Shown: piece after piece, positions 1-64,000 of the stretch
Layout of the letters: each line of letters opens with the position of its first letter
Position numbering within the stretch: position 1 is the stretch's first letter
Assembly (NCBI GenBank): GCA_015066975.1
Contig: SVNI01000001.1
Span: 62,001 to 126,000, forward strand
Reading direction: 5' to 3'
DNA length: 64,000 nt
Source of the DNA: Ruminococcus sp.
GTDB lineage: Bacteria > Bacillota > Clostridia > Oscillospirales > Ruminococcaceae
Notes under the pieces: generated by a model
Told to the model about the DNA's origin: nothing
What the model saw: only the letters and a program-made list of their open reading frames with translations
The model's database searches: none
Translations under genes and position numbers: made by a program

Positions 1-17
1 TTCCCATTGACGAGTCA

Positions 18-50
18 GACCACAAATCTTATTTGTGGTCTTTTTGTTTT
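18..50 (+). terminator. Rho-independent terminator upstream of rnpA
   Basis: gaccacaaat-ctt-atttgtggtc hairpin followed by tttttgtttt. Confidence 0.8.
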
Positions 51-91
51 ATCGCATGTGATTTTTGAGATTCTTGATTTAGAGGTAAATT

Positions 92-469
92 ATGCTGTAT
101 ACGGAAATTATAAAGCAGAATAAAGATTTTCAGCTCTGTTACAGAAAAGGGAAATCTGTTGTTTCTCAAAACGTGATTCTTTATGTCAGAATCAATCATA
201 TGCCGATAAACCGCCTGGGGATTACTACAAGCAAAAAAGTAGGCAATGCAGTCTGCCGGAGCAGAGCAAGAAGGCTTATCCGGCAGGCATGGCGCGAAAA
301 CGAACTGCTTGCCCCTGTGGGGCTGGATATTGTTATTGTTGCAAGACCCCATATTACAGAAATCAAGTCGGATGTTCTCAGCCGCTATTTCCGTAAATAT
401 GGCATTCCGGCTCTGCATCAGATTTATCAGGGCGGTACACCCCAGCCAAAAGGAGCGAAAAAGTCATGA
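92..469 (+). CDS. rnpA: Ribonuclease P protein component
   Basis: RNase P protein motif ([30 protein letters not shown]); oriC-flank synteny with yidD/yidC. Confidence 0.93.
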
Positions 470-714
470 AATATGTTCTGGTATTGCTTATCCGGTTATA
501 CCAGAAGGCAATCTCTCCCCTGTTTCCGAGATGCTGTCGGTATTATCCGTCCTGTTCCTGTTATGCCTGTACAGCAATTGAACGTTTCGGCGCAGGAAAA
601 GGCTCTGTTCTGGCATTGCACCGTCTGCTCCGGTGTCATCCGTGGGCAAGGGGCGGTGTGGATGAAGTCCCCGATTCGTTTTCTCTGAAAGACCTTGTGC
701 AGAAAAAGCAATAG
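466..714 (+). CDS. yidD: Membrane protein insertion efficiency factor YidD
   Basis: [36 protein letters not shown]...[14 protein letters not shown]; overlaps the rnpA stop by 4 nt. Confidence 0.93.
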
Positions 715-777
715 CCGGAATTTTTATAATAAACAGAGAAAAATAGATTTCAGAACATCAGGAATGAGGTAACAATT

Positions 778-2013
778 TTGAATTTTTTAATTAATCTTAT
801 CGCAATTCCGCTCGGTTTTCTTATGAAAATTATTTATAACCTTGTCGGAAATTACGGTATTTCGATTATTCTGTTTACGTTTGTAACCAGAATGATTCTG
901 TTCCCTGTTTCGTACAAACAGCAGAAAAATACTGCAAGAATGCAGCTTTTGAATCCAAAACTAAAAAAAATACAGGAAAAATACAAGAATGACCCCAATA
1001 AAATGCAGATGGAACAGTTTCAGCTTTATCAGGATGAGAATATTAATCCTTATTCTTCGTGCCTGACTTCGTTTATTCCGCTGATTCTGCTCTGGGGGGT
1101 GCTGGCCGTTGTCTACAAACCGATGACCTACATTCTTGATTATGATAAAAATATTATCGAAGAAGCCAAATCTATTGTCATTTCCCTGGATGCGGATGCA
1201 GAAAAAACACTGACCAAAAACAGTATGCGTGAAGAATTAATCATCATGGAGAAAATGCTTCAGAATCCGGAAGCTTTCTCGGCAGTCATTCAGGACGGAC
1301 AAGTCACATTTGCAGAAAATGACAGCGAAACTGTCCAGAAGCTGAATTATATCGACAGTCAGTTTGTGACAGAAGTCACTGATTTTGCGAAGACCTTCAC
1401 ACTCGGAAGCGTCAAGCTCAGTGAAACCCCCAGCACAAAGCCTTCTGAAAATTCCAGCTTTTTCCTGTTTTTAATCCCGATTCTGTCCGGTCTGATGCAG
1501 TTGGTCTCCACCATCTACATTCAGAAAATGCAGAAAAAGCGCAACCCCGATATGCCCAATATGGGAAGCATGAATGCAATGCTCTATACAATGCCGTTAT
1601 TCTCTGTATGGCTGGCATTTACCGTTCCTGCGGGTGTCGGTTTCTACTGGCTGTGTTCTTCCGCGTTCTCATTCCTGCAAAGCGTATTCCTGTATGCTTG
1701 GTTCAATGAAGAACGTGTTGAGAAAATTGGTGAAGCAGAACGCGAAAAAGCCAAAAATGCCAAGCGTCGTCCTTCCATGATGCAGAGACTCATGGAACAG
1801 CAGGAAGAAATGATGCGCACACAGGGTCAGCAGGGTATCTCCGGAAACAGAGTCCGCTATGCTGACAGCGAAAGCGGCGAAACTAAATTTTCCCGCTCCG
1901 AAATGGAAGAATACAATACGGCTGTCATCCGTGAAGCAAGACGGCGTATCGCTGAAAAATACGGTGATAATGATGTCGATTCCGAGACAGGCGATAATCA
2001 TAACAAAAAATAA
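778..2013 (+). CDS. yidC: YidC/Oxa1 family membrane insertase (TTG start)
   Basis: NYGISIILFTFVTRMILFPVSYKQQKNTARMQLLNPKLKKIQEKYKNDPNKM; C-terminal basic tail; synteny. Confidence 0.93.
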   Translation: MNFLINLIAIPLGFLMKIIYNLVGNYGISIILFTFVTRMILFPVSYKQQKNTARMQLLNPKLKKIQEKYKNDPNKMQMEQFQLYQDENINPYSSCLTSFIPLILLWGVLAVVYKPMTYILDYDKNIIEEAKSIVISLDADAEKTLTKNSMREELIIMEKMLQNPEAFSAVIQDGQVTFAENDSETVQKLNYIDSQFVTEVTDFAKTFTLGSVKLSETPSTKPSENSSFFLFLIPILSGLMQLVSTIYIQKMQKKRNPDMPNMGSMNAMLYTMPLFSVWLAFTVPAGVGFYWLCSSAFSFLQSVFLYAWFNEERVEKIGEAEREKAKNAKRRPSMMQRLMEQQEEMMRTQGQQGISGNRVRYADSESGETKFSRSEMEEYNTAVIREARRRIAEKYGDNDVDSETGDNHNKK

Positions 2014-2039
2014 AAATTACATGAACAGGAGGTTTTTAC

Positions 2040-3497
2040 ATGACTCAGATTTTTAATGCAAAAACTGTTGAAGACGCAAAAGAACTCGCTGCCCGTACAT
2101 TCGGGGTTGCCGAAAATGAAATTCAGTTTGAAATTCTCGAAGAACCTAAAAGAGGCTTTTTAGGAATTGGCAAAAAAGGCGAAGCTAAAGTCAAGGCTAC
2201 TTATGTTCCCATTACTATTTCAGAACCCGAAACAGATTCTTTTGAAGAAGATGTTCCGCCTGCTCCAGTTCAGGATTTCACAGAAACACCAGTAATTGAA
2301 ATTCCGGAAGAAGTTCCGGTATCTGAACCAATGAGTGAATCTGCAACAATCGTTCCGGAAGAAGTTCCGGCATCTGAATCAATGAGTGAATCTGCAACAA
2401 TTGTTCCGGAAGAAGTTCCGGCATCTGAATCAATGAGTGAATCTGCAACAATCGTTCCGGAAGAAGTTCCGGCATCTGAACCAATGAGTGAATCTGCAAC
2501 AATCGTTCCGGAAGAAATTCCGGTATCTGAATCAATGAGTGAATCTGCAACAATCGTTCCGGAAGAAATTCCGGTATCTGAATCAATGAGTGAATCTGCA
2601 ACAATTGTTCCGGAAGAAGTTCCGGCATCTGAATCAATGAGTGAATCTGCAACAATCGTTCCGGAAGAAGTTCCGGTATCTGAACCCGTGAGCGAATCTG
2701 CAACAATCGTTCCGGAAGAAGTTCCGGCATCTGAATCAATGAGTGAATCTGCAACAACTGCTCCTGAAAAACTTTCTTCCATCCAGCCTGATGATGAACT
2801 CATTATCGGTGAGCCGTCTGAATCCGCTCTCGCAAAAATCGAAAAAGCAAAAGAATATCTTACAGGCATTCTCATTGCTATGGGTGTGAAAGCTGAACTC
2901 AAAGTCAAGGCCGGAAGCGAAAGTGCTATTATCGAAATCCAGACTTCCAATAGTGGTGCTGTTATCGGCAAGCGCGGTGAAACTCTCGATTCTTTACAGT
3001 ATCTTACTTTTATGACCGCTAACCGTGCCGATAAAGAATATTACAGAATTATCCTGAATACAGCTAACTATCGTGAACGCAGAAGAAAAACTCTCGAAGA
3101 ACTCGCAAACAAAATCGCAAAGAATGTTCTGCATTCTCATCGCGCTACTACCCTCGAACCCATGAACCCTTATGAACGCAGAATTATTCATTCCGCAATC
3201 GCTGAAATCGAAGGTGTTACTTCCAAGAGTGTCGGCGAAGAACCTTACCGCAAAGTAGTAATTTCTTCTACCGAAAAGCCCCAGCGTCCCGGCAAACGCA
3301 GAAATTATCACGATAAACCCGACAGCAGAAACCGTGGAAGAAATCACGGCAGACGTGACAGCTCCAGAAGAAATCCTGATGCTCCGCCTACCAGAATCTC
3401 TATGGATTCTATGAAAACCAGTTTTGAAAAAGACTATAAGCGTCCTAAGCCGGAAGATGACCTTAATGCTGGTTTGTACGGAAAAATTGAATTCTAA
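2040..3497 (+). CDS. jag: Jag/KhpB RNA-binding protein (Jag-N, KH, R3H) with repeat-expanded linker
   Basis: Jag-N (AKTVEDAKELAARTFGVAENEIQFEILEEPKRGFLGIGKKGEAKV), KH (GAVIGKRGETLDSLQYLT), R3H (MNPYERRIIHSAI). Confidence 0.92.
   Translation: MTQIFNAKTVEDAKELAARTFGVAENEIQFEILEEPKRGFLGIGKKGEAKVKATYVPITISEPETDSFEEDVPPAPVQDFTETPVIEIPEEVPVSEPMSESATIVPEEVPASESMSESATIVPEEVPASESMSESATIVPEEVPASEPMSESATIVPEEIPVSESMSESATIVPEEIPVSESMSESATIVPEEVPASESMSESATIVPEEVPVSEPVSESATIVPEEVPASESMSESATTAPEKLSSIQPDDELIIGEPSESALAKIEKAKEYLTGILIAMGVKAELKVKAGSESAIIEIQTSNSGAVIGKRGETLDSLQYLTFMTANRADKEYYRIILNTANYRERRRKTLEELANKIAKNVLHSHRATTLEPMNPYERRIIHSAIAEIEGVTSKSVGEEPYRKVVISSTEKPQRPGKRRNYHDKPDSRNRGRNHGRRDSSRRNPDAPPTRISMDSMKTSFEKDYKRPKPEDDLNAGLYGKIEF
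2304..2762 (+). repeat. 9 x 51-bp in-frame tandem repeat (17 aa, P-E-E-[VI]-P-[VA]-S-E-[SP]-[MV]-S-E-S-A-T-[IT]-[VA])
   Basis: Nine consecutive units read directly from the sequence; differences are mostly single substitutions. Confidence 0.97.
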
Positions 3498-3507
3498 TCT
3501 TTATCAG

Positions 3508-3541
3508 GAGGCTGGACGGGATTTCGTTCAGCCTTCTTTTT
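3508..3541 (+). terminator. Putative terminator/hairpin after jag
   Basis: aggctgga...ttcagcct stem followed by tcttttt. Confidence 0.6.
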
Positions 3542-3571
3542 ATGCATTATCTTGAAACAGGAGGAGCGAAA

Positions 3572-4957
3572 ATGCAACAACTTATTGATACTATCGCTGC
3601 CATTGCTACACCTAACGGTTCGGGCGGTGTCGCTGTTATTCGTATTTCCGGTGCGGATGCCATCCCCTGCGCCGAACAGTTCTTTCAGCCTGTCCGCGGA
3701 AAACGTCCTTCCCAAATGGACGGCTATACCTGTTCTTACGGTTATCTTCTGAATCAGAAACAGGAAATTCTGGATGATGTTGTTTTGACTGTGTTCAGAA
3801 ATCCCCACAGCTACACTGGGGAAGATGTTGTCGAAATTTCATGTCACGGCGGAAGATTTCTTTCCCAGAAAATTTTAAGAACTGTTCTGACTTATCCGGA
3901 TGTGCGTCTTGCGGAAGCTGGTGAATTCACCAAACGTGCTTTCCTCAACGGAAAACTCTCTCTTACGCAAGCCGAAGCTGTTGCAGATTTAATCTCTGCT
4001 TCCGGTGAAAATGCTGTGCGCTATGCCAGAACCCTAAGGGATGGTGCAACTTTCCGGAAAATTTCCGAATTTTCACAGATAATTCTGGAAATCCTGTCTG
4101 ATTTGGCTGTCTGGGCGGATTACCCTGACGAAGATATTCCCGGTGTAGATGCTACTACCTTAGGAGCGAAAATGCAACAATTATTATCTGACATGCGTCA
4201 ACTTATGTCAAGCTATGATTACGGAAAAATCCTCCGTGAAGGTCTGCATACTGTTATCGCCGGGAAACCTAATGTCGGCAAATCCACTCTCTTTAATGTT
4301 CTAAGCGGATGTGAGCGTAGTATTGTGACCGATATTGCCGGAACTACTCGTGATGTTGTCGAAGAACAAATCCGGCTTGGTGACGTCATACTCAGATTAT
4401 CCGATACTGCCGGGGTTCACAATACTGCCGATAAAGTGGAACAAATCGGCGTGGAACGCAGTCTTTCCAGTCTTGAACAGGCAGACTTGGTTCTTGCGGT
4501 GTTCGATATGAGCACCCCTCTTTCCAAAGAAGATAAACTCCTGCTCGAAAGGCTTCCCGAAGATAAAACCATTATCGTCTATAACAAATCTGACAAATCT
4601 AATCCGGATTTTCATCAGAACGTATTTTTCCACTTTTCTCCTGTGGAAACTGTTGAAATCTCTGCCCGGAATCAGGATAATATTCCGGAACTGCAAAATG
4701 CTGTGGAACGCTTTGCTGTCCGTCATGCTACTCCTGCCGAAGACGGCATGATTGCCAATGAACGTCAGCGTATCTGCCTTGAAAATGCCCTCTGTGCCGT
4801 TCAGGAAGCACTTGATGCACTCTCTATGGGGCTTGCCTTCGATGCTGTCACCGTCAGCCTTGACGCGGCCGCAGATGCCCTTCTTCAGCTTACTGGAGAA
4901 CGCGTTACTGATAAAGTTGTCGATACTGTTTTTGCTCGTTTCTGTGTTGGTAAATAA
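3572..4957 (+). CDS. mnmE: tRNA modification GTPase MnmE (TrmE)
   Basis: DTIAAIATPNGSGGVAVIRISG; GKPNVGKSTLFN; C-terminal FARFCVGK; start moved to the ATG after gaggag. Confidence 0.96.
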   Translation: MQQLIDTIAAIATPNGSGGVAVIRISGADAIPCAEQFFQPVRGKRPSQMDGYTCSYGYLLNQKQEILDDVVLTVFRNPHSYTGEDVVEISCHGGRFLSQKILRTVLTYPDVRLAEAGEFTKRAFLNGKLSLTQAEAVADLISASGENAVRYARTLRDGATFRKISEFSQIILEILSDLAVWADYPDEDIPGVDATTLGAKMQQLLSDMRQLMSSYDYGKILREGLHTVIAGKPNVGKSTLFNVLSGCERSIVTDIAGTTRDVVEEQIRLGDVILRLSDTAGVHNTADKVEQIGVERSLSSLEQADLVLAVFDMSTPLSKEDKLLLERLPEDKTIIVYNKSDKSNPDFHQNVFFHFSPVETVEISARNQDNIPELQNAVERFAVRHATPAEDGMIANERQRICLENALCAVQEALDALSMGLAFDAVTVSLDAAADALLQLTGERVTDKVVDTVFARFCVGK

Positions 4958-4995
4958 TACCATAATTTTTATTAATAAAGTGAGATGTTTAGTTT

Positions 4996-6870
4996 ATGAA
5001 TCAAGAATATGAAATGGGAAATTTTGATGTCATTATTGTCGGTGCTGGTCATGCCGGAGTAGAAGCCGGACTTGCTTCTGCACGGCTGGGCTGTAAAACC
5101 CTCCTGATGACTATCTCCCTTGACCAAATCGCGAATATGCCCTGTAATCCCTCTATCGGCGGTACGGCAAAAGGTCACCTCGTCCGCGAAATTGATGCCC
5201 TCGGCGGTGAAATGGGGCGTGCTGCGGATGCCTGTTTCTTACAGAGCCGTATGCTCAACAGAGGAAAAGGCCCTGCCGTTCACAGTCTCCGCGTGCAGGC
5301 TGACCGCGTGAAATATCACTCCCATATGAAACATATCTGTGAACAGCAGGAAAATTTATTCATCAAACAGGGCGAAGCTGCTCAGATTCTAGTTGAAGAT
5401 AACCACATCACCGGAATTGTCACAAAACTCGGTGCTGTCTACCATGCGAAAGCTGTTGTTATTGCTACTGGAACTTATCTTAAAGGCAAAATCCATATTG
5501 GTCAGGTTTCTTTCGAGAGCGGTCCTGATTCCGCTCTCCCTGCAAATGCGCTCTCTGAAAGTTTAAGACAATATCTTCCGCTGAGAAGATTCAAAACAGG
5601 TACACCCTGCCGTGTTCACAAAAGAAGCATTGACTTCGATATTCTCGAAAAACAAGACGGTGATTCCCAGATTGTTCCCTTTTCTTTCGAGAATCAGAAT
5701 CAGGAAATGAGAAATCAAGTCTCCTGTTATATTAGTTATACTAACCTGAAAACCCATGAGGTCATTAAAGCCAATCTGCACCGTTCGCCCCTCTATTCCG
5801 GTAATATCGAAGGTGTAGGCCCGCGTTACTGTCCCTCTATCGAAGATAAAGTCGTCCGCTTCGCCGATAAGGAACGCCATCAGCTTTTTATTGAGCCTAT
5901 GGGACTTTCTACTGATGAATATTATCTTCAGGGCATGTCTTCTTCCCTCCCTGAAGATGTTCAGCTTGCTTTTCTCAAAACTATCAAAGGGCTTGAACAT
6001 GTCGAAATTCTTCGTCCGGCCTATGCTATCGAATATGACTGCGTTGACCCGACTGCTCTTAAACCTACCCTGGAAACAAAAGCTGTTTCCGGATTGTTCG
6101 GCGCGGGGCAGTTCAACGGCAGTTCCGGCTATGAAGAAGCCGCTGCTCAAGGGCTTGTCGCTGGTATCAATGCTGCTTTATCCGTTCAGGGAAAAGAACA
6201 GCTTATTCTGGAACGCTCCGGCTCTTATATCGGCACTTTGATTGATGATCTCGTCTGCAAGGGATGCAGTGACCCCTACAGAATGATGACTTCCCGAAGC
6301 GAATACAGATTAGTATTAAGACAAGATAATGCAGATTTTCGCATGATGCCTATCGGTCATAAGCTTGGTCTTATTTCAGATGCGAAATATCAGAAAATGC
6401 TTGATAAATATGCCCTCGTTGAAACTGAAATCGACAGACTCAAGCATTCCAATCTTGCACCCACTTCCGAGCTTAACCAATTTCTGGAAAATTCCGGCAC
6501 TGCTCCGCTTTCGACAGGATGCAAGATAGCCGATTTAATCCGCCGTCCTCAGCTCGGCTATAATGTTCTCGCGCCTTTCGATTCCGAACGTCCTGAACTT
6601 TCTGACGAAATCCGTGAACAGGTTGAAATTCAAATCAAGTATGAAGGCTACATCAACAGACAATATGACATGATTCAGAAAGCTCAGAATCTCGAACAAA
6701 AGAAACTACCTCAGAATTTTGATTATCATGAAATACATGGTCTGCGTCTTGAAGCTATCGAAAAATTAAACAAGCATCAGCCTGTCAGCATCGGGCAGGC
6801 TTCGAGAATTTCAGGTGTTTCTCCGGCAGATGTTTCTGTTCTGCTTATCTGGCTGACACAAAATAAATAA
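4996..6870 (+). CDS. mnmG: tRNA uridine-5-carboxymethylaminomethyl modification enzyme MnmG (GidA)
   Basis: [55 protein letters not shown]. Confidence 0.97.
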
Positions 6871-6886
6871 TGTTCCACGTGGAACA
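6871..6886. promoter_or_regulatory. parS site 1 (exact TGTTCCACGTGGAACA)
   Basis: 16-bp perfect palindrome matching the parS core GTTNCACGTGNAAC; abuts the mnmG stop codon. Confidence 0.9.
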
Positions 6887-6907
6887 TTTTCAGGAGTGTG
6901 AAACTTT

Positions 6908-7309
6908 ATGATTCTTCCTGTTGGTGTAACCGGTTTTTTTCAGAAATCCATTCCGCCGGAACTTGATTTCAAAAACTTTCAGCAATATTGTTATTCTGTC
7001 AGAGAGTTTCCAGTGCTGGGAATCAGCAATCAGAAACAAAATAATTATTTCTGTGCAAAATTTCCGGATTTCTGCTTGCTTTTGAACAGATATTATCCGT
7101 TTGCAGGTTTTGTGAATGTTTTATCTTCCGAAAAAATATTTATTAATATCAGCTTTCCGGAGTTTTTTGCATATCAGTTTCTTCCGGCCGAATTCCTCAA
7201 CAGTCCCTTCGATTTCCGGAATCATCAGCTTTCAAAAGCAGAATTACAGCAGATTTTATATTGGAATCCGGTTTCTGTCGGAAATATTATCTTCAACGAA
7301 TGGGATTAA
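6908..7309 (+). CDS. Orphan hypothetical protein, immunity-like (ILPVG...FPVLGIS...YWNPVSVGNIIFNEWD)
   Basis: RBS aggag; preceded by parS 21 nt upstream; family recalled only loosely. Confidence 0.75.
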   Translation: MILPVGVTGFFQKSIPPELDFKNFQQYCYSVREFPVLGISNQKQNNYFCAKFPDFCLLLNRYYPFAGFVNVLSSEKIFINISFPEFFAYQFLPAEFLNSPFDFRNHQLSKAELQQILYWNPVSVGNIIFNEWD

Positions 7310-7317
7310 GTTTAAGA

Positions 7318-7333
7318 TGTTCCACGTGGAACA
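7318..7333. promoter_or_regulatory. parS site 2 (exact)
   Basis: TGTTCCACGTGGAACA. Confidence 0.9.
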
Positions 7334-7354
7334 TTTTGCAAAGAGGTGTGAAAC

Positions 7355-8161
7355 ATGTTCAAAATTCATTTTCAATTGCAGGAACTTGATAAAATTGTTC
7401 CGTGGGGTGATGAAAATCATCAGTCTATGCACTGGTACGGCCTTACTGATGGTTTACTCTGGATTACTGCCGGAAATCAGAATATTTATGAATATTCTCA
7501 AGAAGCAAGAGCTTTCTGGAATGAAGATATTCAGTATAATAATTATCAGATTTCGAGATTTCTGCAAGACTTTTCCGGAACGTTTCCGTTTATCTGCGAA
7601 TCCGTGCCGGAAGAAATTTATGACAATATCGAAAATTTTATGCCGATTACTGATAAATGGAAACGCATTCATGAAGATTTGCCGGATGATGTTTTTGATA
7701 AATGGTATTTTGATGAGGCGTACTGTCCTTTGACAGAATGGTTTTATCAGCAGAATTCTTTTGACTCCGCTCATCTCACGGGTGGTTATCAAATCGGCTG
7801 TTTCCGCTTTCAGGATAAAATCAAATTCTGGTGGGATAATGACGGGCGTATGCTTGAAAATCATATTCCTGTCTGGACTTCGCAAAAAGGCATTTATGAA
7901 ATGAAATATGCTGATTTTGTCAGAGAAGTGCAGAGATTCTTTGATGAATTCTTTCAGAAAATGGATGCTCAGGTGCAGAATGCTGTCGGAAAAGACTGGG
8001 GCAGAGTTCAGCTCGATAAAAATCAGCTCATGAGAGAACATCAAACCACAAAAGAAAGTTTTCAGCAGAAAATAGATGCTCTCTCAAAAAAGCCTCAGTT
8101 TCCAAGAGACTGGAATACGATTTCCGAACTCTGGAAAAAATGCCTTGAAGAACGCAATTAA
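7355..8161 (+). CDS. DUF5984-like protein (putative immunity-type)
   Basis: DKIVPWG...MHWYGLTDGLLWITAG...YQISRFLQDFSGTFPFICESVPEE; parS 21 nt upstream of ATG. Confidence 0.75.
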   Translation: MFKIHFQLQELDKIVPWGDENHQSMHWYGLTDGLLWITAGNQNIYEYSQEARAFWNEDIQYNNYQISRFLQDFSGTFPFICESVPEEIYDNIENFMPITDKWKRIHEDLPDDVFDKWYFDEAYCPLTEWFYQQNSFDSAHLTGGYQIGCFRFQDKIKFWWDNDGRMLENHIPVWTSQKGIYEMKYADFVREVQRFFDEFFQKMDAQVQNAVGKDWGRVQLDKNQLMREHQTTKESFQQKIDALSKKPQFPRDWNTISELWKKCLEERN

Positions 8162-8171
8162 AATTAAAACA

Positions 8172-8187
8172 TGTTCCACGTGGAACA
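8172..8187. promoter_or_regulatory. parS site 3 (exact)
   Basis: TGTTCCACGTGGAACA. Confidence 0.9.
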
Positions 8188-8206
8188 TGTTCAAAAGGTG
8201 AATTTT

Positions 8207-8551
8207 ATGCAAGAAATTACTGTTCTGGATGGATTATTTAAAATTTTATTTGCGATTTATCAAAACCCTACCATGTATCTCCGCAGAAAATCTATTTTTC
8301 AGCTTGAAATTTTTATACAGGGCATCCGTTATGGAGTTGTTTTAGATTGTCAGCAAAATCAGAGATTAAAACAGGAATTAGAGATTCTTCATCAGTTTGA
8401 TTTGTTCCTGAGACAGAAATATTTCTATGGTGCTTCACTTAATTGCTATTCTGCCTTGTACTGTCATTCCGGCGGAAATGAAGAAATTGCTTTTGGTTTA
8501 TTTTTTGAGGAACTCAAAATTTATCTGAATCAGAATACTATATCTATCTAA
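8207..8551 (+). CDS. Orphan hypothetical protein, copy 1 of tandem paralogue pair
   Basis: MQEITVLDGLFKILFA...; RBS aaaaggtg; start placed after parS rather than at the parS-encoded MFHVEH. Confidence 0.75.
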   Translation: MQEITVLDGLFKILFAIYQNPTMYLRRKSIFQLEIFIQGIRYGVVLDCQQNQRLKQELEILHQFDLFLRQKYFYGASLNCYSALYCHSGGNEEIAFGLFFEELKIYLNQNTISI

Positions 8552-8566
8552 ATACAAATATAGTAA

Positions 8567-8582
8567 TGTTCCACGTGGAGCA
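8567..8582. promoter_or_regulatory. parS site 4 (variant TGTTCCACGTGGAGCA)
   Basis: One mismatch from the exact site. Confidence 0.75.
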
Positions 8583-8602
8583 TTTTTCAAAAGGTGATTT
8601 TT

Positions 8603-8947
8603 ATGCAGGAAATTACTGTTCTGGATGGATTATTTAAAATTTTATTTGCTGTTCGTCAAGTTCCCGGAATGTTTCTCCGCAAAAAATCTATTTTTTATCT
8701 GGAAAATTTTATCCGCGGTTTGAGTACTGGCTTTACTCTGGACGGACAGCAGAATCATCAGCTGAAACAAGAACTGGAAATTCTTCATCAGTTCGATTTG
8801 TTTCTGCAACAAAAATATTTCTATGGATCTGCTCTTAACTGCTATTCTGATTTGTATTTTTATTCCGATAAAAATGAAGAAACCGCTTTTGATTTGTTTT
8901 TTCAGGAACTTGAAATCTATCTGAATCAAAATACTGTATCTGAATAA
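8603..8947 (+). CDS. Orphan hypothetical protein, copy 2 of tandem paralogue pair
   Basis: MQEITVLDGLFKILFA...; same length and leader as 8207-8551. Confidence 0.75.
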   Translation: MQEITVLDGLFKILFAVRQVPGMFLRKKSIFYLENFIRGLSTGFTLDGQQNHQLKQELEILHQFDLFLQQKYFYGSALNCYSDLYFYSDKNEETAFDLFFQELEIYLNQNTVSE

Positions 8948-8949
8948 AA

Positions 8950-8965
8950 TGTTCCACGTGGAACA
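8950..8965. promoter_or_regulatory. parS site 5 (exact)
   Basis: TGTTCCACGTGGAACA. Confidence 0.9.
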
Positions 8966-8984
8966 TTTTCAAGGAGTGTGAACC

Positions 8985-9332
8985 ATGACAGTTCCGGAAT
9001 TATTCGAAAATTATTATTTTCATGACAGCAGTTTCCTCAATATGGAATACTGTCCGGAATCTAAAATGGTAAAGCTGTACTGTCAATTTTGTGAGTTTAT
9101 GCAGAAAGATTATCGGGATTGTGAACCGACTAACAGCGATATTCTCATTCTCTTTCGGAATGCTTCGTTTTCTGGTCAGTTCTTTCGTGACTGCGGAATC
9201 CTTACACAAAAATTAATAGATAATCATACTATCTGCTTTTTTCTCGCTGATGAAAAGCATTCCGATTTTTCTGAATTTTCAGTTTCAGCGGATGATGTTC
9301 AAATTCAAGTTATCAGAAAATATCGTCTTTAA
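8985..9332 (+). CDS. Orphan hypothetical protein (immunity-like, 115 aa)
   Basis: FENYYFHDSSFLNMEYCPESK; RBS aaggag; parS 19 nt upstream. Confidence 0.75.
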   Translation: MTVPELFENYYFHDSSFLNMEYCPESKMVKLYCQFCEFMQKDYRDCEPTNSDILILFRNASFSGQFFRDCGILTQKLIDNHTICFFLADEKHSDFSEFSVSADDVQIQVIRKYRL

Positions 9333-9348
9333 TGTTCCATGTGGAACA
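9333..9348. promoter_or_regulatory. parS-like site 6 (variant TGTTCCATGTGGAACA)
   Basis: Single C-to-T change in the central CG; abuts the preceding stop codon. Confidence 0.7.
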
Positions 9349-9383
9349 TATTTCTTAAAAAAATCTTACTGGAGGTATCTATC

Positions 9384-10100
9384 ATGCCGATTCTGCCCGA
9401 TTATGAAACTTCTGAAAAATTATTTCAGGAGTATCAGCTTGATGTTCCACGTGGAACATTCGATAAACTTCAAATCTATGCTGATTTCTTAGTTGATTAT
9501 AATCAGCATGTTAATCTGACTGCCATCACTGACGGAAATGAAATTCTTCGGAAACATTTCCTCGACAGCTTTCTGTTATATTCTCATGCTGGAAACTATT
9601 TTCCGGATTCTGCAAAGATACTGGATATCGGAAGCGGTGCGGGTTTTCCCGGCGTTCCGCTGGCTCTGCTCCGTCCCGATTTTGATATTACTCTGCTTGA
9701 TAGTCTTGGAAAGCGCATCACGTTTCTTGAATTATTAAGACAGAAATTAGACTGTTCATTTTCTGCCGTTCATGGCCGGGCAGAAGAATTCGCTAAACTT
9801 CCCGATTATCGGGAATGCTTTGATGTTGTGACTGCCCGTGCGGTTGCTTCCCTTCCTATGCTCGCCGAATTCTCCCTCCCATATGTCAGAATTGGCGGTT
9901 TCTGGATTTCTATGAAAGGAAAAGAAGATATTTCCCCGGCACTTTCTGCCATTCTGAAACTTGGCGGAAAGCTAGAACAGACTATCTCCTATCAGCTTCC
10001 TGACGGTGACGAAAGAATGCTTTATATCATAAAAAAAATATCGCCCACTCCGACAAAATACCCCAGAAAATTTGCTCAGATTAAGCAAAAGCAACTGTAA
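9384..10100 (+). CDS. rsmG: 16S rRNA (guanine527-N7)-methyltransferase RsmG
   Basis: VNLTAITDGNEILRKHFLDSFLL...ILDIGSGAGFPGVPLALLRPDFDITLLDSLGKRITFL; RBS ctggagg. Confidence 0.96.
   Translation: MPILPDYETSEKLFQEYQLDVPRGTFDKLQIYADFLVDYNQHVNLTAITDGNEILRKHFLDSFLLYSHAGNYFPDSAKILDIGSGAGFPGVPLALLRPDFDITLLDSLGKRITFLELLRQKLDCSFSAVHGRAEEFAKLPDYRECFDVVTARAVASLPMLAEFSLPYVRIGGFWISMKGKEDISPALSAILKLGGKLEQTISYQLPDGDERMLYIIKKISPTPTKYPRKFAQIKQKQL
9443..9458. promoter_or_regulatory. parS site 7 (exact), inside rsmG coding sequence
   Basis: TGTTCCACGTGGAACA read as D-V-P-R-G-T. Confidence 0.9.
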
Positions 10101-10120
10101 AAAAAGACGAATATGTTCGG

Positions 10121-10158
10121 AAATCCGTTATTTTCAAAAGAAATAACGGATTTTTTTT
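10121..10158 (+). terminator. Rho-independent terminator after rsmG
   Basis: aaatccgttatt...aataacggatttttttt. Confidence 0.85.
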
Positions 10159-10248
10159 ATAGCAATGATTTCCCATATCTGTTATAATTAAATTATAGAG
10201 AGATACAACAAAACTTTTTCCATAGAACAACCGAAAGGAGCATTTCTC

Positions 10249-11067
10249 ATGTCTGCAATTCTTACCGTCCCGAAAAATCTTACCGAACAGCGGGTGATGC
10301 ATATCCGTATTGAGGATATTCGCCCGAATCCCCATCAGCCGAGAATTTTCTTTCAGCCTGAAGAACTTCGGGCACTTTCTGACAGTATCCGGCAGAATGG
10401 CATTCTTCAGCCCTTAACCGTCCGACAGTGCGGTGATTACTATGAACTTATTGCAGGTGAACGCCGTCTCCGTGCCGCAAGAATTGCCGGACTCCGCTGT
10501 GTTCCCTGTATTGTCATGGAAATCAATGACCGGAACTCTGCTATTCTCGCACTGGTCGAAAATATTCAGAGACAGGATTTAAACTATTTTGAAGAAGCTG
10601 CTGCGCTTGAAAAATTAATTACTTACTACGGTATGACTCAGGAAGATGCCGCTGTTCAGCTCGGACGAGCCCAGAGCACTGTTGCCAATAAACTTCGTCT
10701 GCTTCGCCTTACCGAAAAAGAGAAAAATTATATTCTCGAAAATCAGCTCACTGAACGTCATGCCCGTGCGCTTCTCAAAATCGCAAACCCTGAAGAACGC
10801 ATGGCTGTTCTTGAAAAAATCACCAAACTCGGCCTGAACGTTGAGAAAACAGAACAGTTTATTGAAGAAAAACTTAATCATGCCAGAGAACAGGAAAATT
10901 TCCGCAAACGAAGCGTTCTGTTCCGGGATGTGCGCTTGTTCACTAATACCATTCAGAAGGCTGTCGAAACCATGCAGGCCGCCGGCATTTCCGCAGAATC
11001 CCAGAAAATGCAGTTCTCTGACTATATCGAATACAGAATCCGCATTCCCCTGAACCAGAAAAATTGA
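10249..11067 (+). CDS. noc: Noc-type ParB-family nucleoid occlusion protein
   Basis: ParB N-domain (RPNPHQPR, IAGERRLRAARIAG), Noc-like recognition region GRAQSTVANKLRLLRL...TERHARALL; located after rsmG. Confidence 0.88.
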   Translation: MSAILTVPKNLTEQRVMHIRIEDIRPNPHQPRIFFQPEELRALSDSIRQNGILQPLTVRQCGDYYELIAGERRLRAARIAGLRCVPCIVMEINDRNSAILALVENIQRQDLNYFEEAAALEKLITYYGMTQEDAAVQLGRAQSTVANKLRLLRLTEKEKNYILENQLTERHARALLKIANPEERMAVLEKITKLGLNVEKTEQFIEEKLNHAREQENFRKRSVLFRDVRLFTNTIQKAVETMQAAGISAESQKMQFSDYIEYRIRIPLNQKN

Positions 11068-11079
11068 TTTTTAAAGTCA

Positions 11080-11095
11080 TGTTCCACGTGGAACA
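11080..11095. promoter_or_regulatory. parS site 8 (exact)
   Basis: TGTTCCACGTGGAACA. Confidence 0.9.
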
Positions 11096-11121
11096 TTGCA
11101 CCGGATGTCATTCACGGTTGT

Positions 11122-11137
11122 TGTTCCACGTGGAACA
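11122..11137. promoter_or_regulatory. parS site 9 (exact)
   Basis: TGTTCCACGTGGAACA, 42 bp start-to-start from site 8. Confidence 0.9.
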
Positions 11138-11170
11138 AATTATTTTTTTCTGCAAAATTTTTAAATTATC

Positions 11171-11199
11171 TTTACAAATCTGCTTAAACATGCTATAAT
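11171..11199 (+). promoter_or_regulatory. Sigma-A-like promoter of parA
   Basis: TTTACA-N17-TATAAT. Confidence 0.75.
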
Positions 11200-11238
11200 A
11201 AATAAGAAGTACAAAACAGAAAGGAGCTATCCTTACTT

Positions 11239-12042
11239 ATGGGTAAAGTGATTGCTGTCGCCAATCAGAAAGGCGGCGTAGGTAAATCTACTACTACTGT
11301 CAATTTAGCCGCTTATCTCGGCTCAAGAGAAAAAAAAGTCCTCTGTATCGATATTGATGCCCAGGGAAATTTAACAACCGGTTTCGGTATCCGTAAAAAA
11401 GGCCTGAAATATTCTGCTTATGAAGTACTTACCGGAAAAGCCAGAATTCAGGATGCTGTCATTCAGACAGCGTTCCAGAACGTTTCTGTTGTTCCGGCGA
11501 CTTCTGACCTTGCAGGAGCAGAAATTGAACTCGTCAATATGGAACAGCGTTTCAACCGCCTGAAAATGCAGGTTCTTACGCTAAGAGATGATTATGATTT
11601 TATCTTTATTGACTGCCCTCCGGCACTCGGTCAGCTTACACTCAACGGCATGACTGCATGTGATGAAATTCTAATTCCCATGCTCGCTGAATATTACGCA
11701 CTCGAAGGCCTGACACAGCTCGTAAATACCATGAAGCTCGTCAAAGCAAATTATAACCCCTCTCTTGATATTCTCGGCATTGTCTTCACAATGTATGACA
11801 ACCGCCTGAATGTCTCGAAACAAGTTGTGGAAGAAGTCGAGAAATATTTCCCGGAAAAAATCTTTCAGACCAAAATTCCCAGAAATGTCCGTCTTTCTGA
11901 AGCTCCCAGCTACGGAAAACCTGTCATGTATTACGATAAGCATTCCAAAGGCACGATTGCTTATGAGTGTCTTGGAAAAGAACTCCTTGGCGAACCGCTG
12001 AGCAGTATCATGAAACTGCGCCTTAATATCGCAAAAGATTAA
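11239..12042 (+). CDS. parA: ParA/Soj chromosome partitioning ATPase
   Basis: MGKVIAVANQKGGVGKSTTTVNLAAYLG deviant Walker A; DYDFIFIDCPPALGQLTLN. Confidence 0.97.
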   Translation: MGKVIAVANQKGGVGKSTTTVNLAAYLGSREKKVLCIDIDAQGNLTTGFGIRKKGLKYSAYEVLTGKARIQDAVIQTAFQNVSVVPATSDLAGAEIELVNMEQRFNRLKMQVLTLRDDYDFIFIDCPPALGQLTLNGMTACDEILIPMLAEYYALEGLTQLVNTMKLVKANYNPSLDILGIVFTMYDNRLNVSKQVVEEVEKYFPEKIFQTKIPRNVRLSEAPSYGKPVMYYDKHSKGTIAYECLGKELLGEPLSSIMKLRLNIAKD

Positions 12043-12060
12043 TCTGAAAGGTACAGACAT

Positions 12061-12393
12061 ATGAATTTTACCGGAATCCTTATCGGAATGATTTCTTTTC
12101 TGATTATCGGCCTTTTTCATCCTATTGTAATCTGGGCAGAATACTATTTCTCTAAAAAAATATGGCCTGCCTTTGCAGGTGTCGGCCTGCTGTGCCTGCT
12201 TCCCTCCCTCTTGAGCCAGAATGCTTATCTGAGCTGTGCTTTTGCTGTTATTTCGGCAAGCTCTTTCTGGAGTATTAAAGAACTCTTTGAACAGGAACAG
12301 CGCGTTCTGAAAGGCTGGTTTCCCAAAAATCCCAAAAGAACTTATCAAGTTTCGCACAGTTCTGAAAAAAATGTGAATTCCGATTTATCTTAA
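12061..12393 (+). CDS. DUF4491-like small membrane protein between parA and parB
   Basis: MNFTGILIGMISFLIIGLFHPIVIWAEYYFSKKIWP...FWSIKELFEQEQRVLKGWFPKNPKR. Confidence 0.8.
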   Translation: MNFTGILIGMISFLIIGLFHPIVIWAEYYFSKKIWPAFAGVGLLCLLPSLLSQNAYLSCAFAVISASSFWSIKELFEQEQRVLKGWFPKNPKRTYQVSHSSEKNVNSDLS

Positions 12394-12423
12394 AAAATCT
12401 ATTACAGAAAGTGATGTGATGTT

Positions 12424-13329
12424 ATGGCGAAAGGCGGTCTCGGCGGTGGCTTAGGCTCTCTCTTTGAAGACAATGCTGCCGAAATCCAGACGAAAAAAAC
12501 AATTCGATTATCAGAGATTGAACCAAACCGGAATCAGCCCCGAAAAATTTTTGATGAATCTGCTATTTCTTCCCTTGCAGATTCCATCCGGGAACACGGC
12601 CTTCTACAGCCGATTCTCGTCCGGCCTCTCCCACTTGGTAATTATCAGATTGTTGCCGGAGAACGAAGATGGCGTGCTGCAAGAATGCTCGGCCTGACTG
12701 AAGTCCCTGTCATCATCCGCGAATTGTCCGATATTGAAACAGCACAGATTGCCCTTATCGAAAATATTCAGCGTGAAGATTTAAATCCGCTTGAAGAAGC
12801 AAAAGCCTTTCAGCGTTTGCAGGATGATTTCGGCATGAAGCAGGAAGATATCGCCAAAAAAGTCGGCTGTTCACGAAGTTCTGTTACTAATGCTCTGCGG
12901 CTTCTCAAACTTCCTGAAGAAATTCAAGCGATGCTTGTCAGAAACGAAATCACTTCCGGACATGCCAAGGCACTGCTTAGTTTCAGTGATGAAAATGCAA
13001 TGCTTCAGGCTGCATACAAAGCCGCCCAAGGTCTGCTCAATGTTCGGCAAATTGAAAAATTAGCGGCTGATTCGGAGTCCAAAGAACTTGATGACATTCC
13101 AATTTCTAAATCTGTTTCCTATTTTGGCGAAATTGAACATGCACTTCATACCCGGCTTGGCAGAAAAGTCAAAGTCCAGTTCAAGAAGAATAAAGGCACA
13201 CTCAGCCTTGAATTCTATGATGAAGAAGATTTGAAACTCCTTGCGGAACTTCTCTCGCCTAATGAGGAGGGCAGTACTTTTGAATCGGCTTATGACTATG
13301 TGGACAAGCACGAAAAAAATTATGATTAA
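12424..13329 (+). CDS. parB: ParB/Spo0J centromere-binding CTPase
   Basis: KGGLGGGLGSLF; PNRNQPRKIFDE; VAGERRWRAARMLG; parS-type recognition GCSRSSVTNALRLLKL...SGHAKALL. Confidence 0.96.
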   Translation: MAKGGLGGGLGSLFEDNAAEIQTKKTIRLSEIEPNRNQPRKIFDESAISSLADSIREHGLLQPILVRPLPLGNYQIVAGERRWRAARMLGLTEVPVIIRELSDIETAQIALIENIQREDLNPLEEAKAFQRLQDDFGMKQEDIAKKVGCSRSSVTNALRLLKLPEEIQAMLVRNEITSGHAKALLSFSDENAMLQAAYKAAQGLLNVRQIEKLAADSESKELDDIPISKSVSYFGEIEHALHTRLGRKVKVQFKKNKGTLSLEFYDEEDLKLLAELLSPNEEGSTFESAYDYVDKHEKNYD

Positions 13330-13337
13330 TTTTTAAA

Positions 13338-13353
13338 TGTTCCACGTGGAACA
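13338..13353. promoter_or_regulatory. parS site 10 (exact)
   Basis: TGTTCCACGTGGAACA. Confidence 0.9.
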
Positions 13354-13377
13354 TTTTTACAGGAAAGGTTTCCCATC

Positions 13378-13776
13378 ATGGAAGACGTCTTCTATCTCTG
13401 CCCACAAAAAATTACTGTTGCTCATATAAAACAGGTCTTTCAGAATATCAGTTCTGATAATATTATTTCAGATGATGAACGTCTGCAAATTATCTGGAAA
13501 GAATCAGAAAAATTACAGTTTATTGAATTCTACCTCTTCCCTGATTATATGTACTCTGTGGATGAGGAGGAAACAGAACTCATGCTTGATACTATCCGGA
13601 AATATCATGTCAGCACAGTTGTCGGCATTCTGCATCATACAAGACATATTCCAATCGTACTGAAATATACTGCCCTGCTCATGCAGAAATTCGGCGGTGT
13701 GCTTGGTACGGATACCCCCGGTTTTTTCCCTTGTTTCTCCCTCGCTGAACTTCAAAAATTTCAGCATCAAGATTAA
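13378..13776 (+). CDS. Orphan hypothetical protein (132 aa)
   Basis: ORF with parS 24 nt upstream of the ATG; RBS aggaaagg; no family recognised. Confidence 0.7.
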   Translation: MEDVFYLCPQKITVAHIKQVFQNISSDNIISDDERLQIIWKESEKLQFIEFYLFPDYMYSVDEEETELMLDTIRKYHVSTVVGILHHTRHIPIVLKYTALLMQKFGGVLGTDTPGFFPCFSLAELQKFQHQD

Positions 13777-13793
13777 CCAAGTTTATTTTTAAA

Positions 13794-13809
13794 TGTTCCA
13801 CGTGGAACA
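13794..13809. promoter_or_regulatory. parS site 11 (exact)
   Basis: TGTTCCACGTGGAACA. Confidence 0.9.
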
Positions 13810-13833
13810 TTTTCACAGAAAGGATTTTTTATT

Positions 13834-15126
13834 ATGTTAGATATGAAATTTTTAAGAACCAATCCTGATATTGTAAAGGAAAATATCAAAAAGAAATTTC
13901 AGGATGAAAAATTACCCCTGGTTGACGAAGTTATCGAACTCGATAAACAGTTCCGTGATGCCAAACTCAAGGGCGATGAACTCCGCGCTCAAAGAAAAGC
14001 AAAAAGTAAATTAATCGGCGGACTTATGGCAAAAGGTCAGAAAGAAGAAGCCGAAGCTGTTAAAGCTGAAGTCTCCGCTATGGGCGACGAACTTACTGCA
14101 CTCGAACAGAAAGAAGCTGAAATGCAACAGGAAATCAAGAAAATTATGATGATTATCCCTAACATCATTGACCCCTCTGTTCCGATTGGCAAAGATGATT
14201 CTGAAAATGTCGAAATTGAAAAGTTCGGCGAACCCTTTACCCCTGACTTTGAAATTCCCTATCATGTCGATATTATGGAAAAACTCAACGGCATCGACCT
14301 CGATTCCGCCAGAAAAACTTCCGGCAACGGCTTCTATTATCTCTGCGGTGATATTGCAAGACTGCATTCTTCCATTCTCTCTTATGCAAGAGATTTCATG
14401 ATTAACAGAGGATTTACTTATTATATCCCTCCGTTTATGATTCGTTCCGATGTCGTGACCGGTGTTATGAGCTTTGCCGAAATGGAAGGCATGATGTATA
14501 AAATCGAAGGCGAAGATTTATATTTAATCGGCACTAGCGAACATTCCATGATTGGCAAATTTATTGATACTATCCTCCCCGAAGAAAATCTCCCCCAGAC
14601 CCTCACAAGCTATTCTCCCTGCTTCCGTAAAGAAGTCGGCGCGCACGGCATCGAAGAACGTGGCGTTTACAGAATTCATCAGTTTGAAAAACAGGAAATG
14701 ATTGTTGTCTGCAAACCGGAAGACAGCATGGCTTGGTTCGATAAGCTCTGGCAGAATTCTGTTGATTTCTTCCGTACACTCGATATTCCGGTCAGAACGC
14801 TCGAATGCTGTTCCGGCGACCTCGCAGACCTGAAAGTTAAGTCCCTTGATGTTGAAGCATGGTCTCCCCGTCAGCAGAAATATTTTGAAGTCGGAAGCTG
14901 TTCCAATCTCGGTGATGCACAGGCAAGAAGACTTGGCATCCGTGTCAGAAAAGAAGACGGTACAAAATATTTTGCACATACCCTCAATAATACCGTTGTC
15001 GCTCCGCCCCGTATGCTGATTGCTTTCCTTGAAAATAATCTCAATGAAGACGGCTCTATCCGTATTCCGGAAGCACTTCGCCCCTATATGGGCGGTATGG
15101 AAGTTATTTCTGTTCCGGTCAAATAA
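13834..15126 (+). CDS. serS: Seryl-tRNA synthetase
   Basis: MLDMKFLRTNPDIVKENIKKKF...; GTSEHSMIGKF; CFRKEVGAHGIEERGVYRIHQFEKQEM. Confidence 0.97.
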   Translation: MLDMKFLRTNPDIVKENIKKKFQDEKLPLVDEVIELDKQFRDAKLKGDELRAQRKAKSKLIGGLMAKGQKEEAEAVKAEVSAMGDELTALEQKEAEMQQEIKKIMMIIPNIIDPSVPIGKDDSENVEIEKFGEPFTPDFEIPYHVDIMEKLNGIDLDSARKTSGNGFYYLCGDIARLHSSILSYARDFMINRGFTYYIPPFMIRSDVVTGVMSFAEMEGMMYKIEGEDLYLIGTSEHSMIGKFIDTILPEENLPQTLTSYSPCFRKEVGAHGIEERGVYRIHQFEKQEMIVVCKPEDSMAWFDKLWQNSVDFFRTLDIPVRTLECCSGDLADLKVKSLDVEAWSPRQQKYFEVGSCSNLGDAQARRLGIRVRKEDGTKYFAHTLNNTVVAPPRMLIAFLENNLNEDGSIRIPEALRPYMGGMEVISVPVK

Positions 15127-15147
15127 TTTCTTCATGTTTTTCTCTCA

Positions 15148-15163
15148 TGTTCCACGTGAAAAT
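15148..15163. promoter_or_regulatory. Degenerate parS-like site 12 (TGTTCCACGTGAAAAT)
   Basis: Left half and central CACGTG intact, right half decayed; 15 bp from site 13. Confidence 0.55.
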
Positions 15164-15178
15164 GTTCCACGTGGAACA
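15163..15178. promoter_or_regulatory. parS site 13 (exact)
   Basis: TGTTCCACGTGGAACA. Confidence 0.9.
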
Positions 15179-15197
15179 TTTTTTATTTCTTCATCTC

Positions 15198-15226
15198 TTG
15201 ACAAAATCATTCAAAAGTGCTATTAT
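15198..15226 (+). promoter_or_regulatory. Sigma-A-like promoter
   Basis: TTGACA-N17-TATTAT upstream of the 15249 ORF. Confidence 0.75.
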
Positions 15227-15248
15227 ATCCCTAAAGAGGTGATTTGCT

Positions 15249-15740
15249 TTGAAAACTATGAATTGTCCTCAGTGTGGCGGTGTTCTCCATCTTACACAGT
15301 ATCCCGGTGTCTATCATTGCAGATACTGCCGGAATATTATCGAATCTAATGTGATTGCTCTCCATGAAATGGAACTCCAAAAATATCAGCTCCAGCTTCA
15401 GGAACAGGCTTTGCTTGAAGAAAAAACGGCTCGGCTCAAAAGTCTGAAAAAAGTTCGGAACTGGCAGTATCTTTGTGCATTCTGGTGGGGATTTATTGCA
15501 CTTACTTTTCTTCTCGGTATCTTTGCGGTATGCTGTCCGACTACATTGTCTCATGTACTGGCAAATATGATAATGATGTGTCTGCAACTGCGGGCTGTCG
15601 GCTCACTGGCCGTGACATGCGCCCGTCCTGATAAGAACTATGAATTATCTGCCCCGCCGGCATGTTCACAGGGAGTTTTGATATTCCTTTTCTGGTTTGC
15701 GGATATGTTTCAATGGGTGTTTGTCATACTGGCATCGTAG
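15249..15740 (+). CDS. Zinc-ribbon membrane protein, hypothetical
   Basis: CPQCGGVLHL...YHCRYCRNI zinc ribbon, two hydrophobic segments. Confidence 0.7.
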   Translation: MKTMNCPQCGGVLHLTQYPGVYHCRYCRNIIESNVIALHEMELQKYQLQLQEQALLEEKTARLKSLKKVRNWQYLCAFWWGFIALTFLLGIFAVCCPTTLSHVLANMIMMCLQLRAVGSLAVTCARPDKNYELSAPPACSQGVLIFLFWFADMFQWVFVILAS

Positions 15741-15748
15741 AAATTTCA

Positions 15749-15764
15749 TGTTCCACGTGGAACA
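15749..15764. promoter_or_regulatory. parS site 14 (exact)
   Basis: TGTTCCACGTGGAACA. Confidence 0.9.
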
Positions 15765-15783
15765 TTTTCAAATCACAAAAATA

Positions 15784-15813
15784 AGGACGGCAAACTGTCG
15801 TCCTCTTTTTTTT
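15784..15813 (+). terminator. Terminator between two parS-like sites
   Basis: aggacg...cgtcct followed by tttttttt. Confidence 0.75.
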
Positions 15814-15828
15814 GTTCCACATGGAACA
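15813..15828. promoter_or_regulatory. parS-like site 15 (variant TGTTCCACATGGAACA)
   Basis: Single G-to-A change in the central CG. Confidence 0.7.
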
Positions 15829-16668
15829 TTATTCTTCTTCGGAATAAACTGTTACTTCCATTCCATACGCTTTCAGACTCTTGATTTCCTGCTCCGAAAG
15901 CTGATAGTCAGAAATCAGGATTTTTTTCAAAGAAGGCAAATGCATCAGTTCTTCTTTGGAAATTATCAATTCCGGACAATTGTGATAATCCAGCGTTTCC
16001 AAACGTTCGGCATTCTCAAAATGAATTTCTTTCAGTTCCGGATTGTTTGCAACATTCAGATAGCGCACAGCATTGTGACTGAATGTCAGTTCTTCTACAG
16101 AACTATACCAGATTTGCAGATAATCAAGATATTTCAACTGCGGAAACTGTTCTGTTGAAACTGTCTTTTCTTCTACTCCAGATAAGGCAAGACTCTTTAA
16201 GCCCGGTGTCAGCGATTCAATTCCGTTCAGACTGTGAATTTTGATATCTCTTATCAAAAACTGTCCTATCCATAATACCCGAAGCCGTTCCGCATCCGAA
16301 AAACAGGATACATCTGAAAGCTCCGCATAACCATTAAGACAGACATATTCCAGATTTCTGCAAGTTGATAATGATGAAATATCTGTTATCGGTTCGGCTA
16401 AATTATCCACAGAAAAATTTTCCAGCAGAGGCATGTACTCTACAAAAGAAATATCTTTTGTCTGCATGTCAGAAACAGAAAGTTCTCTTATTTGCGGAAA
16501 GAATTTTAATTTTTCTGCATCATGCTGATTCAGGCTTTCTATCCGCAGTTCTGAACAGAAACGATTCACGAATTTTCCATCAATCCGCACAATGCTCAAA
16601 CAGCACAGAACTATCACGCATATCACGGCAATCAGAAGTTTCTGCTTTGCGGTGAATTTTCTTGTCAT
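15829..16668 (-). CDS. Leucine-rich-repeat-like protein with N-terminal TM
   Basis: KLLIAVICVIVLCCLSIVRI TM; repeated LxxLxL patterns (LKSLALSG, VRYLNVANNPELKEIHFENAERLETLDYHNCPEL). Confidence 0.7.
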   Translation of the reverse strand: MTRKFTAKQKLLIAVICVIVLCCLSIVRIDGKFVNRFCSELRIESLNQHDAEKLKFFPQIRELSVSDMQTKDISFVEYMPLLENFSVDNLAEPITDISSLSTCRNLEYVCLNGYAELSDVSCFSDAERLRVLWIGQFLIRDIKIHSLNGIESLTPGLKSLALSGVEEKTVSTEQFPQLKYLDYLQIWYSSVEELTFSHNAVRYLNVANNPELKEIHFENAERLETLDYHNCPELIISKEELMHLPSLKKILISDYQLSEQEIKSLKAYGMEVTVYSEEE

Positions 16669-16687
16669 ATTTCAAGCTCCCCAAAAA

Positions 16688-16703
16688 TGTTCCACGTGGA
16701 ACA
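16688..16703. promoter_or_regulatory. parS site 16 (exact), leader of the minus-strand LRR gene
   Basis: TGTTCCACGTGGAACA; 19 nt upstream of the minus-strand ATG at 16668. Confidence 0.9.
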
Positions 16704-16708
16704 TTTTC

Positions 16709-17659
16709 TTAATCAATTATCTGTGCAGAACCAGTGTTCAGAAGCATTTCTGCGCCGTCATCCAGACGGATACAAAGCCCGGCTTCTTCTGTAAAGCTTT
16801 CTGCTATGCCTTCCAGTCCGGTATCTGTCCGTACTCTGTGCCCCAGCGTACAGGAATTTTCTGTATATACTTCCAGATATGTCCGGTCGAAAATTTCCAG
16901 AAAATATTTTCTCATCTGTTTTAAAATCTCTGCTGTCAGTTCGCATTTGTTGATGTGCTTTCCCGTTTCGGTTTCAATATCCGTAACAATCGGCTTTAAT
17001 TCTTCCGGAAGATGCGGATCGGGATGCAGATTGATGCCAATCCCAATTATCAGATAATCCATTTTCAGCATCTCTGCATTGAAACTCCCCTCTGAAAGAA
17101 TTCCGCAGATTTTTTTATGATTCAGAAATAAATCATTTACCCATTTGATTTGTGTCTCTATTCCGAATTTTTTCAGTGCTTCATGTACTGCTGTGGCTGT
17201 ACATGCTGTGATGCTCATCATGGCAGATAACTGCAAATCCGGATGGATTACCACAGACATATATAACCCGCCGGTCGGCGAATGAAAACTCTTGCCCATT
17301 CTGCCCCGGCCTGCTGTCTGCACATCTGCTGTGACAACAGTCCCGTCCGGTGCGCCCTGCGAAGCCAGTTCTTTTGCTAATCTGTTCGTAGAATCCAGTT
17401 CTTCATAATGCTGTACTTGCCAGTTTGTCCCCTCCAGAAGCATCTGCATATATGTCTGATTATAAATATCCGGAATCTTTTTCAGAAGATACCCTTTATT
17501 TGTAATCGCATCAATTTCACAGCCCTGCGCCTTTAACTGGTCAATCGCCTTCCAAATGGCTGTACGGCTGACCCCGAATTTTTCTGCAAGCTGTCCGCCG
17601 GAACAATATTCTCCCTTGGACAATATTAATTCTGTCAGGATTTTTTCTTTCAGGCTCAT
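16709..17659 (-). CDS. birA: Bifunctional biotin--[acetyl-CoA-carboxylase] ligase / biotin operon repressor BirA
   Basis: HTH GGQLAEKFGVSRTAIWKAIDQLKAQG; ligase GRGRMGKSFHSPTGGLYMSVV; KWVNDLF. Confidence 0.94.
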   Translation of the reverse strand: MSLKEKILTELILSKGEYCSGGQLAEKFGVSRTAIWKAIDQLKAQGCEIDAITNKGYLLKKIPDIYNQTYMQMLLEGTNWQVQHYEELDSTNRLAKELASQGAPDGTVVTADVQTAGRGRMGKSFHSPTGGLYMSVVIHPDLQLSAMMSITACTATAVHEALKKFGIETQIKWVNDLFLNHKKICGILSEGSFNAEMLKMDYLIIGIGINLHPDPHLPEELKPIVTDIETETGKHINKCELTAEILKQMRKYFLEIFDRTYLEVYTENSCTLGHRVRTDTGLEGIAESFTEEAGLCIRLDDGAEMLLNTGSAQIID

Positions 17660-17740
17660 GTTTCAGTCCCCCTATTTTTCTGTTCGCTTTACTTATATTA
17701 TAGCATATTTTTCAATCTCTTTCAAGTACTTCCTGAAAAA

Positions 17741-17756
17741 TGTTCCACATGGAACA
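17741..17756. promoter_or_regulatory. parS-like site 17 (variant TGTTCCACATGGAACA)
   Basis: Same central variant as site 15. Confidence 0.7.
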
Positions 17757-17811
17757 TTTTTTTCATGCCGTCATATAATGCAGGAGAATCTTCCAAAAGG
17801 GGTGAATACCT

Positions 17812-18411
17812 ATGTTTCAGGCTTGTCTGCTGGCATTTGCTGTATGTATGGATACATTTTTTGCCTCTATCGGGTGCAGTATGAACGGCATTTTGATTCC
17901 AAAACGCTGTGCCTTTCTCATCAGTGCGGTGGGAACGGCATTTCTGACAATTTCTCTGTATGGTGCGCAGATTCTCGGCAGAATCCTGCCCGAAAACGTT
18001 TTCAGATATGCCGGATTCCTGATTCTGTTACTGCTTGGCAGTTCCCAGATTATGAAAGAAATGCTGACGGCTCTGTTCCGAAAACATCGTCCGCACTGGA
18101 AATGGAACGCGCTCGGCCTTGTTATCAGCATCTGCTTTGATGAAACGCTTGCTGATACAGACCATTCCAAAACGCTCAGTATGCGTGAAGCTATCGCCTA
18201 TTCTTCGGCACTTTCACTGGATTCTCTTGCAAGCGGACTGGGGGCAGGCATTCAGAAGCAAGCTGTTCCGGCCTGTCTGCTTTTGACGTTCTGTGCCGGA
18301 TTTCTGCTGACAATGCTCGGCACAAAAATTGGTAAAATCTGCCATACAAAACACCATCTTTCATGGCTTGGGGGTGTCATGCTCCTGATTCTTGCATTGG
18401 GCAGATTATAA
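17812..18411 (+). CDS. YtaF/MntP-like membrane protein
   Basis: AFAVCMDTFFASIGCSMNGI...; duplicated half ALSLDSLASGLGAGI; 6 hydrophobic segments. Confidence 0.7.
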   Translation: MFQACLLAFAVCMDTFFASIGCSMNGILIPKRCAFLISAVGTAFLTISLYGAQILGRILPENVFRYAGFLILLLLGSSQIMKEMLTALFRKHRPHWKWNALGLVISICFDETLADTDHSKTLSMREAIAYSSALSLDSLASGLGAGIQKQAVPACLLLTFCAGFLLTMLGTKIGKICHTKHHLSWLGGVMLLILALGRL

Positions 18412-18855
18412 TTCCTCCTCAACCGGATAATTTCTATTGCGGAATGCCATTTCCAGAAATGCATCCAGCATCATGGGCAGTTCCTGATAAATATCACGAA
18501 TATCTTCATAACCCTGTAAAAAATCGTGATAATAAATATATCCTGTGTGGCCGTTTTTCAGATTGATGCACAGGATATCCTCATTTAGTCCCATTCCCAG
18601 CGGAAATAATTCATGATATAAAATATCATGATGTTTTTCGTCCTGCAAGAAAGCTATCATTTCATTCTGAGACATCAGAGAGGTCAAGACTGCGCCGTTT
18701 CCTGTTGTCTGCATCTTTATCGGTTCGGATATCAGTTGCAGATAGGCATTCAGACTTTCCGGCAGTCCCATATCCTGTAAAATTTCCTGTATTTCTGTCT
18801 GTACTGTACTGACCTGATATTCTGAAAAAACAGATTTGATTTTTTCAATATTCAT
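18406..18855 (-). CDS. SMI1/KNR4 (SUKH)-like protein
   Basis: LPESLNAYLQLI...EDILCINLKNGHTGYIYYHDFLQGYEDI; start at the ATG after gggagg. Confidence 0.6.
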   Translation of the reverse strand: MNIEKIKSVFSEYQVSTVQTEIQEILQDMGLPESLNAYLQLISEPIKMQTTGNGAVLTSLMSQNEMIAFLQDEKHHDILYHELFPLGMGLNEDILCINLKNGHTGYIYYHDFLQGYEDIRDIYQELPMMLDAFLEMAFRNRNYPVEEEL

Positions 18856-19041
18856 AATAGCATCCCTCCATATAAACATAACTATATATGTCCTTTTCCT
18901 TGTCAATCCTTATCTAATAACTCATGGATTTGATACTATTATACATTATTTTTTCAAAGAAATCAAGAGATTTTATAAAAAATTCAGCCATGCAGAAAAA
19001 TTTTTTCTGTCTGTTCCAATTCTGATAAATAACGCATATCC

Positions 19042-19078
19042 AAAAAAGGCAGAAGCATTGCACGTGCAATACTTCTGC
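19042..19078 (-). terminator. Terminator of the methyltransferase gene
   Basis: gcagaagTattgcacgtgcaatgcttctgcc + tttttt on the minus strand. Confidence 0.85.
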
Positions 19079-19094
19079 TGTTGTTTACTGCCGG

Positions 19095-19976
19095 TCAGGA
19101 CATATCTTCAATTCTGCCGTTGGTGAAAATCGCCGACAACAAGCTTACATTTTCAAATGCCTTTAAATTATCTGTCCGGCCGTCGAAATATAATTTCTGA
19201 ACTTTCTCAGGAGTCAGATATGTATCAATCTGGAATCCAAGCTGATACAAGGCCCTGGAGACATCATTGTAATGGAATCCCCCCTGCATCTTTTCGCCAA
19301 GGGCTTCGGTCATGGCTTCCAGCTCTCCTGCCCTGCCTGTGAAGGCATCCTTTATCGGATAATCAAACACAAGTACACTCTCCAGTGCTGAAAGTTCTGC
19401 AATCTGGTTCAGGGTGTGCGTGAATACTGGAAGTGTCAGATAATACGATACGCCCAGAATACTGAAAAATGTCTTCTTGTTCGGGTCAAATCCGGATGCA
19501 GGCAGTTTATCCGTCATGCGTTCAGATTCAAAATCCACCGGAACAAAATGTACATTCTCCGGAATATTCCATTCCAGTTCTTCAATGCGTTCCAGCTTGT
19601 AACGCTGTGTGTCCGGATGGTCAATCTCGAAAATTTCAATATCCGGATTGTCATTCCGGAAAGAAAATGTATCTGCACCAGCTCCGCAGATGACATACTG
19701 AATTTTCTGATTCCGTGCGAATTCCTGTAAACGGTGTTCTGTGAAAGGCAGTCTTGAAAGCGGTATCGGTGAGAAATACTGGTTCACAAAATCGGAAATA
19801 TCCTCCCCGTCTGTAAATTGCTCACGGATAAAGGCTTCGAGCATTTCATACGTCTCGCGCCCCATTAAGTCATAAGCAAGATAATCATCAAAAATCTTCT
19901 TTCTTGCGTGATTAGAATGCCATGCTCTGGCAAATGCGCATAATTTCGCGGTTGTGCTTTCCTGATGCTGTACCAT
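19095..19976 (-). CDS. Class I SAM-dependent methyltransferase (leucine carboxyl methyltransferase/TcmP-like)
   Basis: LQEFARNQKIQYVICGAGADTFSFR...FEIDHPDTQRYKLERI. Confidence 0.8.
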   Translation of the reverse strand: MVQHQESTTAKLCAFARAWHSNHARKKIFDDYLAYDLMGRETYEMLEAFIREQFTDGEDISDFVNQYFSPIPLSRLPFTEHRLQEFARNQKIQYVICGAGADTFSFRNDNPDIEIFEIDHPDTQRYKLERIEELEWNIPENVHFVPVDFESERMTDKLPASGFDPNKKTFFSILGVSYYLTLPVFTHTLNQIAELSALESVLVFDYPIKDAFTGRAGELEAMTEALGEKMQGGFHYNDVSRALYQLGFQIDTYLTPEKVQKLYFDGRTDNLKAFENVSLLSAIFTNGRIEDMS

Positions 19977-20010
19977 AATCAACAAACTCCTATCTTAAAT
20001 AAATCAATCA

Positions 20011-20051
20011 AGCATAATAAAACGGAGTATGCAGAAATTCTGCATACTCCG
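20011..20051 (-). terminator. Leader terminator/attenuator hairpin upstream of the methyltransferase
   Basis: Minus strand: cggagtatgcaga-att-tctgcatactccg (13-bp perfect stem) followed by ttttattat. Confidence 0.8.
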
Positions 20052-20083
20052 AAACAAGTCATGATAAAAATGCCCTTCTTTAG

Positions 20084-20182
20084 TCAGGGCATAATAAACT
20101 GATTGCCGGGTAGCTGTTTTTCTGCCGTAAATATCCAATTGTTCCGACAACAACAGCAGGGACAAATTACAAAACGCATCAT
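20084..20182 (-). CDS. Putative 32-aa leader peptide MMRFVICPCCCCRNNWIFTAEKQLPGNQFIMP
   Basis: Minus strand aaaggag-6nt-ATGATG; cysteine-rich; lies between a promoter and a terminator. Confidence 0.6.
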   Translation of the reverse strand: MMRFVICPCCCCRNNWIFTAEKQLPGNQFIMP

Positions 20183-20439
20183 AAACAGCTCCTTTCCGGA
20201 ATTTCAATTTCTGAATTTATTATATCACATTTTTCTGATAATGTCCAATATTTAAAATCTATAACAAGCATAGTATTCCTATCTGATAAGTATATAATCA
20301 CTGTTTGTCACAGAAACAAGTTCTCGCGCATGTAATAACTATAAGCAGATTTCTGCGCCGGAATTTCAGCATAATATCTGAATGCTTCCCCACCAGATGC
20401 TGTTATTTTATCTGTTTCTCACAGATTTCAGAACAGCTC

Positions 20440-20469
20440 TTGACAAACAGTGTAAAAATGTAGTATGAT
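20440..20469 (+). promoter_or_regulatory. Promoter of the ZIP transporter
   Basis: TTGACA-N18-TATGAT. Confidence 0.7.
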
Positions 20470-20481
20470 ATATTTGTAAGT

Positions 20482-20499
20482 AGTTAGCAATTGCTAACT
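20482..20499. promoter_or_regulatory. Palindromic operator AGTTAGCAATTGCTAACT, probable metalloregulator (DtxR/MntR-like) site
   Basis: 18-bp perfect palindrome overlapping the expected transcription start. Confidence 0.65.
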
Positions 20500-20532
20500 C
20501 AAATCAGAAATCTTATAACGAGGTGATTTTTT

Positions 20533-21279
20533 ATGATAGAAATCAGCAAAGGGATTCTGATTCCCTTTTTAGGTACGTCTCTCGGTTCGGCTTGTGTCTT
20601 TCTCATGAAGAATCAGTTTAACTTAAAGCTAAAACGCTTCCTTATGGGCTTTGCTGCTGGTATCATGACTGCTGCAAGCATCTGGAGTTTGCTGATTCCT
20701 GCCCTCGAACAGTCTTCCGAATCACTTGGAAAATTAGCATTTCTTCCGGCGGCAGGAGGATTCCTCGCCGGAATGGGCTTTCTGCTTCTGCTCGACAGAT
20801 TCCTGCCTGTTGAGAAATCCGGTTCTAATCAGATGATGATGCTCGCCGTTACGCTCCATAACATTCCGGAGGGCATGGCGGTCGGGGCGGTGTATGCCGG
20901 ACTGCTCTACGGCGGTTCAGAAATCACACCGGCGGCAGCTCTGGTGCTTGCGCTCGGAATTGCGATTCAAAACTTTCCGGAGGGTGCTATCATCTCCATG
21001 CCCCTCAAAGCAGACGGCATGAATCGGAATCACTCTTTCTGGATGGGGGTGCTTTCCGGCGCGGTAGAACCTCTGGCAGCGGTTCTGACAATTTTTGCAG
21101 CATGGCTGATTGTGCCGGTTCTGCCCTGTATGCTGAGCTTCGCCGCCGGTGCGATGATTTACGTTGTCGTGAAGGAATTAATTCCGGAAATGTCCGTTGA
21201 AAGCCGTTCCAATCTCGGCGTTATCGCCTTTGCGTTCGGGTTCGCTGTCATGATGATTCTTGATGTAGCACTTGGCTGA
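20533..21279 (+). CDS. ZIP family metal transporter (ZupT-like)
   Basis: MLAVTLHNIPEGMAVGAVYAGLL; ALGIAIQNFPEGAIISMPLK. Confidence 0.9.
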   Translation: MIEISKGILIPFLGTSLGSACVFLMKNQFNLKLKRFLMGFAAGIMTAASIWSLLIPALEQSSESLGKLAFLPAAGGFLAGMGFLLLLDRFLPVEKSGSNQMMMLAVTLHNIPEGMAVGAVYAGLLYGGSEITPAAALVLALGIAIQNFPEGAIISMPLKADGMNRNHSFWMGVLSGAVEPLAAVLTIFAAWLIVPVLPCMLSFAAGAMIYVVVKELIPEMSVESRSNLGVIAFAFGFAVMMILDVALG

Positions 21280-21280
21280 A

Positions 21281-21315
21281 AAAATACAGTCTCCGAAAAC
21301 GGGGACTGTATTTTT
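21281..21315. terminator. Bidirectional terminator
   Basis: aaaatacagtctcc-gaaaac-ggggactgtatttttat. Confidence 0.85.
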
Positions 21316-21334
21316 ATATTTGATAAATCAGAAT

Positions 21335-21622
21335 TTAATCTTGATTTTTACGAAATTCGTCCATTTCCATATTTATGAAACTTGAAATCATCTCTCTGTA
21401 AAGAGTTTCAACCATATCTGGATTTGCACCATATTCTAATGCCTTTTCCCTCACTTTTTGAATGACAGCTTCAACCCGATTTGGTGCTTTCACTCCACTT
21501 TCATTCTTTTTGAAAGACGAAGCCTGTTTAACATAGTCTGATCTTTCAGCAATCAGTTTAATAATCTCATTGTCAATTCTATCAATATTTGAACGGATTT
21601 CTTCTAAACTTGAACATATCAT
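21335..21622 (-). CDS. Chorismate mutase (AroQ/isochorismate lyase-like)
   Basis: EIRSNIDRIDNEIIKLIAERSDYVKQASSFKK...RVEAVIQKVREKALEYG. Confidence 0.88.
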   Translation of the reverse strand: MICSSLEEIRSNIDRIDNEIIKLIAERSDYVKQASSFKKNESGVKAPNRVEAVIQKVREKALEYGANPDMVETLYREMISSFINMEMDEFRKNQD

Positions 21623-21652
21623 AAAACAACCTCCATTAAATAACGATTTTTT

Positions 21653-22369
21653 TTAATGTCCTTTCGGAATTCTGTCTTTCTGGTCTTTTTCGGTGCTGAG
21701 GTCTGCGTGAAGCAGGTCGATAAACGTAATCATCAGCGGAATCAGCGCAAACCAGACACCTTTCCCAGAAAAATGATGACAGGTAATTGTCGATGTAACC
21801 CCTCCGGCTACGAATAATGCCAGCATTCCCGCATGAAAGCCCATTCTCCGGATATGCGCCCAGTCATGATGACGAATTCCCTTTGTGAAAAATACACCTG
21901 TCTGTCTGACGTGATTCGTGCAGAAGGTTGTCGCCATCGGGATGCCGTCCGCCTGCCGGAAAGTATTATACTGCATCGAGCAGATGAAATTCACGGCTAT
22001 CTGCGAAATCTGATACGGCGCACTGTCCGGAATAAAGCCCAGTATCAGGACAACAAGCATTTCAATCAGAATCAGGAGCGTATCCCAGCGGATGCGGTGA
22101 TGTTTCCGGATTGTTCCGGCAACGGCTTCGGAAACGACTGCGCCCAGAAAATAGGCTGTAATCGGAATACATAAATATCTCGCCTGCGCCCAGTCTCCTG
22201 AACCGAGTGCCATTGCCAGAAGCACGAAATTCGCCGTCTGTGCGTTGCAGAAAATGCCTCCTCTGACAGAATAGGTATATCCCCCGAAAAATCCTCCGAC
22301 ATACATCAAGAATGCGAGCGTCCACCAGCGTTCGCATTCCAGATACTGCTTTTCAGAATTCTGTTCCAT
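21653..22369 (-). CDS. DUF1275 (YoaK-like) membrane protein
   Basis: GGFFGGYTYSVRGGIFCNAQTANFVLLAMALGSGDW. Confidence 0.85.
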   Translation of the reverse strand: MEQNSEKQYLECERWWTLAFLMYVGGFFGGYTYSVRGGIFCNAQTANFVLLAMALGSGDWAQARYLCIPITAYFLGAVVSEAVAGTIRKHHRIRWDTLLILIEMLVVLILGFIPDSAPYQISQIAVNFICSMQYNTFRQADGIPMATTFCTNHVRQTGVFFTKGIRHHDWAHIRRMGFHAGMLALFVAGGVTSTITCHHFSGKGVWFALIPLMITFIDLLHADLSTEKDQKDRIPKGH

Positions 22370-22378
22370 AGTAACACC

Positions 22379-23335
22379 TTACTGAATATGATACATGATT
22401 CTGATATATTTCAGAATTCTGTTCCAACTGTGCTGACTTTCCGGCATCAAGTCGCGGAGAGTCGCATAGATATGAAACATATCCGGCTGTATTTCGCACA
22501 ATACAGGAATATTTTCTTTTTTGAGCTTTTCGACAATCGTTAGAGTATCATCAAGAAGCATCTCATCTCCCCCAACTGTGAACAGCATTGGGGGAAAATT
22601 ATGATATTCACCAAATACAGGAGAAATATAAGGGTCTGTTCTGTCAGCACTGCCAATAAAACTATAAATATCGCTTTCAAGAAGATATTGTTTTGTCTGC
22701 TTAGACATGACGGGATGCTTCAAATCACCGAACTCGACATCTTTTCCGTAATTTTCCGTGAAAGATTTGGAAGACCCTGTCATATCTGCCCATGCGGAGA
22801 TACAGAACGCGCCAAGTGGAAGTTTTTGGCCGTCATCGCGGAGCTTGAGCATCATGGCAAGCAACAAGTTCGCCCCGGCGGAATCCCCTCCAACAATGAT
22901 TTCTTCCGGCCGATAGCCCTGCCGTGCCGTTAAATCATGCCATAAATCAAGTGCTTCGTTCAACTGACTGGGAAACTGATATTCCGGCGCGGTTTTGTAA
23001 TCCAGAAAGATAGTTTCGGCTTCACCAGCCTGATAATAAAAATCTTCTGCGAAATCTCTGTAATATCCGAATAGTTTGGCGATATACGCACCACCGTGAA
23101 AATAGAGAATCAGTCTGCCGTTTCTAGCAACATTCTGTTTTGAAATCCGTTCGTATTTTGTGCCGTTCGGGGTATGTTCCTTATGGTATTCAAAGCCGTC
23201 CGGATAGTCTTCATTATGAAGCTTCTCAGAAATTTTGTTCATTTTTGCAACAACATTATCTGTATAATAAATATTGAAATTACTGGTCTTGCGCATATAT
23301 GCCCTGCAAAGTCTGCCCTTGAAAGATGGCATCAT
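22379..23335 (-). CDS. Alpha/beta hydrolase (HSL-like esterase)
   Basis: LILYFHGGAYI; EEIIVGGDSAGANLLLAMML. Confidence 0.88.
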   Translation of the reverse strand: MMPSFKGRLCRAYMRKTSNFNIYYTDNVVAKMNKISEKLHNEDYPDGFEYHKEHTPNGTKYERISKQNVARNGRLILYFHGGAYIAKLFGYYRDFAEDFYYQAGEAETIFLDYKTAPEYQFPSQLNEALDLWHDLTARQGYRPEEIIVGGDSAGANLLLAMMLKLRDDGQKLPLGAFCISAWADMTGSSKSFTENYGKDVEFGDLKHPVMSKQTKQYLLESDIYSFIGSADRTDPYISPVFGEYHNFPPMLFTVGGDEMLLDDTLTIVEKLKKENIPVLCEIQPDMFHIYATLRDLMPESQHSWNRILKYIRIMYHIQ

Positions 23336-23415
23336 TCATCACCTCATAAAAATAGTATTATGTCTTATTATATCACAAAAGATAGTTTTTTGCAAGCCGG
23401 ATTTGCAATTTCTGA

Positions 23416-23452
23416 AAAAATAACAGTCCCGTCAGGCAGGACTGTTATTTTT
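23416..23452. terminator. Bidirectional terminator
   Basis: aaaaaataacagtcc...ggactgttattttt. Confidence 0.85.
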
Positions 23453-24271
23453 AAGAAATTCTGTATAATTCTGAAAAATAAGCTTGTGAAGCAAATCTTC
23501 CGGATAGCCGAAATCTATCAGTGTGCGGAGTTCCTCTGCCGGATTCCACATAGGAAAATCACTCCCGAAAAAGAACTGACTCTCCCCAAATTTCCGGATG
23601 AATTTCAAAAGCAAATCGCCATCGATGAATTGCAGTGTGCTGGAAATATCAAAATATAATCTCTCGGAAGGCTCTAATACTTCATAGGCCTCTTCCCAGT
23701 GGGAATAGCCACCCATATGGGCAGCGACGGCCGTCAGATTCGGCATATCATCAAGAAGTTTCTGTAATCTTCTGGGATGCGAATAATCTAATTTTTTATC
23801 GCCCATGTGAAACAGTACCGGAAGTTGCAGCCTCGCCGTTTCGTGATAGACAGGATACATCTTCGGTTCATCAATATTGAACTGCTGAAAATCAGAATGT
23901 ACTTTCAAGCCGATAAGATTCTTTTCCCGGAATCCGGAAAGAATCTCCTGAAAATTTTCATTTTCCGGATGAATTGTCCCGAATCCTACAAAACCGGAAT
24001 CCGTATTCACCGTTTCGGAAATAAAATCATTGATGCTGTGTGTCTGCTTCGGCACAACTGCCGGCGAACAGATTAACTGCTTTACTATCTGATATTTCTG
24101 ATGATAAATTTCAATTATCTGATTCCGTTCTGCCTGCAAATGCGCTACCGTTCCAGAAGTATACATCGGCAGTTCGTAAAACTCTCTTACAGATTCTTTC
24201 GATTTGTCTGCAATCTTATCCGGAAAAATATGGCAGTGTGCATCTATCACCGGAATGATATCATTATGCAT
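23432..24271 (-). CDS. Amidohydrolase family protein
   Basis: VIDAHCHIFPDKIAD; VLFHMGDKK; FFFGSDFPMW. Confidence 0.85.
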   Translation of the reverse strand: MHNDIIPVIDAHCHIFPDKIADKSKESVREFYELPMYTSGTVAHLQAERNQIIEIYHQKYQIVKQLICSPAVVPKQTHSINDFISETVNTDSGFVGFGTIHPENENFQEILSGFREKNLIGLKVHSDFQQFNIDEPKMYPVYHETARLQLPVLFHMGDKKLDYSHPRRLQKLLDDMPNLTAVAAHMGGYSHWEEAYEVLEPSERLYFDISSTLQFIDGDLLLKFIRKFGESQFFFGSDFPMWNPAEELRTLIDFGYPEDLLHKLIFQNYTEFLKNNSPA

Positions 24272-25433
24272 GATAGGGCATCTTCTTTCTGATGTCGTTC
24301 AGACGGTTCAAAGCTTCGTTCAGGGTGTCTTCTTTCTTGGCAAAGTGGAAACGGATATATCTGTTTTCCGGCTCTTTGAAGAAGCTTGAACCCGGTACAG
24401 CTCCTACCCCAACCAGACGGGCTAAATCTTCACAGAATTTCAGGTCGCTTTCATAGCCAAATTCTGAAATATCCAGCAGAATATAATATGCTCCCTCCGG
24501 GACAGTGTGCGAAATTTTCAGCGTGTCCAGACCTTTCAGGAACAAATCACGCTTTTCAGTGTATTTCTGCTGTAAATCAAGATAGTAGTCATCTCCGAAA
24601 TTCAGACCCGTGACAGCCGCTTCCTGCAAGGGTGCTGCTGCACCAACTGTCAGAAAATCATGTACTTTCTTAACTGTGTCAATAATTTCAGGCACTGCTA
24701 CAACATACCCTAAACGCCATCCTGTAATAGAATACGTCTTTGACAGGGAATTGCAGAGAATGGTTCTCTCTTTCATTCCCGGCAGTGCAGACATATACAC
24801 ATGTTCATGTGGCTTATACAGAATATGTTCGTAAACTTCATCCGTAATCACAAAAGTATCATATTTTTTCGCCAAATCTGCGATAATAGTTAATTCCTCG
24901 CGGGTGAATACCTTACCGCACGGATTCGACGGATTGCAGACGATAATTGCTTTCGGATGCTGTTTGAAGGCATCTTCCAAAACATCCGGATTGAATTTGA
25001 ATTCCGGCGGAATTAAGGGCACATAAATCGGTTCGGCATTGGACAAGATAGTATCTGCTCCATAATTTTCATAAAACGGTGAAAATACTATCACTTTATC
25101 TCCCGGATTTGTTACACTAAGCATTGCCGCCATCATGGCTTCTGTGCTTCCGCATGTTACCACAATTTCGCCGTTCGGGTCGATTTTCTGGCCGGAAAAA
25201 TGTTCATGCTTCCGGGCAAGTGCTTCACGGAAATTCTGCGCGCCCCATGTAATTGAATACTGATGAAAATCTTCTTTTGTGACTTCGGCAAGACGATTCA
25301 GAATTTCCTTGGGCGGTTCAAAATCCGGAAAACCCTGCGATAAATTTACCGCGCCATACTGATTGGAGATTCTTGTCATTCTTCTGATGACGGAATCTGT
25401 AAAGCCTGCTGTTCGCTGTGATAAACTTGGCAT
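24264..25433 (-). CDS. Class I/II PLP-dependent aminotransferase
   Basis: CNPSNPCGKVFTREEL; ILCNSLSKTYSITGWRLGY. Confidence 0.92.
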   Translation of the reverse strand: MPSLSQRTAGFTDSVIRRMTRISNQYGAVNLSQGFPDFEPPKEILNRLAEVTKEDFHQYSITWGAQNFREALARKHEHFSGQKIDPNGEIVVTCGSTEAMMAAMLSVTNPGDKVIVFSPFYENYGADTILSNAEPIYVPLIPPEFKFNPDVLEDAFKQHPKAIIVCNPSNPCGKVFTREELTIIADLAKKYDTFVITDEVYEHILYKPHEHVYMSALPGMKERTILCNSLSKTYSITGWRLGYVVAVPEIIDTVKKVHDFLTVGAAAPLQEAAVTGLNFGDDYYLDLQQKYTEKRDLFLKGLDTLKISHTVPEGAYYILLDISEFGYESDLKFCEDLARLVGVGAVPGSSFFKEPENRYIRFHFAKKEDTLNEALNRLNDIRKKMPYHA

Positions 25434-25459
25434 GACTGATAACCTCTTTCTGATTTAGA

Positions 25460-26347
25460 TTAATTCCAGTTCTTTCTGATAAATTCCCATTTTTTATCTC
25501 TGGAATCTGTGATGATTTTAATATCTTCGTCCGTCAGATGCTTGAATCTGGCTTGTTTTCTGAGATAGTCCTCAACGCTGGTGAATGTCTTCGGGTCACG
25601 GCTGAGTTTGAATTCATGATTTTCATATTCAGCAAGATACCAAAGTCCGCAGTCAGCAATTTCACGTGCCGCATCAATCGTATCACTGACTGGAATTCCC
25701 CAGCCCGTCGGACATGGCGCAATGACATGAATATATTTCGTTCCCTGAATTTTCGAGGCCTTTTCCACTTTGTTCAGAAAGTCGTTCATGTAACCCACAG
25801 TCGCTGTTGCCGCATAGGGAATATCATGTGCGGCGACAATCTCGAACATGTTCTTTTTAGGTCTGATATTGCCGTGAATGTTGCTCCCGGCCGGGGTCGT
25901 CGTTGTCTTTGCGCCGAACGGCGTTAAACCCGATTTCTGAATGCCCGTGTTCATGTAGGCTTCATTATCATAGCAGATATAGATAATATTATCATTTCTG
26001 TCGATTGCTCCAGAAAGTGCCTGAATGCCAATATCAGCCGTTCCGCCGTCTCCGGCAAAGCCTACCGCTGTAAAGTCTTTTATCCCTCTCCGGCGTAATC
26101 CTGCTTCGATACCCGTCAGCATGGATGCCGTCCCTGCAAATGTCGAAATAATTGCATTGTTCGCAAAGCATAGCTGCGGAAAATTAAACCCTACCGCTGA
26201 CATGCATCCGGCAGGAAGCACTGCAACTGCATTCTTCCCCAGTACTTTCAGAACGTTCCGAACAGCAAGACTTCCTCCGCATCCTGCACAGGCCTTGTGT
26301 CCGTAGAAATATTCGTTTTTATCTAATGTCTTTGCTGATACGCTCAT
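25460..26347 (-). CDS. porB: 2-oxoacid:ferredoxin oxidoreductase beta subunit (pyruvate type likely)
   Basis: HKACAGCGGSLAVRNVLKVLG; TPP site GDGGTADIGIQALSGAIDRNDNIIYICYDNEAYMNTGIQ. Confidence 0.85.
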   Translation of the reverse strand: MSVSAKTLDKNEYFYGHKACAGCGGSLAVRNVLKVLGKNAVAVLPAGCMSAVGFNFPQLCFANNAIISTFAGTASMLTGIEAGLRRRGIKDFTAVGFAGDGGTADIGIQALSGAIDRNDNIIYICYDNEAYMNTGIQKSGLTPFGAKTTTTPAGSNIHGNIRPKKNMFEIVAAHDIPYAATATVGYMNDFLNKVEKASKIQGTKYIHVIAPCPTGWGIPVSDTIDAAREIADCGLWYLAEYENHEFKLSRDPKTFTSVEDYLRKQARFKHLTDEDIKIITDSRDKKWEFIRKNWN

Positions 26348-27513
26348 GCGTTTTCACCTTCCTCAATGCCGATAAAGTTTACCCGGCCTGCCTTGCCGGA
26401 CTGCATTTTCTCGAAAATTTCGATAATATTCTGATGGGAGATATTCCGTCCACCCAGCCCCCCAATAAAATTGTATGCCGGAACGGTCAGCCCTGCCCCC
26501 TGCAATGCAGAACAGATATTCGTGAAAACTGTTCCTTCGTTACCAAAGGAAATATCCTTTTCCAGAACAGCAACCGCTTTCGCCTGCTTTACAGCTTCGG
26601 TAATTTCATCAGCCGGGAACGGACGCATATAACGGATTCTGATAACGCCCGCTCTGATGCCGTCTTCTCTGAGTTTATCTGTGATTTCACGGCACAGTCC
26701 GGCAATGCTTCCAAGTGTGATTAAAATATATTCTGCATCATCGGCTTTGTAAGCATCAATCAGCCCCGTGTACCGTCTGCCGAAAATTTCAGAAAATTTC
26801 TGTTCGGCTTCCTGAATGACCGGAATTGCACGGCGCATGGCCGCATGTTCTTTGTATTTGAAAATATAATTCGTATCAGGCCCTGCAGAAAATGCCATAT
26901 TTTTCGGATTATCCAAATCTAATTTATTTTCTGTCTCATAAGGCGGTAAAAAGCTCTTAGCCTGTTCCTGAGTCGGTACATCTACCTGCTCATAAGTATG
27001 TGTCAAAATAAAGCCGTCCAGATTTACCATGAACGGTGTCGAAACTGTCTTATGCTCTGCAATATAATAGCTCATCAAAGCAAGGTCCAGGCTTTCCTGC
27101 GCGTTTTCCGCATATGCCTGAATCCAGCCGGAATCAAGCTGAGAAAGACTGTCTCTTTGGTCGCCGTAAATGTTCCACGGCAGAGCTGTCGAACGGTTCG
27201 CATTCATCATCACAATCGGAAATCTTCCGCCGGATGCATAATAAAGACATTCTGCCATGTATAACAATCCCTGCGAAGAGGTCGCCGTGAATGCTCTTAC
27301 GCCTGCCGCACTTGCGCCCATTGCGCAGGATAATGCTGAGTGTTCCGATTCTACATGAATGAATTCCGCATCAAGACTGCCGTCCTCTACCATCTCCGAA
27401 AGCTTTTCTACTACAATCGTCTGCGGTGTAATCGGATAGGCCGAAATCACATCCGGACAGGCTAAACGAATACCCTCGGCAAAAGCTTCGTCACCAGATA
27501 AGAATTTTTCCAT
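26344..27513 (-). CDS. porA: 2-oxoacid:ferredoxin oxidoreductase alpha subunit
   Basis: SGDEAFAEGIRLACPDVISAYPITPQTIVVEKLSE; FIHVESEHSALSCAMGASAAG. Confidence 0.85.
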   Translation of the reverse strand: MEKFLSGDEAFAEGIRLACPDVISAYPITPQTIVVEKLSEMVEDGSLDAEFIHVESEHSALSCAMGASAAGVRAFTATSSQGLLYMAECLYYASGGRFPIVMMNANRSTALPWNIYGDQRDSLSQLDSGWIQAYAENAQESLDLALMSYYIAEHKTVSTPFMVNLDGFILTHTYEQVDVPTQEQAKSFLPPYETENKLDLDNPKNMAFSAGPDTNYIFKYKEHAAMRRAIPVIQEAEQKFSEIFGRRYTGLIDAYKADDAEYILITLGSIAGLCREITDKLREDGIRAGVIRIRYMRPFPADEITEAVKQAKAVAVLEKDISFGNEGTVFTNICSALQGAGLTVPAYNFIGGLGGRNISHQNIIEIFEKMQSGKAGRVNFIGIEEGENA

Positions 27514-27806
27514 TATCGTTCACGCTCCATTCCGATTGCACCGGGTTTGCAGATTTTCGAGCAGATACCGCATCCCTTGCAGAAATCATAATCTATTACA
27601 GCTTTATTATCCTGAATTGAAATAACTCCGTCCGGGCAGTATAAATAACACTGCATACAGCCAACGCATTTTTCAGTATTCACAACAGGCCGGATACTTC
27701 TCCAGCCACTGTTGACACTCACCAGATAGCCGGCTTCAAAACTAGTATCTTCGGGAACATCAGCAATCCCGAATACTTTCTTTTCTCTGACAGTTGGTTT
27801 TATCAT
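27513..27806 (-). CDS. porD: 2-oxoacid:ferredoxin oxidoreductase delta subunit (2x[4Fe-4S])
   Basis: CVGCMQCYLYCPDG...CKGCGICSKICKPGAI. Confidence 0.88.
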   Translation of the reverse strand: MIKPTVREKKVFGIADVPEDTSFEAGYLVSVNSGWRSIRPVVNTEKCVGCMQCYLYCPDGVISIQDNKAVIDYDFCKGCGICSKICKPGAIGMERER

Positions 27807-28321
27807 AAAGCAGAAGCCTCCTCGCTGGCTTTCTGTACAGCCGTTTTATTCTTCTCCCGGATTTTTTCGGGCATGTAGTGTTCAATTGCATCATGCAGAT
27901 TCTCTACGGAAACCACTCCGGAAATGCCTGCAAGTGCGCCCATCATCACAGTATTCACTACCGGAAGGCGAAGTTCTTTGGCAAGAGAATCGCCGTCAAA
28001 CGGAATTATCTGACCGGATTCCGCATTTCTGGTATTGATTAGAATCTTTCCACCGGGTTTTACTAAATTTTTCAGATTTTCGGAATATAACGTCTCATCC
28101 AGAATAATAATATAGTCTGCCTGTTCGGTTTCGCTCCGGTCAAGAATTGGCTTGCTGTCGAGCTTTGTAAACGCTCTGACGGGTGCGCCTCTGCGTTCAG
28201 GGCCAAACGACGGAAATGCAAGGGCATGACATTCGGCTTTGGATGCATAAGCCGCACCGAGAATCTTTGCAGCTGTAAATGCGCCCTGTCCTCCCCGGCC
28301 GAGCCATAGAATTTCTATCAT
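27803..28321 (-). CDS. porC: 2-oxoacid:ferredoxin oxidoreductase gamma subunit
   Basis: IEILWLGRGGQGAFTAAKILG...PSFGPERRGAPVRAFTKLD. Confidence 0.88.
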   Translation of the reverse strand: MIEILWLGRGGQGAFTAAKILGAAYASKAECHALAFPSFGPERRGAPVRAFTKLDSKPILDRSETEQADYIIILDETLYSENLKNLVKPGGKILINTRNAESGQIIPFDGDSLAKELRLPVVNTVMMGALAGISGVVSVENLHDAIEHYMPEKIREKNKTAVQKASEEASAL

Positions 28322-28505
28322 AAAAAATCACCTGTTTTCTGAGTTTTATTTCTGTTATCTATATGATAATATTATAGCATTTTCAATTCTGAAAGTCAAT
28401 ATCTATAACCTATTAATCTGATATATTTTCTAAGTTTGTAAAAAATATAAAAATCCTACCTTTTTTTCAAAATAAAAACGTGAATTTTTACAGATGTTTT
28501 TCTAC

Positions 28506-28534
28506 TTGAAAACATACTAAACCTATGTTATAAT
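28506..28534 (+). promoter_or_regulatory. Promoter of the Rrf2 gene
   Basis: TTGAAA-N17-TATAAT. Confidence 0.65.
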
Positions 28535-28584
28535 AATAAATATAGTGCTATCTGAAAAATTATCACAGAAAGGAAGTCTCACTT

Positions 28585-29022
28585 ATGAAAATTTCAACGA
28601 AAGGCAGATACGCTCTGCGAATGCTTCTGGACTTGGCAACACATCAGGAAACAGGCTATATTTCTCTGAAAGAAATTGCTGAACGTCAGAATATTTCTAA
28701 AAAATATCTGGAACAGATTGTGCCTATGCTCAACAAAGGCGGTATCCTCCGGACAAACCGCGGAAACAAGGGAGGATACATGCTCGCCAAGCCTGCCGAT
28801 GCGCTCACAGTCGGCGATGTACTCCGTGCAACAGAAGGCAGTCTTGCACCTGTGGCTTGTCTCGAATATGAATATAACGACTGTCCCCGTGCTGAAGAAT
28901 GTGCTACGCTCTATGTATGGGAGGGCTTATATAAAGCCGTGCATGAATATCTGGACAGTATCACATTGCAGGATATTCTGAATCATAATTCTGGTGTGGA
29001 CGGCAATGATTACTGTATTTAA
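28585..29022 (+). CDS. Rrf2 family transcriptional regulator
   Basis: MKISTKGRYALRMLLDLATH...; C-X5-C-X6-C cluster-like cysteines (CLEYEYNDCPRAEEC). Confidence 0.93.
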   Translation: MKISTKGRYALRMLLDLATHQETGYISLKEIAERQNISKKYLEQIVPMLNKGGILRTNRGNKGGYMLAKPADALTVGDVLRATEGSLAPVACLEYEYNDCPRAEECATLYVWEGLYKAVHEYLDSITLQDILNHNSGVDGNDYCI

Positions 29023-29056
29023 TCAATTAGATAAATCGAAATATGTGGTGATAAAT

Positions 29057-29497
29057 ATGAATGTACGTTTAATGACAATCAATGATTATGAAAAAGTATA
29101 TGAATTATGGCTGTCCTGTGCGGGTATGGGATTAAATAATCTTGATGATTCAAAAGAGGGAATCGAAAAATTCCTGAATAGAAATCCCGGAACCTGTTTT
29201 GTTGCTGAAACAGAACATAGAATAATTGGCGTAATTATTGCCGGAAATGACGGAAGAAGAGGCTATATCTACCATACAGCAGTTAATCCTGATTACAGGC
29301 ATCAGGGAATTGCTACAAAACTTGTAAATGAAGCTATGAGGGCATTAAAAGCATTAGGTATCAATAAGACTGCTTTGGTTGTATTTTCAAAAAATACAGA
29401 CGGAAATGCTTTTTGGGAAAAAAGTGGTTTTTCTTCAAGAGAAGATTTGATTTATCGAAATAAAACAATTACTGAAATGATTAGAATTGACACATAA
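29057..29497 (+). CDS. GNAT family N-acetyltransferase
   Basis: GYIYHTAVNPDYRHQGIATKLVNEAMRALKALG. Confidence 0.88.
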   Translation: MNVRLMTINDYEKVYELWLSCAGMGLNNLDDSKEGIEKFLNRNPGTCFVAETEHRIIGVIIAGNDGRRGYIYHTAVNPDYRHQGIATKLVNEAMRALKALGINKTALVVFSKNTDGNAFWEKSGFSSREDLIYRNKTITEMIRIDT

Positions 29498-29572
29498 ATT
29501 TTGATTTATCGGCTGGCATTTTCTGACAAGCTCCTGCATAGAATATAGCAATTCACCACAGGAGGGCTTTTC

Positions 29573-29860
29573 ATGATACAGGAAACGCAGAATAACCCCG
29601 CCACCCCACACCTGATTACGCTCGAAAACCGGAACACGCTCACCGTTTCCGGCATCACGGATATTGACCGCTTCGATGAACGTGAAATCGTCCTCTATAC
29701 CGCCATGGGCGAACTCACCGTCACCGGTCGGGAACTGCATATCAATGCTATCAGCATCGAAAACGGCTCTCTCTCCGTCGAAGGCGATATCTGGTCGCTC
29801 CAGTACGGCGACAAAGACAAGCACTCCCCTGTCTCCATGCTGGGCAAATTATTCAGATGA
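29573..29860 (+). CDS. yabP: Sporulation protein YabP
   Basis: HLITLENRNTLTVSGITDIDRFDEREIVLYTAMGELTVTGRELHI; upstream of yabQ. Confidence 0.9.
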   Translation: MIQETQNNPATPHLITLENRNTLTVSGITDIDRFDEREIVLYTAMGELTVTGRELHINAISIENGSLSVEGDIWSLQYGDKDKHSPVSMLGKLFR

Positions 29861-30243
29861 TGCCTGTATTGCTGAAAATCGTGCCGGAAACTTACCGCAC
29901 AGTGCAGGAAGAATTACTGCTTCTTGGGGGGGCTGTCCTGTTGGGAATCCCTTCCGGCATTCTGTTTGATTTTTTCCGGTTTCTGCGCCGTCTGATACCC
30001 CATCACTGGTCAGTCACCATGCTGGAAGATATCTTTTTCCTGCTTCTGGTCAGCTTTCTGCTTCTGTGCTATATCAGCGGATTTGCAAACGGAGAATTCC
30101 GGATGTATTACGTTATCGGCTGTCTGTGCGGATTTGTTCTGCATGAATGCACACTCGGAAATCTGTTCTTTTCTCTCTGGGATTCTTTTGCACGGATTTG
30201 TAGAAAGTTAACACATGTTTTTGTGAAATCTCACAAAAAATAA
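29857..30243 (+). CDS. yabQ: Spore cortex biosynthesis protein YabQ
   Basis: Membrane protein; LGIPSGILFDFFRFLRRLIPHH; synteny YabP-YabQ-DivIC-S1. Confidence 0.82.
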   Translation: MMPVLLKIVPETYRTVQEELLLLGGAVLLGIPSGILFDFFRFLRRLIPHHWSVTMLEDIFFLLLVSFLLLCYISGFANGEFRMYYVIGCLCGFVLHECTLGNLFFSLWDSFARICRKLTHVFVKSHKK

Positions 30244-30342
30244 CACTCCGGAAAAAAATTATCAAAAACCGCTTGCATGAAACCCCGTACAGGGTGTATA
30301 ATAATAAAATAACAACTATTTCATATAAAGCGAGGAATCTCT

Positions 30343-30651
30343 ATGCCGAACAGAAAAAAATCCAATGCCAAACAGCCTCTGCCGTTCAGAATCCTGATAG
30401 GTGCGGCATTAGCCATGTTTGCTGTATTCTGTACGGTTTCTATTATTTCAGACCAGAATTCCATTGTCGAAAAAAGAAAAGAACTTGCTCAGATTGAGGA
30501 AAATATTGAAATCCTTTCCGCACAGAATGAGGAGCTCGCAGAACTGATTGCTTCTGATGATATCGGCCGTTATATGGAAAAGCTGGCCGTTGAATCCGGA
30601 AATTATGCCTATCCGGATGAACGGCGTTATTATGATACATCCAGAGACTAA
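30343..30651 (+). CDS. Septum formation initiator (DivIC/FtsB-like)
   Basis: Single TM then coiled coil KRKELAQIEENIEILSAQNEELAELI; synteny. Confidence 0.85.
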   Translation: MPNRKKSNAKQPLPFRILIGAALAMFAVFCTVSIISDQNSIVEKRKELAQIEENIEILSAQNEELAELIASDDIGRYMEKLAVESGNYAYPDERRYYDTSRD

Positions 30652-30686
30652 TTAACATCACAAAAAACAGGAGGATTTTCAGAACA

Positions 30687-31127
30687 ATGCTGGAAACAGG
30701 AAAAATTTATGACGGCAAGGTCAGAAGTATCACCAACTACGGCGCATTCGTGGAAGTAGAACAGGAAGGCGAAAAAACCATCACTGGTATGGTACATATC
30801 TCTGAAGTTGCCAATACGTTCGTGAATGATATCCGCGAATTCTTAACCGAAGGCCAGGACGTGAAAGTCACTGTTCTTCAGGTGAACGAACAGGGAAAAA
30901 TCAGCATGTCCATCAAGAAAGCACTTCCGCAGGAAGAAAAGCCCCGTCAGCCCAGAAGACAGAACCGTGACAGAGGTGCTGTCTGGAATCCGAAGCCTCA
31001 GCCTCAGGATTCTGAAATGAGCTTTGAGGATATGATGAACCGCTTCAAACAGAACAGTGAGGAAAAAATGGGCGATATCAAGCGCATTACCGACAGAAAA
31101 AACAAATCCCGCCGTCGTTCCAGATGA
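30687..31127 (+). CDS. S1 RNA-binding domain protein (YabR-like)
   Basis: LETGKIYDGKVRSITNYGAFVEVE...GMVHISEVA. Confidence 0.92.
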   Translation: MLETGKIYDGKVRSITNYGAFVEVEQEGEKTITGMVHISEVANTFVNDIREFLTEGQDVKVTVLQVNEQGKISMSIKKALPQEEKPRQPRRQNRDRGAVWNPKPQPQDSEMSFEDMMNRFKQNSEEKMGDIKRITDRKNKSRRRSR

Positions 31128-31132
31128 AAATC

Positions 31133-31166
31133 AATTCCGTTCTCTTGCGAGGACGGAATTTTTTGC
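31133..31166. terminator. Terminator
   Basis: aattccgt...acggaattttttgc. Confidence 0.8.
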
Positions 31167-31880
31167 TTATATCACAAACCCGCCGTTGACACCCAGAATC
31201 TGTCCGGTGATGAATCCAGCCTGCTCACTGCACAGAAAATATGCGGATTCTGCTATATCTTCCGGCGTTCCAAGCCTGCCTAAAGGCGTTTCTTCTGCAA
31301 GTGCATTCAGAGTTCCGGAATCGTAACAGTTAAGCATTCTCGTCTGTATCACTCCGGGCGCAATGCAGTTCACACGGATACCACTCAGGCCGACTTCCTG
31401 CGCAAGTGCCTTGGTAAAACCAATCAGTGCCGATTTGGATGCCGAATAATCTACTTCGCATGACGCGCCCACCTGCCCCCACATAGAACTGATATTCAGA
31501 ATACAGCCCGATTTCCGGTGTATCATCTGGGGAAGCAGTAACCTGGTGCATTCTATCGCTCCCAGTACATTCACAGAAAATAATTTTTTCCTGATTTCCG
31601 GGGAAATATCCGTCAGCAGGCCTGAAATGCTGATTCCGGCATTATTCACAAGCACATCCACATGTCCGGCCTGTTCCAGAACTTTCTGCATCATGCTTTC
31701 GATTTCGGAAATTTCTGACAAGTCTGCCCGGACTGCCATACCGTTCAGCGATTCCGCGAGTTTTTCCGTCTCCAAACTGTCATGATAATGCAGAACAGGA
31801 AAATATCCCTGTTCTGCAAATTTTTTTGCAGTTGCCGAGCCGATTCCTCCGCCTGCACCTGTAATCAAAACTGTCTTCAT
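31167..31880 (-). CDS. SDR family oxidoreductase (FabG/YmfI-like)
   Basis: VLITGAGGGIGSATAKKFAEQG; VDYSASKSALIGFTKALAQE. Confidence 0.92.
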   Translation of the reverse strand: MKTVLITGAGGGIGSATAKKFAEQGYFPVLHYHDSLETEKLAESLNGMAVRADLSEISEIESMMQKVLEQAGHVDVLVNNAGISISGLLTDISPEIRKKLFSVNVLGAIECTRLLLPQMIHRKSGCILNISSMWGQVGASCEVDYSASKSALIGFTKALAQEVGLSGIRVNCIAPGVIQTRMLNCYDSGTLNALAEETPLGRLGTPEDIAESAYFLCSEQAGFITGQILGVNGGFVI

Positions 31881-32854
31881 GCGGATTCACCTGCTTTTCT
31901 GTCAAGAAATGGTATCGGAATAAATAACAAAATACAGATAGCTATCAGCATTACAATACTGGTCGGAATGCCTGCTTCCAGTCCAAAATCACCGCCATTC
32001 ACAAGCACTGACCCTTTCAGTGACATTCGGAATACACTTTCTCCCGAATCAATACCGCTGACAGGCAGTCCGTAAAAATTACCCTGTGCAAAATTCCAGA
32101 TGCTGTGAATCGCACATGACCCCCAGAGAGAATTTGTCCGGAGCGTATACAGTGAAATCATTACGGCATACAGAATCAGATTCACCAGCGCAAGCAGGGA
32201 AAATCCTGCATTTGCACCGTGCATCAGCCCGAAAAACAGCGAATTGATGCCGACTGCTATCCAGACATTATGATGTCTCATAATCGTTGTCATCAGATAT
32301 CCCCGACACATTACTTCCTCACTCATGCCCTGAATGCCGTATCCCAGCAGAATTACCAGAATCATTGGCGTAACGTTCCGGGAAACGGTTTCAAACTGCA
32401 ATCCGCCGAACACATAAGAAAGCCCTACTACACAGGAAAACATCACAAAGCCGATGACAAGACCGGAAAGATACTGTATTCCGGCCTTTTTCTTGAAAAA
32501 TCCCATTGTCCTGAGTTTTCTGCCTTCTATCACCCGACAAAAAAACAATACTACCAGTGTTCCCAGTCCTGTTGCAAGAAGCATAATATATGTCTGTTCA
32601 GGGTCTTCCAGCAGAGTATTGAGTTTTTCCGTGAGCTGTTCAGGAGTTAGTTCACCAGTGACGGCGATTTGTTCTCTTGCCCAGCTCATCAGACGAGGCA
32701 TTACGCCTATCATCATGCCGAGACCTTCTGCCATTTCCAATACGAAAAATACCGCGATAAATATCAGACACTGTAAAACTATATTCTTTGGTGTCCGGAA
32801 TGTTTCAGGCTCGCGGACAGTCCGACTCAAAGGATAATTCTGATAAATTTTCAT
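31877..32854 (-). CDS. CPBP family intramembrane metalloprotease
   Basis: GMSEEVMCRGYLMTTI; FFGLMHGAN; WGSCAIHSIWNF. Confidence 0.9.
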   Translation of the reverse strand: MKIYQNYPLSRTVREPETFRTPKNIVLQCLIFIAVFFVLEMAEGLGMMIGVMPRLMSWAREQIAVTGELTPEQLTEKLNTLLEDPEQTYIMLLATGLGTLVVLFFCRVIEGRKLRTMGFFKKKAGIQYLSGLVIGFVMFSCVVGLSYVFGGLQFETVSRNVTPMILVILLGYGIQGMSEEVMCRGYLMTTIMRHHNVWIAVGINSLFFGLMHGANAGFSLLALVNLILYAVMISLYTLRTNSLWGSCAIHSIWNFAQGNFYGLPVSGIDSGESVFRMSLKGSVLVNGGDFGLEAGIPTSIVMLIAICILLFIPIPFLDRKAGESA

Positions 32855-32876
32855 ATTTTTTACTTCTCCTCCGCTT

Positions 32877-33872
32877 TTATAAAAATGCAATTCTCAATCC
32901 CAGATATGCAATCATCACAACTCCGGCATATAATCCACAGCATCCAAGCACATTCCAGAAATTTGTACCGCCTTCGGCAGAAAGCAGAGCTTTCCTAATC
33001 GTCGGAGTGGGGGCAATCTCCCGGATTTTCCTGACGGATTTCAGCACAAACTGGAAATATAAATAATTCCCGAATAAACACAGCCCTATCCGAAAGGCCA
33101 TTCCTGCAAAAAATAAGGGTGTCTGCAAATCTTCCAGCAACTGCTGATGTGCTGTCAGAAAATCTGTCATTTTTTCTATCATCTGCATATCTTCTCCGGC
33201 TGTGCGGAGAATTTCCAGATAGCTTGCATCTTTAAAATAGGCAAGTACTTGCAGAAATTCACCCGGCAAAGAGCAAATCAGCCATACCAGACCGCTGAGA
33301 ATCGCCATTGCCCACATTTTGCGATTGGCGAAATAAAAATACGGAAATAAAATACACGGCAGATTGAATGACAGTTTTCTGTCAGTTTCTTTAAATCTGC
33401 GGAATAATGGAATATAATACAGCGTATTCGTCTGCACAAAGCTGGCAACATCCCCCAGACGCTCGCCTTCAATTTCCGTATCCGGCGACATGCCGCAGCA
33501 TGGGTCAGATGCCTGAAAATAGTACTGCTCACCATCCGGAGCAGAAAATGTCAGTTCCTGGTCATCTTCCGCAGTTTCAGAAGTTTTCTGCAAATCCAGA
33601 GGCAAATCACATGACATACAGGTTTTAGCATCCGGAAGATTGACATAGCCACAGTGGGGGCACTCAATACCGCCTAATTTTCGGCGGTGCTCATCCTGGA
33701 TAGACTGCCAGCTTCCGCCTACAGCATGAAGCGGCTGGTTGATACAGTGTCCTGCTGACTGGTAGCATGAGCGATGATAAGGCGTACCGCAGTCGGGGCA
33801 AACTACAATATCATCATCATTTTCAAATACTTTCTGGCATATAATGCACTGACAGCCCGTATATTTTCCCAT
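32877..33872 (-). CDS. Prokaryotic RING-finger/zinc-ribbon membrane protein
   Basis: CIICQKVFENDDDIVVCPDCGTPYHRSCYQSAGHC; CPHCGYVNLPDAKTCMSC. Confidence 0.8.
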   Translation of the reverse strand: MGKYTGCQCIICQKVFENDDDIVVCPDCGTPYHRSCYQSAGHCINQPLHAVGGSWQSIQDEHRRKLGGIECPHCGYVNLPDAKTCMSCDLPLDLQKTSETAEDDQELTFSAPDGEQYYFQASDPCCGMSPDTEIEGERLGDVASFVQTNTLYYIPLFRRFKETDRKLSFNLPCILFPYFYFANRKMWAMAILSGLVWLICSLPGEFLQVLAYFKDASYLEILRTAGEDMQMIEKMTDFLTAHQQLLEDLQTPLFFAGMAFRIGLCLFGNYLYFQFVLKSVRKIREIAPTPTIRKALLSAEGGTNFWNVLGCCGLYAGVVMIAYLGLRIAFL

Positions 33873-33952
33873 TTTCTCATCATCCTTTCTGGTTTTATCT
33901 ATCTATATTTTAGCATATTTCTTCCGGAATAGCAAGCGTTTTCACATACTTT

Positions 33953-36154
33953 TCAGGATAATGCCAAATCAATATGCCCCGAGCTGACATCTGCCTTTGT
34001 ACAGATAACTTCGATTTCGTCGCCAAGCTTGTATTCCGTCCCGGTGAGAGCATTCCGGATATACCAGCCCTCTTCGGTTTCATATTCCCCATCAGGCAAA
34101 TCGTGAATATGCAGAAGACCTTCTGCCATGTTATCCAGCGTGATATACAGGCCGAATTCCACTACGCTAGTGATAATGCCGTGAAAAACTTCTCCTACAT
34201 GAGACTGCATATATTCCGCAGCGTAGCAGGCATCTGCTTCGCGTTCGAGCTGAACAGCACGAATTTCTGTATCAGAAGAACGCTGTGCAGAATTCTCTGT
34301 GAATTTCTGATAACGCTTGATGAGCCAGTTTCTGTCTGCACCGTCCAGAAAATCACTGATGATTCTGTGAACTGTCAAATCCGGATAACGTCTGATAGGA
34401 GATGTGAAATGCGCATAATCTGCAAGTGCAAGCCCGAAATGTCCTAATGGCTTTTCACTGTATTTTGCCTTTGCCATCGCACGGAGTGTCATGGCATTTA
34501 TTACTGGAAAATATATTTCTTCCCGCGCATTGTTCAGAATTTTCTGAATATCAGCAGGTTCGACTTCTTCCGGATTCCAGAGCTGTTCTGTCTGCGTCAG
34601 CTTGTGCAGTAATTCTTTCAGGTTCGCAATCCGTTCCGGCGCAGGAGATTCATGCACACGATATACCAAAGGAAATTGATTTTTTCTGGCAAGCTTGGCG
34701 GCGGCTTCATTCGCACAGAGCATACATGCTTCGACAATGCGTTCACTTCTTCCTCTATTGATGGGCGAAAGACCGATACACTGACCATTTTCATCCAGAA
34801 TTAACGCTGATTCTGTGCTTTCCAGTTCCGGTGCGCCTCTTAACTGGCGGACATGTTCAAGTTTGTCCGTCAGCTCCGACAACAGAAACAGACTTTCTCT
34901 GACATCTGCATATTTTTCCTGAATTTCAGGACTGGCAGTATTATCTAAAATCTGATTGCATTCGTCATATACGCCTTTCACTCTGGAACAGATAACAGCT
35001 TTACAGAATTCATATTCCAGCAAATCACCCTCAGGAGAAATTTTCATCACTGCTGAAAGTGTCAGACGGTTTTCCCCCGGATTCAGCGAACAAATACCAT
35101 TCGAGAGCTGTTTCGGAAGCATGGGAATGACTTCGTTCGCATAGTAAATGCTTGTTCCTCGGCGGAACGCTTCACCGTCAAGCGGACTGTTTGGCCTTAC
35201 ATAGTGCGAAACATCTGCAATATGCACTCCAAGCGTATAGATTCCGGTTTCCGGATTCCGGCTCACAGAAACAGCATCATCCATATCTTTCGTATGTGCG
35301 CCGTCAATCGTGAAAATAACTTCTTTCCGGAAATCCTGTCTGTCCTGCACATCGAATTCCGTTACCCCGACAGCAGACACTTTAAAGGCTTCTTTCTTTA
35401 CAGATTCCGTAAATTCTACCGGAATATCCAGTTCTGCAATACGGGCTTTCATGCAGTTTTCCGCACTGTCAGAACTGCCGAAATTCAGAACAATCTTCAC
35501 AACATGCTCCATATGCCGTGAACCCCGTGAGATAACTTCTGCAAGCACTTTATCACCGATTTTGTAAGGCGTGCTCTGATGATAATCAATATGCAGCGGT
35601 GTCCCCGCTACCCCCGACAGAAAACACAGTCCGTATTCTGTCGCCACAATCACACCGGAAAGCCTTGCTTGTGCCGTTTCTTCCAGAATTGAAATAATTT
35701 CCGCTTCCGGCGAACCGCTTCGGGAGACAATGCTTCTTGCAAGAACTTTATCCCCCGTCATACTGCCAAGCAGATATTTCCCCGGCACAAAATGCTCTGT
35801 GCCGTTCTCATCCCGGATAAAACCAAAATTTCCTGCAAGTCTGACCGTTTCTGCCTTGAAACTCTCCTCCTGATTACAGAGCTTGTAATTCTGCCGGGAT
35901 TCCAGTATTACCCCTTCTTTCAGAAGCTGGGCAACTGCTGACTGATAGGCGGAAGGATTCCGTCTGCTGTGGCATTTCTGCGCCAATTCTTTCTGATTTA
36001 TCTGTTTTCTGGCAGCCATTTGCAGAAATGTCTTGATTTTCCGGCAGTACTGCGCCTGTTCTTCCGGCTTCACTGCCTTTGCAATTTTTCTCGCAGGTGC
36101 TTTCCTTTCCGTCGACTGCTTTCTTCTTTCATGTTTTGCATTGTGTCTGGCCAT
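33953..36154 (-). CDS. rnr: Ribonuclease R
   Basis: FTIDGAHTKDMDDAVSVSR; LGVHIADVSHYV; C-terminal S1 domain; start set at MARHNAKHERR. Confidence 0.95.
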   Translation of the reverse strand: MARHNAKHERRKQSTERKAPARKIAKAVKPEEQAQYCRKIKTFLQMAARKQINQKELAQKCHSRRNPSAYQSAVAQLLKEGVILESRQNYKLCNQEESFKAETVRLAGNFGFIRDENGTEHFVPGKYLLGSMTGDKVLARSIVSRSGSPEAEIISILEETAQARLSGVIVATEYGLCFLSGVAGTPLHIDYHQSTPYKIGDKVLAEVISRGSRHMEHVVKIVLNFGSSDSAENCMKARIAELDIPVEFTESVKKEAFKVSAVGVTEFDVQDRQDFRKEVIFTIDGAHTKDMDDAVSVSRNPETGIYTLGVHIADVSHYVRPNSPLDGEAFRRGTSIYYANEVIPMLPKQLSNGICSLNPGENRLTLSAVMKISPEGDLLEYEFCKAVICSRVKGVYDECNQILDNTASPEIQEKYADVRESLFLLSELTDKLEHVRQLRGAPELESTESALILDENGQCIGLSPINRGRSERIVEACMLCANEAAAKLARKNQFPLVYRVHESPAPERIANLKELLHKLTQTEQLWNPEEVEPADIQKILNNAREEIYFPVINAMTLRAMAKAKYSEKPLGHFGLALADYAHFTSPIRRYPDLTVHRIISDFLDGADRNWLIKRYQKFTENSAQRSSDTEIRAVQLEREADACYAAEYMQSHVGEVFHGIITSVVEFGLYITLDNMAEGLLHIHDLPDGEYETEEGWYIRNALTGTEYKLGDEIEVICTKADVSSGHIDLALS

Positions 36155-36191
36155 GATAAATATGCCTTCCTTTCTTTCTGAGGATAAATTG

Positions 36192-36228
36192 AAAAACAGC
36201 CCCAGGTACTTGATGACCTGAGGACTGC
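36192..36228 (-). terminator. secG terminator
   Basis: Minus strand cagtcctcaggt-catcaagt-acctggggctg-tttttc. Confidence 0.75.
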
Positions 36229-36252
36229 TAATATAATTCACATGATGATAAA

Positions 36253-36531
36253 TTATTCTCCGCTTGCGTTGAGAGTCGTAATAATCGGCACTACAATATT
36301 CATCACAATCAGAATCACAAAAGTAATAATACCGAGAATTTTCGTCAGCTTTTGCAGAGCTGCATCTCTGGTATTGCCTTCGTTCTGTGCATAGAATGAA
36401 TCGTTAGAACCGCCGCCCAGCGCAGAGGTCATATTCTGTTCTGATTTCTGATCCTGCATCAGACATAAAATAATAATCAGAAGGCACAGCAGCAGGACGG
36501 CTGCACCACAGATAATCTCATAAATAGCCAT
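36253..36531 (-). CDS. secG: Preprotein translocase subunit SecG
   Basis: Small two-TM protein; LGGGSNDSFYAQNEGNTRDAALQKLTKILGI. Confidence 0.9.
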   Translation of the reverse strand: MAIYEIICGAAVLLLCLLIIILCLMQDQKSEQNMTSALGGGSNDSFYAQNEGNTRDAALQKLTKILGIITFVILIVMNIVVPIITTLNASGE

Positions 36532-36600
36532 TTTCTCTTCTCCTTTTTTGATATAGCAGCATGATACATAAATACATTATAACACGGTTTGCAAAGCCTG

Positions 36601-38079
36601 TCAAGTGTTTTTTTTCTGTTCGTCTTCGATTTCGTTCAGAATATTCACATATTGCGCATCTTCTGCCTTGATGTCCGCCTGAATGATTTCTTCATGTTCT
36701 TCCGGGGTCATTTGATTTTTCCGGATAATCCGGATTAAAATAAAGATAATCCCCCCAAATACCAGCACTCCCAGAATAATTACTAAAATTCTTGAAATGT
36801 CTACTGTTCCATGCTGTTTGAAACCTTCTATCTTAACAGAAATCGGATTTCCTTCGTCATCCGTTTCACCGCTGTCAGTATAGCCGAATGCATATTCTCC
36901 GATAGTCTTGCAGTTTTTCGGAATTGTGATTTCTTTCAGTGCCGTGCAGGTGTAAAAAGCATAATTTCCCACACCTTTCAGCGTTTCGGGAAGATGTACA
37001 TCCATCAGAGATGTACAGTCCGCAAACGCATTTTCATAGATGATTTCCACTCCCTCCGGCAGATAAATCTGCTTCAGGCCGGAACAATATTCAAACGCAC
37101 CTGCACCGATATACTGCAATGTTGACGGAAACAGCACTTCCTGCAAATTCAGTGCCGAGAAGAATGCACCATCATAAATGACGGTCACGCCCTCTGGAAC
37201 TGTGAAATTTACATCCTGTTTTCCGCAGGGATACGCATAAAGCGTTTTCATATCGTCTTTGTACAGAACACCGTCTTTTACTGTATATGTCGGATTGCCG
37301 TCTTCTACTTTGAATTCTGCCAGCGTGGAACATCCCATAAACATCAGTGTTCCAAGTGTTTCAAGCTGTTTCGGCACAGTAAATTCTGTAATATTAATAC
37401 ATCCATAATAAACCGCTGAACCTACTTCTGTCACGGTAGAAGGCAGTTCCGCGCTCATGATGGCATAGCAGAATGAAAATGCATAATCACCGATTTTTTT
37501 CAGACCTTCCGGAAAAGCCGGCGTATTCAGCAGATTACAGTTATAAAAGGCAGAAACCCCGATACTCTCCAGCGAATCCGGAAAATTAATATTTTCCAGC
37601 ATAATGCATTCAAAGCACAGGCCTTCCGGAATCTCTTTCAGATTCTTCGGAATTGTTAAATCTTTGAGCTGGGTGCATCCTCCGAATGCATAAGAACCAA
37701 TCTCCTCTACTGTATCGGGAATCGTCAGGCTTTTCAGAGAAGTACAGCCCTGAAAGGCACTTCTGCCGATTTTTTTGATATATTTTCCAAATGTGATGTA
37801 TTCCATCTTACTGCACTGATAAAATGCACCGTCCGAAATCTCAACGACTTTTCTGCCGTTCGATTCATCCGGCAGATTGACAGCAAGCATACTCGTATCA
37901 CAGGAATAAAGCGCAACACCGCCATCTACATAAGCATAGGTAAAAGAACCATCTTCATAAGTCTGCACCTGCGCCTCTGTCGTCTGCTGCGCTGTATCTT
38001 CTGCGAATCCATTCACAGGAATGCAGAACAGCATCATCAGGACTGTCATCAGCAGTACACCTATATTTTTCAGCTTCAT
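36601..38079 (-). CDS. BspA-like LRR_5 surface protein, C-terminal TM anchor (1)
   Basis: Signal peptide; repeats of I-P-x-x-L/V-x-x-I-G-x-x-A-F-x-x-C-x-x-L; C-terminal TM and charged tail. Confidence 0.88.
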   Translation of the reverse strand: MKLKNIGVLLMTVLMMLFCIPVNGFAEDTAQQTTEAQVQTYEDGSFTYAYVDGGVALYSCDTSMLAVNLPDESNGRKVVEISDGAFYQCSKMEYITFGKYIKKIGRSAFQGCTSLKSLTIPDTVEEIGSYAFGGCTQLKDLTIPKNLKEIPEGLCFECIMLENINFPDSLESIGVSAFYNCNLLNTPAFPEGLKKIGDYAFSFCYAIMSAELPSTVTEVGSAVYYGCINITEFTVPKQLETLGTLMFMGCSTLAEFKVEDGNPTYTVKDGVLYKDDMKTLYAYPCGKQDVNFTVPEGVTVIYDGAFFSALNLQEVLFPSTLQYIGAGAFEYCSGLKQIYLPEGVEIIYENAFADCTSLMDVHLPETLKGVGNYAFYTCTALKEITIPKNCKTIGEYAFGYTDSGETDDEGNPISVKIEGFKQHGTVDISRILVIILGVLVFGGIIFILIRIIRKNQMTPEEHEEIIQADIKAEDAQYVNILNEIEDEQKKNT

Positions 38080-39179
38080 GATTCCGCCCTCCTGTTCTTC
38101 AAGACTTTCATAATCGCAATGATTAAAATCACAATTATCACTGAGACAACAGCGATTAAAATATAATATACTGTTCCCGTCCGGATGAATTCATAATTTA
38201 TCTGATTCGTCACAGCATACCGGAATGCCGGGGAATCACGATACACATAAAGCGTGAAATTTTCCTGCACAAGATATTCATCATTTTCTTCATCATAGAA
38301 ATATCCCATACAGTCAATATTCATCCCTGTCAGATTTTTTGGAATCACAAGCTCTGTCAGCTCAGGACAGTGACAAAATGCATATGCACCGATTTTTTCA
38401 AGACCTTCCGGCAGACTGACAGACTTCAAAGCTGTACAGGAATAAAAACACCGTTCGCCAATACTTTTCAGTGTCGAGGGCAGAACTGTCTGCTCCAGTG
38501 CTCCACAGTAACTGAATACTGCGCCGTTCAAATCCGTAACACCCTCCGGAACAGAGATATTTTTCAGCGAAATGCACCAGCAGAACGCATCCGCACCGAT
38601 TTCCTGTACCTGCTTCAAGTCAACTTCTTCCAGATACTGTGCTCCGATAAATGCCCAGTCTTCAACCCTCCGGCAGGTGTCCAGAACACCATAGCTTGTA
38701 TCAGTTTTCGCTTCCGGATATTTTATCAGTGTCTCCCCGGATTTGTCATACAGAACACCATCCGGCGACTGATAGGCCGGATTATTCTCATCCACAGAAA
38801 ATAACAGCATATTTTCAGTCGTATCAAATGCATAGCTTCCGATTTGTGTTACTCCCGACGGAATCTGCATTTCTTCCAGTGCCGAACAGCCATAAAAAGC
38901 ATACTCTCCGAATTCTGTCATTGTTTCCGGAAGAATCACTTCTTTCAGAGCTGTACAGTCCGCAAAACAGCTATCCGCAAGGGATGTGACAGCATGACCG
39001 TCAATTTCCGGCGGAATTTCTGCCGTTTCAATAGATTTGTTCACACAGGAAACTTCTGCTGTGCCGTCACTTTTCAGTGTGTAGCTGAAATTGCTGTCCG
39101 CCTTTGCAGAAATCGGAAACATCTGCATCAGCATCATTCCCGAAACCGCAAAAAAACTTAATTTCTTCAAGATTTTCAT
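38076..39179 (-). CDS. BspA-like LRR_5 surface protein (2)
   Basis: Signal peptide, LRR_5 repeats, C-terminal TM; overlaps start of copy 1. Confidence 0.88.
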   Translation of the reverse strand: MKILKKLSFFAVSGMMLMQMFPISAKADSNFSYTLKSDGTAEVSCVNKSIETAEIPPEIDGHAVTSLADSCFADCTALKEVILPETMTEFGEYAFYGCSALEEMQIPSGVTQIGSYAFDTTENMLLFSVDENNPAYQSPDGVLYDKSGETLIKYPEAKTDTSYGVLDTCRRVEDWAFIGAQYLEEVDLKQVQEIGADAFCWCISLKNISVPEGVTDLNGAVFSYCGALEQTVLPSTLKSIGERCFYSCTALKSVSLPEGLEKIGAYAFCHCPELTELVIPKNLTGMNIDCMGYFYDEENDEYLVQENFTLYVYRDSPAFRYAVTNQINYEFIRTGTVYYILIAVVSVIIVILIIAIMKVLKNRRAES

Positions 39180-39192
39180 AAAAATGCTCCTG

Positions 39193-40404
39193 TCAGGTCA
39201 GTTCGTGCTGTTTCTGAATGCGCTTCTGCATGATAATCAACCCGATAACAGCAAGTATCACAAGCACTACAACGCCCACTACAATATAGACAAATACAAT
39301 CCCCTGTGTGACACCACCAGTACACTTGACACTGAATTTTGTCGCGTACTCGAAAGCAGAAGTACCGTTATCAGCATCAATCTCGAAATCCGGCAGATGC
39401 TCAGGCTTTTCTTCCTCACCGTAGTAAAAGCCAAGCGCATAATCTCCAATAGTCTTCACCGTCTCCGGAATTGTGATGCTCGTCAGCGAGGCACAGTTCA
39501 GAAAGGCATTTTCATTGATAGTCGTCACAGATGACGGAATTGTGATATCTTTTAAAGCCAGACAGTTATAAAAACAGCCTGAACCAATCACTTCAAGCGT
39601 TTCCGGAAGGGTTACGCTTTCCAGTGATGTACAGTTTCCGAACGTCGCGCCTGTCAGCATGGTAATGCCCTCCGGAATCACTATGCTTTTCAAAGATGTA
39701 CAGTAATAAAATACATCTTCACCCATCTCCGTGACAGAATCAATCCTGATTTCTTTAAGAGCAGGATTCGCCATAAAAGCATAGCCTTCCAGCTTTGTGC
39801 ATCCTGCCGGAACAGTGTAGCTTATCCCTGGTTTCGAGGCCGGATAAAGAATCAAATCCGTGCCGTCTTTCGTGAACAGAACGCCGTCTTCATCTTTATA
39901 GTTCTGATTCTTCTTATCCACATGAACTGCTTCCAGCCCGGTACAGCCGTCAAATGTATAGCCTTCGATTTCAGTCAGGCCTGCCGGAACGGAAATTTCT
40001 TTCAGGCTGGAACATCCATAGAATGTCTGAAATCCGAATTTTTCGACACTTTCCGGAATGTTGATTTCTTCCAGTCCCGAACACAGATAAAATGCATAGT
40101 CTTCCAGAACTGTGATAGTCTCCGGCAAAATTACTTTTTTCAGACTGGTATTCTCTTTAAAGCAGTCCAGCTCCAGCATAGTAATTTTATGACCGTCAAT
40201 TTCAGCCGGAACAGTGACTTCTTCCAGTGTATTATCCTGACATACGACCGAAACTGTACCGTCACCATAATCATTATAATACCAGAGTCCGTCTTCAGAA
40301 TAACCGCCGTTTGTCTGAATTACTTCTTCTGCATTGGCCGTCAGGGGCATCAGACATAACACCGCCGTAAGCATTCCGGAAATAAAATATTTCAGTGATT
40401 TCAT
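39193..40404 (-). CDS. BspA-like LRR_5 surface protein (3)
   Basis: Signal peptide, LRR_5 repeats, C-terminal TM. Confidence 0.88.
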   Translation of the reverse strand: MKSLKYFISGMLTAVLCLMPLTANAEEVIQTNGGYSEDGLWYYNDYGDGTVSVVCQDNTLEEVTVPAEIDGHKITMLELDCFKENTSLKKVILPETITVLEDYAFYLCSGLEEINIPESVEKFGFQTFYGCSSLKEISVPAGLTEIEGYTFDGCTGLEAVHVDKKNQNYKDEDGVLFTKDGTDLILYPASKPGISYTVPAGCTKLEGYAFMANPALKEIRIDSVTEMGEDVFYYCTSLKSIVIPEGITMLTGATFGNCTSLESVTLPETLEVIGSGCFYNCLALKDITIPSSVTTINENAFLNCASLTSITIPETVKTIGDYALGFYYGEEEKPEHLPDFEIDADNGTSAFEYATKFSVKCTGGVTQGIVFVYIVVGVVVLVILAVIGLIIMQKRIQKQHELT

Positions 40405-41672
40405 TTATCATCATCCTGATTCTGATTTTTAGGCTTTCTGAAAGCCAGTATCACCAGTGTCAATGCCAATACTACAGCAATTCCGCCAAGTGTTGCAAGC
40501 GCAATCTGTAAAAACTGATTGTTTTTCAGTTCTGCACCGATAATTTCTTTTGTGCCGGCTTCGGTAGTTGCTTCAGGAGGAATTGTCACTTGTTCCGTGA
40601 TGATTTCCCCGGCTTCGTTGGTTTCGGTCATTATCACTGTTTCGGGAGAACTGTCTTTTTCCGGTGCTTCGGTGGGATTCGTTGTCACAAACGTGAAATT
40701 ATTTTCATAATCATTATCTAAATCCACAGCCGTTGCATAATATTCCGCTTCTGAACCCGATTCGCCATAAATGACAAAACCGCCTACCGCTTTCAAATCG
40801 CTGTCATAACCAAACGCACAGTAATCAATTTCATTTACGCTTGCCGGAATGGTGATGCTTGTCAAACCCGTTCCGCAGAATGCGCACTGCCCCACATATT
40901 CAAGCGTATCCGGAAGATTGATTTCCGTCAGCGACGGGCAGACGCTGAATGATGCATCATAGATAGTTTCTACTCCCGGATTCAGTATCACTTCATGCAG
41001 ATTTTCACAATATGCAAATGCATAATCATCAATCTGCATGGAAGAAATATTCACTTTCTCCAGCTTGGAATATCCAAACGCCCATTTATCAATATACTGC
41101 ACTTTGGACGGAATTACGATTTCTTTCAGATTCTGCGCAAACCCGAAACATCCGGGGGCGATTTCATCAACTGTTTCCGGGATAGTATAGCTCTCTCCGG
41201 CTCTGGAAGCCGGATATGCTACTAAAAACTGATTGTTATCTGCCAGCAGAACACCGTCATCTACAACGGAAAAATAAGGATTTCCCTCTTCAACTATAAA
41301 CTTTTCCAGACTTTCGCACCCGAAAAAAACAGAATTTCCCATATCTGTAACAGTTGCCGGAATCGTGATGCTCGTCACACCTTTGGCATTCATGAAAGCA
41401 GCATTATCAATATAACCAACTTCATAACCATCAAGCATGGACGGAATCACAACTTCTCCAGTATAAGTATCTGATACAGTGAAATCTGTAATCTGCGCTC
41501 GTCCTGCAACGTTCAGTGTATATGTGAACATATCTTCCGGATGCGTTTCGGCCTGTGCTTCCGGATTTTCTTCGGCAGTCTGTTCTGCGGCCGGGGCTTC
41601 TTCGGCACTGACAGATAACGGCATAACTGCCGTCATCATGACGGCAGTCAGCAGAAAAATTAATTTTCTCAT
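40401..41672 (-). CDS. BspA-like LRR_5 surface protein (4)
   Basis: Signal peptide, LRR_5 repeats, C-terminal TM; overlaps copy 3. Confidence 0.88.
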   Translation of the reverse strand: MRKLIFLLTAVMMTAVMPLSVSAEEAPAAEQTAEENPEAQAETHPEDMFTYTLNVAGRAQITDFTVSDTYTGEVVIPSMLDGYEVGYIDNAAFMNAKGVTSITIPATVTDMGNSVFFGCESLEKFIVEEGNPYFSVVDDGVLLADNNQFLVAYPASRAGESYTIPETVDEIAPGCFGFAQNLKEIVIPSKVQYIDKWAFGYSKLEKVNISSMQIDDYAFAYCENLHEVILNPGVETIYDASFSVCPSLTEINLPDTLEYVGQCAFCGTGLTSITIPASVNEIDYCAFGYDSDLKAVGGFVIYGESGSEAEYYATAVDLDNDYENNFTFVTTNPTEAPEKDSSPETVIMTETNEAGEIITEQVTIPPEATTEAGTKEIIGAELKNNQFLQIALATLGGIAVVLALTLVILAFRKPKNQNQDDDK

Positions 41673-41686
41673 AAAATTTCCAGTCC

Positions 41687-43516
41687 TTATTCTACAGTAA
41701 CGGATTTGGCAAGATTTCTAGGCTTATCGACATCCGTACCTTTCAGCACAGCAGTATAATAAGCAATCAACTGAAGCGGTACAACTGCAAGCATCGGCAT
41801 GAGCAAGTCTTCATATTCAGGCAGACCAAACTTGAAATCTGCAACGTCTTTTTCCGGCTGATAGCTTTCACGGCTCACCAGTACCACACGCGCACCTCTT
41901 GCCTTGACTTCTTTGATATTGCTGATAGTCTTGTCAAACAGATTCTGCTGTGTTGCTACTGCAATAACAGGCATATTTTCTGTAATCAGGGAGATAGTAC
42001 CATGTTTCAGCTCTCCGGCAGCGTAGGATTCAGAATGAATATAGGAAATTTCTTTCAGTTTCAGAGAACCTTCCATACTCAAAGCATAATCCAAACCACG
42101 GCCGATATATAACAAACTGTCAGCAGTAATCAGTTCCGAAGCAATTAACTGTGTCATTTCCTTATGCTCCAGAATTTCGGCGATTTTATCAGGAGTGCCC
42201 TGCAAGAGAGCCGTCAGCCGACGGCATTCGTTTTCGTCGATTTTCTTATTGGCCAGTGCCAGTTCAAACGCGAACAGATACATCACAGCAATCTGTACCA
42301 TATAGGCTTTTGTCGAAGCAACTGCAATTTCAGGCCCTGCATGAGTATAAATCAGCATGTCAGCTTCTCTTGCAATCGAACTGCCCTTTGCATTTACAAT
42401 AGCAAGCGTTTTTGCCCCTAATTCCTTTGAAAGTCTCAAAGCAGCCAAACTATCGGCAGTTTCACCGGACTGGGAAATGATAATCACCAAATCCCCCTCA
42501 CCGACAAGCGGTTCTCTGTAACGGAATTCTGATGCAATATCGACATTGACGGAAATTTTGGCAAGTTTTTCAATCACATACTTGCCGACCATTCCTGCGT
42601 GCATAGCCGTACCGCAGGCGACAATGTGAATTTTATTGAATTCCATCAGTTTTTCAGGCGTGATACCGCATTCTTCCAGATTCGGCAGGCCGTTTTCGAT
42701 TCTGGGAGTGATGGTCTTCTTGATAGATTCCGGCTGTTCGTGAATTTCTTTGAGCATGTAATGTTCATAACCGCCTTTCTCAGCAGCACTCACATCCCAG
42801 TCAGCCGTTTTCAGTTCCTTTTCGATTTTCTGATAATGCAGGTTATAAACTTTTGCACCCTGTCTGCTCAGTACAGCAATTTCGCCGGGTTCAAGCAGAT
42901 AGTAATCTTTTGTATATTGCAGAATAGCCGTCACATCAGAGGCGATAAAGCTTTCCCCTTTGCCGATACCGACAATCAGCGGACTTTCTTTTCTCATGGC
43001 GAATACTCTGTCCGGAAAATCTGCAAATACAATACCAAGCGCATAAGAACCTTCCAGCTCTTTCAGAGTTTTGACAATTGCTTCCACAGGGTTTCCGTGA
43101 TTTTTCTCATAATAATAATCCAGAAGCTGTGCGATAACTTCAGTATCAGTATCACTTGTGAAAGTTCTGCCCTGCGATAATAAAAATTCTTTCAATTTTT
43201 TATAGTTTTCAATAATACCATTGTGTACCAGTGTGACATTCCCTCCCCCGTGAGGATGAGAATTCCGGTCGGAAGGTTCTCCATGTGTCGCCCATCTGGT
43301 ATGACCAATTCCGGCATGACCTGCGGGCTTTCCTTCTTTTTCCATTTTTACCTGTAAATCCGCTAATCTGCCTTTAGATTTTGCGACTTTGATGATTTCA
43401 TTTTCAAAAACGGCGATACCTGCCGAGTCATAGCCTCTGTACTCCAGTCTGGACAGTCCGTCCATCAGAACATCAGCAGCATCACGCTGTCCGACATAGC
43501 CAACGATTCCACACAT
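41687..43516 (-). CDS. glmS: Glutamine--fructose-6-phosphate aminotransferase
   Basis: MCGIVGYVGQRDAADVLMDGLSRLEYRGYDSAGIA; SIS domains; C-terminal DKPRNLAKSVTVE. Confidence 0.97.
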   Translation of the reverse strand: MCGIVGYVGQRDAADVLMDGLSRLEYRGYDSAGIAVFENEIIKVAKSKGRLADLQVKMEKEGKPAGHAGIGHTRWATHGEPSDRNSHPHGGGNVTLVHNGIIENYKKLKEFLLSQGRTFTSDTDTEVIAQLLDYYYEKNHGNPVEAIVKTLKELEGSYALGIVFADFPDRVFAMRKESPLIVGIGKGESFIASDVTAILQYTKDYYLLEPGEIAVLSRQGAKVYNLHYQKIEKELKTADWDVSAAEKGGYEHYMLKEIHEQPESIKKTITPRIENGLPNLEECGITPEKLMEFNKIHIVACGTAMHAGMVGKYVIEKLAKISVNVDIASEFRYREPLVGEGDLVIIISQSGETADSLAALRLSKELGAKTLAIVNAKGSSIAREADMLIYTHAGPEIAVASTKAYMVQIAVMYLFAFELALANKKIDENECRRLTALLQGTPDKIAEILEHKEMTQLIASELITADSLLYIGRGLDYALSMEGSLKLKEISYIHSESYAAGELKHGTISLITENMPVIAVATQQNLFDKTISNIKEVKARGARVVLVSRESYQPEKDVADFKFGLPEYEDLLMPMLAVVPLQLIAYYTAVLKGTDVDKPRNLAKSVTVE

Positions 43517-43641
43517 AATTAGAAAATCTCCTCTCTTGAAACATATCGTGGTTTAATTTTTCAGATATTTTATATTATAGCATATAAAAAATAAAATTGC
43601 AACAGGTTTCAGGGGATTTTCAGAAATTTTACACCTGCATA

Positions 43642-43863
43642 TCATAAATCAGAATACGGTTGGCGGATGTCGGTTAATCCTACAATATAATCTGCATTTG
43701 TGTGATAAAACTTTGTCAGCGCGATTAAAATCTTCGCCGGAAGCATGGAACTTCCGTTTTCCCATTTGCTGTATATCTGCTGTGAACAGCCGAGATATTC
43801 AGCAACTTGTTTCTGGGTAAGATGATGTTCTTTCCGCAGAGTGCGGAGACGTTCAAATTTCAT
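43642..43863 (-). CDS. XRE family HTH regulator
   Basis: RLRTLRKEHHLTQKQVAEYLGCSQQIYSKWENGSSM. Confidence 0.9.
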   Translation of the reverse strand: MKFERLRTLRKEHHLTQKQVAEYLGCSQQIYSKWENGSSMLPAKILIALTKFYHTNADYIVGLTDIRQPYSDL

Positions 43864-43985
43864 AGATAATCCCTTCTTTCAGATAAACTATATTTTATTA
43901 TAACATGTACCAAAAGATTTCTTGAAAAAATGCTAAAACAAGTTTAATCTGACTATTTTCAATAATCAGATTATTTAAAAATCAC

Positions 43986-44086
43986 TTGACAAAGCGTTTA
44001 TGATGTGCCATAAGAAAGTAGCTAAGTCCCTGCGGACACAAAAATGAACTCTCAGAGCTGGCACTTTGAGAGTTCTTCTTTTTTTC
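43986..44086 (+). ncRNA. Candidate small RNA (promoter-like TTGACA-N17-CATAAG, two hairpins, U-tract)
   Basis: gtcc-ctgc-ggac then gaactctca...tgagagttc followed by ttcttttttt; no ORF with RBS between. Confidence 0.45.
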
Positions 44087-44242
44087 TGAATATAAAAGAT
44101 ACTGTTGTGATTCTCACAAAATTTTATCGCAAAAAGCCGGATACTTCGTCAGAATGTCATTTTTTCGTGAAGAACTTGCTTTTTTTTTCATTTTATGCTA
44201 TACTGTAAAAGTTAAAAATATTATAATAAGAGGCGTGAATTT

Positions 44243-46063
44243 ATGATTAGAGAAGATTTGAGAAATGTTGCAATTATCGCCCACGTTGACCACGGCAAAA
44301 CCACTCTCGTTGATGAAATGCTCAAGCAGGGCGGTGTGTTCCGTGAAAATCAGGCTGTTGCTGAACGTGTCATGGACTCCAACGATATCGAACGTGAAAG
44401 AGGTATTACTATCTTAGCTAAAAATACCGCTGTCCAGTATAACGGAGTTAAGATTAACATTATTGATACCCCCGGACATGCCGACTTCGGCGGAGAAGTA
44501 GAACGTGTGCTCTCCATGGCAGACGGCGTGGTTCTGCTGGTAGATGCCGCCGAAGGCCCTATGCCCCAAACCAGATTTGTATTATCCAAGGCTCTGGAAA
44601 TGGGACATAAAATCATCATCGTTGTGAATAAAATCGACCGCCCGGATGCCCGCCTTGACGAAATCGCCGACGAAGTTCAGCTTCTGCTTCTGGATTTGGA
44701 TGCGGATGATGAACAGCTTGAAAGCCCTATCCTGTACTGCTCCGGCAGAAGCGGAACGGCTTCCCTTGATAAGGATGTCGAAGGAAAAGACCTGACTCCT
44801 CTGTTCGAGACAATTCTGAATTATATCCCTGCCCCCGAAGGCGAACCCGAAGAACCTTTCCAGATGCTGGTATCTTCAATCGATTATAACGAATATGTCG
44901 GCAGAATCGCTGTCGGCAGAATCCAGAGAGGTACTGTCAAAGTCAATCAGCCCATTGTCGTTGTCAATGACAACATTCCGGACAAGAAAAATCAGGCGAA
45001 AGTCGTTTCTCTGGCTCAGATGCAGGGCCTCGCACAGGCTAACACTGAAACTGCTACTGTTGGCGATATCGTTATCATGAGCGGTATTGCAGATATCACT
45101 ATCGGTGATACTATCTGTGCGCCGGAACTTCCTGAAGCTCTGCCTTTTACGCATATCAGTGAACCAACTGTCGAAATGACTTTTTCTGTGAATGACAGCC
45201 CCTTTGCTGGCAGAGAAGGTAAATTTGTCACATCCCGACAGCTCCGCGAAAGATTATTCAAAGAATTGCTGAGAGATGTTTCTCTCAGAGTCACTGAAAC
45301 AGATAATACCGATTCTTTCAGCGTTGCCGGCAGAGGTGAAATGCATCTTTCTATCTTAGTCGAAAATATGCGTCGTGAAGGTTATGAACTTTCTGTTTCT
45401 ACTCCCAGAGTATTATATAAAACTATCAACGGCAAACTCTGCGAACCGCAGGAAAGACTCGTTATCGACGTTCCCGAAGAATGCGTCGGCACTGTCATGG
45501 AAAAAATGGGCACGAGAAAAGGCGAACTCCAGACCATGCAGCCACAGGGCACAAGAACCCGTCTGGAATTCCTCATTCCGTCAAGAGGTCTGTTCGGCTA
45601 TAAGAGCGAATTCCTGACCAATACCAGAGGCGAAGGCATCATGAGCAGTGTATTCGATTCTTATGTGCCATTCAAGGGCGATATCCCACGCAGAAGTGTC
45701 GGCTCTCTGATTTGTCACGAATCCGGCGAAGCGGTCACTTACGGACTGTATAATGCACAGGAAAGAGGTACTCTCTTCATTGGTGCTGGTGTTCCTGTCT
45801 ATGAAGGTATGGTCGTCGGTATGTCCCCCAAGGCGGAAGATTTAGTTGTTAACGTCTGCAAGAGAAAACATCTCACCAATACCCGCGCAAGCGGAAGTGA
45901 TGATGCACTCCGTCTTGTTCCCCCCAGAATCATGAGCCTTGAAGACTGTCTTGAATTCCTCGCAGATGATGAACTGCTCGAAGTAACTCCCAAAAGCCTG
46001 CGAATCCGCAAGAGAATTCTCGATAATGCCCTCAGAGCAAAGCAGAGAGGTAAAAAAGCATGA
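44243..46063 (+). CDS. typA: Translational GTPase TypA/BipA
   Basis: [44 protein letters not shown]. Confidence 0.96.
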
Positions 46064-46794
46064 AAAAATTAGCAGTATTATGCGCGTCTGTTCTGGTGCT
46101 GTTCACTGGCTGTAAAGTACAATCCGTTCCGCAGGAAGAAGAAACCGAACCTATTCCGGAAACTACTGAACTTCCCGAAAATGCTTCCTATGACCCCGAT
46201 ACCAATACAGTCTATATCTTCCCCACAACTGAAACCCCGGAAGAAACTGTCGTTCCGGATTCTGTGGATATTGATGCAGAGGCAACTTCTCTGGATGTGC
46301 TCAGCTATGAAGTTTTTGCAGACAGAGCCGTTATTACAGACTTCAACGGTTCGGATACAGATATTATCATAACTTCCCATATCGGGAGCTATCCGGTGAC
46401 AGAAATCGGGCACTATGCATTTGAGGCCGCATGGGATGTGACAAGCATCACCCTTCCGGATTCTGTCACAACTATCAGCGAACAGGCATTCGCCGACTGT
46501 GAAAGCCTGACTTCCGTGAACATTCCCGAAAATGTAACCTTTATCGGGCGCGGTGCGTTCTCGAACTGTCTTTCCCTGAAAGAACTGACGATTCCGGCGA
46601 GCGTGACCGATACGCAGGAAGAAATGCTGACAGGCTGTGCTGTAGAGGATTTATATATTCTGAATCCGAATCTTGAATATCATAACTGGGGTCTGGAAGA
46701 TGCCGAAACGCAGTGCACGATTCATGCGCCGGCAGGTTCAGCCATTCTGACATGGGCTGAAAAGAACGGCTTCCCCACAGAGGAGATTTTCTAA
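46060..46794 (+). CDS. LRR_5 (BspA-like) lipoprotein
   Basis: Lipobox VLVLFTGC; GHYAFEAAWDVTSITLPDSVTTISEQAFADCESLTSVNIPENV; overlaps the typA stop. Confidence 0.85.
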   Translation: MKKLAVLCASVLVLFTGCKVQSVPQEEETEPIPETTELPENASYDPDTNTVYIFPTTETPEETVVPDSVDIDAEATSLDVLSYEVFADRAVITDFNGSDTDIIITSHIGSYPVTEIGHYAFEAAWDVTSITLPDSVTTISEQAFADCESLTSVNIPENVTFIGRGAFSNCLSLKELTIPASVTDTQEEMLTGCAVEDLYILNPNLEYHNWGLEDAETQCTIHAPAGSAILTWAEKNGFPTEEIF

Positions 46795-46816
46795 AATCAA
46801 TCAATAAATTAAAATA

Positions 46817-46846
46817 CTCCCGAAGCGATTCGGGAGCATTTTTTTC
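46817..46846 (+). terminator. Terminator
   Basis: ctcccgaa-gcga-ttcgggag-cattttttt. Confidence 0.9.
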
Positions 46847-47026
46847 ACAAAACTGCAACAGGATTTTACACAGATTTAACAGAATCATACTAGTGCATTT
46901 TATATTTCTCTGCTATGATGAAAAAGGTCTGAAAAACATGTGAAAATTCAGAAAAATCAAGCTTATTTTAAGCTTTCTTGCTTATGATAAGGATAGTTAG
47001 AAACCACTTGAAAGGCGGTTGTTAGT

Positions 47027-48805
47027 ATGAGTGTGAAAGATGTTGTACTAGCGGTGATTATGGTCATCGGCGGGCTGGCGTTCTTTCTGTATGGTATGAA
47101 TGTAATGTCGTCCGGTCTCGAAAAAATGGCAGGAGGCAAGCTCGAACAGGCTTTGAAGAAACTGACTTCCAATACATGGCTCAGTTTGTTTCTGGGGACG
47201 TTTATCACAATTGTGTTGCAGTCATCCTCTTCCGTAACAGTAATGCTTGTCGGACTGGTCAACTGCGGTATGATGGATGTCAGCCAAACTGTGACAGTCA
47301 TCATTGGCTCGAATATCGGCAAAACTTTTACAACATGGCTGTTGTGCCTAATGGGTGTCGATACGGACGGCCCTCTGTGGCTTTCGCTTCTGAACCCCGA
47401 ATATTTCTCCCTGATTTTTGCGCTTGTCGGTGCTGTGCTCATCATGATGTCGAAAAGCGGAAAAAAGAAAGACATCGGAAATATTCTGGTTGGCTTTGCT
47501 GTACTGATGTACGGTATGGTGCTGATGGGTGATGCCGTCGCTCCGCTGAAAGATTCCGAAGAATTCCAGCAGCTTCTGACAAAGTTCAATAACCCGATTC
47601 TCGGCGTTCTGGTTGGTACGGTTGTAACCGGTGTGATTCAGAGTTCCGCGGCTTCTATCGGTATTTTACAGAGACTGGCAGATTCTACCGGTGCGATTAC
47701 TTTCGGCATGGCGATTCCGATTATCATGGGACAGAATATCGGTACTTGCGTAACTGCCCTGATTTCCAGCTTCGGTGTCAACAGAAATGCGAAAAAAGTC
47801 GGTGTGATTCATATCGCGTTCAATATTATCGGAACAGTATTCTTCCTGACACTTTATGAAATTTTGGATATGACAATTGGATTTGCATTCTCTGATATGA
47901 CAATCAATTCTGTAGGCATTGCTATTGTTCATACAGTATTCAATATCCTGACGACGATTCTTCTGCTCCCGTTTGCAAAACAGCTTGAAAAAATCGCCAA
48001 CTGGATTCTCCCCGACAAGGAAACAGAACCCCAGCAGGAAGAACATGCACTTCTTGACAAAAGATTACTGACCACGCCTTCTGTAGCTGTTACCGAATGC
48101 GATGAAGCTTCCCGGAAAATGGCAAAACTTGCTAAAGAAACCATGTTCATGAGCATTTCGCTCCTGACTGATTATGATAAAAAAAAAGCGGAAAAAGTAT
48201 TCAAAAATGAAGACATGCTCGACGACTACGAAGACAAAATCGGAACAACCCTAGTGCAGTTGACATCACAGGCTTTATCAGAACATGACAGTCAGGTATC
48301 CTCACGGGTGCTGAGAGCTATCGGCGATTTTGAGCGGCTGGGAGACCATGCGATTAATCTGGCGGATATTGCCAAAGAAATTCATGATAAAAAACTACAG
48401 TTCTCTGACAGTGCCATGAAAGAAATGGACGTTCTGACTGAAGCTCTTGAAGATATTCTGGAACGCGCCTATCGTGTCTACAAAACGGTAGATGAAGCGG
48501 ATGCGGCCGATATTGAACCTTTGGAACAGGTCATTGACTATCTAACCAGAGATATTAAAGCCAACCATGTGAAGCGACTTCAGGCCGGAACATGTACCAT
48601 AGAAACAGGCTTTGTCCTGGCGGATATCCTGAACAATTTCGAGCGCGTATCTGACCACTGCTCCAATATTGCGGTGTCTGTTATAGAAACTTCACACAGT
48701 ACGTTTGAAACGCACGGCTATTTAAATAAAGTCAAGTTCGGCAACAAGAATTTCAATGACAATTTTGAAAAATTTTCACATCAGTACAGCCTGACCAGCA
48801 TCTGA
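47027..48805 (+). CDS. Na/Pi cotransporter family protein with PhoU-like domain
   Basis: LQSSSSVTVMLVGLVNCG; GVIQSSAASIGILQ; C-terminal PhoU-like helical region. Confidence 0.92.
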   Translation: MSVKDVVLAVIMVIGGLAFFLYGMNVMSSGLEKMAGGKLEQALKKLTSNTWLSLFLGTFITIVLQSSSSVTVMLVGLVNCGMMDVSQTVTVIIGSNIGKTFTTWLLCLMGVDTDGPLWLSLLNPEYFSLIFALVGAVLIMMSKSGKKKDIGNILVGFAVLMYGMVLMGDAVAPLKDSEEFQQLLTKFNNPILGVLVGTVVTGVIQSSAASIGILQRLADSTGAITFGMAIPIIMGQNIGTCVTALISSFGVNRNAKKVGVIHIAFNIIGTVFFLTLYEILDMTIGFAFSDMTINSVGIAIVHTVFNILTTILLLPFAKQLEKIANWILPDKETEPQQEEHALLDKRLLTTPSVAVTECDEASRKMAKLAKETMFMSISLLTDYDKKKAEKVFKNEDMLDDYEDKIGTTLVQLTSQALSEHDSQVSSRVLRAIGDFERLGDHAINLADIAKEIHDKKLQFSDSAMKEMDVLTEALEDILERAYRVYKTVDEADAADIEPLEQVIDYLTRDIKANHVKRLQAGTCTIETGFVLADILNNFERVSDHCSNIAVSVIETSHSTFETHGYLNKVKFGNKNFNDNFEKFSHQYSLTSI

Positions 48806-48810
48806 CCAGA

Positions 48811-48845
48811 ACCAGCCATGCAGAACGCACGGCTGGTTTTTCTTG
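48811..48845 (+). terminator. Terminator
   Basis: aaccagcc...ggctggtttttctt. Confidence 0.85.
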
Positions 48846-48896
48846 ACATATGATTTCTAATCTGTTATAATATTAACAAGAGGAGAATTGCAAATT

Positions 48897-49169
48897 ATGG
48901 CAGTCGGCATTATCATTTATTATATTTCAATTAATGTTATCTCATTATTTTTATATGGAACAGATAAGAAAAAAGCAGAAAAACATCTCCGCAGAATACC
49001 CGAAAAAACGCTGTTCATTTCGGCTTTTCTCGGCGGTGCTCCCGGTGCGCTCGCCGGTATGGAATTCTTTCATCATAAAACCAGAAAAAATTATTTCTGG
49101 ATGCTGAATATCCTTGCACTGGCTCTGCATCTCATTCTGATGTATATTCTCCTGTTCCGTATATCATAA
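48897..49169 (+). CDS. DUF1294 membrane protein
   Basis: FLYGTDKKKAEKHLRRIPEKTLFISAFLGGAPGALAGMEFFHHKTRK. Confidence 0.88.
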   Translation: MAVGIIIYYISINVISLFLYGTDKKKAEKHLRRIPEKTLFISAFLGGAPGALAGMEFFHHKTRKNYFWMLNILALALHLILMYILLFRIS

Positions 49170-49230
49170 TTTTAATAATCTTAAATAAAATTTTTTATAG
49201 AATTTGAATTATCAGAGGTGTTGATTTTTT

Positions 49231-50340
49231 ATGCAGGACGACAAAATAAAAGCATGGCAGTACTTCCGGGATACATCTGTCAGCCGTTTTACTGCCCCGG
49301 AAGCAATAACCTGTATTGAAAACCATGCTTTTTATGATTGCAGTACACTGAAACACTTTACATTTCCCGAACATCTGGAAACACTGGGAGACAGTGTCTT
49401 CATGAAATGCTCCGGTCTGCCGGAAATCAGTCTGCCGGACGGTCTGGAAGAAATTCCTGAAGAAAGCTTCTCCGGCTGTTTCAGCTTGCAAAAACTGAAA
49501 ATGCCGGATTCTGTACAGACTATTCAGAACAGGGCGTTCTATCACTGTACGGCACTCTCAGAAATCCCCTTTCCGAAAGACCTGAAAACTATCGGCTTCA
49601 GTGCCTTTGAACGCTGTATCAGTCTGAAAACGGCTGTGCTTCCGGAACATGTGACCGAAATCGGGACAAGAGCCTTTTCCGGATGCTGGGACTTGTCCTC
49701 TGTCCGCCTTCCTTCCGGCATCCAGAAAATCCGGAAATGGGCTTTTTCTGACTGCTGGTATCTGGAAAAAATTCAGCTCCCGGAATCTCTCGCCGAACTC
49801 GGCGAAGGCGCATTCATGAACTGCGTCAGCCTCAGACAAATCCGTATTCCGTCCAATCTGACAGAAATCAGCCGGAATGCCTTTCTCGGCTGTGCCGGAC
49901 TGACACAGATGCATATTCCCGAACATGTCAAAAAAGTTCACGAACATGCATTCTCGTGCTGTAAACAGCTCAAGAAATTAGCCATTCATGATTCTACTGA
50001 ATGCGGAAGCTCTGGCCTGTTTGATGCTATCCGGCTTCTGCACCTGTATAAAAAAGGCTGTCATGTCAGAATTGAAATCCAGGAAGAAAAAGGCGCGGAC
50101 GAAAATCTGCTGTTCCGCTTCTGGTCTGAAAAAGATACCGCCAGAAGAAAAATCTTTTTCCGGCAGATTCACAACCCGGCATATAAAATCCCGCTTGCTG
50201 TGCTTATGACTGTTACCGTGCCGGAAGATAATAACATCTATCAGAAATACATTCATGAAAATTTCAAAGCTGTCTCGAAATTCCTGATTCAGAATCATGA
50301 TGAAGACAACATGGGAAAACTCCTGATGCTGGAACTCTGA
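49231..50340 (+). CDS. LRR_5 protein without signal peptide
   Basis: FAFxxC-type LRR_5 repeats; no N-terminal hydrophobic segment. Confidence 0.88.
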   Translation: MQDDKIKAWQYFRDTSVSRFTAPEAITCIENHAFYDCSTLKHFTFPEHLETLGDSVFMKCSGLPEISLPDGLEEIPEESFSGCFSLQKLKMPDSVQTIQNRAFYHCTALSEIPFPKDLKTIGFSAFERCISLKTAVLPEHVTEIGTRAFSGCWDLSSVRLPSGIQKIRKWAFSDCWYLEKIQLPESLAELGEGAFMNCVSLRQIRIPSNLTEISRNAFLGCAGLTQMHIPEHVKKVHEHAFSCCKQLKKLAIHDSTECGSSGLFDAIRLLHLYKKGCHVRIEIQEEKGADENLLFRFWSEKDTARRKIFFRQIHNPAYKIPLAVLMTVTVPEDNNIYQKYIHENFKAVSKFLIQNHDEDNMGKLLMLEL

Positions 50341-50394
50341 AAAATTTCCTGATTTTTCCTGTATGATTTTCTCGTTTCCGGGTTATACTATCTG

Positions 50395-50418
50395 CGTGGA
50401 CGGCATCCGCCGTTCACG
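50395..50418 (+). promoter_or_regulatory. Leader hairpin upstream of DUF378 gene
   Basis: cgtggacggc-atcc-gccgttcacg directly before the RBS, no U-tract. Confidence 0.4.
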
Positions 50419-50433
50419 GAAAGAGGTATCACC

Positions 50434-50670
50434 ATGAACAATAGCATCTGGGATAAAATCTGTCTGACGCTGCTGATTATCGGCGGTATCAACTGGGGGC
50501 TTGTCGGCATTTTTGAATTTGACCTTGTCGCGTGGCTGTTAGGCGGTTCTGCATCCATCCTGAGCAGGGCGGTTTACATTCTTGTAGCCGTCTCGGCGGT
50601 ATGGTGTACAACATTGCTGTTCCGTCTGGATGACCGCGAGAATCGGAATCAAATTCACTCTGTCGGCTAG
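50434..50670 (+). CDS. DUF378 (YuzA-like) membrane protein
   Basis: LIIGGINWGLVGIFEFDLVAWLLG. Confidence 0.9.
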   Translation: MNNSIWDKICLTLLIIGGINWGLVGIFEFDLVAWLLGGSASILSRAVYILVAVSAVWCTTLLFRLDDRENRNQIHSVG

Positions 50671-50689
50671 TCCTGAAAAAAAGAAAATG

Positions 50690-50717
50690 CCCTGTTCCTG
50701 TGAGATGGGAACAGGGT
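50690..50717. terminator. Terminator shared by DUF378/rpsT
   Basis: ccctgttcc...ggaacaggg. Confidence 0.75.
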
Positions 50718-50741
50718 GTTTATTTTTCAGAAATCTGAAAC

Positions 50742-50996
50742 TTACGCATTCAGAAGCTTAGCCAGATGAGATTTCTTTCTGGCTGCGTTGTTCTTGTGCA
50801 GCAGATTCTTGGCACAAGCCTGGTCAACACGCTTGATAGCATACTTGATAACAGTTTCTTTATCAGCAGCGTTGTTAGCAGCAGCGAGTTCAGCCTTCTT
50901 GATAACTGTCTTAAGATTAGACTTTCTTGCCTTGTTGGCAGCAGCCTTGGTCTTGTTGACCTTTACTCTTTTCTTAGCAGATTTGATATTCGGCAT
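50742..50996 (-). CDS. rpsT: 30S ribosomal protein S20
   Basis: MPNIKSAKKRVKVNKTKAAANKARKSNLKTVIKKAE. Confidence 0.97.
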   Translation of the reverse strand: MPNIKSAKKRVKVNKTKAAANKARKSNLKTVIKKAELAAANNAADKETVIKYAIKRVDQACAKNLLHKNNAARKKSHLAKLLNA

Positions 50997-51250
50997 TCCG
51001 GAAACACCTCCTTGTAGTTATGATTCAGAAATAATCAAACGCATAAACAGCGTTTTTCCGGTACAGAATAAGAAAACAGGGAGACACGCCTGTTTCCGGA
51101 CGGCACGACCGTCCAAACATCGTATACCGCACCTAAGTATTATTATAACATGATTATGCGAGAAATGCAAGCATCTTTTTCACGTTTTTTTGCTAAAAAT
51201 TTCTCCACTTTTTCGGCAGATTGCATAATTCAGAAAGGAGCAGGACATTC

Positions 51251-52078
51251 ATGACAAATGGCAGAACAGATTTGGCTCTGGAAAGTATTTCCAGTCTTGC
51301 AGAGCAGCATTCCGGATTCACACAGCACCAGAGAGGAAAATATTTTGAAATTACAGAAATCTGCATTACAGATGCCGAAACCGGAAAGGCATTCGGCAAG
51401 CCGGAAGGAAATTATATCACGCTTTCCGGCCAATCACTTTCCGGATTTTCTGAACATTATCCCGAAATGACAGAAGAATTCGCACAGGAACTGCGAAGTC
51501 TGCTCCCGGAAGAAGGACTTGTCTTCGTGGCAGGGCTGGGAAATCAGCATATCACTCCGGATGCACTCGGCGTTCAGACAGTTGAAAAAATTATCGCTAC
51601 CCGGCATCTTCAGAAAGAACTCGCACAGGAAGATGAGGACTTCTTAAAACAGCTCCGCCCGGTGAGTACACTCGCAGGGGGTGTCCTCGGACAAACAGGA
51701 ATCGAGTCCGCGGAACTGATTCAGGCTGTCTGCCGGCAGATTCACCCCTCTGTTGTGATCGCTGTGGATGCCCTCGCCTGTACCGCACCTGAACGGCTCG
51801 GCAGAACCATTCAGATTGCTGATACTGGAATTGCCCCCGGAAGCGGTGTTTCCAATCACAGGACTGCTCTGAACCACGAAACACTGGGGATTCCTGTTAT
51901 CGGCATTGGTGTGCCGACTGTCATCAATACAAGATACCTCTCCGAAACTGCCCCGGAAATGACCGTCGCCCCTCGTGATATTGACAGACTCATCACACAG
52001 GCCGCACATCTTCTGGGATGCGGAATCAATCTTGCAGTACACCCCGAAATGCACTATGCAGATATCGCCAATTTCTGA
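51251..52078 (+). CDS. gpr: GPR endopeptidase (spore germination protease)
   Basis: RTDLALES; VAGLGNQHITPDALG; QTGIESAELIQAV; IQIADTGIAPGSGVSNHR. Confidence 0.94.
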   Translation: MTNGRTDLALESISSLAEQHSGFTQHQRGKYFEITEICITDAETGKAFGKPEGNYITLSGQSLSGFSEHYPEMTEEFAQELRSLLPEEGLVFVAGLGNQHITPDALGVQTVEKIIATRHLQKELAQEDEDFLKQLRPVSTLAGGVLGQTGIESAELIQAVCRQIHPSVVIAVDALACTAPERLGRTIQIADTGIAPGSGVSNHRTALNHETLGIPVIGIGVPTVINTRYLSETAPEMTVAPRDIDRLITQAAHLLGCGINLAVHPEMHYADIANF

Positions 52079-52191
52079 ATTTCTTTCTATCTTTTTCACA
52101 AATCTTATTGACAAATCATGAAAAATATGTTATCATAAAATTATCAAGAGAGTTTTTTAAACACAATACTATGAAAAGAGGACTGATTATC

Positions 52192-54174
52192 ATGAAGAAA
52201 TTTCAGAAAGTAATTTCCGCCGTCACAGCCGCTGTCATGTCCTGTTCCATGGCTGCCGCTGGTTCAGTATTTTCATCTACTGCTAATGCCGCAGACAAAA
52301 CAGCAATCGACATTGTCAATGAAATGGGCATGGGCTGGAATCTCGGCAACACATTCGACTGCTCCGGCGGTTCTGAAACCTATTTCGGTCTCGGCTGGGT
52401 CGCTGACGAAAATGGCAATATGGGGACAGGCTGGATTGACAAAGCTAGCTGGAATGCCAATTCCACAGAAACTATGTGGGGCAATCCCATCACCACAAAG
52501 GCTATGATTGATGCTGTTCATGCAGAAGGTTTCGATTCTATCAGAATTCCTGTGACCTGGTTCGAGAACTCCGACCCGGAAACTTATGATATTGATGATG
52601 CCTATCTTGCCCGTGTGAAAGAAGTTGTCGATTATGCTTATGATAACGATATGTATGTTATCGTCAACATGCACTGGGACTGCTCCGGTGGAAATAATTC
52701 CAAATATTGGCTTGATGCCGGCATGGATGCGCTCCCCCGCTATAAAACCATGTGGACAGAAATTGCAAACTATTTCAAAGATTATGACAATCATCTCGTA
52801 CTCGAAAGCATGAATGAAGTGCCGTTCGATTACACCACACTCAACACATTCAATCAGACATTTGTTGATGTTGTCAGAGGCACAGGAAGCGGAAACGCTG
52901 ACAGACTTCTGCTTCTGGCCGGCGCAAACGACGACCTTACTAAAACATGCAATCCCGAATATAAACTGCCGGATGATAATATGATTGCTGTTTCAATTCA
53001 TTATTACTATCCCTCTATCTTTGCAGTAGCTACTAAGGATTCCACATGGGGCTATACTGATACATGGGGTACTGATTCTGAAAAACAGAATGTCTATGAC
53101 CTGTTCGCTAAAATGAAGGCTTACTACGCTGATGAAGGCATTCCGGTGATTCTGGGCGAATATGGCGTTGTTACCAACGAAAACGGCGGTAAAGACCATG
53201 ACAGCATTGTTTCTTATCTGAATACGATTGCTTCTTCCGCTCTGGCAACAGACGGTGTGACCGCATTCCTCTGGGATGCCGGAAACGCTGGCGATATGCA
53301 GTATTTCGACAGAAAAAATCTGACATGGTTCAATCAGGACTATGCTGATGTCTACAAGAATCTCAGAGAAAACGGCACAAGCCTCGAATTTGAATATAAT
53401 ATCACCAAGACAACAGAAACATCAACTTCCGCGACAGTAACACTCTCCGGCGACCCTGATTATTCTATTGATTTAGCTCCATACGCCGGAAAAGGCATCA
53501 CCATCAAGCAGGTGATTCTGAAAGGCGAACCCGGCGGCGGCTGGGGTCTTTCCCTCCCGGCTACCAATCCCGACGGAAGCAACAGAAGCTGGACTTCCGA
53601 AGCCGGTCAGACCGGTGCGGACGGCACTGTCACAATCGATATTGACGGCATCTTTGAAGGCGACAACGGCAGTGAAGAATATGTTCTGTCTCTGGCCGGC
53701 AATATCGGCATTTCTCACTGGTGGGGCGACGGCCAGACTCTGGAATCTGTAACTCTAGTATTCGATAAGGAAATTACTTATACTTCTATGGATATTTCCG
53801 TAACTGCCAAGGAAAAAGAACAGACTCCGACTGAACCTGCAACAGAAGAAACTACTGAAGAAGTTACTGAAACTACTGAAGAAACTACCGAAGAAGTTAC
53901 TGAAACTACTGAAGAAGCTACAGAAGCAACTTCCGAAGAATCCGGCCTGACTGTAACAAAATACGGTGATGCTGACAATTCCGGCGAAGTGGATATTCTG
54001 GACGTTATCACAGTAAACAGGGCAATTCTTGGGAAGGAAAACTTATCCGTACAGGGCCTTGCAAACATTGACTTCAACAAGAACGGCAAGCCTGATTCCT
54101 CCGAAACACTTGCTATCATGAAACGCATTGTTTCCGTGCTGACAGACGAAGACCTTGCTAATTTCAAAGGCTAA
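52192..54174 (+). CDS. GH5 endoglucanase with CBM-like module, Thr/Glu linker and C-terminal dockerin
   Basis: Signal peptide; MGWNLGNTFD; LVLESMNEVPF; VILGEYGVV; TEETTEEVTE linker; dockerin KYGDADNSGEVDILDVITVNRAILG...DFNKNGKPDSSETLAIMK. Confidence 0.93.
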   Translation: MKKFQKVISAVTAAVMSCSMAAAGSVFSSTANAADKTAIDIVNEMGMGWNLGNTFDCSGGSETYFGLGWVADENGNMGTGWIDKASWNANSTETMWGNPITTKAMIDAVHAEGFDSIRIPVTWFENSDPETYDIDDAYLARVKEVVDYAYDNDMYVIVNMHWDCSGGNNSKYWLDAGMDALPRYKTMWTEIANYFKDYDNHLVLESMNEVPFDYTTLNTFNQTFVDVVRGTGSGNADRLLLLAGANDDLTKTCNPEYKLPDDNMIAVSIHYYYPSIFAVATKDSTWGYTDTWGTDSEKQNVYDLFAKMKAYYADEGIPVILGEYGVVTNENGGKDHDSIVSYLNTIASSALATDGVTAFLWDAGNAGDMQYFDRKNLTWFNQDYADVYKNLRENGTSLEFEYNITKTTETSTSATVTLSGDPDYSIDLAPYAGKGITIKQVILKGEPGGGWGLSLPATNPDGSNRSWTSEAGQTGADGTVTIDIDGIFEGDNGSEEYVLSLAGNIGISHWWGDGQTLESVTLVFDKEITYTSMDISVTAKEKEQTPTEPATEETTEEVTETTEETTEEVTETTEEATEATSEESGLTVTKYGDADNSGEVDILDVITVNRAILGKENLSVQGLANIDFNKNGKPDSSETLAIMKRIVSVLTDEDLANFKG

Positions 54175-54186
54175 TCAAGCGAATAT

Positions 54187-54220
54187 AAAAAGCCTGCATC
54201 TTTCACGATGCAGGCTTTTT
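54187..54220. terminator. Bidirectional terminator
   Basis: aaaaagcctgcatc-tttcac-gatgcaggcttttt. Confidence 0.9.
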
Positions 54221-54230
54221 ATTGTTGATT

Positions 54231-55352
54231 TTAATTCTTTTCAAGTGTGCCGTGGGAAAGCGATTTCAGATAGGCATGAATAAAGCCGTCTAAATCACCA
54301 TCCATTACAGCATTGATATTGCCATTCTCGAAATTGGTTCTGTGGTCTTTTACCAGCGTGTAAGGCATGAAGACATAGGAGCGAATCTGTGCGCCCCAGC
54401 CGATTTCTTTCTGTACGCCTTTAATATCCGAAATTTTATCCAGATGTTCGCGCTCCTTGATTTCAACAAGTTTTGCAACAAGCATCTTCATGGCATAATC
54501 ACGGTTCTGATACTGGCTTCTCTGAGTCTGACAGGAAGTTACAATTCCGGTCGGCTTGTGAATCAGACGGACAGCAGAACTTGTTTTGTTGACTTTCTGA
54601 CCGCCTGCACCGCTGGAACGGTAAACTTCCATTTCGATATCTTCATCACGGATTTCAACCTGAATGTTATCATCCATTTCCGGCATGACTTCCAAAGCAG
54701 CAAAAGAAGTATGTCTTCTGCCGGAAGCATCAAACGGCGAAACACGGACTAATCTGTGAACGCCTGCTTCTGATTTCAGATAACCATAGGCATTTTCACC
54801 TTCTACCATGATAGAGGCACTTTTCAGCCCGGCTTCTTCACCGTCCAGATAATCCAGAAGCTGTACTTTGAAATTATGGCGTTCTGCCCAGCGGTTATAC
54901 ATACGATAAAGCATTTCTGCCCAGTCCTGCGCTTCTGTACCGCCTGCGCCGGCATGGAATGTCAAAATTGCATTCTTGCTGTCATACTCGCCGGAAAGAA
55001 GCGTTTCCAGATTCTTGTTTTCCAGTGCTTGCTTGAAATCATTCATTTCGGTAACGATTTCATTCTGCATTTCTTCGTCTTCTTCCTCCATGCAGAGTTC
55101 AATCATGGTCAGGATATCTTCCAGACGAGACTGCATTTTTTCATAATCTGTAATTTTATTTTCAAGCTGTTTGGTTTTTTGCAGAACTTTCTGAGAATTT
55201 TCCAAATCATCCCAGAATCCGGCATCCGTGGCCTGTTCCTGCAAGTCTTTGAGTTCTTCTCTTGATTTTTTGATATTCAGCACTTCGCCGAGTTCGTCAA
55301 GTTCTTTTCGGTAGCCGTTCATTTCGACTTTAAGTTCGTCCAGTAAAATCAT
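54231..55352 (-). CDS. prfB: Peptide chain release factor 2
   Basis: SGAGGQKVNKTSSAVRLIHKPTGIVTSCQTQRSQ; SPF motif. Confidence 0.95.
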   Translation of the reverse strand: MILLDELKVEMNGYRKELDELGEVLNIKKSREELKDLQEQATDAGFWDDLENSQKVLQKTKQLENKITDYEKMQSRLEDILTMIELCMEEEDEEMQNEIVTEMNDFKQALENKNLETLLSGEYDSKNAILTFHAGAGGTEAQDWAEMLYRMYNRWAERHNFKVQLLDYLDGEEAGLKSASIMVEGENAYGYLKSEAGVHRLVRVSPFDASGRRHTSFAALEVMPEMDDNIQVEIRDEDIEMEVYRSSGAGGQKVNKTSSAVRLIHKPTGIVTSCQTQRSQYQNRDYAMKMLVAKLVEIKEREHLDKISDIKGVQKEIGWGAQIRSYVFMPYTLVKDHRTNFENGNINAVMDGDLDGFIHAYLKSLSHGTLEKN

Positions 55353-55427
55353 TCAAATACTCTCCTTCTGTATGTGATAATGATGATTATATTATATACT
55401 TTTTTCCGGAAAAAAGCAATAGTTCTG

Positions 55428-56102
55428 CTACAAAATCCCGGAAAGACAGGAAATCCAGCCCCGTGCAAGTTCTTCCTGCCCGATAAGTGTCGGGTGTGTT
55501 CCGTCAAGTGTTTCATAATAAACTTTATTTGCAGACAGGTCGGCAACTTCACACTTGTGCTTCTGTGCCAGAAAACGAATAGAATCGTTATACTCTTCCA
55601 AAGGAATCCCGGAAAATGTTTCGGGAAACTGCCAGTTCGGAATTTTTGCATGATAGGTTCTTGCTATCGTACCGCAGATAATTTCAGAAGTGGGATAATT
55701 GGCTTCAATGCGTTTCAGCATCAGGTGATAGGCATCTTCAAAATAAATAGGATTCTTCCAGAAAGGGAATTTTTTCTTGATGGGCACGCCCCTGCCGAAA
55801 TCTTTGATTCCCATATAAATCAGAATAATATCCGGCGCAATGTTGCCATTGTGGAGGAGTTCCGTGCGCTTGGTGCTGTTTCCGGCATAGGGATGTTTTC
55901 CCGCGACACAGCTTCCGGCATAGGAATTATTGACACAGATTCTTCCGCCGAAATGCGTGATGACTTTTGCCCACCAGATGTCACTGACGTAGCGCATGGC
56001 ATTTTTCTGAAGATTTTCATAGTCATAATGCACGCGGTAGCCTTCCGGCTGTGTGCCGACAAATGTGCTGATAGAATCGCCCATGACAGAAAAATAATTC
56101 AA
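55428..56102 (-). CDS. SGNH/GDSL hydrolase
   Basis: FSVMGDSISTF; DIILIYMGIKDFGRG; DGTHPT. Confidence 0.88.
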   Translation of the reverse strand: MNYFSVMGDSISTFVGTQPEGYRVHYDYENLQKNAMRYVSDIWWAKVITHFGGRICVNNSYAGSCVAGKHPYAGNSTKRTELLHNGNIAPDIILIYMGIKDFGRGVPIKKKFPFWKNPIYFEDAYHLMLKRIEANYPTSEIICGTIARTYHAKIPNWQFPETFSGIPLEEYNDSIRFLAQKHKCEVADLSANKVYYETLDGTHPTLIGQEELARGWISCLSGIL

Positions 56103-56237
56103 ACCAGTTCCCCCTTTCTTATCCCGAAAATATTAAATTCAAAAATCAGTGCAGTTCTGCAAGGATGCTGTCCGGATTGCATTTCAGCGCAAATGTTCCG
56201 GAAACATAGAGCTTGTGAATGGTATCGGCATCAAAAA

Positions 56238-56705
56238 TCACTCCTGATTTGCGCCATTTTTTTTCATGAGAAGCTTGAGATATGCCGGCATCAGGAAGAA
56301 AATCAGGACATAGCCCACAATCATGCTCAATACCAGAGATTTCAGGAACATGAGAATATAAGGCGGCATCGGCTGGCCGTGGCTGACAGCACTGTGATAA
56401 GCCATTGCTGTCATACAAAGCGTAATTGCAGGAGTATAAATCAGGTCAGAAATAAAACTTTCCAGAAATCTTGCTTTCAGCGTGTGCGGTGTCAGTCCGG
56501 CTTTTTCAACAGCAGCGTCACCGACTTTCTTCATCGGCACAAAAAAACCAATAATCAAACTGATAATCGTACTGATGACAAAATTAATCAGAAATCCGGG
56601 AATTGTGAAATGTCCGGAAGAAAGCAGTCCTGTCAGCGACAGGCAGAAGCTCATAGAAATGCCCATTAAAATACTCATCTGTGTACCGATTTTTTTCATG
56701 TCCAT
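56238..56705 (-). CDS. Multi-TM hypothetical membrane protein
   Basis: Four hydrophobic segments; RBS gaggag before MDMKKIGT. Confidence 0.7.
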   Translation of the reverse strand: MDMKKIGTQMSILMGISMSFCLSLTGLLSSGHFTIPGFLINFVISTIISLIIGFFVPMKKVGDAAVEKAGLTPHTLKARFLESFISDLIYTPAITLCMTAMAYHSAVSHGQPMPPYILMFLKSLVLSMIVGYVLIFFLMPAYLKLLMKKNGANQE

Positions 56706-56737
56706 AAAATACTCCTCTTGATGATAAAAAATTTTGA

Positions 56738-57439
56738 TTAAATATAAAATTCCTGCATGGTGTTCAGACACAGACAGGCAAGCTTTCCGCCGTCAAAACA
56801 TGCACCGCAGTCAATACAAATAGTGCTCGCGCCATGATAGATTTCCGGAATTCCGCTGATTAACGGCGTGGGTGTATGCCCTGTGATGAGAAAAATATTT
56901 TCATCATCAAATAATTTAATATTCGGGTCGTTACGCGTTATCAGCAGTTCTTCTGCCGAATATTCGCTTAATTTCTTGTCTTTGCGAAAATTGCCAAGTC
57001 CGGCATGAACCATAATAAAAGTTTTGCTTCCGACATCAATCGTTTCATATAGTGCAAATTCTGAAAGATATTCCAGAATGTCCGTACGTTCGCTTTTCGG
57101 AAGCTTCTGGAATCCGGAAATAGTTGTGCTTCCGCCGTCATCCAGCCAGCCGAATATATCATTCATATCTTCTGTAGTCAGCGCATTGTCCAGATTTTCT
57201 TCTGTAATATCCATATTGAGCTTATCCAGAAGATAAAGTGCCAGAAAATCATGATTGCCCATAATCGGGTATACATTGGAGCGTGTCATCATATCTTTAA
57301 GCACTTCTACCGGCTGAGGCCCTCTGTCCACAACATCACCAAGAACAAAAAGTGCATCCCTGTCAGAAAGCCGAATCAAATCCAGCATTTTTCTGTATTT
57401 TTCATACTCGCCGTGAATATCTGACATGACATAATACAT
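56738..57439 (-). CDS. Metallophosphoesterase (PrpE/PP2A-like serine/threonine phosphatase)
   Basis: MSDIHGEYEKY; LGDVVDRGPQPVEVL; IMGNHDF. Confidence 0.93.
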   Translation of the reverse strand: MYYVMSDIHGEYEKYRKMLDLIRLSDRDALFVLGDVVDRGPQPVEVLKDMMTRSNVYPIMGNHDFLALYLLDKLNMDITEENLDNALTTEDMNDIFGWLDDGGSTTISGFQKLPKSERTDILEYLSEFALYETIDVGSKTFIMVHAGLGNFRKDKKLSEYSAEELLITRNDPNIKLFDDENIFLITGHTPTPLISGIPEIYHGASTICIDCGACFDGGKLACLCLNTMQEFYI

Positions 57440-57537
57440 AGCATTTTCCTTTCAGGATTTTATATTTATCATTCCATACATTGACAATTTTACCACATAA
57501 TCAGGATTTTGTCAACAGTATCTGAAAAAAAGAAAGT

Positions 57538-57560
57538 ACCTGCACGGAATTCATGCAGGC
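57538..57560 (-). terminator. Terminator after GGDEF gene
   Basis: Minus strand cctgca...tgcagg then tactttctttttt. Confidence 0.65.
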
Positions 57561-58714
57561 AAATCGGCAGTTTTCACAGAAGAACGGCTGTGTTTTGTTC
57601 TTTTTTCTTCATACATGTGATTGTCCATTTCGTTCAGAAACGAGTCCGTTGTATGACTGACGTCGTACATGCTCCGGCCGATAGAAAACGAAAGCTGATA
57701 GAGCTTATTTTGGGAATGATTGAATTTAAGCAGAGCCTCCCGAAGATTTTGTTCTATCTGAATCAGGTCGGCCTCGTCGCTGGTCTGCATCAAAATGATG
57801 AATTCATCTCCGGCAAAACGAATGGGCAGAGCTTTCGCCGGAATACTGAGCCGGATGATTCTGGAGGCTTCTACAAGTGCTTCATCTCCCACGGTATGCC
57901 CGAAACGGTCATTGATGGTTTTGAAATAATCCAAATCTATCATAAGTCCGCCGGCGGTATTCTGTTTCCGGCTGATTTGGCTGAGTATATGGTCAAGATA
58001 ATTCCGGTTGTATAATTTTGTGAGGGGGTCGATATAAGATAATTCGTTCTGCAAGCTCATGTAAATGCCCACCAGTCCGAGTGCGGTACAGCACCAGCCA
58101 ATCGAAAGGCCATAAATAATATACTGTATTGTTGCGCCGACAAGTATCGGGGTCAGGAACATATAAATCGGGAAGAATCTGTCACGGCCGTAATGCTTGT
58201 TATATACATGTCTTGTCACAATGCTGTGTATCAGATAACTCATTGTAGCAGTATAGAAGATATATCCGCCGATTTTGCGGTGATAGAAAGCATCTTCATC
58301 AATGCTGAACAAAAAACGGAATTTCAGATTCAGAATCACGGCAATCAGACAGACCAGTGCTGGAATACCCATCTTGAAAAAGTTTTTCCGGATGCGGTTT
58401 TCATCATGATAAAGATGCAAATCCGCATAAAGACACCACGAAAAACAATCAATAATATTAGCTACATACAAGGACGAATTCCCCAGCAGATTCATGACAT
58501 GAACCCCCGGAATCTGCTTTTGTCCGTCAAAGATAAATGTCAGCATTTCAATCAGACAGGCCATTGCTGTGACGATAATCATGCCCGTAAACAGCTTATC
58601 GCTGAGCTGCTGCCTCTGCCGGACAAGATGACTGCTTATCAGGAGAATCATCAGCAGAGCAATACCGATACAGTTTGTGATAATAATTGCCTGTAGATTC
58701 ATAATGCTTATCAT
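57551..58714 (-). CDS. Membrane GGDEF-domain protein (putative diguanylate cyclase, degenerate AGDEF signature)
   Basis: DPLTKLYNRNYLD; IDLDYFKTINDRFGHTVGDEAL; RFAGDEFIIL. Confidence 0.92.
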   Translation of the reverse strand: MISIMNLQAIIITNCIGIALLMILLISSHLVRQRQQLSDKLFTGMIIVTAMACLIEMLTFIFDGQKQIPGVHVMNLLGNSSLYVANIIDCFSWCLYADLHLYHDENRIRKNFFKMGIPALVCLIAVILNLKFRFLFSIDEDAFYHRKIGGYIFYTATMSYLIHSIVTRHVYNKHYGRDRFFPIYMFLTPILVGATIQYIIYGLSIGWCCTALGLVGIYMSLQNELSYIDPLTKLYNRNYLDHILSQISRKQNTAGGLMIDLDYFKTINDRFGHTVGDEALVEASRIIRLSIPAKALPIRFAGDEFIILMQTSDEADLIQIEQNLREALLKFNHSQNKLYQLSFSIGRSMYDVSHTTDSFLNEMDNHMYEEKRTKHSRSSVKTADLPA

Positions 58715-58814
58715 CTCCCTGCCGAAAATTTTATTTTATTATAGCATATTTCTGAAACGTTTTCAATAGAATTCCCGAAAATTTACAAACAGAACATAAT
58801 TTTATCGTTGATTG

Positions 58815-59795
58815 TTACAGTATCATTTCTTCTTTGATGCGGATGCTTCCGGCCGGACGCTTGCCTACAGCCGACAAATAAGTTTTCAATGCTGTGCATT
58901 TTCCATGTATCGGACAGAATACCCCTGCCGGAATGAAAATGCTGTCGCCTTTTTTGACAGGGACTGCCCCGTCTTCCGTCTCAAGTGTCGCTTCACCATC
59001 AAGAATCAGCAAGTGTCGGAAACTGTCATAGTATCCCACACAGCTCTCCCGTGCGGTAATCTTCTGCACCGTGAAAAACGGGCAGCGTTTCAGATACTGC
59101 GCTGTAAAACCATCACGAATCACAGGCGGTTCGGGCGGAATTATCTCCGACGGACTCAGCTTTGTGACATCCAGTGCTTTCTGAATATGCAGTTCTCTTC
59201 CGCGGTCATAGTCATAAATTCTGTAAGTCAGATTGGAACTCTGCTGGACTTCGGCGAGAAGAATTCCCTTGCCGATTGCATGAACCGTTCCCGCCGGAAT
59301 GAAAAATACATCCCCGGCTTTTACAGGCACATGGCGCACCCAGTCCAGAATCGTGTTATGCTCAATCGCAAAGCGAAACTGCTCTTTTGTGAGCGTATCC
59401 TGAAAACCGTAGATGATTTCTGCACCCGGTTCGGCTTCGACAATATACCACAGTTCCGTTTTGCCCCAGTCAGTCTCATGTTTCAGCGCATAGGCATTAT
59501 CAGGATGTACCTGTACAGAAAGATTTTCCCTTGCATCAATCAGCTTTATCAGAACCGGAAATCTGTCGAATTTCTCACAGTGTACGCCGAGTGCATCCGG
59601 ATTTTCCTTTAAAAATTCCGTGAGAGTTTTACCCTTGTATTCGCCGGAAGCAATCATGCTTTCCCCGTCAGGATGACAGGAAAGCTCCCAGCTTTCGGCG
59701 ATTCTTTCTTTATCGGAAACTTTTCCGTATTCTTTCAGGCGGTTTCCTCCCCAGATATAGTCTTTGCAGACAGGTTTCAGAAAAAACGGTTTCAT
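58815..59795 (-). CDS. manA: Mannose-6-phosphate isomerase, class I
   Basis: KPVCKDYIWGGNRLKEYGK; LSVQVHPDNAYA; FFIPAGTVHAIG. Confidence 0.94.
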   Translation of the reverse strand: MKPFFLKPVCKDYIWGGNRLKEYGKVSDKERIAESWELSCHPDGESMIASGEYKGKTLTEFLKENPDALGVHCEKFDRFPVLIKLIDARENLSVQVHPDNAYALKHETDWGKTELWYIVEAEPGAEIIYGFQDTLTKEQFRFAIEHNTILDWVRHVPVKAGDVFFIPAGTVHAIGKGILLAEVQQSSNLTYRIYDYDRGRELHIQKALDVTKLSPSEIIPPEPPVIRDGFTAQYLKRCPFFTVQKITARESCVGYYDSFRHLLILDGEATLETEDGAVPVKKGDSIFIPAGVFCPIHGKCTALKTYLSAVGKRPAGSIRIKEEMIL

Positions 59796-60634
59796 GTCTT
59801 GTTCTCCTTTTCTTCTTTCTCGTAATTAGCAAGCGTTTCTGCTGTGGCTTCCGGCAGGGAAAATTCTTCCAGAAAAGCTTTGTAAGTACTGTGATATACA
59901 TTCAGGTCAATATACATCTCAGTACAGTCTGACTGAATGCCGTCATAGCCTGCAAGAAGGCCTTTATCAGAATATTGCCAGAAACTCCAGTTCACAAGAG
60001 GCTCTTGATAAGTATTCCTGAACCAGAGAGGATATTCTCCGTATCCTCCGCCGAGAATATAATGATAATAAGCTCTTGTCGTTGTATAAATAATCGGCTT
60101 GACATGATAATAATCTTCCAGATTCTGAAGCAGTGCATTCAGGATTTCCTGCGTTTCTTTCCGCGAGAGCGGTGTACTGCTGTAGTTGCCATAGAATTCC
60201 AAATCAATCACAGGAGGCAGACTGCCTTCTAAATCACCAACAGTACTGATGAAATTCTGTGCCTGTGTTTCGCCGGAACTTTCAAAACTGAAAAAATGAT
60301 ATGCCCCGGCATAAATATCTGTTTTCTGGACTTCTGCCCAGTTTTCACTGAAACAGGGGTCTTGATGGGAACTGCCTTCTGTCGCTTTGATAAAAGCAAA
60401 TGTGATATTCTGTCCGGCTATGACAGGCCAGTCGATATTTCCCTGATAACGCGAAACATCCACACCCATGACGGGATATTTTTCAGGGTCTGGGATATTA
60501 GCGATAATTTCGCCGTCATAAATTTTTTTCAGCCGTATCGCATAAGGGATAATTCCAAAAATGATGACGGCTGTCAGCACTGCGCCGATAATCCTTCCGT
60601 AAGCAGGCTTTCTGCCTTTCAAAATGCTGTTCAC
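59792..60634 (-). CDS. GH25 lysozyme
   Basis: MGVDVSRYQGNIDWPVIAGQNITFAFIKATEGSSHQDPCF; YAGAYHFFSF. Confidence 0.93.
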   Translation of the reverse strand: MNSILKGRKPAYGRIIGAVLTAVIIFGIIPYAIRLKKIYDGEIIANIPDPEKYPVMGVDVSRYQGNIDWPVIAGQNITFAFIKATEGSSHQDPCFSENWAEVQKTDIYAGAYHFFSFESSGETQAQNFISTVGDLEGSLPPVIDLEFYGNYSSTPLSRKETQEILNALLQNLEDYYHVKPIIYTTTRAYYHYILGGGYGEYPLWFRNTYQEPLVNWSFWQYSDKGLLAGYDGIQSDCTEMYIDLNVYHSTYKAFLEEFSLPEATAETLANYEKEEKENKT

Positions 60635-62886
60635 TGTGCAATATCACCCATTACAATGCCCCGGCCATTGGTAGCAAAATAAACTCTGCCATAAACACGG
60701 CTGTCTCCGGTGATGAAACTTGTCAGATTGCCAAACAGATGCTTCTCGTCATTGATGCGCTCCCATGTACTGCCTTTATCCAGAGAACGATAAATGCCGT
60801 CCCCCTGTCCGGCATTTCCCATTGCATAAACAACCGGATAATCATTTTCTGATTTTGGCGCGCCAAACCCTATCGCTCTGAAATCAATATTCTTGACGGA
60901 AGTGAATGTCTGACCGCTGTCTTCGGAATACATCAGAAGCGTTCCGCTGCAAAGCCACACGTTTCCTTCTTTGCCCACAACAGTCTGAATGTTCGCTTTA
61001 TCTGCGATAAGCTGTCCCGTAGAGGTAAACTTGATACCGCCGTCTGTTGAAATATAAAACATGCCGTTATAGGCAGCGTAGAATTTTTCCGGATTCACTC
61101 TGTCAGCGCATATCTGTGCGCCATAGCCTAAACCCTCGACATAATACCACTTATCATTCTGAATATTATACTGATAAATATTAGAATTTCCCGTGTTGGC
61201 CGGAGTCCAGATAATCACAGAACCGTCTGCACTCATGCAGACTTTTCCGCCCTCTACTTTTTCAGGAACGTTCGGAACGGGATTCCAAGTCTGACCGCCG
61301 TCTGTGGTGAACCATAACGGCTTGAGCTTATCCTGTACAGCATAAACAGCACAGTCCGCATTTTCATAGGCAACATCCAAATCCGTCGGATTATTGCCGG
61401 AAGCACTTCCCATGAAATGCGCATCATCAGGGCCTGTTGTGACATCCAGATGAGAAAAGCCTGTCAAATCCCCCATGATAGAATATAATTGTGGCTGACC
61501 TTCTTGATAGTTCGGCGAAAGCATCTGATAAACTGCCGTTTCTTCCAGTCCGTAAGCGGCGAAAGAAATCACAACATCTTTATCTGTGCCTAAGTCCGTC
61601 ATGTTTTCCGTACAGTAGATAGTCGCGCCTGTTCCGTACATAACTTCGTCAGAATTGAACGGATTGATATTGATGTCTGCTGTCCACCAGCCAGTCTTGG
61701 CTTCTTCACGTCCCCATGTGAGCCAGTCAGCTTTTTCGACGTTCATCATGTAATGCTTTTCATGATTCTTAGTATCAAATAAGCCCTGCCATGTCTGACC
61801 GCCGTCTGTAGAGCGATAAATATTATCACCATTATCCGACCAGTAACCCAGCGTACATACAACAAGCGTATCCGGATTCTGCTTATCCGTCGAAACCGCT
61901 CCGAAACCGCCGTATCTGCCGTCATTCAGATTCGGTGTGATATCTGTGAATGCACCGTCCTGATATACACAGACTGCCCCGTTCTGAGGACTCATGTTAG
62001 GCCCGCAGTTATCGGAATAGGCCAGATATAATTTTCCATCTGCTGAAAAATCACCGTGCAGAGGATACATCCCCGGCAAGTTTGCCGGAAGTGCTTCCCA
62101 TGATGCACCATTATCGGAAGATGTATAAATACAGTTTCCGTCTTTCTGCGCAACACCCACATAAATATCATGATTCACAGGATGGAATTCTACCCACATG
62201 ATACCGATAGCATTGCTTTCCTGTGTGTAGTCGCCTTTGACAGGAAAGTTTTCTACTTCATTCCACGTTTTGCCGAAATCTTCGGATTTCCAAAGACCTG
62301 CATTTCTTGTCCCCATGTAGATGATATTGTTTTCCGCCGGATTGACTTTCAGACGTTCGCCTGTCCCTCTGCCGGAATTGTTTGCACCGCAGTCAAACGG
62401 CATGTCATGCTGTTCCCATGTTTCACCGTAATCTTCCGAAACCAGTACAGCTCCGTGATTCCCCATATACGTTCCGCCAAGTGCGTAAACTCTGCCGGCA
62501 TCCACAGGGTCACAGGCGATACTTTCAATGCCGATTAAATTCCAGTTTTCTGAACCAAGATGGTCTGTAATCGCTTTCCATCTCTGTTCCGATTCTACCC
62601 ACCTGTAAGCTCCGCCGATATCCGTCCGGGCATAGATGAGATTTTCCTCTGCTTCGCTATATACCATGCCTGTGACATAACCACCTCCGCCGATAGCCAC
62701 ATTGCTCCAGGAATAAACATCTTCTGAAATTTTAGAATTCGATTCCGGAGCAGTTTGTTCTGCATCATCACTTTGATTTGCAGACGTTTCTGCAGTACTG
62801 CTGTTAGTTTCGGCATGACTGCATCCGGCGAGCACCATGGCAACACACAGGCAGAGCGCAAAAAGAATATATTTTTTTCTTATCAT
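60631..62886 (-). CDS. GH74-like xyloglucanase lipoprotein
   Basis: Lipobox VLAGC; VAIGGGGYVTGMVYSEAEENLIYARTDIGGAYRW; multiple BNR (SEDFGKTW, STDGGQTW) repeats. Confidence 0.9.
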   Translation of the reverse strand: MIRKKYILFALCLCVAMVLAGCSHAETNSSTAETSANQSDDAEQTAPESNSKISEDVYSWSNVAIGGGGYVTGMVYSEAEENLIYARTDIGGAYRWVESEQRWKAITDHLGSENWNLIGIESIACDPVDAGRVYALGGTYMGNHGAVLVSEDYGETWEQHDMPFDCGANNSGRGTGERLKVNPAENNIIYMGTRNAGLWKSEDFGKTWNEVENFPVKGDYTQESNAIGIMWVEFHPVNHDIYVGVAQKDGNCIYTSSDNGASWEALPANLPGMYPLHGDFSADGKLYLAYSDNCGPNMSPQNGAVCVYQDGAFTDITPNLNDGRYGGFGAVSTDKQNPDTLVVCTLGYWSDNGDNIYRSTDGGQTWQGLFDTKNHEKHYMMNVEKADWLTWGREEAKTGWWTADININPFNSDEVMYGTGATIYCTENMTDLGTDKDVVISFAAYGLEETAVYQMLSPNYQEGQPQLYSIMGDLTGFSHLDVTTGPDDAHFMGSASGNNPTDLDVAYENADCAVYAVQDKLKPLWFTTDGGQTWNPVPNVPEKVEGGKVCMSADGSVIIWTPANTGNSNIYQYNIQNDKWYYVEGLGYGAQICADRVNPEKFYAAYNGMFYISTDGGIKFTSTGQLIADKANIQTVVGKEGNVWLCSGTLLMYSEDSGQTFTSVKNIDFRAIGFGAPKSENDYPVVYAMGNAGQGDGIYRSLDKGSTWERINDEKHLFGNLTSFITGDSRVYGRVYFATNGRGIVMGDIAQ

Positions 62887-62923
62887 AAATCTGTCCCCTT
62901 TAATGATTCTTAATTTATGTTTA

Positions 62924-64000
62924 TCAGTCACTGAGTTCCATTGTGATATGAAGTAATCTGCTTACACCGTCGCCCCACATGGGTGCTATCGGCAGGCCGA
63001 TTTTCATAAGCTGTCCGCCTGTATAGCGTTTCCCGTCAAAAAGATAGATACCTTCCGGAATCAGGCCTTGTAATTTCAGATGCTTCCTGACCTGATTGGC
63101 CTGATTGCGAATCTGAATGACAGTTACCAGCGTTTCTGTATGTTCCGTGCTGACAAACTGCCATGCAATCCAGTATTTATTCTGCATTAATCTGTAAAAA
63201 CGGCCTTCTCTTGTCAGATGCGAATACTGATGATATAATTTCAACTGCTCCTGAATCTGCTTTACCTGTTTGGCTGTCAGGCGCATCAAATCCATTTCAT
63301 AGCCAAATGTTCCGGCAAGCGCAACATGTGCCCTGGTCATGAAATCTGTATTTCTGCCAACGGTATGATTCGGACAAACGGAGATATGCGCTCCCATACA
63401 GGATGGCGGATAACAAAGCGATGTTCCAAGTTGAATTTCAGCTCTGTCACAGGCATCTGTATTATCAGAACACCAGATTTGCGGACTGTAATAAAGCATT
63501 CCGCAGTCGAAACGTCCTCCCCCGCCGGCGCAGTTTTCCAGAAGCAAATCCGGAAAAGTTTTCAGCAATTGTTCCTGAAGTTCATACACGCCGAGAATAT
63601 ATCTGTGGAAAAATTCTTTCTGTCTGTGAGGCGGAAGCGTCGGGGTATACGCTTCTGTGATTTGCCGGTTCATATCCCATTTGACATACGAAATATCTGC
63701 TTCGTGAATAATATCTGCCATACTCCGGAATAAATAGTTCCGGACTTCTGGCCTTGTCATATCCAGTACACATTGATTCCGGGAAAGTGTCATATCTCGG
63801 CCGGGAATCTGCACTGCCCATTCAGGATGCTTCCGGAACAGCTCACTGTCCTGCGATATCATTTCCGGCTCGAACCACAGCCCGAATTTCAGATTTCTTC
63901 TTTGGATTTCCTCACCAAGCCATTCCATGCCCTCCGGAATTTTTTCTTCATTTACGAACCAGTCGCCAAGTGATGTTGTATCATCATCACGATGCCCGAA
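62924..64000 (-). CDS. Alpha-galactosidase (GH36), truncated at window edge
   Basis: HRDDDTTSLGDWFVNEEKIPEGMEW; LKFGLWFEPEMIS; DISYVKWDMNRQITEA; open to base 64000. Confidence 0.9.
   Translation of the reverse strand, partial: FGHRDDDTTSLGDWFVNEEKIPEGMEWLGEEIQRRNLKFGLWFEPEMISQDSELFRKHPEWAVQIPGRDMTLSRNQCVLDMTRPEVRNYLFRSMADIIHEADISYVKWDMNRQITEAYTPTLPPHRQKEFFHRYILGVYELQEQLLKTFPDLLLENCAGGGGRFDCGMLYYSPQIWCSDNTDACDRAEIQLGTSLCYPPSCMGAHISVCPNHTVGRNTDFMTRAHVALAGTFGYEMDLMRLTAKQVKQIQEQLKLYHQYSHLTREGRFYRLMQNKYWIAWQFVSTEHTETLVTVIQIRNQANQVRKHLKLQGLIPEGIYLFDGKRYTGGQLMKIGLPIAPMWGDGVSRLLHITMELSD

Follow-up and report, generated by a model that had tools for sequence, protein, structure and literature searches.

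The interval between mnmG and rsmG in this Ruminococcus sp. genome is occupied by an island of five short genes with a parS site at every junction, and comparison with relatives points to the exchange of parS-bounded units between species; these two features together are what appears notable about the locus. We consider it rather probable that accessory genes, most of them immunity-like, form a heterogeneous array here within the origin-proximal parABS centromere, and that the repeated parS and leader would let units be gained, lost and swapped.

On the + strand of the window (the whole 64,000-nucleotide stretch of DNA that was analysed), five short co-directional ORFs of 114-268 aa, o1 to o5, separate mnmG, with its stop at 6870, from rsmG, with its start at 9384 (Table 1). 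The first-pass annotation had described five ORFs between these genes, each led by a parS site, and this observation is confirmed: in all five cases the start codon lies 19-21 nt past the end of parS, with a purine-rich ribosome-binding leader in the gap. The paralogue pair that it had noticed is o3 and o4. The repeating unit consists of a parS, a ribosome-binding leader of ~20 nt and one ORF; units are arranged head to tail, and parS flanks every gene on both edges. The local gene order is trmE-mnmG-[o1-o5]-rsmG-noc-soj-DUF4491-parB-[132-aa gene]-serS. The island genes would be read within the mnmG-rsmG transcript, because all are co-directional and the 19-21 nt leaders are too short for promoters. 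In 4900-18000, promoter-like matches occur at close to the chance number (34 vs 28). By score, the parS palindromes would also pass for terminator-like hairpins and could conceivably affect the transcript.

Table 1. Features of the island and of the wider parS region (window coordinates)
Feature	Position	Strand	Remarks
parS	6871..6886		exact TGTTCCACGTGGAACA; immediately 3' of mnmG stop codon; island start
o1, 133 aa	6908..7309	+	C-terminal YWNPVSVGNIIFNEWD
parS, o1/o2 junction	7318..7333		exact match
o2, 268 aa, DUF5984 (PF19446)	7355..8161	+
parS, o2/o3 junction	8172..8187		exact match
o3, 114 aa, paralogue of o4	8207..8551	+	identity to o4 73%
parS, o3/o4 junction	8567..8582		1 mismatch
o4, 114 aa, paralogue of o3	8603..8947	+
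parS, o4/o5 junction	8950..8965		exact match
o5, 115 aa, predicted polymorphic-toxin immunity protein	8985..9332	+
parS, directly 3' of o5 stop, ahead of rsmG	9333..9348		1 mismatch; island end
parS inside rsmG coding sequence	9443..9458		translated VPRGTF; in relatives with and without island, conserved across genus
two parS sites, noc/soj interval	11080..11137
DUF4491 gene, soj/parB interval	12061-12393		E 7e-39; also in nearest relatives
second parS-bounded accessory gene, 132 aa, parB/serS interval	13378-13776 (slot 13338..13809)	+	parS at 13338, 13794
parS-bounded accessory stretch after serS, then birA	15163..17756		parS at 15163, 15749, 15813, 16688, 17741
zinc-ribbon membrane protein, after serS	15258-15740	+	parS-bounded
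leucine-rich-repeat protein, after serS	15829-16668	-	parS-bounded; LRR_4, E 1e-9

The location of the island within a parABS centromere, also part of the earlier description, is borne out: the 16-bp palindrome fits the parS consensus, and noc, soj and parB lie inside the cluster of sites. The genome has 16 parS sites (with at most 1 mismatch), every one of them within a single 11-kb stretch, window 6871-17756; the whole window contains 17 sites with at most 3 mismatches from TGTTTCACGTGAAACA, against 0.32 expected. Noc-type sites (ATTTCCCGGGAAAT) have no match in the island even when 3 mismatches are allowed, which rules out that the island sites are Noc-type rather than parS. The site inside the rsmG coding sequence, conserved across the genus, looks like an ancestral one.

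The mnmG-rsmG region was compared across all genus genomes with a recognised rsmG, together with four genomes outside the genus. At 27 genus loci the gap between the two genes is only 4-85 nt, with no parS between them, in keeping with the earlier statement that mnmG and rsmG are adjacent or nearly so. The absence of the island genes from these 27 loci rules out that they are universal core genes; as the proposed pangenome comparison makes clear, they are accessory and their content turns over. In G014 the mnmG-rsmG place is rearranged. The island occurs at nine loci in eight genomes (G000, G019, G042, G050, G024, G008, G044 and G051, the last with two loci). Five of the island-bearing genomes are Oscillospiraceae or Ruminococcus MAGs, and two sources are ruminant stomach (goat omasum and roe deer rumen).

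Both content and order of the island vary between species. The present genome and G042 carry o1-o2-o3-o4-o5; G019 carries x115-o1-x120-o2-o3-o4-SF0329-o5; G050, o5-SF0329-o2; G024, o4-fragment-o5-SF0329-o2; and G008, o4-o5, with o5 fused to an x120-like part. At contig edges, G044 shows o4-o2 and G051 shows o1-o2. Unrelated genes fill the second G051 locus, among them a cupin (Cupin_2, E 3e-14) and a partial tandem copy, and each junction there has its parS; the truncated tandem gene copy begins 3 nt after a parS. Across the nine island loci, parS lies within 15 nt past the upstream stop, or overlaps the end of the upstream ORF, at 36 of 36 junctions, with a median gap of 2 nt. The two mnmG/rsmG regions of G051, on contigs C85 and C45, have diverged unequally (rsmG 80% and 75% identical to the window), and this MAG may therefore mix two species.

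Nucleotide homology blocks shared between species begin and end where the units do. No more than 20 nt separates 261 of the 268 block ends from a parS-leader block; in 2000 random placements this number averaged 52 and never exceeded 74. The block ends are non-independent (reciprocal and related pairs), and many edges fall on the first base of parS. Since parS edges are gene edges too, this test shows the exchange of whole [parS-gene] units and not a role for parS. The clearest single case is o4, whose unit is 96% identical to that of G024 and 95% to that of G044, with flanks at 80-83%; between G024 and G044 the o4 unit is 99.7% identical and rsmG 81%, and rsmG identity in the comparisons among these two and the present genome is 77-81%. 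Between the present genome and G024, o4 has a dS of 0.12 and mnmG one of 0.90. Similarly, o2 is 91% identical to its counterparts in G044 and G051, where rsmG is at 77-78%. Aligned with G019, the units ahead of the parS at 8950 are 91-100% identical; identity drops to 48-76% only between that site and the parS at 9333, and recovers afterwards; between the corresponding sites G019 has SF0329 and a divergent o5. The island genes share 94-99% identity with those of G042, and mnmG and rsmG 85-86% overall, with the transition in the 3' part of mnmG. These comparisons show that single parS-bounded units were transferred between species. The island can thus not be called fixed in the centromere, as the first-pass annotation had it, since the array is variable and exchanged between species.

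dN/dS is 0.09-0.30 for every gene tested (0.13-0.16 for o1, 0.10-0.19 for o2), indicating that all tested island genes are under purifying selection and are therefore maintained proteins; these values, and the presence of the ORFs at full length across species, rule out that the ORFs are spurious or decaying.

The parS-bounded arrangement is not confined to the island. Between parB and birA, gene content differs in G008, G024, G050 and G047, with unrelated genes in either orientation; the 132-aa gene between parB and serS has an 82% relative in G019 and is missing at that place in G024 and G008. In G047 (L117, G047:C10:185000-198300), parS-bounded slots between birA and serS (9546-12162) hold a GH5 cellulase with a dockerin (E 1e-59) and a methyltransferase. 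With cupin, GH5 cellulase and methyltransferase among the parS-bounded inserts of the clade, the arrangement is broader than the 'immunity bank' that had been proposed, a term that proves too narrow. The parS sequence itself has changed in part of the genus: exact TGTTCCACGTGGAACA is found in 16 of 38 genus genomes, at 7-30 copies in most, and is absent from the other 22; in relatives that lack it, the sites read TGTTTCACGTGAAACA or a close variant. Across the family, exact TGTTYCACGTGRAACA sites number 0-3 in most of the genomes sampled, a few outliers apart.

How might such an array form? In the reading that we prefer, the short parS-leader repeats would recombine, by a RecA-dependent route or by template switching, and units would be gained, lost and swapped as a result. 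The 16-bp parS with its similar 20-nt leader would be homology enough for occasional recombination, and any arriving [parS-leader-ORF-parS] fragment could then be acquired or lost, with related rumen bacteria as the probable source of the incoming DNA. Each parS would be retained because it doubles as a ParB loading site of the centromere. Two findings count against parts of this scheme: the shared parS-leader homology, at 16 to ~38 nt, is near the lower limit for homologous recombination, and the exchange of whole genes would give the same breakpoints as exchange specific to parS. A bolder version would make parS the point at which gene cassettes are joined: origin-proximal genes would be captured, exchanged and retained as [parS-leader-ORF] units, the centromere would serve as a modular accessory bank in rumen Oscillospiraceae, and ParB/Noc-parS would be active in capture or upkeep. 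This version strikes us as improbable.

The multiplied sites could also be accounted for by centromere reinforcement: parS would have been multiplied as extra ParB loading sites that aid segregation or SMC loading, with the small genes riding along as spacers. The rise from ~3 parS sites to 10-31 in one subclade, which also switched to TGTTCCACGTGGAACA, would fit such a process, as would the tandem multiplication of parS in relatives (a 203-bp unit in G016, a 69-70 bp spacing in G047) and the non-immunity genes among inserts elsewhere. However, the purifying selection on the island genes and the recurrence of the same families in different orders argue that they are not neutral filler, and 0-5 sites suffice for almost all sampled genomes of the family. 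We regard reinforcement as an unlikely explanation.

Alternatively, parS itself could be the recombination site, with ParB/Noc-bound parS, or its hairpin, cut or docked by a recombinase or by the replication-repair machinery in the manner of attC or dif. This possibility, which we think very unlikely, gains something from the many block edges at the first base of parS, from the G051 tandem copy truncated just past a parS, and from the unrelated genes inserted in both orientations between parB and birA; yet no recombinase was recognised in or beside the array, and the 35-38-nt parS-leader homology accounts for the same edges more simply. To our knowledge, parS is a ParB-binding site for which neither a recombinase nor a cleavage chemistry is known.

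What the array of exchangeable units encodes is clearest for o5. A profile search found remote homologues of o5 in the order. Two of them, each in another genome, stand immediately behind one kind of toxin C-terminal domain, and o5 therefore looks like the immunity protein of a polymorphic toxin. The G254 homologue (L112) lies directly downstream of an ORF ending ...GxxGFxGxxHYHxxNP..., and in G082 (L113) it follows a like C-terminal domain that closes a 392-aa protein with pre-toxin-like sequence. These two domains have no Pfam or NCBIfam match, and we take them to be toxins from their architecture. The toxin-like gene of G082 (L113, G082:C6, 6274-7583) has an in-frame TGA ahead of the conserved HYH-NP part of its C-terminal domain. 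Structure prediction had been proposed earlier as a check. The AlphaFold model of o5 is all-beta (pLDDT 73), and the PDB entry closest to it, 5v77 from Neisseria, is an uncharacterised protein and suggestive at most (TM ~0.5, E 0.09); the model of o2 is too poor for use (pLDDT 44). No relative of the G254 toxin domain was found in 61 genomes, a search with a single query and hence weak evidence, and no LXG protein in 14 genus genomes, on which sample LXG/T7SS toxins were rejected as the source. The island genes are, to that extent, orphans, as had been claimed; that none of the searched genomes of the genus yielded a toxin whose domain matches counts against the array explanation.

For the other island genes the earlier label 'immunity-like' is more tentative than for o5: o1, o2 and o3/o4 have no Imm profile match, and no toxin neighbour in any genome examined. 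The protein described as DUF5984-like is o2, which matches PF19446 at E 8e-58 (196 bits against a curated cut-off of 23.8, profile positions 2-243 of 245), a family that no paper in the literature searched mentions by name. It occurs in seven island loci, at varying positions, and few genomes of the order carry DUF5984 (2 of 396 above the cut-off). For o1 there is no Pfam or NCBIfam family; its relatives in G019 and G042 are 92-95% identical, and remote homologues at 29-42% lie among small accessory genes on plasmids of Bacillota and actinobacteria, mostly those of Bacillaceae. The o1 homologue of G251 sits within an array of small genes, one of which we take, by eye, to be SMI1/KNR4-like. The o3/o4 family is confined to this clade: a search of 296 further genomes from the order gave no relative. 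SF0329 (PF25753, E 3e-45) is in the islands of G019, G050 and G024. A search for solved structures related by sequence to o1, o2, o3/o4 and o5 gave none worth reporting. Phage genes and known anti-phage defence genes were rejected as candidates, there being no PHROG and no PADLOC match.

On this evidence the immunity part of the preferred reading is its weaker inference: the products would be cytoplasmic orphan immunity proteins that neutralise the toxins of neighbours, and the likely benefit would be protection from toxins of rumen neighbours, which gene context backs for o5 only. The GH5 cellulase, methyltransferase and cupin inserts are clearly not immunity genes and count against it. That the region is simply an ordinary accessory hotspot, where origin-proximal genes turn over and parS sites happen to be plentiful, the gene functions having nothing to do with toxin immunity, has some appeal, given that most families have no assigned function, that o1 homologues lie in mixed accessory plasmid regions without toxins, and that cellulase and cupin inserts exist, but we give it little credence, as it leaves the parS and conserved leader at every junction unexplained, does not accommodate the toxin-linked o5 homologues, and passes over the small size, co-orientation and heterogeneity that fit polyimmunity loci (PMC3482391).

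By anatomy, the closest known systems are heterogeneous polyimmunity loci and rAID arrays. The former (Zhang et al., 2012; PMC3482391), whose listed members include LRR proteins, resemble the island in their tandem genes of one orientation, which encode small cytoplasmic proteins unrelated to each other and have no toxin genes between them; unlike in those loci, only o5 here has toxin-linked relatives, parS stands between all genes, and the locus lies inside a parABS region. What defines the rAID (recombinase-associated acquired interbacterial defence) systems of Bacteroidales is a tyrosine recombinase together with short orphan immunity genes in one orientation and conserved motifs between the genes (PMC12247911). 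The island is likewise a co-oriented array of short genes (orphan immunity genes of ~100-300 codons in rAID) with a conserved intergenic motif, parS plus leader, present at 36/36 junctions; it differs in that the motif is parS, the host is a rumen member of the Bacillota, and the immunity role is a predicted one. No tyrosine recombinase was recognised in window 1-20207 by reading the ORF translations. The dif/pdif modules of Acinetobacter plasmids (PMC6449649, PMC13141974) are also described as accessory genes bounded by a chromosome-maintenance site and shuffled as modules, but they move via XerC/XerD at dif, unlike the parS array. The esaG/tipC type VII secretion immunity arrays (PMC9484751) are described as Firmicute arrays that grow and shrink by recombination between conserved blocks; those blocks lie within paralogous genes, whereas here they are the parS-leader segments between unrelated genes. 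We class the island as a polyimmunity-like array that has parS as its repeat and is embedded in the parABS centromere.

According to its authors, it is not yet clear how the rAID system acquires homologous copies (PMC12247911). Here, the repeat between units is parS, the centromere site and thus a recognised class of functional site, and the sequence itself reveals breakpoints, donors and acceptors, so that the question of how arrays are assembled becomes testable in culture. If the preferred reading is true, the parS copy number of a genome can reflect gene-cassette turnover and not segregation needs alone. No prior description of parS-bounded gene arrays was found in the literature searched, with most subscription papers outside the search.

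High parS numbers also occur elsewhere in the family, where the outliers include G452 (89 exact sites), G014 (31) and G571 (24), and G506 and G586 have 32 and 28 parS sites in genomes of less than 1 Mb. The 89 sites of G452 were considered as gene cassettes and rejected, as the stretches read show mostly similar flanking repeats or intergenic DNA. The tandem unit of G016 (L049, 4852-5774) contains parS, is present in 4.6 copies and lies in the rsmG/noc interval; the tandem-repeat parS of G047 (L045, 10727-11087) follow noc. A tandem repeat of another kind is found in the window itself at 2040-3497, where an ORF after yidC, which we take to be jag/khpB-like, has a tandemly repeated segment (VPEEVPASESMSESATI and variants) preceding a nucleic-acid-binding-like C-terminal part.

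Follow-up and report, generated by a model that had tools for sequence, protein, structure and literature searches.

What is parS known for, and which described loci come closest to the one analysed here? The palindrome is a loading site for ParB and SMC. In B. subtilis, ten parS sites are present, eight of them in the ori domain (PMC7022226). Our locus resembles the Spo0J-parS system of that organism in having a 16-bp palindrome that conforms to the TGTTNCACGTGNAACA type and neighbours oriC and parAB, and a ParB with R and G at positions 173 and 201; it differs in packing 16 sites into 10.9 kb, the majority placed where inserted genes meet. Integron cassettes are similar in being tandem small open reading frames (ORFs) with a short palindromic site after each and a mosaic arrangement between strains. 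Here, however, the site is a near-identical parS, not attC or attI, and no single insertion end was seen; by eye, the only sequence common to the seams was parS plus leader. No IntI match in the genome exceeded the NF011946 cut-off, weak matches occurring in all 14 control genomes as well, and no recombinase was found for the array. Vibrio T6SS orphan-immunity arrays and polyimmunity loci (PMC5361080, PMC3482391) are likewise short, laterally exchanged, mosaic gene arrays, and for Vibrio recombination is reported to proceed without specific integration sites, whereas the present array lies at the centromere and has a fixed seam sequence. It would link known parS biology to a laterally exchanged gene array, with parS as the joints. 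We found no report of parS-seamed cassette arrays in the open literature within reach of our search (the key survey, Livny 2007, lies outside it).

The window, that is, the whole 64,000-nucleotide stretch of Ruminococcus sp. DNA that was analysed, contains every copy of the palindrome in its genome: TGTTCCACGTGGAACA occurs 12 times exactly and four times with one mismatch in 2.61 Mb, and all 16 sites fall within 10.9 kb (Table 1). The sites lie around parA/parB, mnmG and rsmG, in a neighbourhood that also includes mnmE, noc and serS. With up to three mismatches to the TGTTNCACGTGNAACA type, the window has 17 matches versus 0.24 (0.16) expected. Judged by sequence, the set of 16-mers is best taken as chromosomal parS near oriC. 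The resident ParB carries R173 and G201 in an alignment read by eye, the residues that give parS preference according to a Caulobacter study (PMC7383237), and thus appears to match parS-type specificity. Noc sites were rejected as the second ligand, there being no exact copy of the Noc-type site TATTTCCCGGGAAATA in the genome.

Table 1. Sites, genes and seams in window positions 6871 to 17756.
Position	Strand	Feature	Remarks
6871..6886		parS	Seam of mnmG stop and 133-aa cassette
6908..7309	+	Cassette h133	Leader TTTTCAGGAGTGTGAAACTTT; no Pfam family matched
7318..7333		parS	After h133, before DUF5984 cassette
7355..8161	+	Cassette DUF5984 (PF19446)	Leader TTTTGCAAAGAGGTGTGAAAC
8172..8187		parS	After DUF5984 cassette, before h114 copy 1
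8207..8551	+	Cassette h114, copy 1	Leader TGTTCAAAAGGTGAATTTT
8567..8582		parS variant TGTTCCACGTGGAGCA	Between h114 copies
8603..8947	+	Cassette h114, copy 2	Protein 73% identical to copy 1
8950..8965		parS	Comparison site of the original prediction
8985..9332	+	Cassette h115	Leader TTTTCAAGGAGTGTGAACC; predicted beta-rich fold, pLDDT 86
9333..9348		parS variant TGTTCCATGTGGAACA	h115/rsmG seam
9443..9458		parS	Within rsmG, encodes VPRGTF; intragenic placement found in sister species too
10249..11067	+	Noc-like ParB paralogue	Specificity positions Q/K/R/R
11080..11095		parS	noc-parA spacer, first
11122..11137		parS	noc-parA spacer, second
12424..13329	+	ParB	Specificity positions R/A/K/G, parS type
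13338..13353		parS	parB-h132 seam
13378..13776	+	Cassette h132	parB-serS interval; present in G014 too
13794..13809		parS	h132-serS seam
15163..15178		parS	Past serS; degenerate copy at 15148 overlaps; promoter-like site 15198-15226 downstream
15249..15740	+	Cassette h163	serS-birA interval; nucleotide identity 99% in G011
15749..15764		parS	8 nt past stop of 163-aa gene
15784-15804		Terminator-like hairpin	Between parS 15749 and parS 15813
15813..15828	-	parS variant TGTTCCACATGGAACA	One mismatch; touches LRR stop codon; 3' seam
15829..16668	-	LRR protein gene, 279 aa	Pfam LRR_4 and LRR_8; serS-birA interval cassette
16669..16687	-	LRR leader TTTTTGGGGAGCTTGAAAT	T-run and RBS
16688..16703	-	parS, exact palindrome	5' seam of LRR cassette; 5 nt past birA stop
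17741..17756		parS variant	Divergent birA/mntP spacer; upstream of promoter-like site for birA

The TGTTCCACGTGGAACA-type genomes form one clade (mnmG 100/99, parA 100/100), part of which carries two to eight small genes between mnmG and rsmG and others beside serS; TGTTTCACGTGAAACA-type sister species have 0-4 exact sites, with mnmG directly adjoining rsmG. The array-bearing set consists of the window's genome, G001, G003, G005 (in both versions of its locus), G011, G014, G015 and G025, and its content is mosaic: the order is h133-DUF5984-h114-h114-h115 in the window's genome and G011, F47-h133-h115-DUF5984-h114-h114-F17-h115 in G014, and h115-F17-DUF5984 in G015. Every called cassette seam between mnmG and rsmG has a parS (42/42), versus none of 39 neighbouring backbone seams (mnmE-mnmG, rsmG-noc, parA-parB, parA-DUF4491-parB and the yidC side); gene starts came from a small purpose-written caller, those overlapping a site being corrected by rule. 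Two observations go against the pattern: the serS-birA interval has two seams without parS, and a DUF4491 gene (12061-12393) is inserted between parA and parB without parS in the window's genome, G011 and G014. The latter gene provides a useful negative control. Among 38 genomes, DUF5984 (7/7 matches) and h114 (9/9 matches) are confined to these arrays. Bounded by parS at both ends, the LRR gene belongs to these cassettes, and its only good relative, 35% identical and found in the serS-birA interval of G003, likewise lies between two parS. Among named relatives, h114 occurs in metagenome assemblies of uncultured Ruminococcus sp. and Oscillospiraceae, for some of which the name gives goat omasum or roe deer rumen, and the array evidence of known origin rests entirely on metagenome assemblies.

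What do the cassettes encode? None of those scanned matched an Imm family, the content being DUF5984, SF0329, cupin, LRR and orphans, and SMI1/KNR4 matches, all below cut-off, lay outside the array. PADLOC and NCBIfam were uninformative on cassette function except for SF0329. The structure model of h114 (pLDDT 60) is too poor for function, and a search with the predicted h115 fold gave no match at E 0.001, the best candidate being an uncharacterised Neisseria protein.

Steps in sequence identity suggest that several cassettes were transferred between species as units running from one parS to the next. The h114 unit, from parS to parS, differs by a single base between G003 and G025 (~99.7% identical); for this pair, identity is 73-84% in backbone genes and 77% between the DUF5984 copies, and the two genomes diverge immediately past the second parS of the unit. 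Between G000 and G005b, identity is 94% for h133 and 91% for DUF5984 versus 74-83% for the backbone, and between G000 and G011 it is 98-99% for h114, 98% for DUF5984 and 99% for h163 versus mostly 77-89%. Where the neighbours differ, homology is lost at parS, identity beyond it falling to the level of unrelated sequence (55-68%). Unequal crossing-over could account for the tandem h114 copies. As to a vehicle for the cassettes, the phage, plasmid and viral collections yielded nothing. In G001, h114 (L065:4175-4555) has lost its stop, and its ORF runs through parS as NVPRGTFF, in keeping with parS as the actual junction; the h115 ORF of G003 (L066:7154-7765) extends upstream across a parS.

Together, this suggests a recombining, laterally exchanged cassette array, seamed by parS and located beside the chromosomal centromere, a reading to which we assign a probability of roughly 55%. 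In one clade of the genus, small accessory genes would have entered three intervals (mnmG-rsmG, parB-serS and serS-birA), each as a unit of parS, leader, ORF and stop, followed by the next parS. Gain, loss, duplication and exchange of cassettes would proceed via recombination in a repeat of ~20-40 nt (parS, A/T arms and leader), ParB may bind the seam copies and keep the palindrome intact, which would account for the uniform seam sequence, and the parS count would rise as cassettes arrive. We infer, further, that parS or ParB drives the exchange. Only tentatively do we advance the stricter proposal that parS is an integron-like, integrase-free recombination seam, where the palindrome and the short leader supply the homology for interspecies swaps of origin-proximal accessory genes. 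A serious rival is that parS is a passenger in a general hotspot of gene exchange, since exchange in any compact operon has intergenic breakpoints. If true, the cassette-array reading links centromere evolution to gene gain, explains how parS numbers could climb within one genus from a few to over ten, and offers a natural dense-parS system for testing models of ParB and SMC loading.

How does the leader fit into this array? The original prediction had singled out the exact parS on the minus strand, 19 nt before the LRR ATG (TGTTCCACGTGGAACA-TTTTTGGGGAGCTTGAAAT-ATG from 16703 downward), and the plus-strand site 19 nt before the ATG at 8985, and both strings and their coordinates are correct. 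The common 19-nt gap holds loosely, the gaps across the set being 19, 19, 19, 20, 21, 21, 24, 24 and 35 nt. Similar flanks had also been claimed for this pair, and 12 of 19 positions do match, which is weak evidence when taken alone: 1.1% of ordinary leader pairs do as well or better, and when eight leaders are drawn at random, the best-matching pair gets to 12 in 27% of draws. Once the four T beside parS are set aside, the match drops to 8/15, a value attained by 9.7% of ordinary pairs and not significant, so the LRR example fails to carry the leader claim and was rejected as its sole proof. The T-run is half of a symmetric extended palindrome and not specific to the gene side: T occupies outward positions 1-4 in 91, 70, 60 and 54% of 164 exact sites (both sides pooled), and the A/T arms are mirrored on both sides of parS, convergent and intragenic copies included. 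Compared with its only syntenic relative, the LRR leader is not conserved (similarity 0.32). Among the window's eight independent leaders, ATG-aligned mean identity is marginally raised (P 0.04 over 19 nt, 0.01 over 14 nt).

For the whole set, the comparison of gene-side flanks with ordinary RBS regions that had been suggested as a check came out above background. Gene-side similarity between families is 6.98 versus 5.36 +/- 0.40 for random leader sets, with 0 of 150 draws reaching 6.98; the stop-side value is 3.2, a comparison that is only indicative given the short strings from stop codon to parS. Genus-wide, 17/62 parS leaders have GTGTGAA no more than 30 nt ahead of the start, versus 3/585 leaders without parS. 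Of the 14 cassette families, five have this shared leader, for which the above rates give a binomial P of about 7e-9; the families are BLAST groups at E 1e-3 whose mutual non-matching holds at the BLAST level. A test for homogenised leaders inside single genomes did not reach significance (P 0.16). The proposed leader association of the unit thus stands for the set through GTGTGAA, but not through the LRR pair, the symmetric T-run or the position of parS, which hugs the upstream stop. In part, the data support an association that is real but derivative, a by-product of seam position, because parS marks the seam of an inserted gene and the gene's own RBS leader follows.

Spacing points the same way. 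In 77 co-oriented spacers, which come from TGTTCCACGTGGAACA-type genomes and include orthologous ones and are hence not independent, parS lies a median of 8 nt past the stop before it and 24 nt ahead of the following start, never closer to the latter than 17 nt, and in 56 of them the site lies 0-17 nt past the stop. A gap of 19 nt is the room that an RBS requires, and the placement needs no leader explanation: parS appears in leader position because it fills the few bases between one stop and the next RBS. When each family contributes a single spacer, the stop-side bias does not reach significance overall (KS 0.12) and shows in long spacers only (0.016). These distances are also what would be expected if parS had simply multiplied near oriC for ParB and SMC loading, copies surviving only between stop and RBS, where they leave codons, promoters and RBSs intact, and the cassettes being unrelated insertions into a spot prone to horizontal transfer. 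Cassette-free relatives with sites spread out (30 in G033, on many contigs) or in tandem agree with such an ordinary centromere expansion, which we regard as possible, at well below even odds; it leaves unexplained, however, why parS flanks every inserted gene while backbone spacers of similar length have none, and why the GTGTGAA leader is shared.

Most of the genomes are metagenome assemblies, in which false joins can arise at parS repeats, and the mosaic junctions could then be misjoins between contigs of different species at repeated parS k-mers. Some contigs, those of G025 among them, do end at parS, and in G005 the locus exists in two versions. The 87-bp overlap of the two G025 contigs begins at parS and reflects either several upstream contexts for one cassette in the sample or an assembler confused by the repeat. 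Such an artefact is nonetheless unlikely as the general explanation: independent assemblies repeat the junctions h133-DUF5984, DUF5984-h114 and h114-h114 (three each) and h114-h115 and h115-rsmG (four each), and the array in the window is embedded in a 216 kb contig. Least probable of all is a regulatory leader, in which ParB at parS or an mRNA parS hairpin controls translation or transcription of the next gene, for although the palindrome folds into a hairpin of ~8-11 bp immediately 5' of the RBS and ParB of P. aeruginosa represses genes adjoining intergenic parS3/4 (reviewed in PMC7022226), copies also lie past terminal genes, between convergent genes and within rsmG, long spacers keep the site near the stop and not the start, and loss of Spo0J leaves expression of parS-adjacent genes in B. 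subtilis unchanged (PMC7022226).

The sites themselves show further peculiarities. One-mismatch variants across the genus cluster at the central CG (C8T or G9A, 18/43), with the outer half-sites intact. Two cassette-free relatives carry parS satellites of four exact copies each, tandem with a 70-bp period in G006 (C10:154379-154604; locus L071) and with a 203-bp period in G028 (C13:4959-5584; L116). Within window positions 15140-15200, a degenerate and a perfect parS overlap by one base and form a joint hairpin (-18.2 kcal/mol, z -5.9), which, lying right before a promoter-like site, may double as a terminator.
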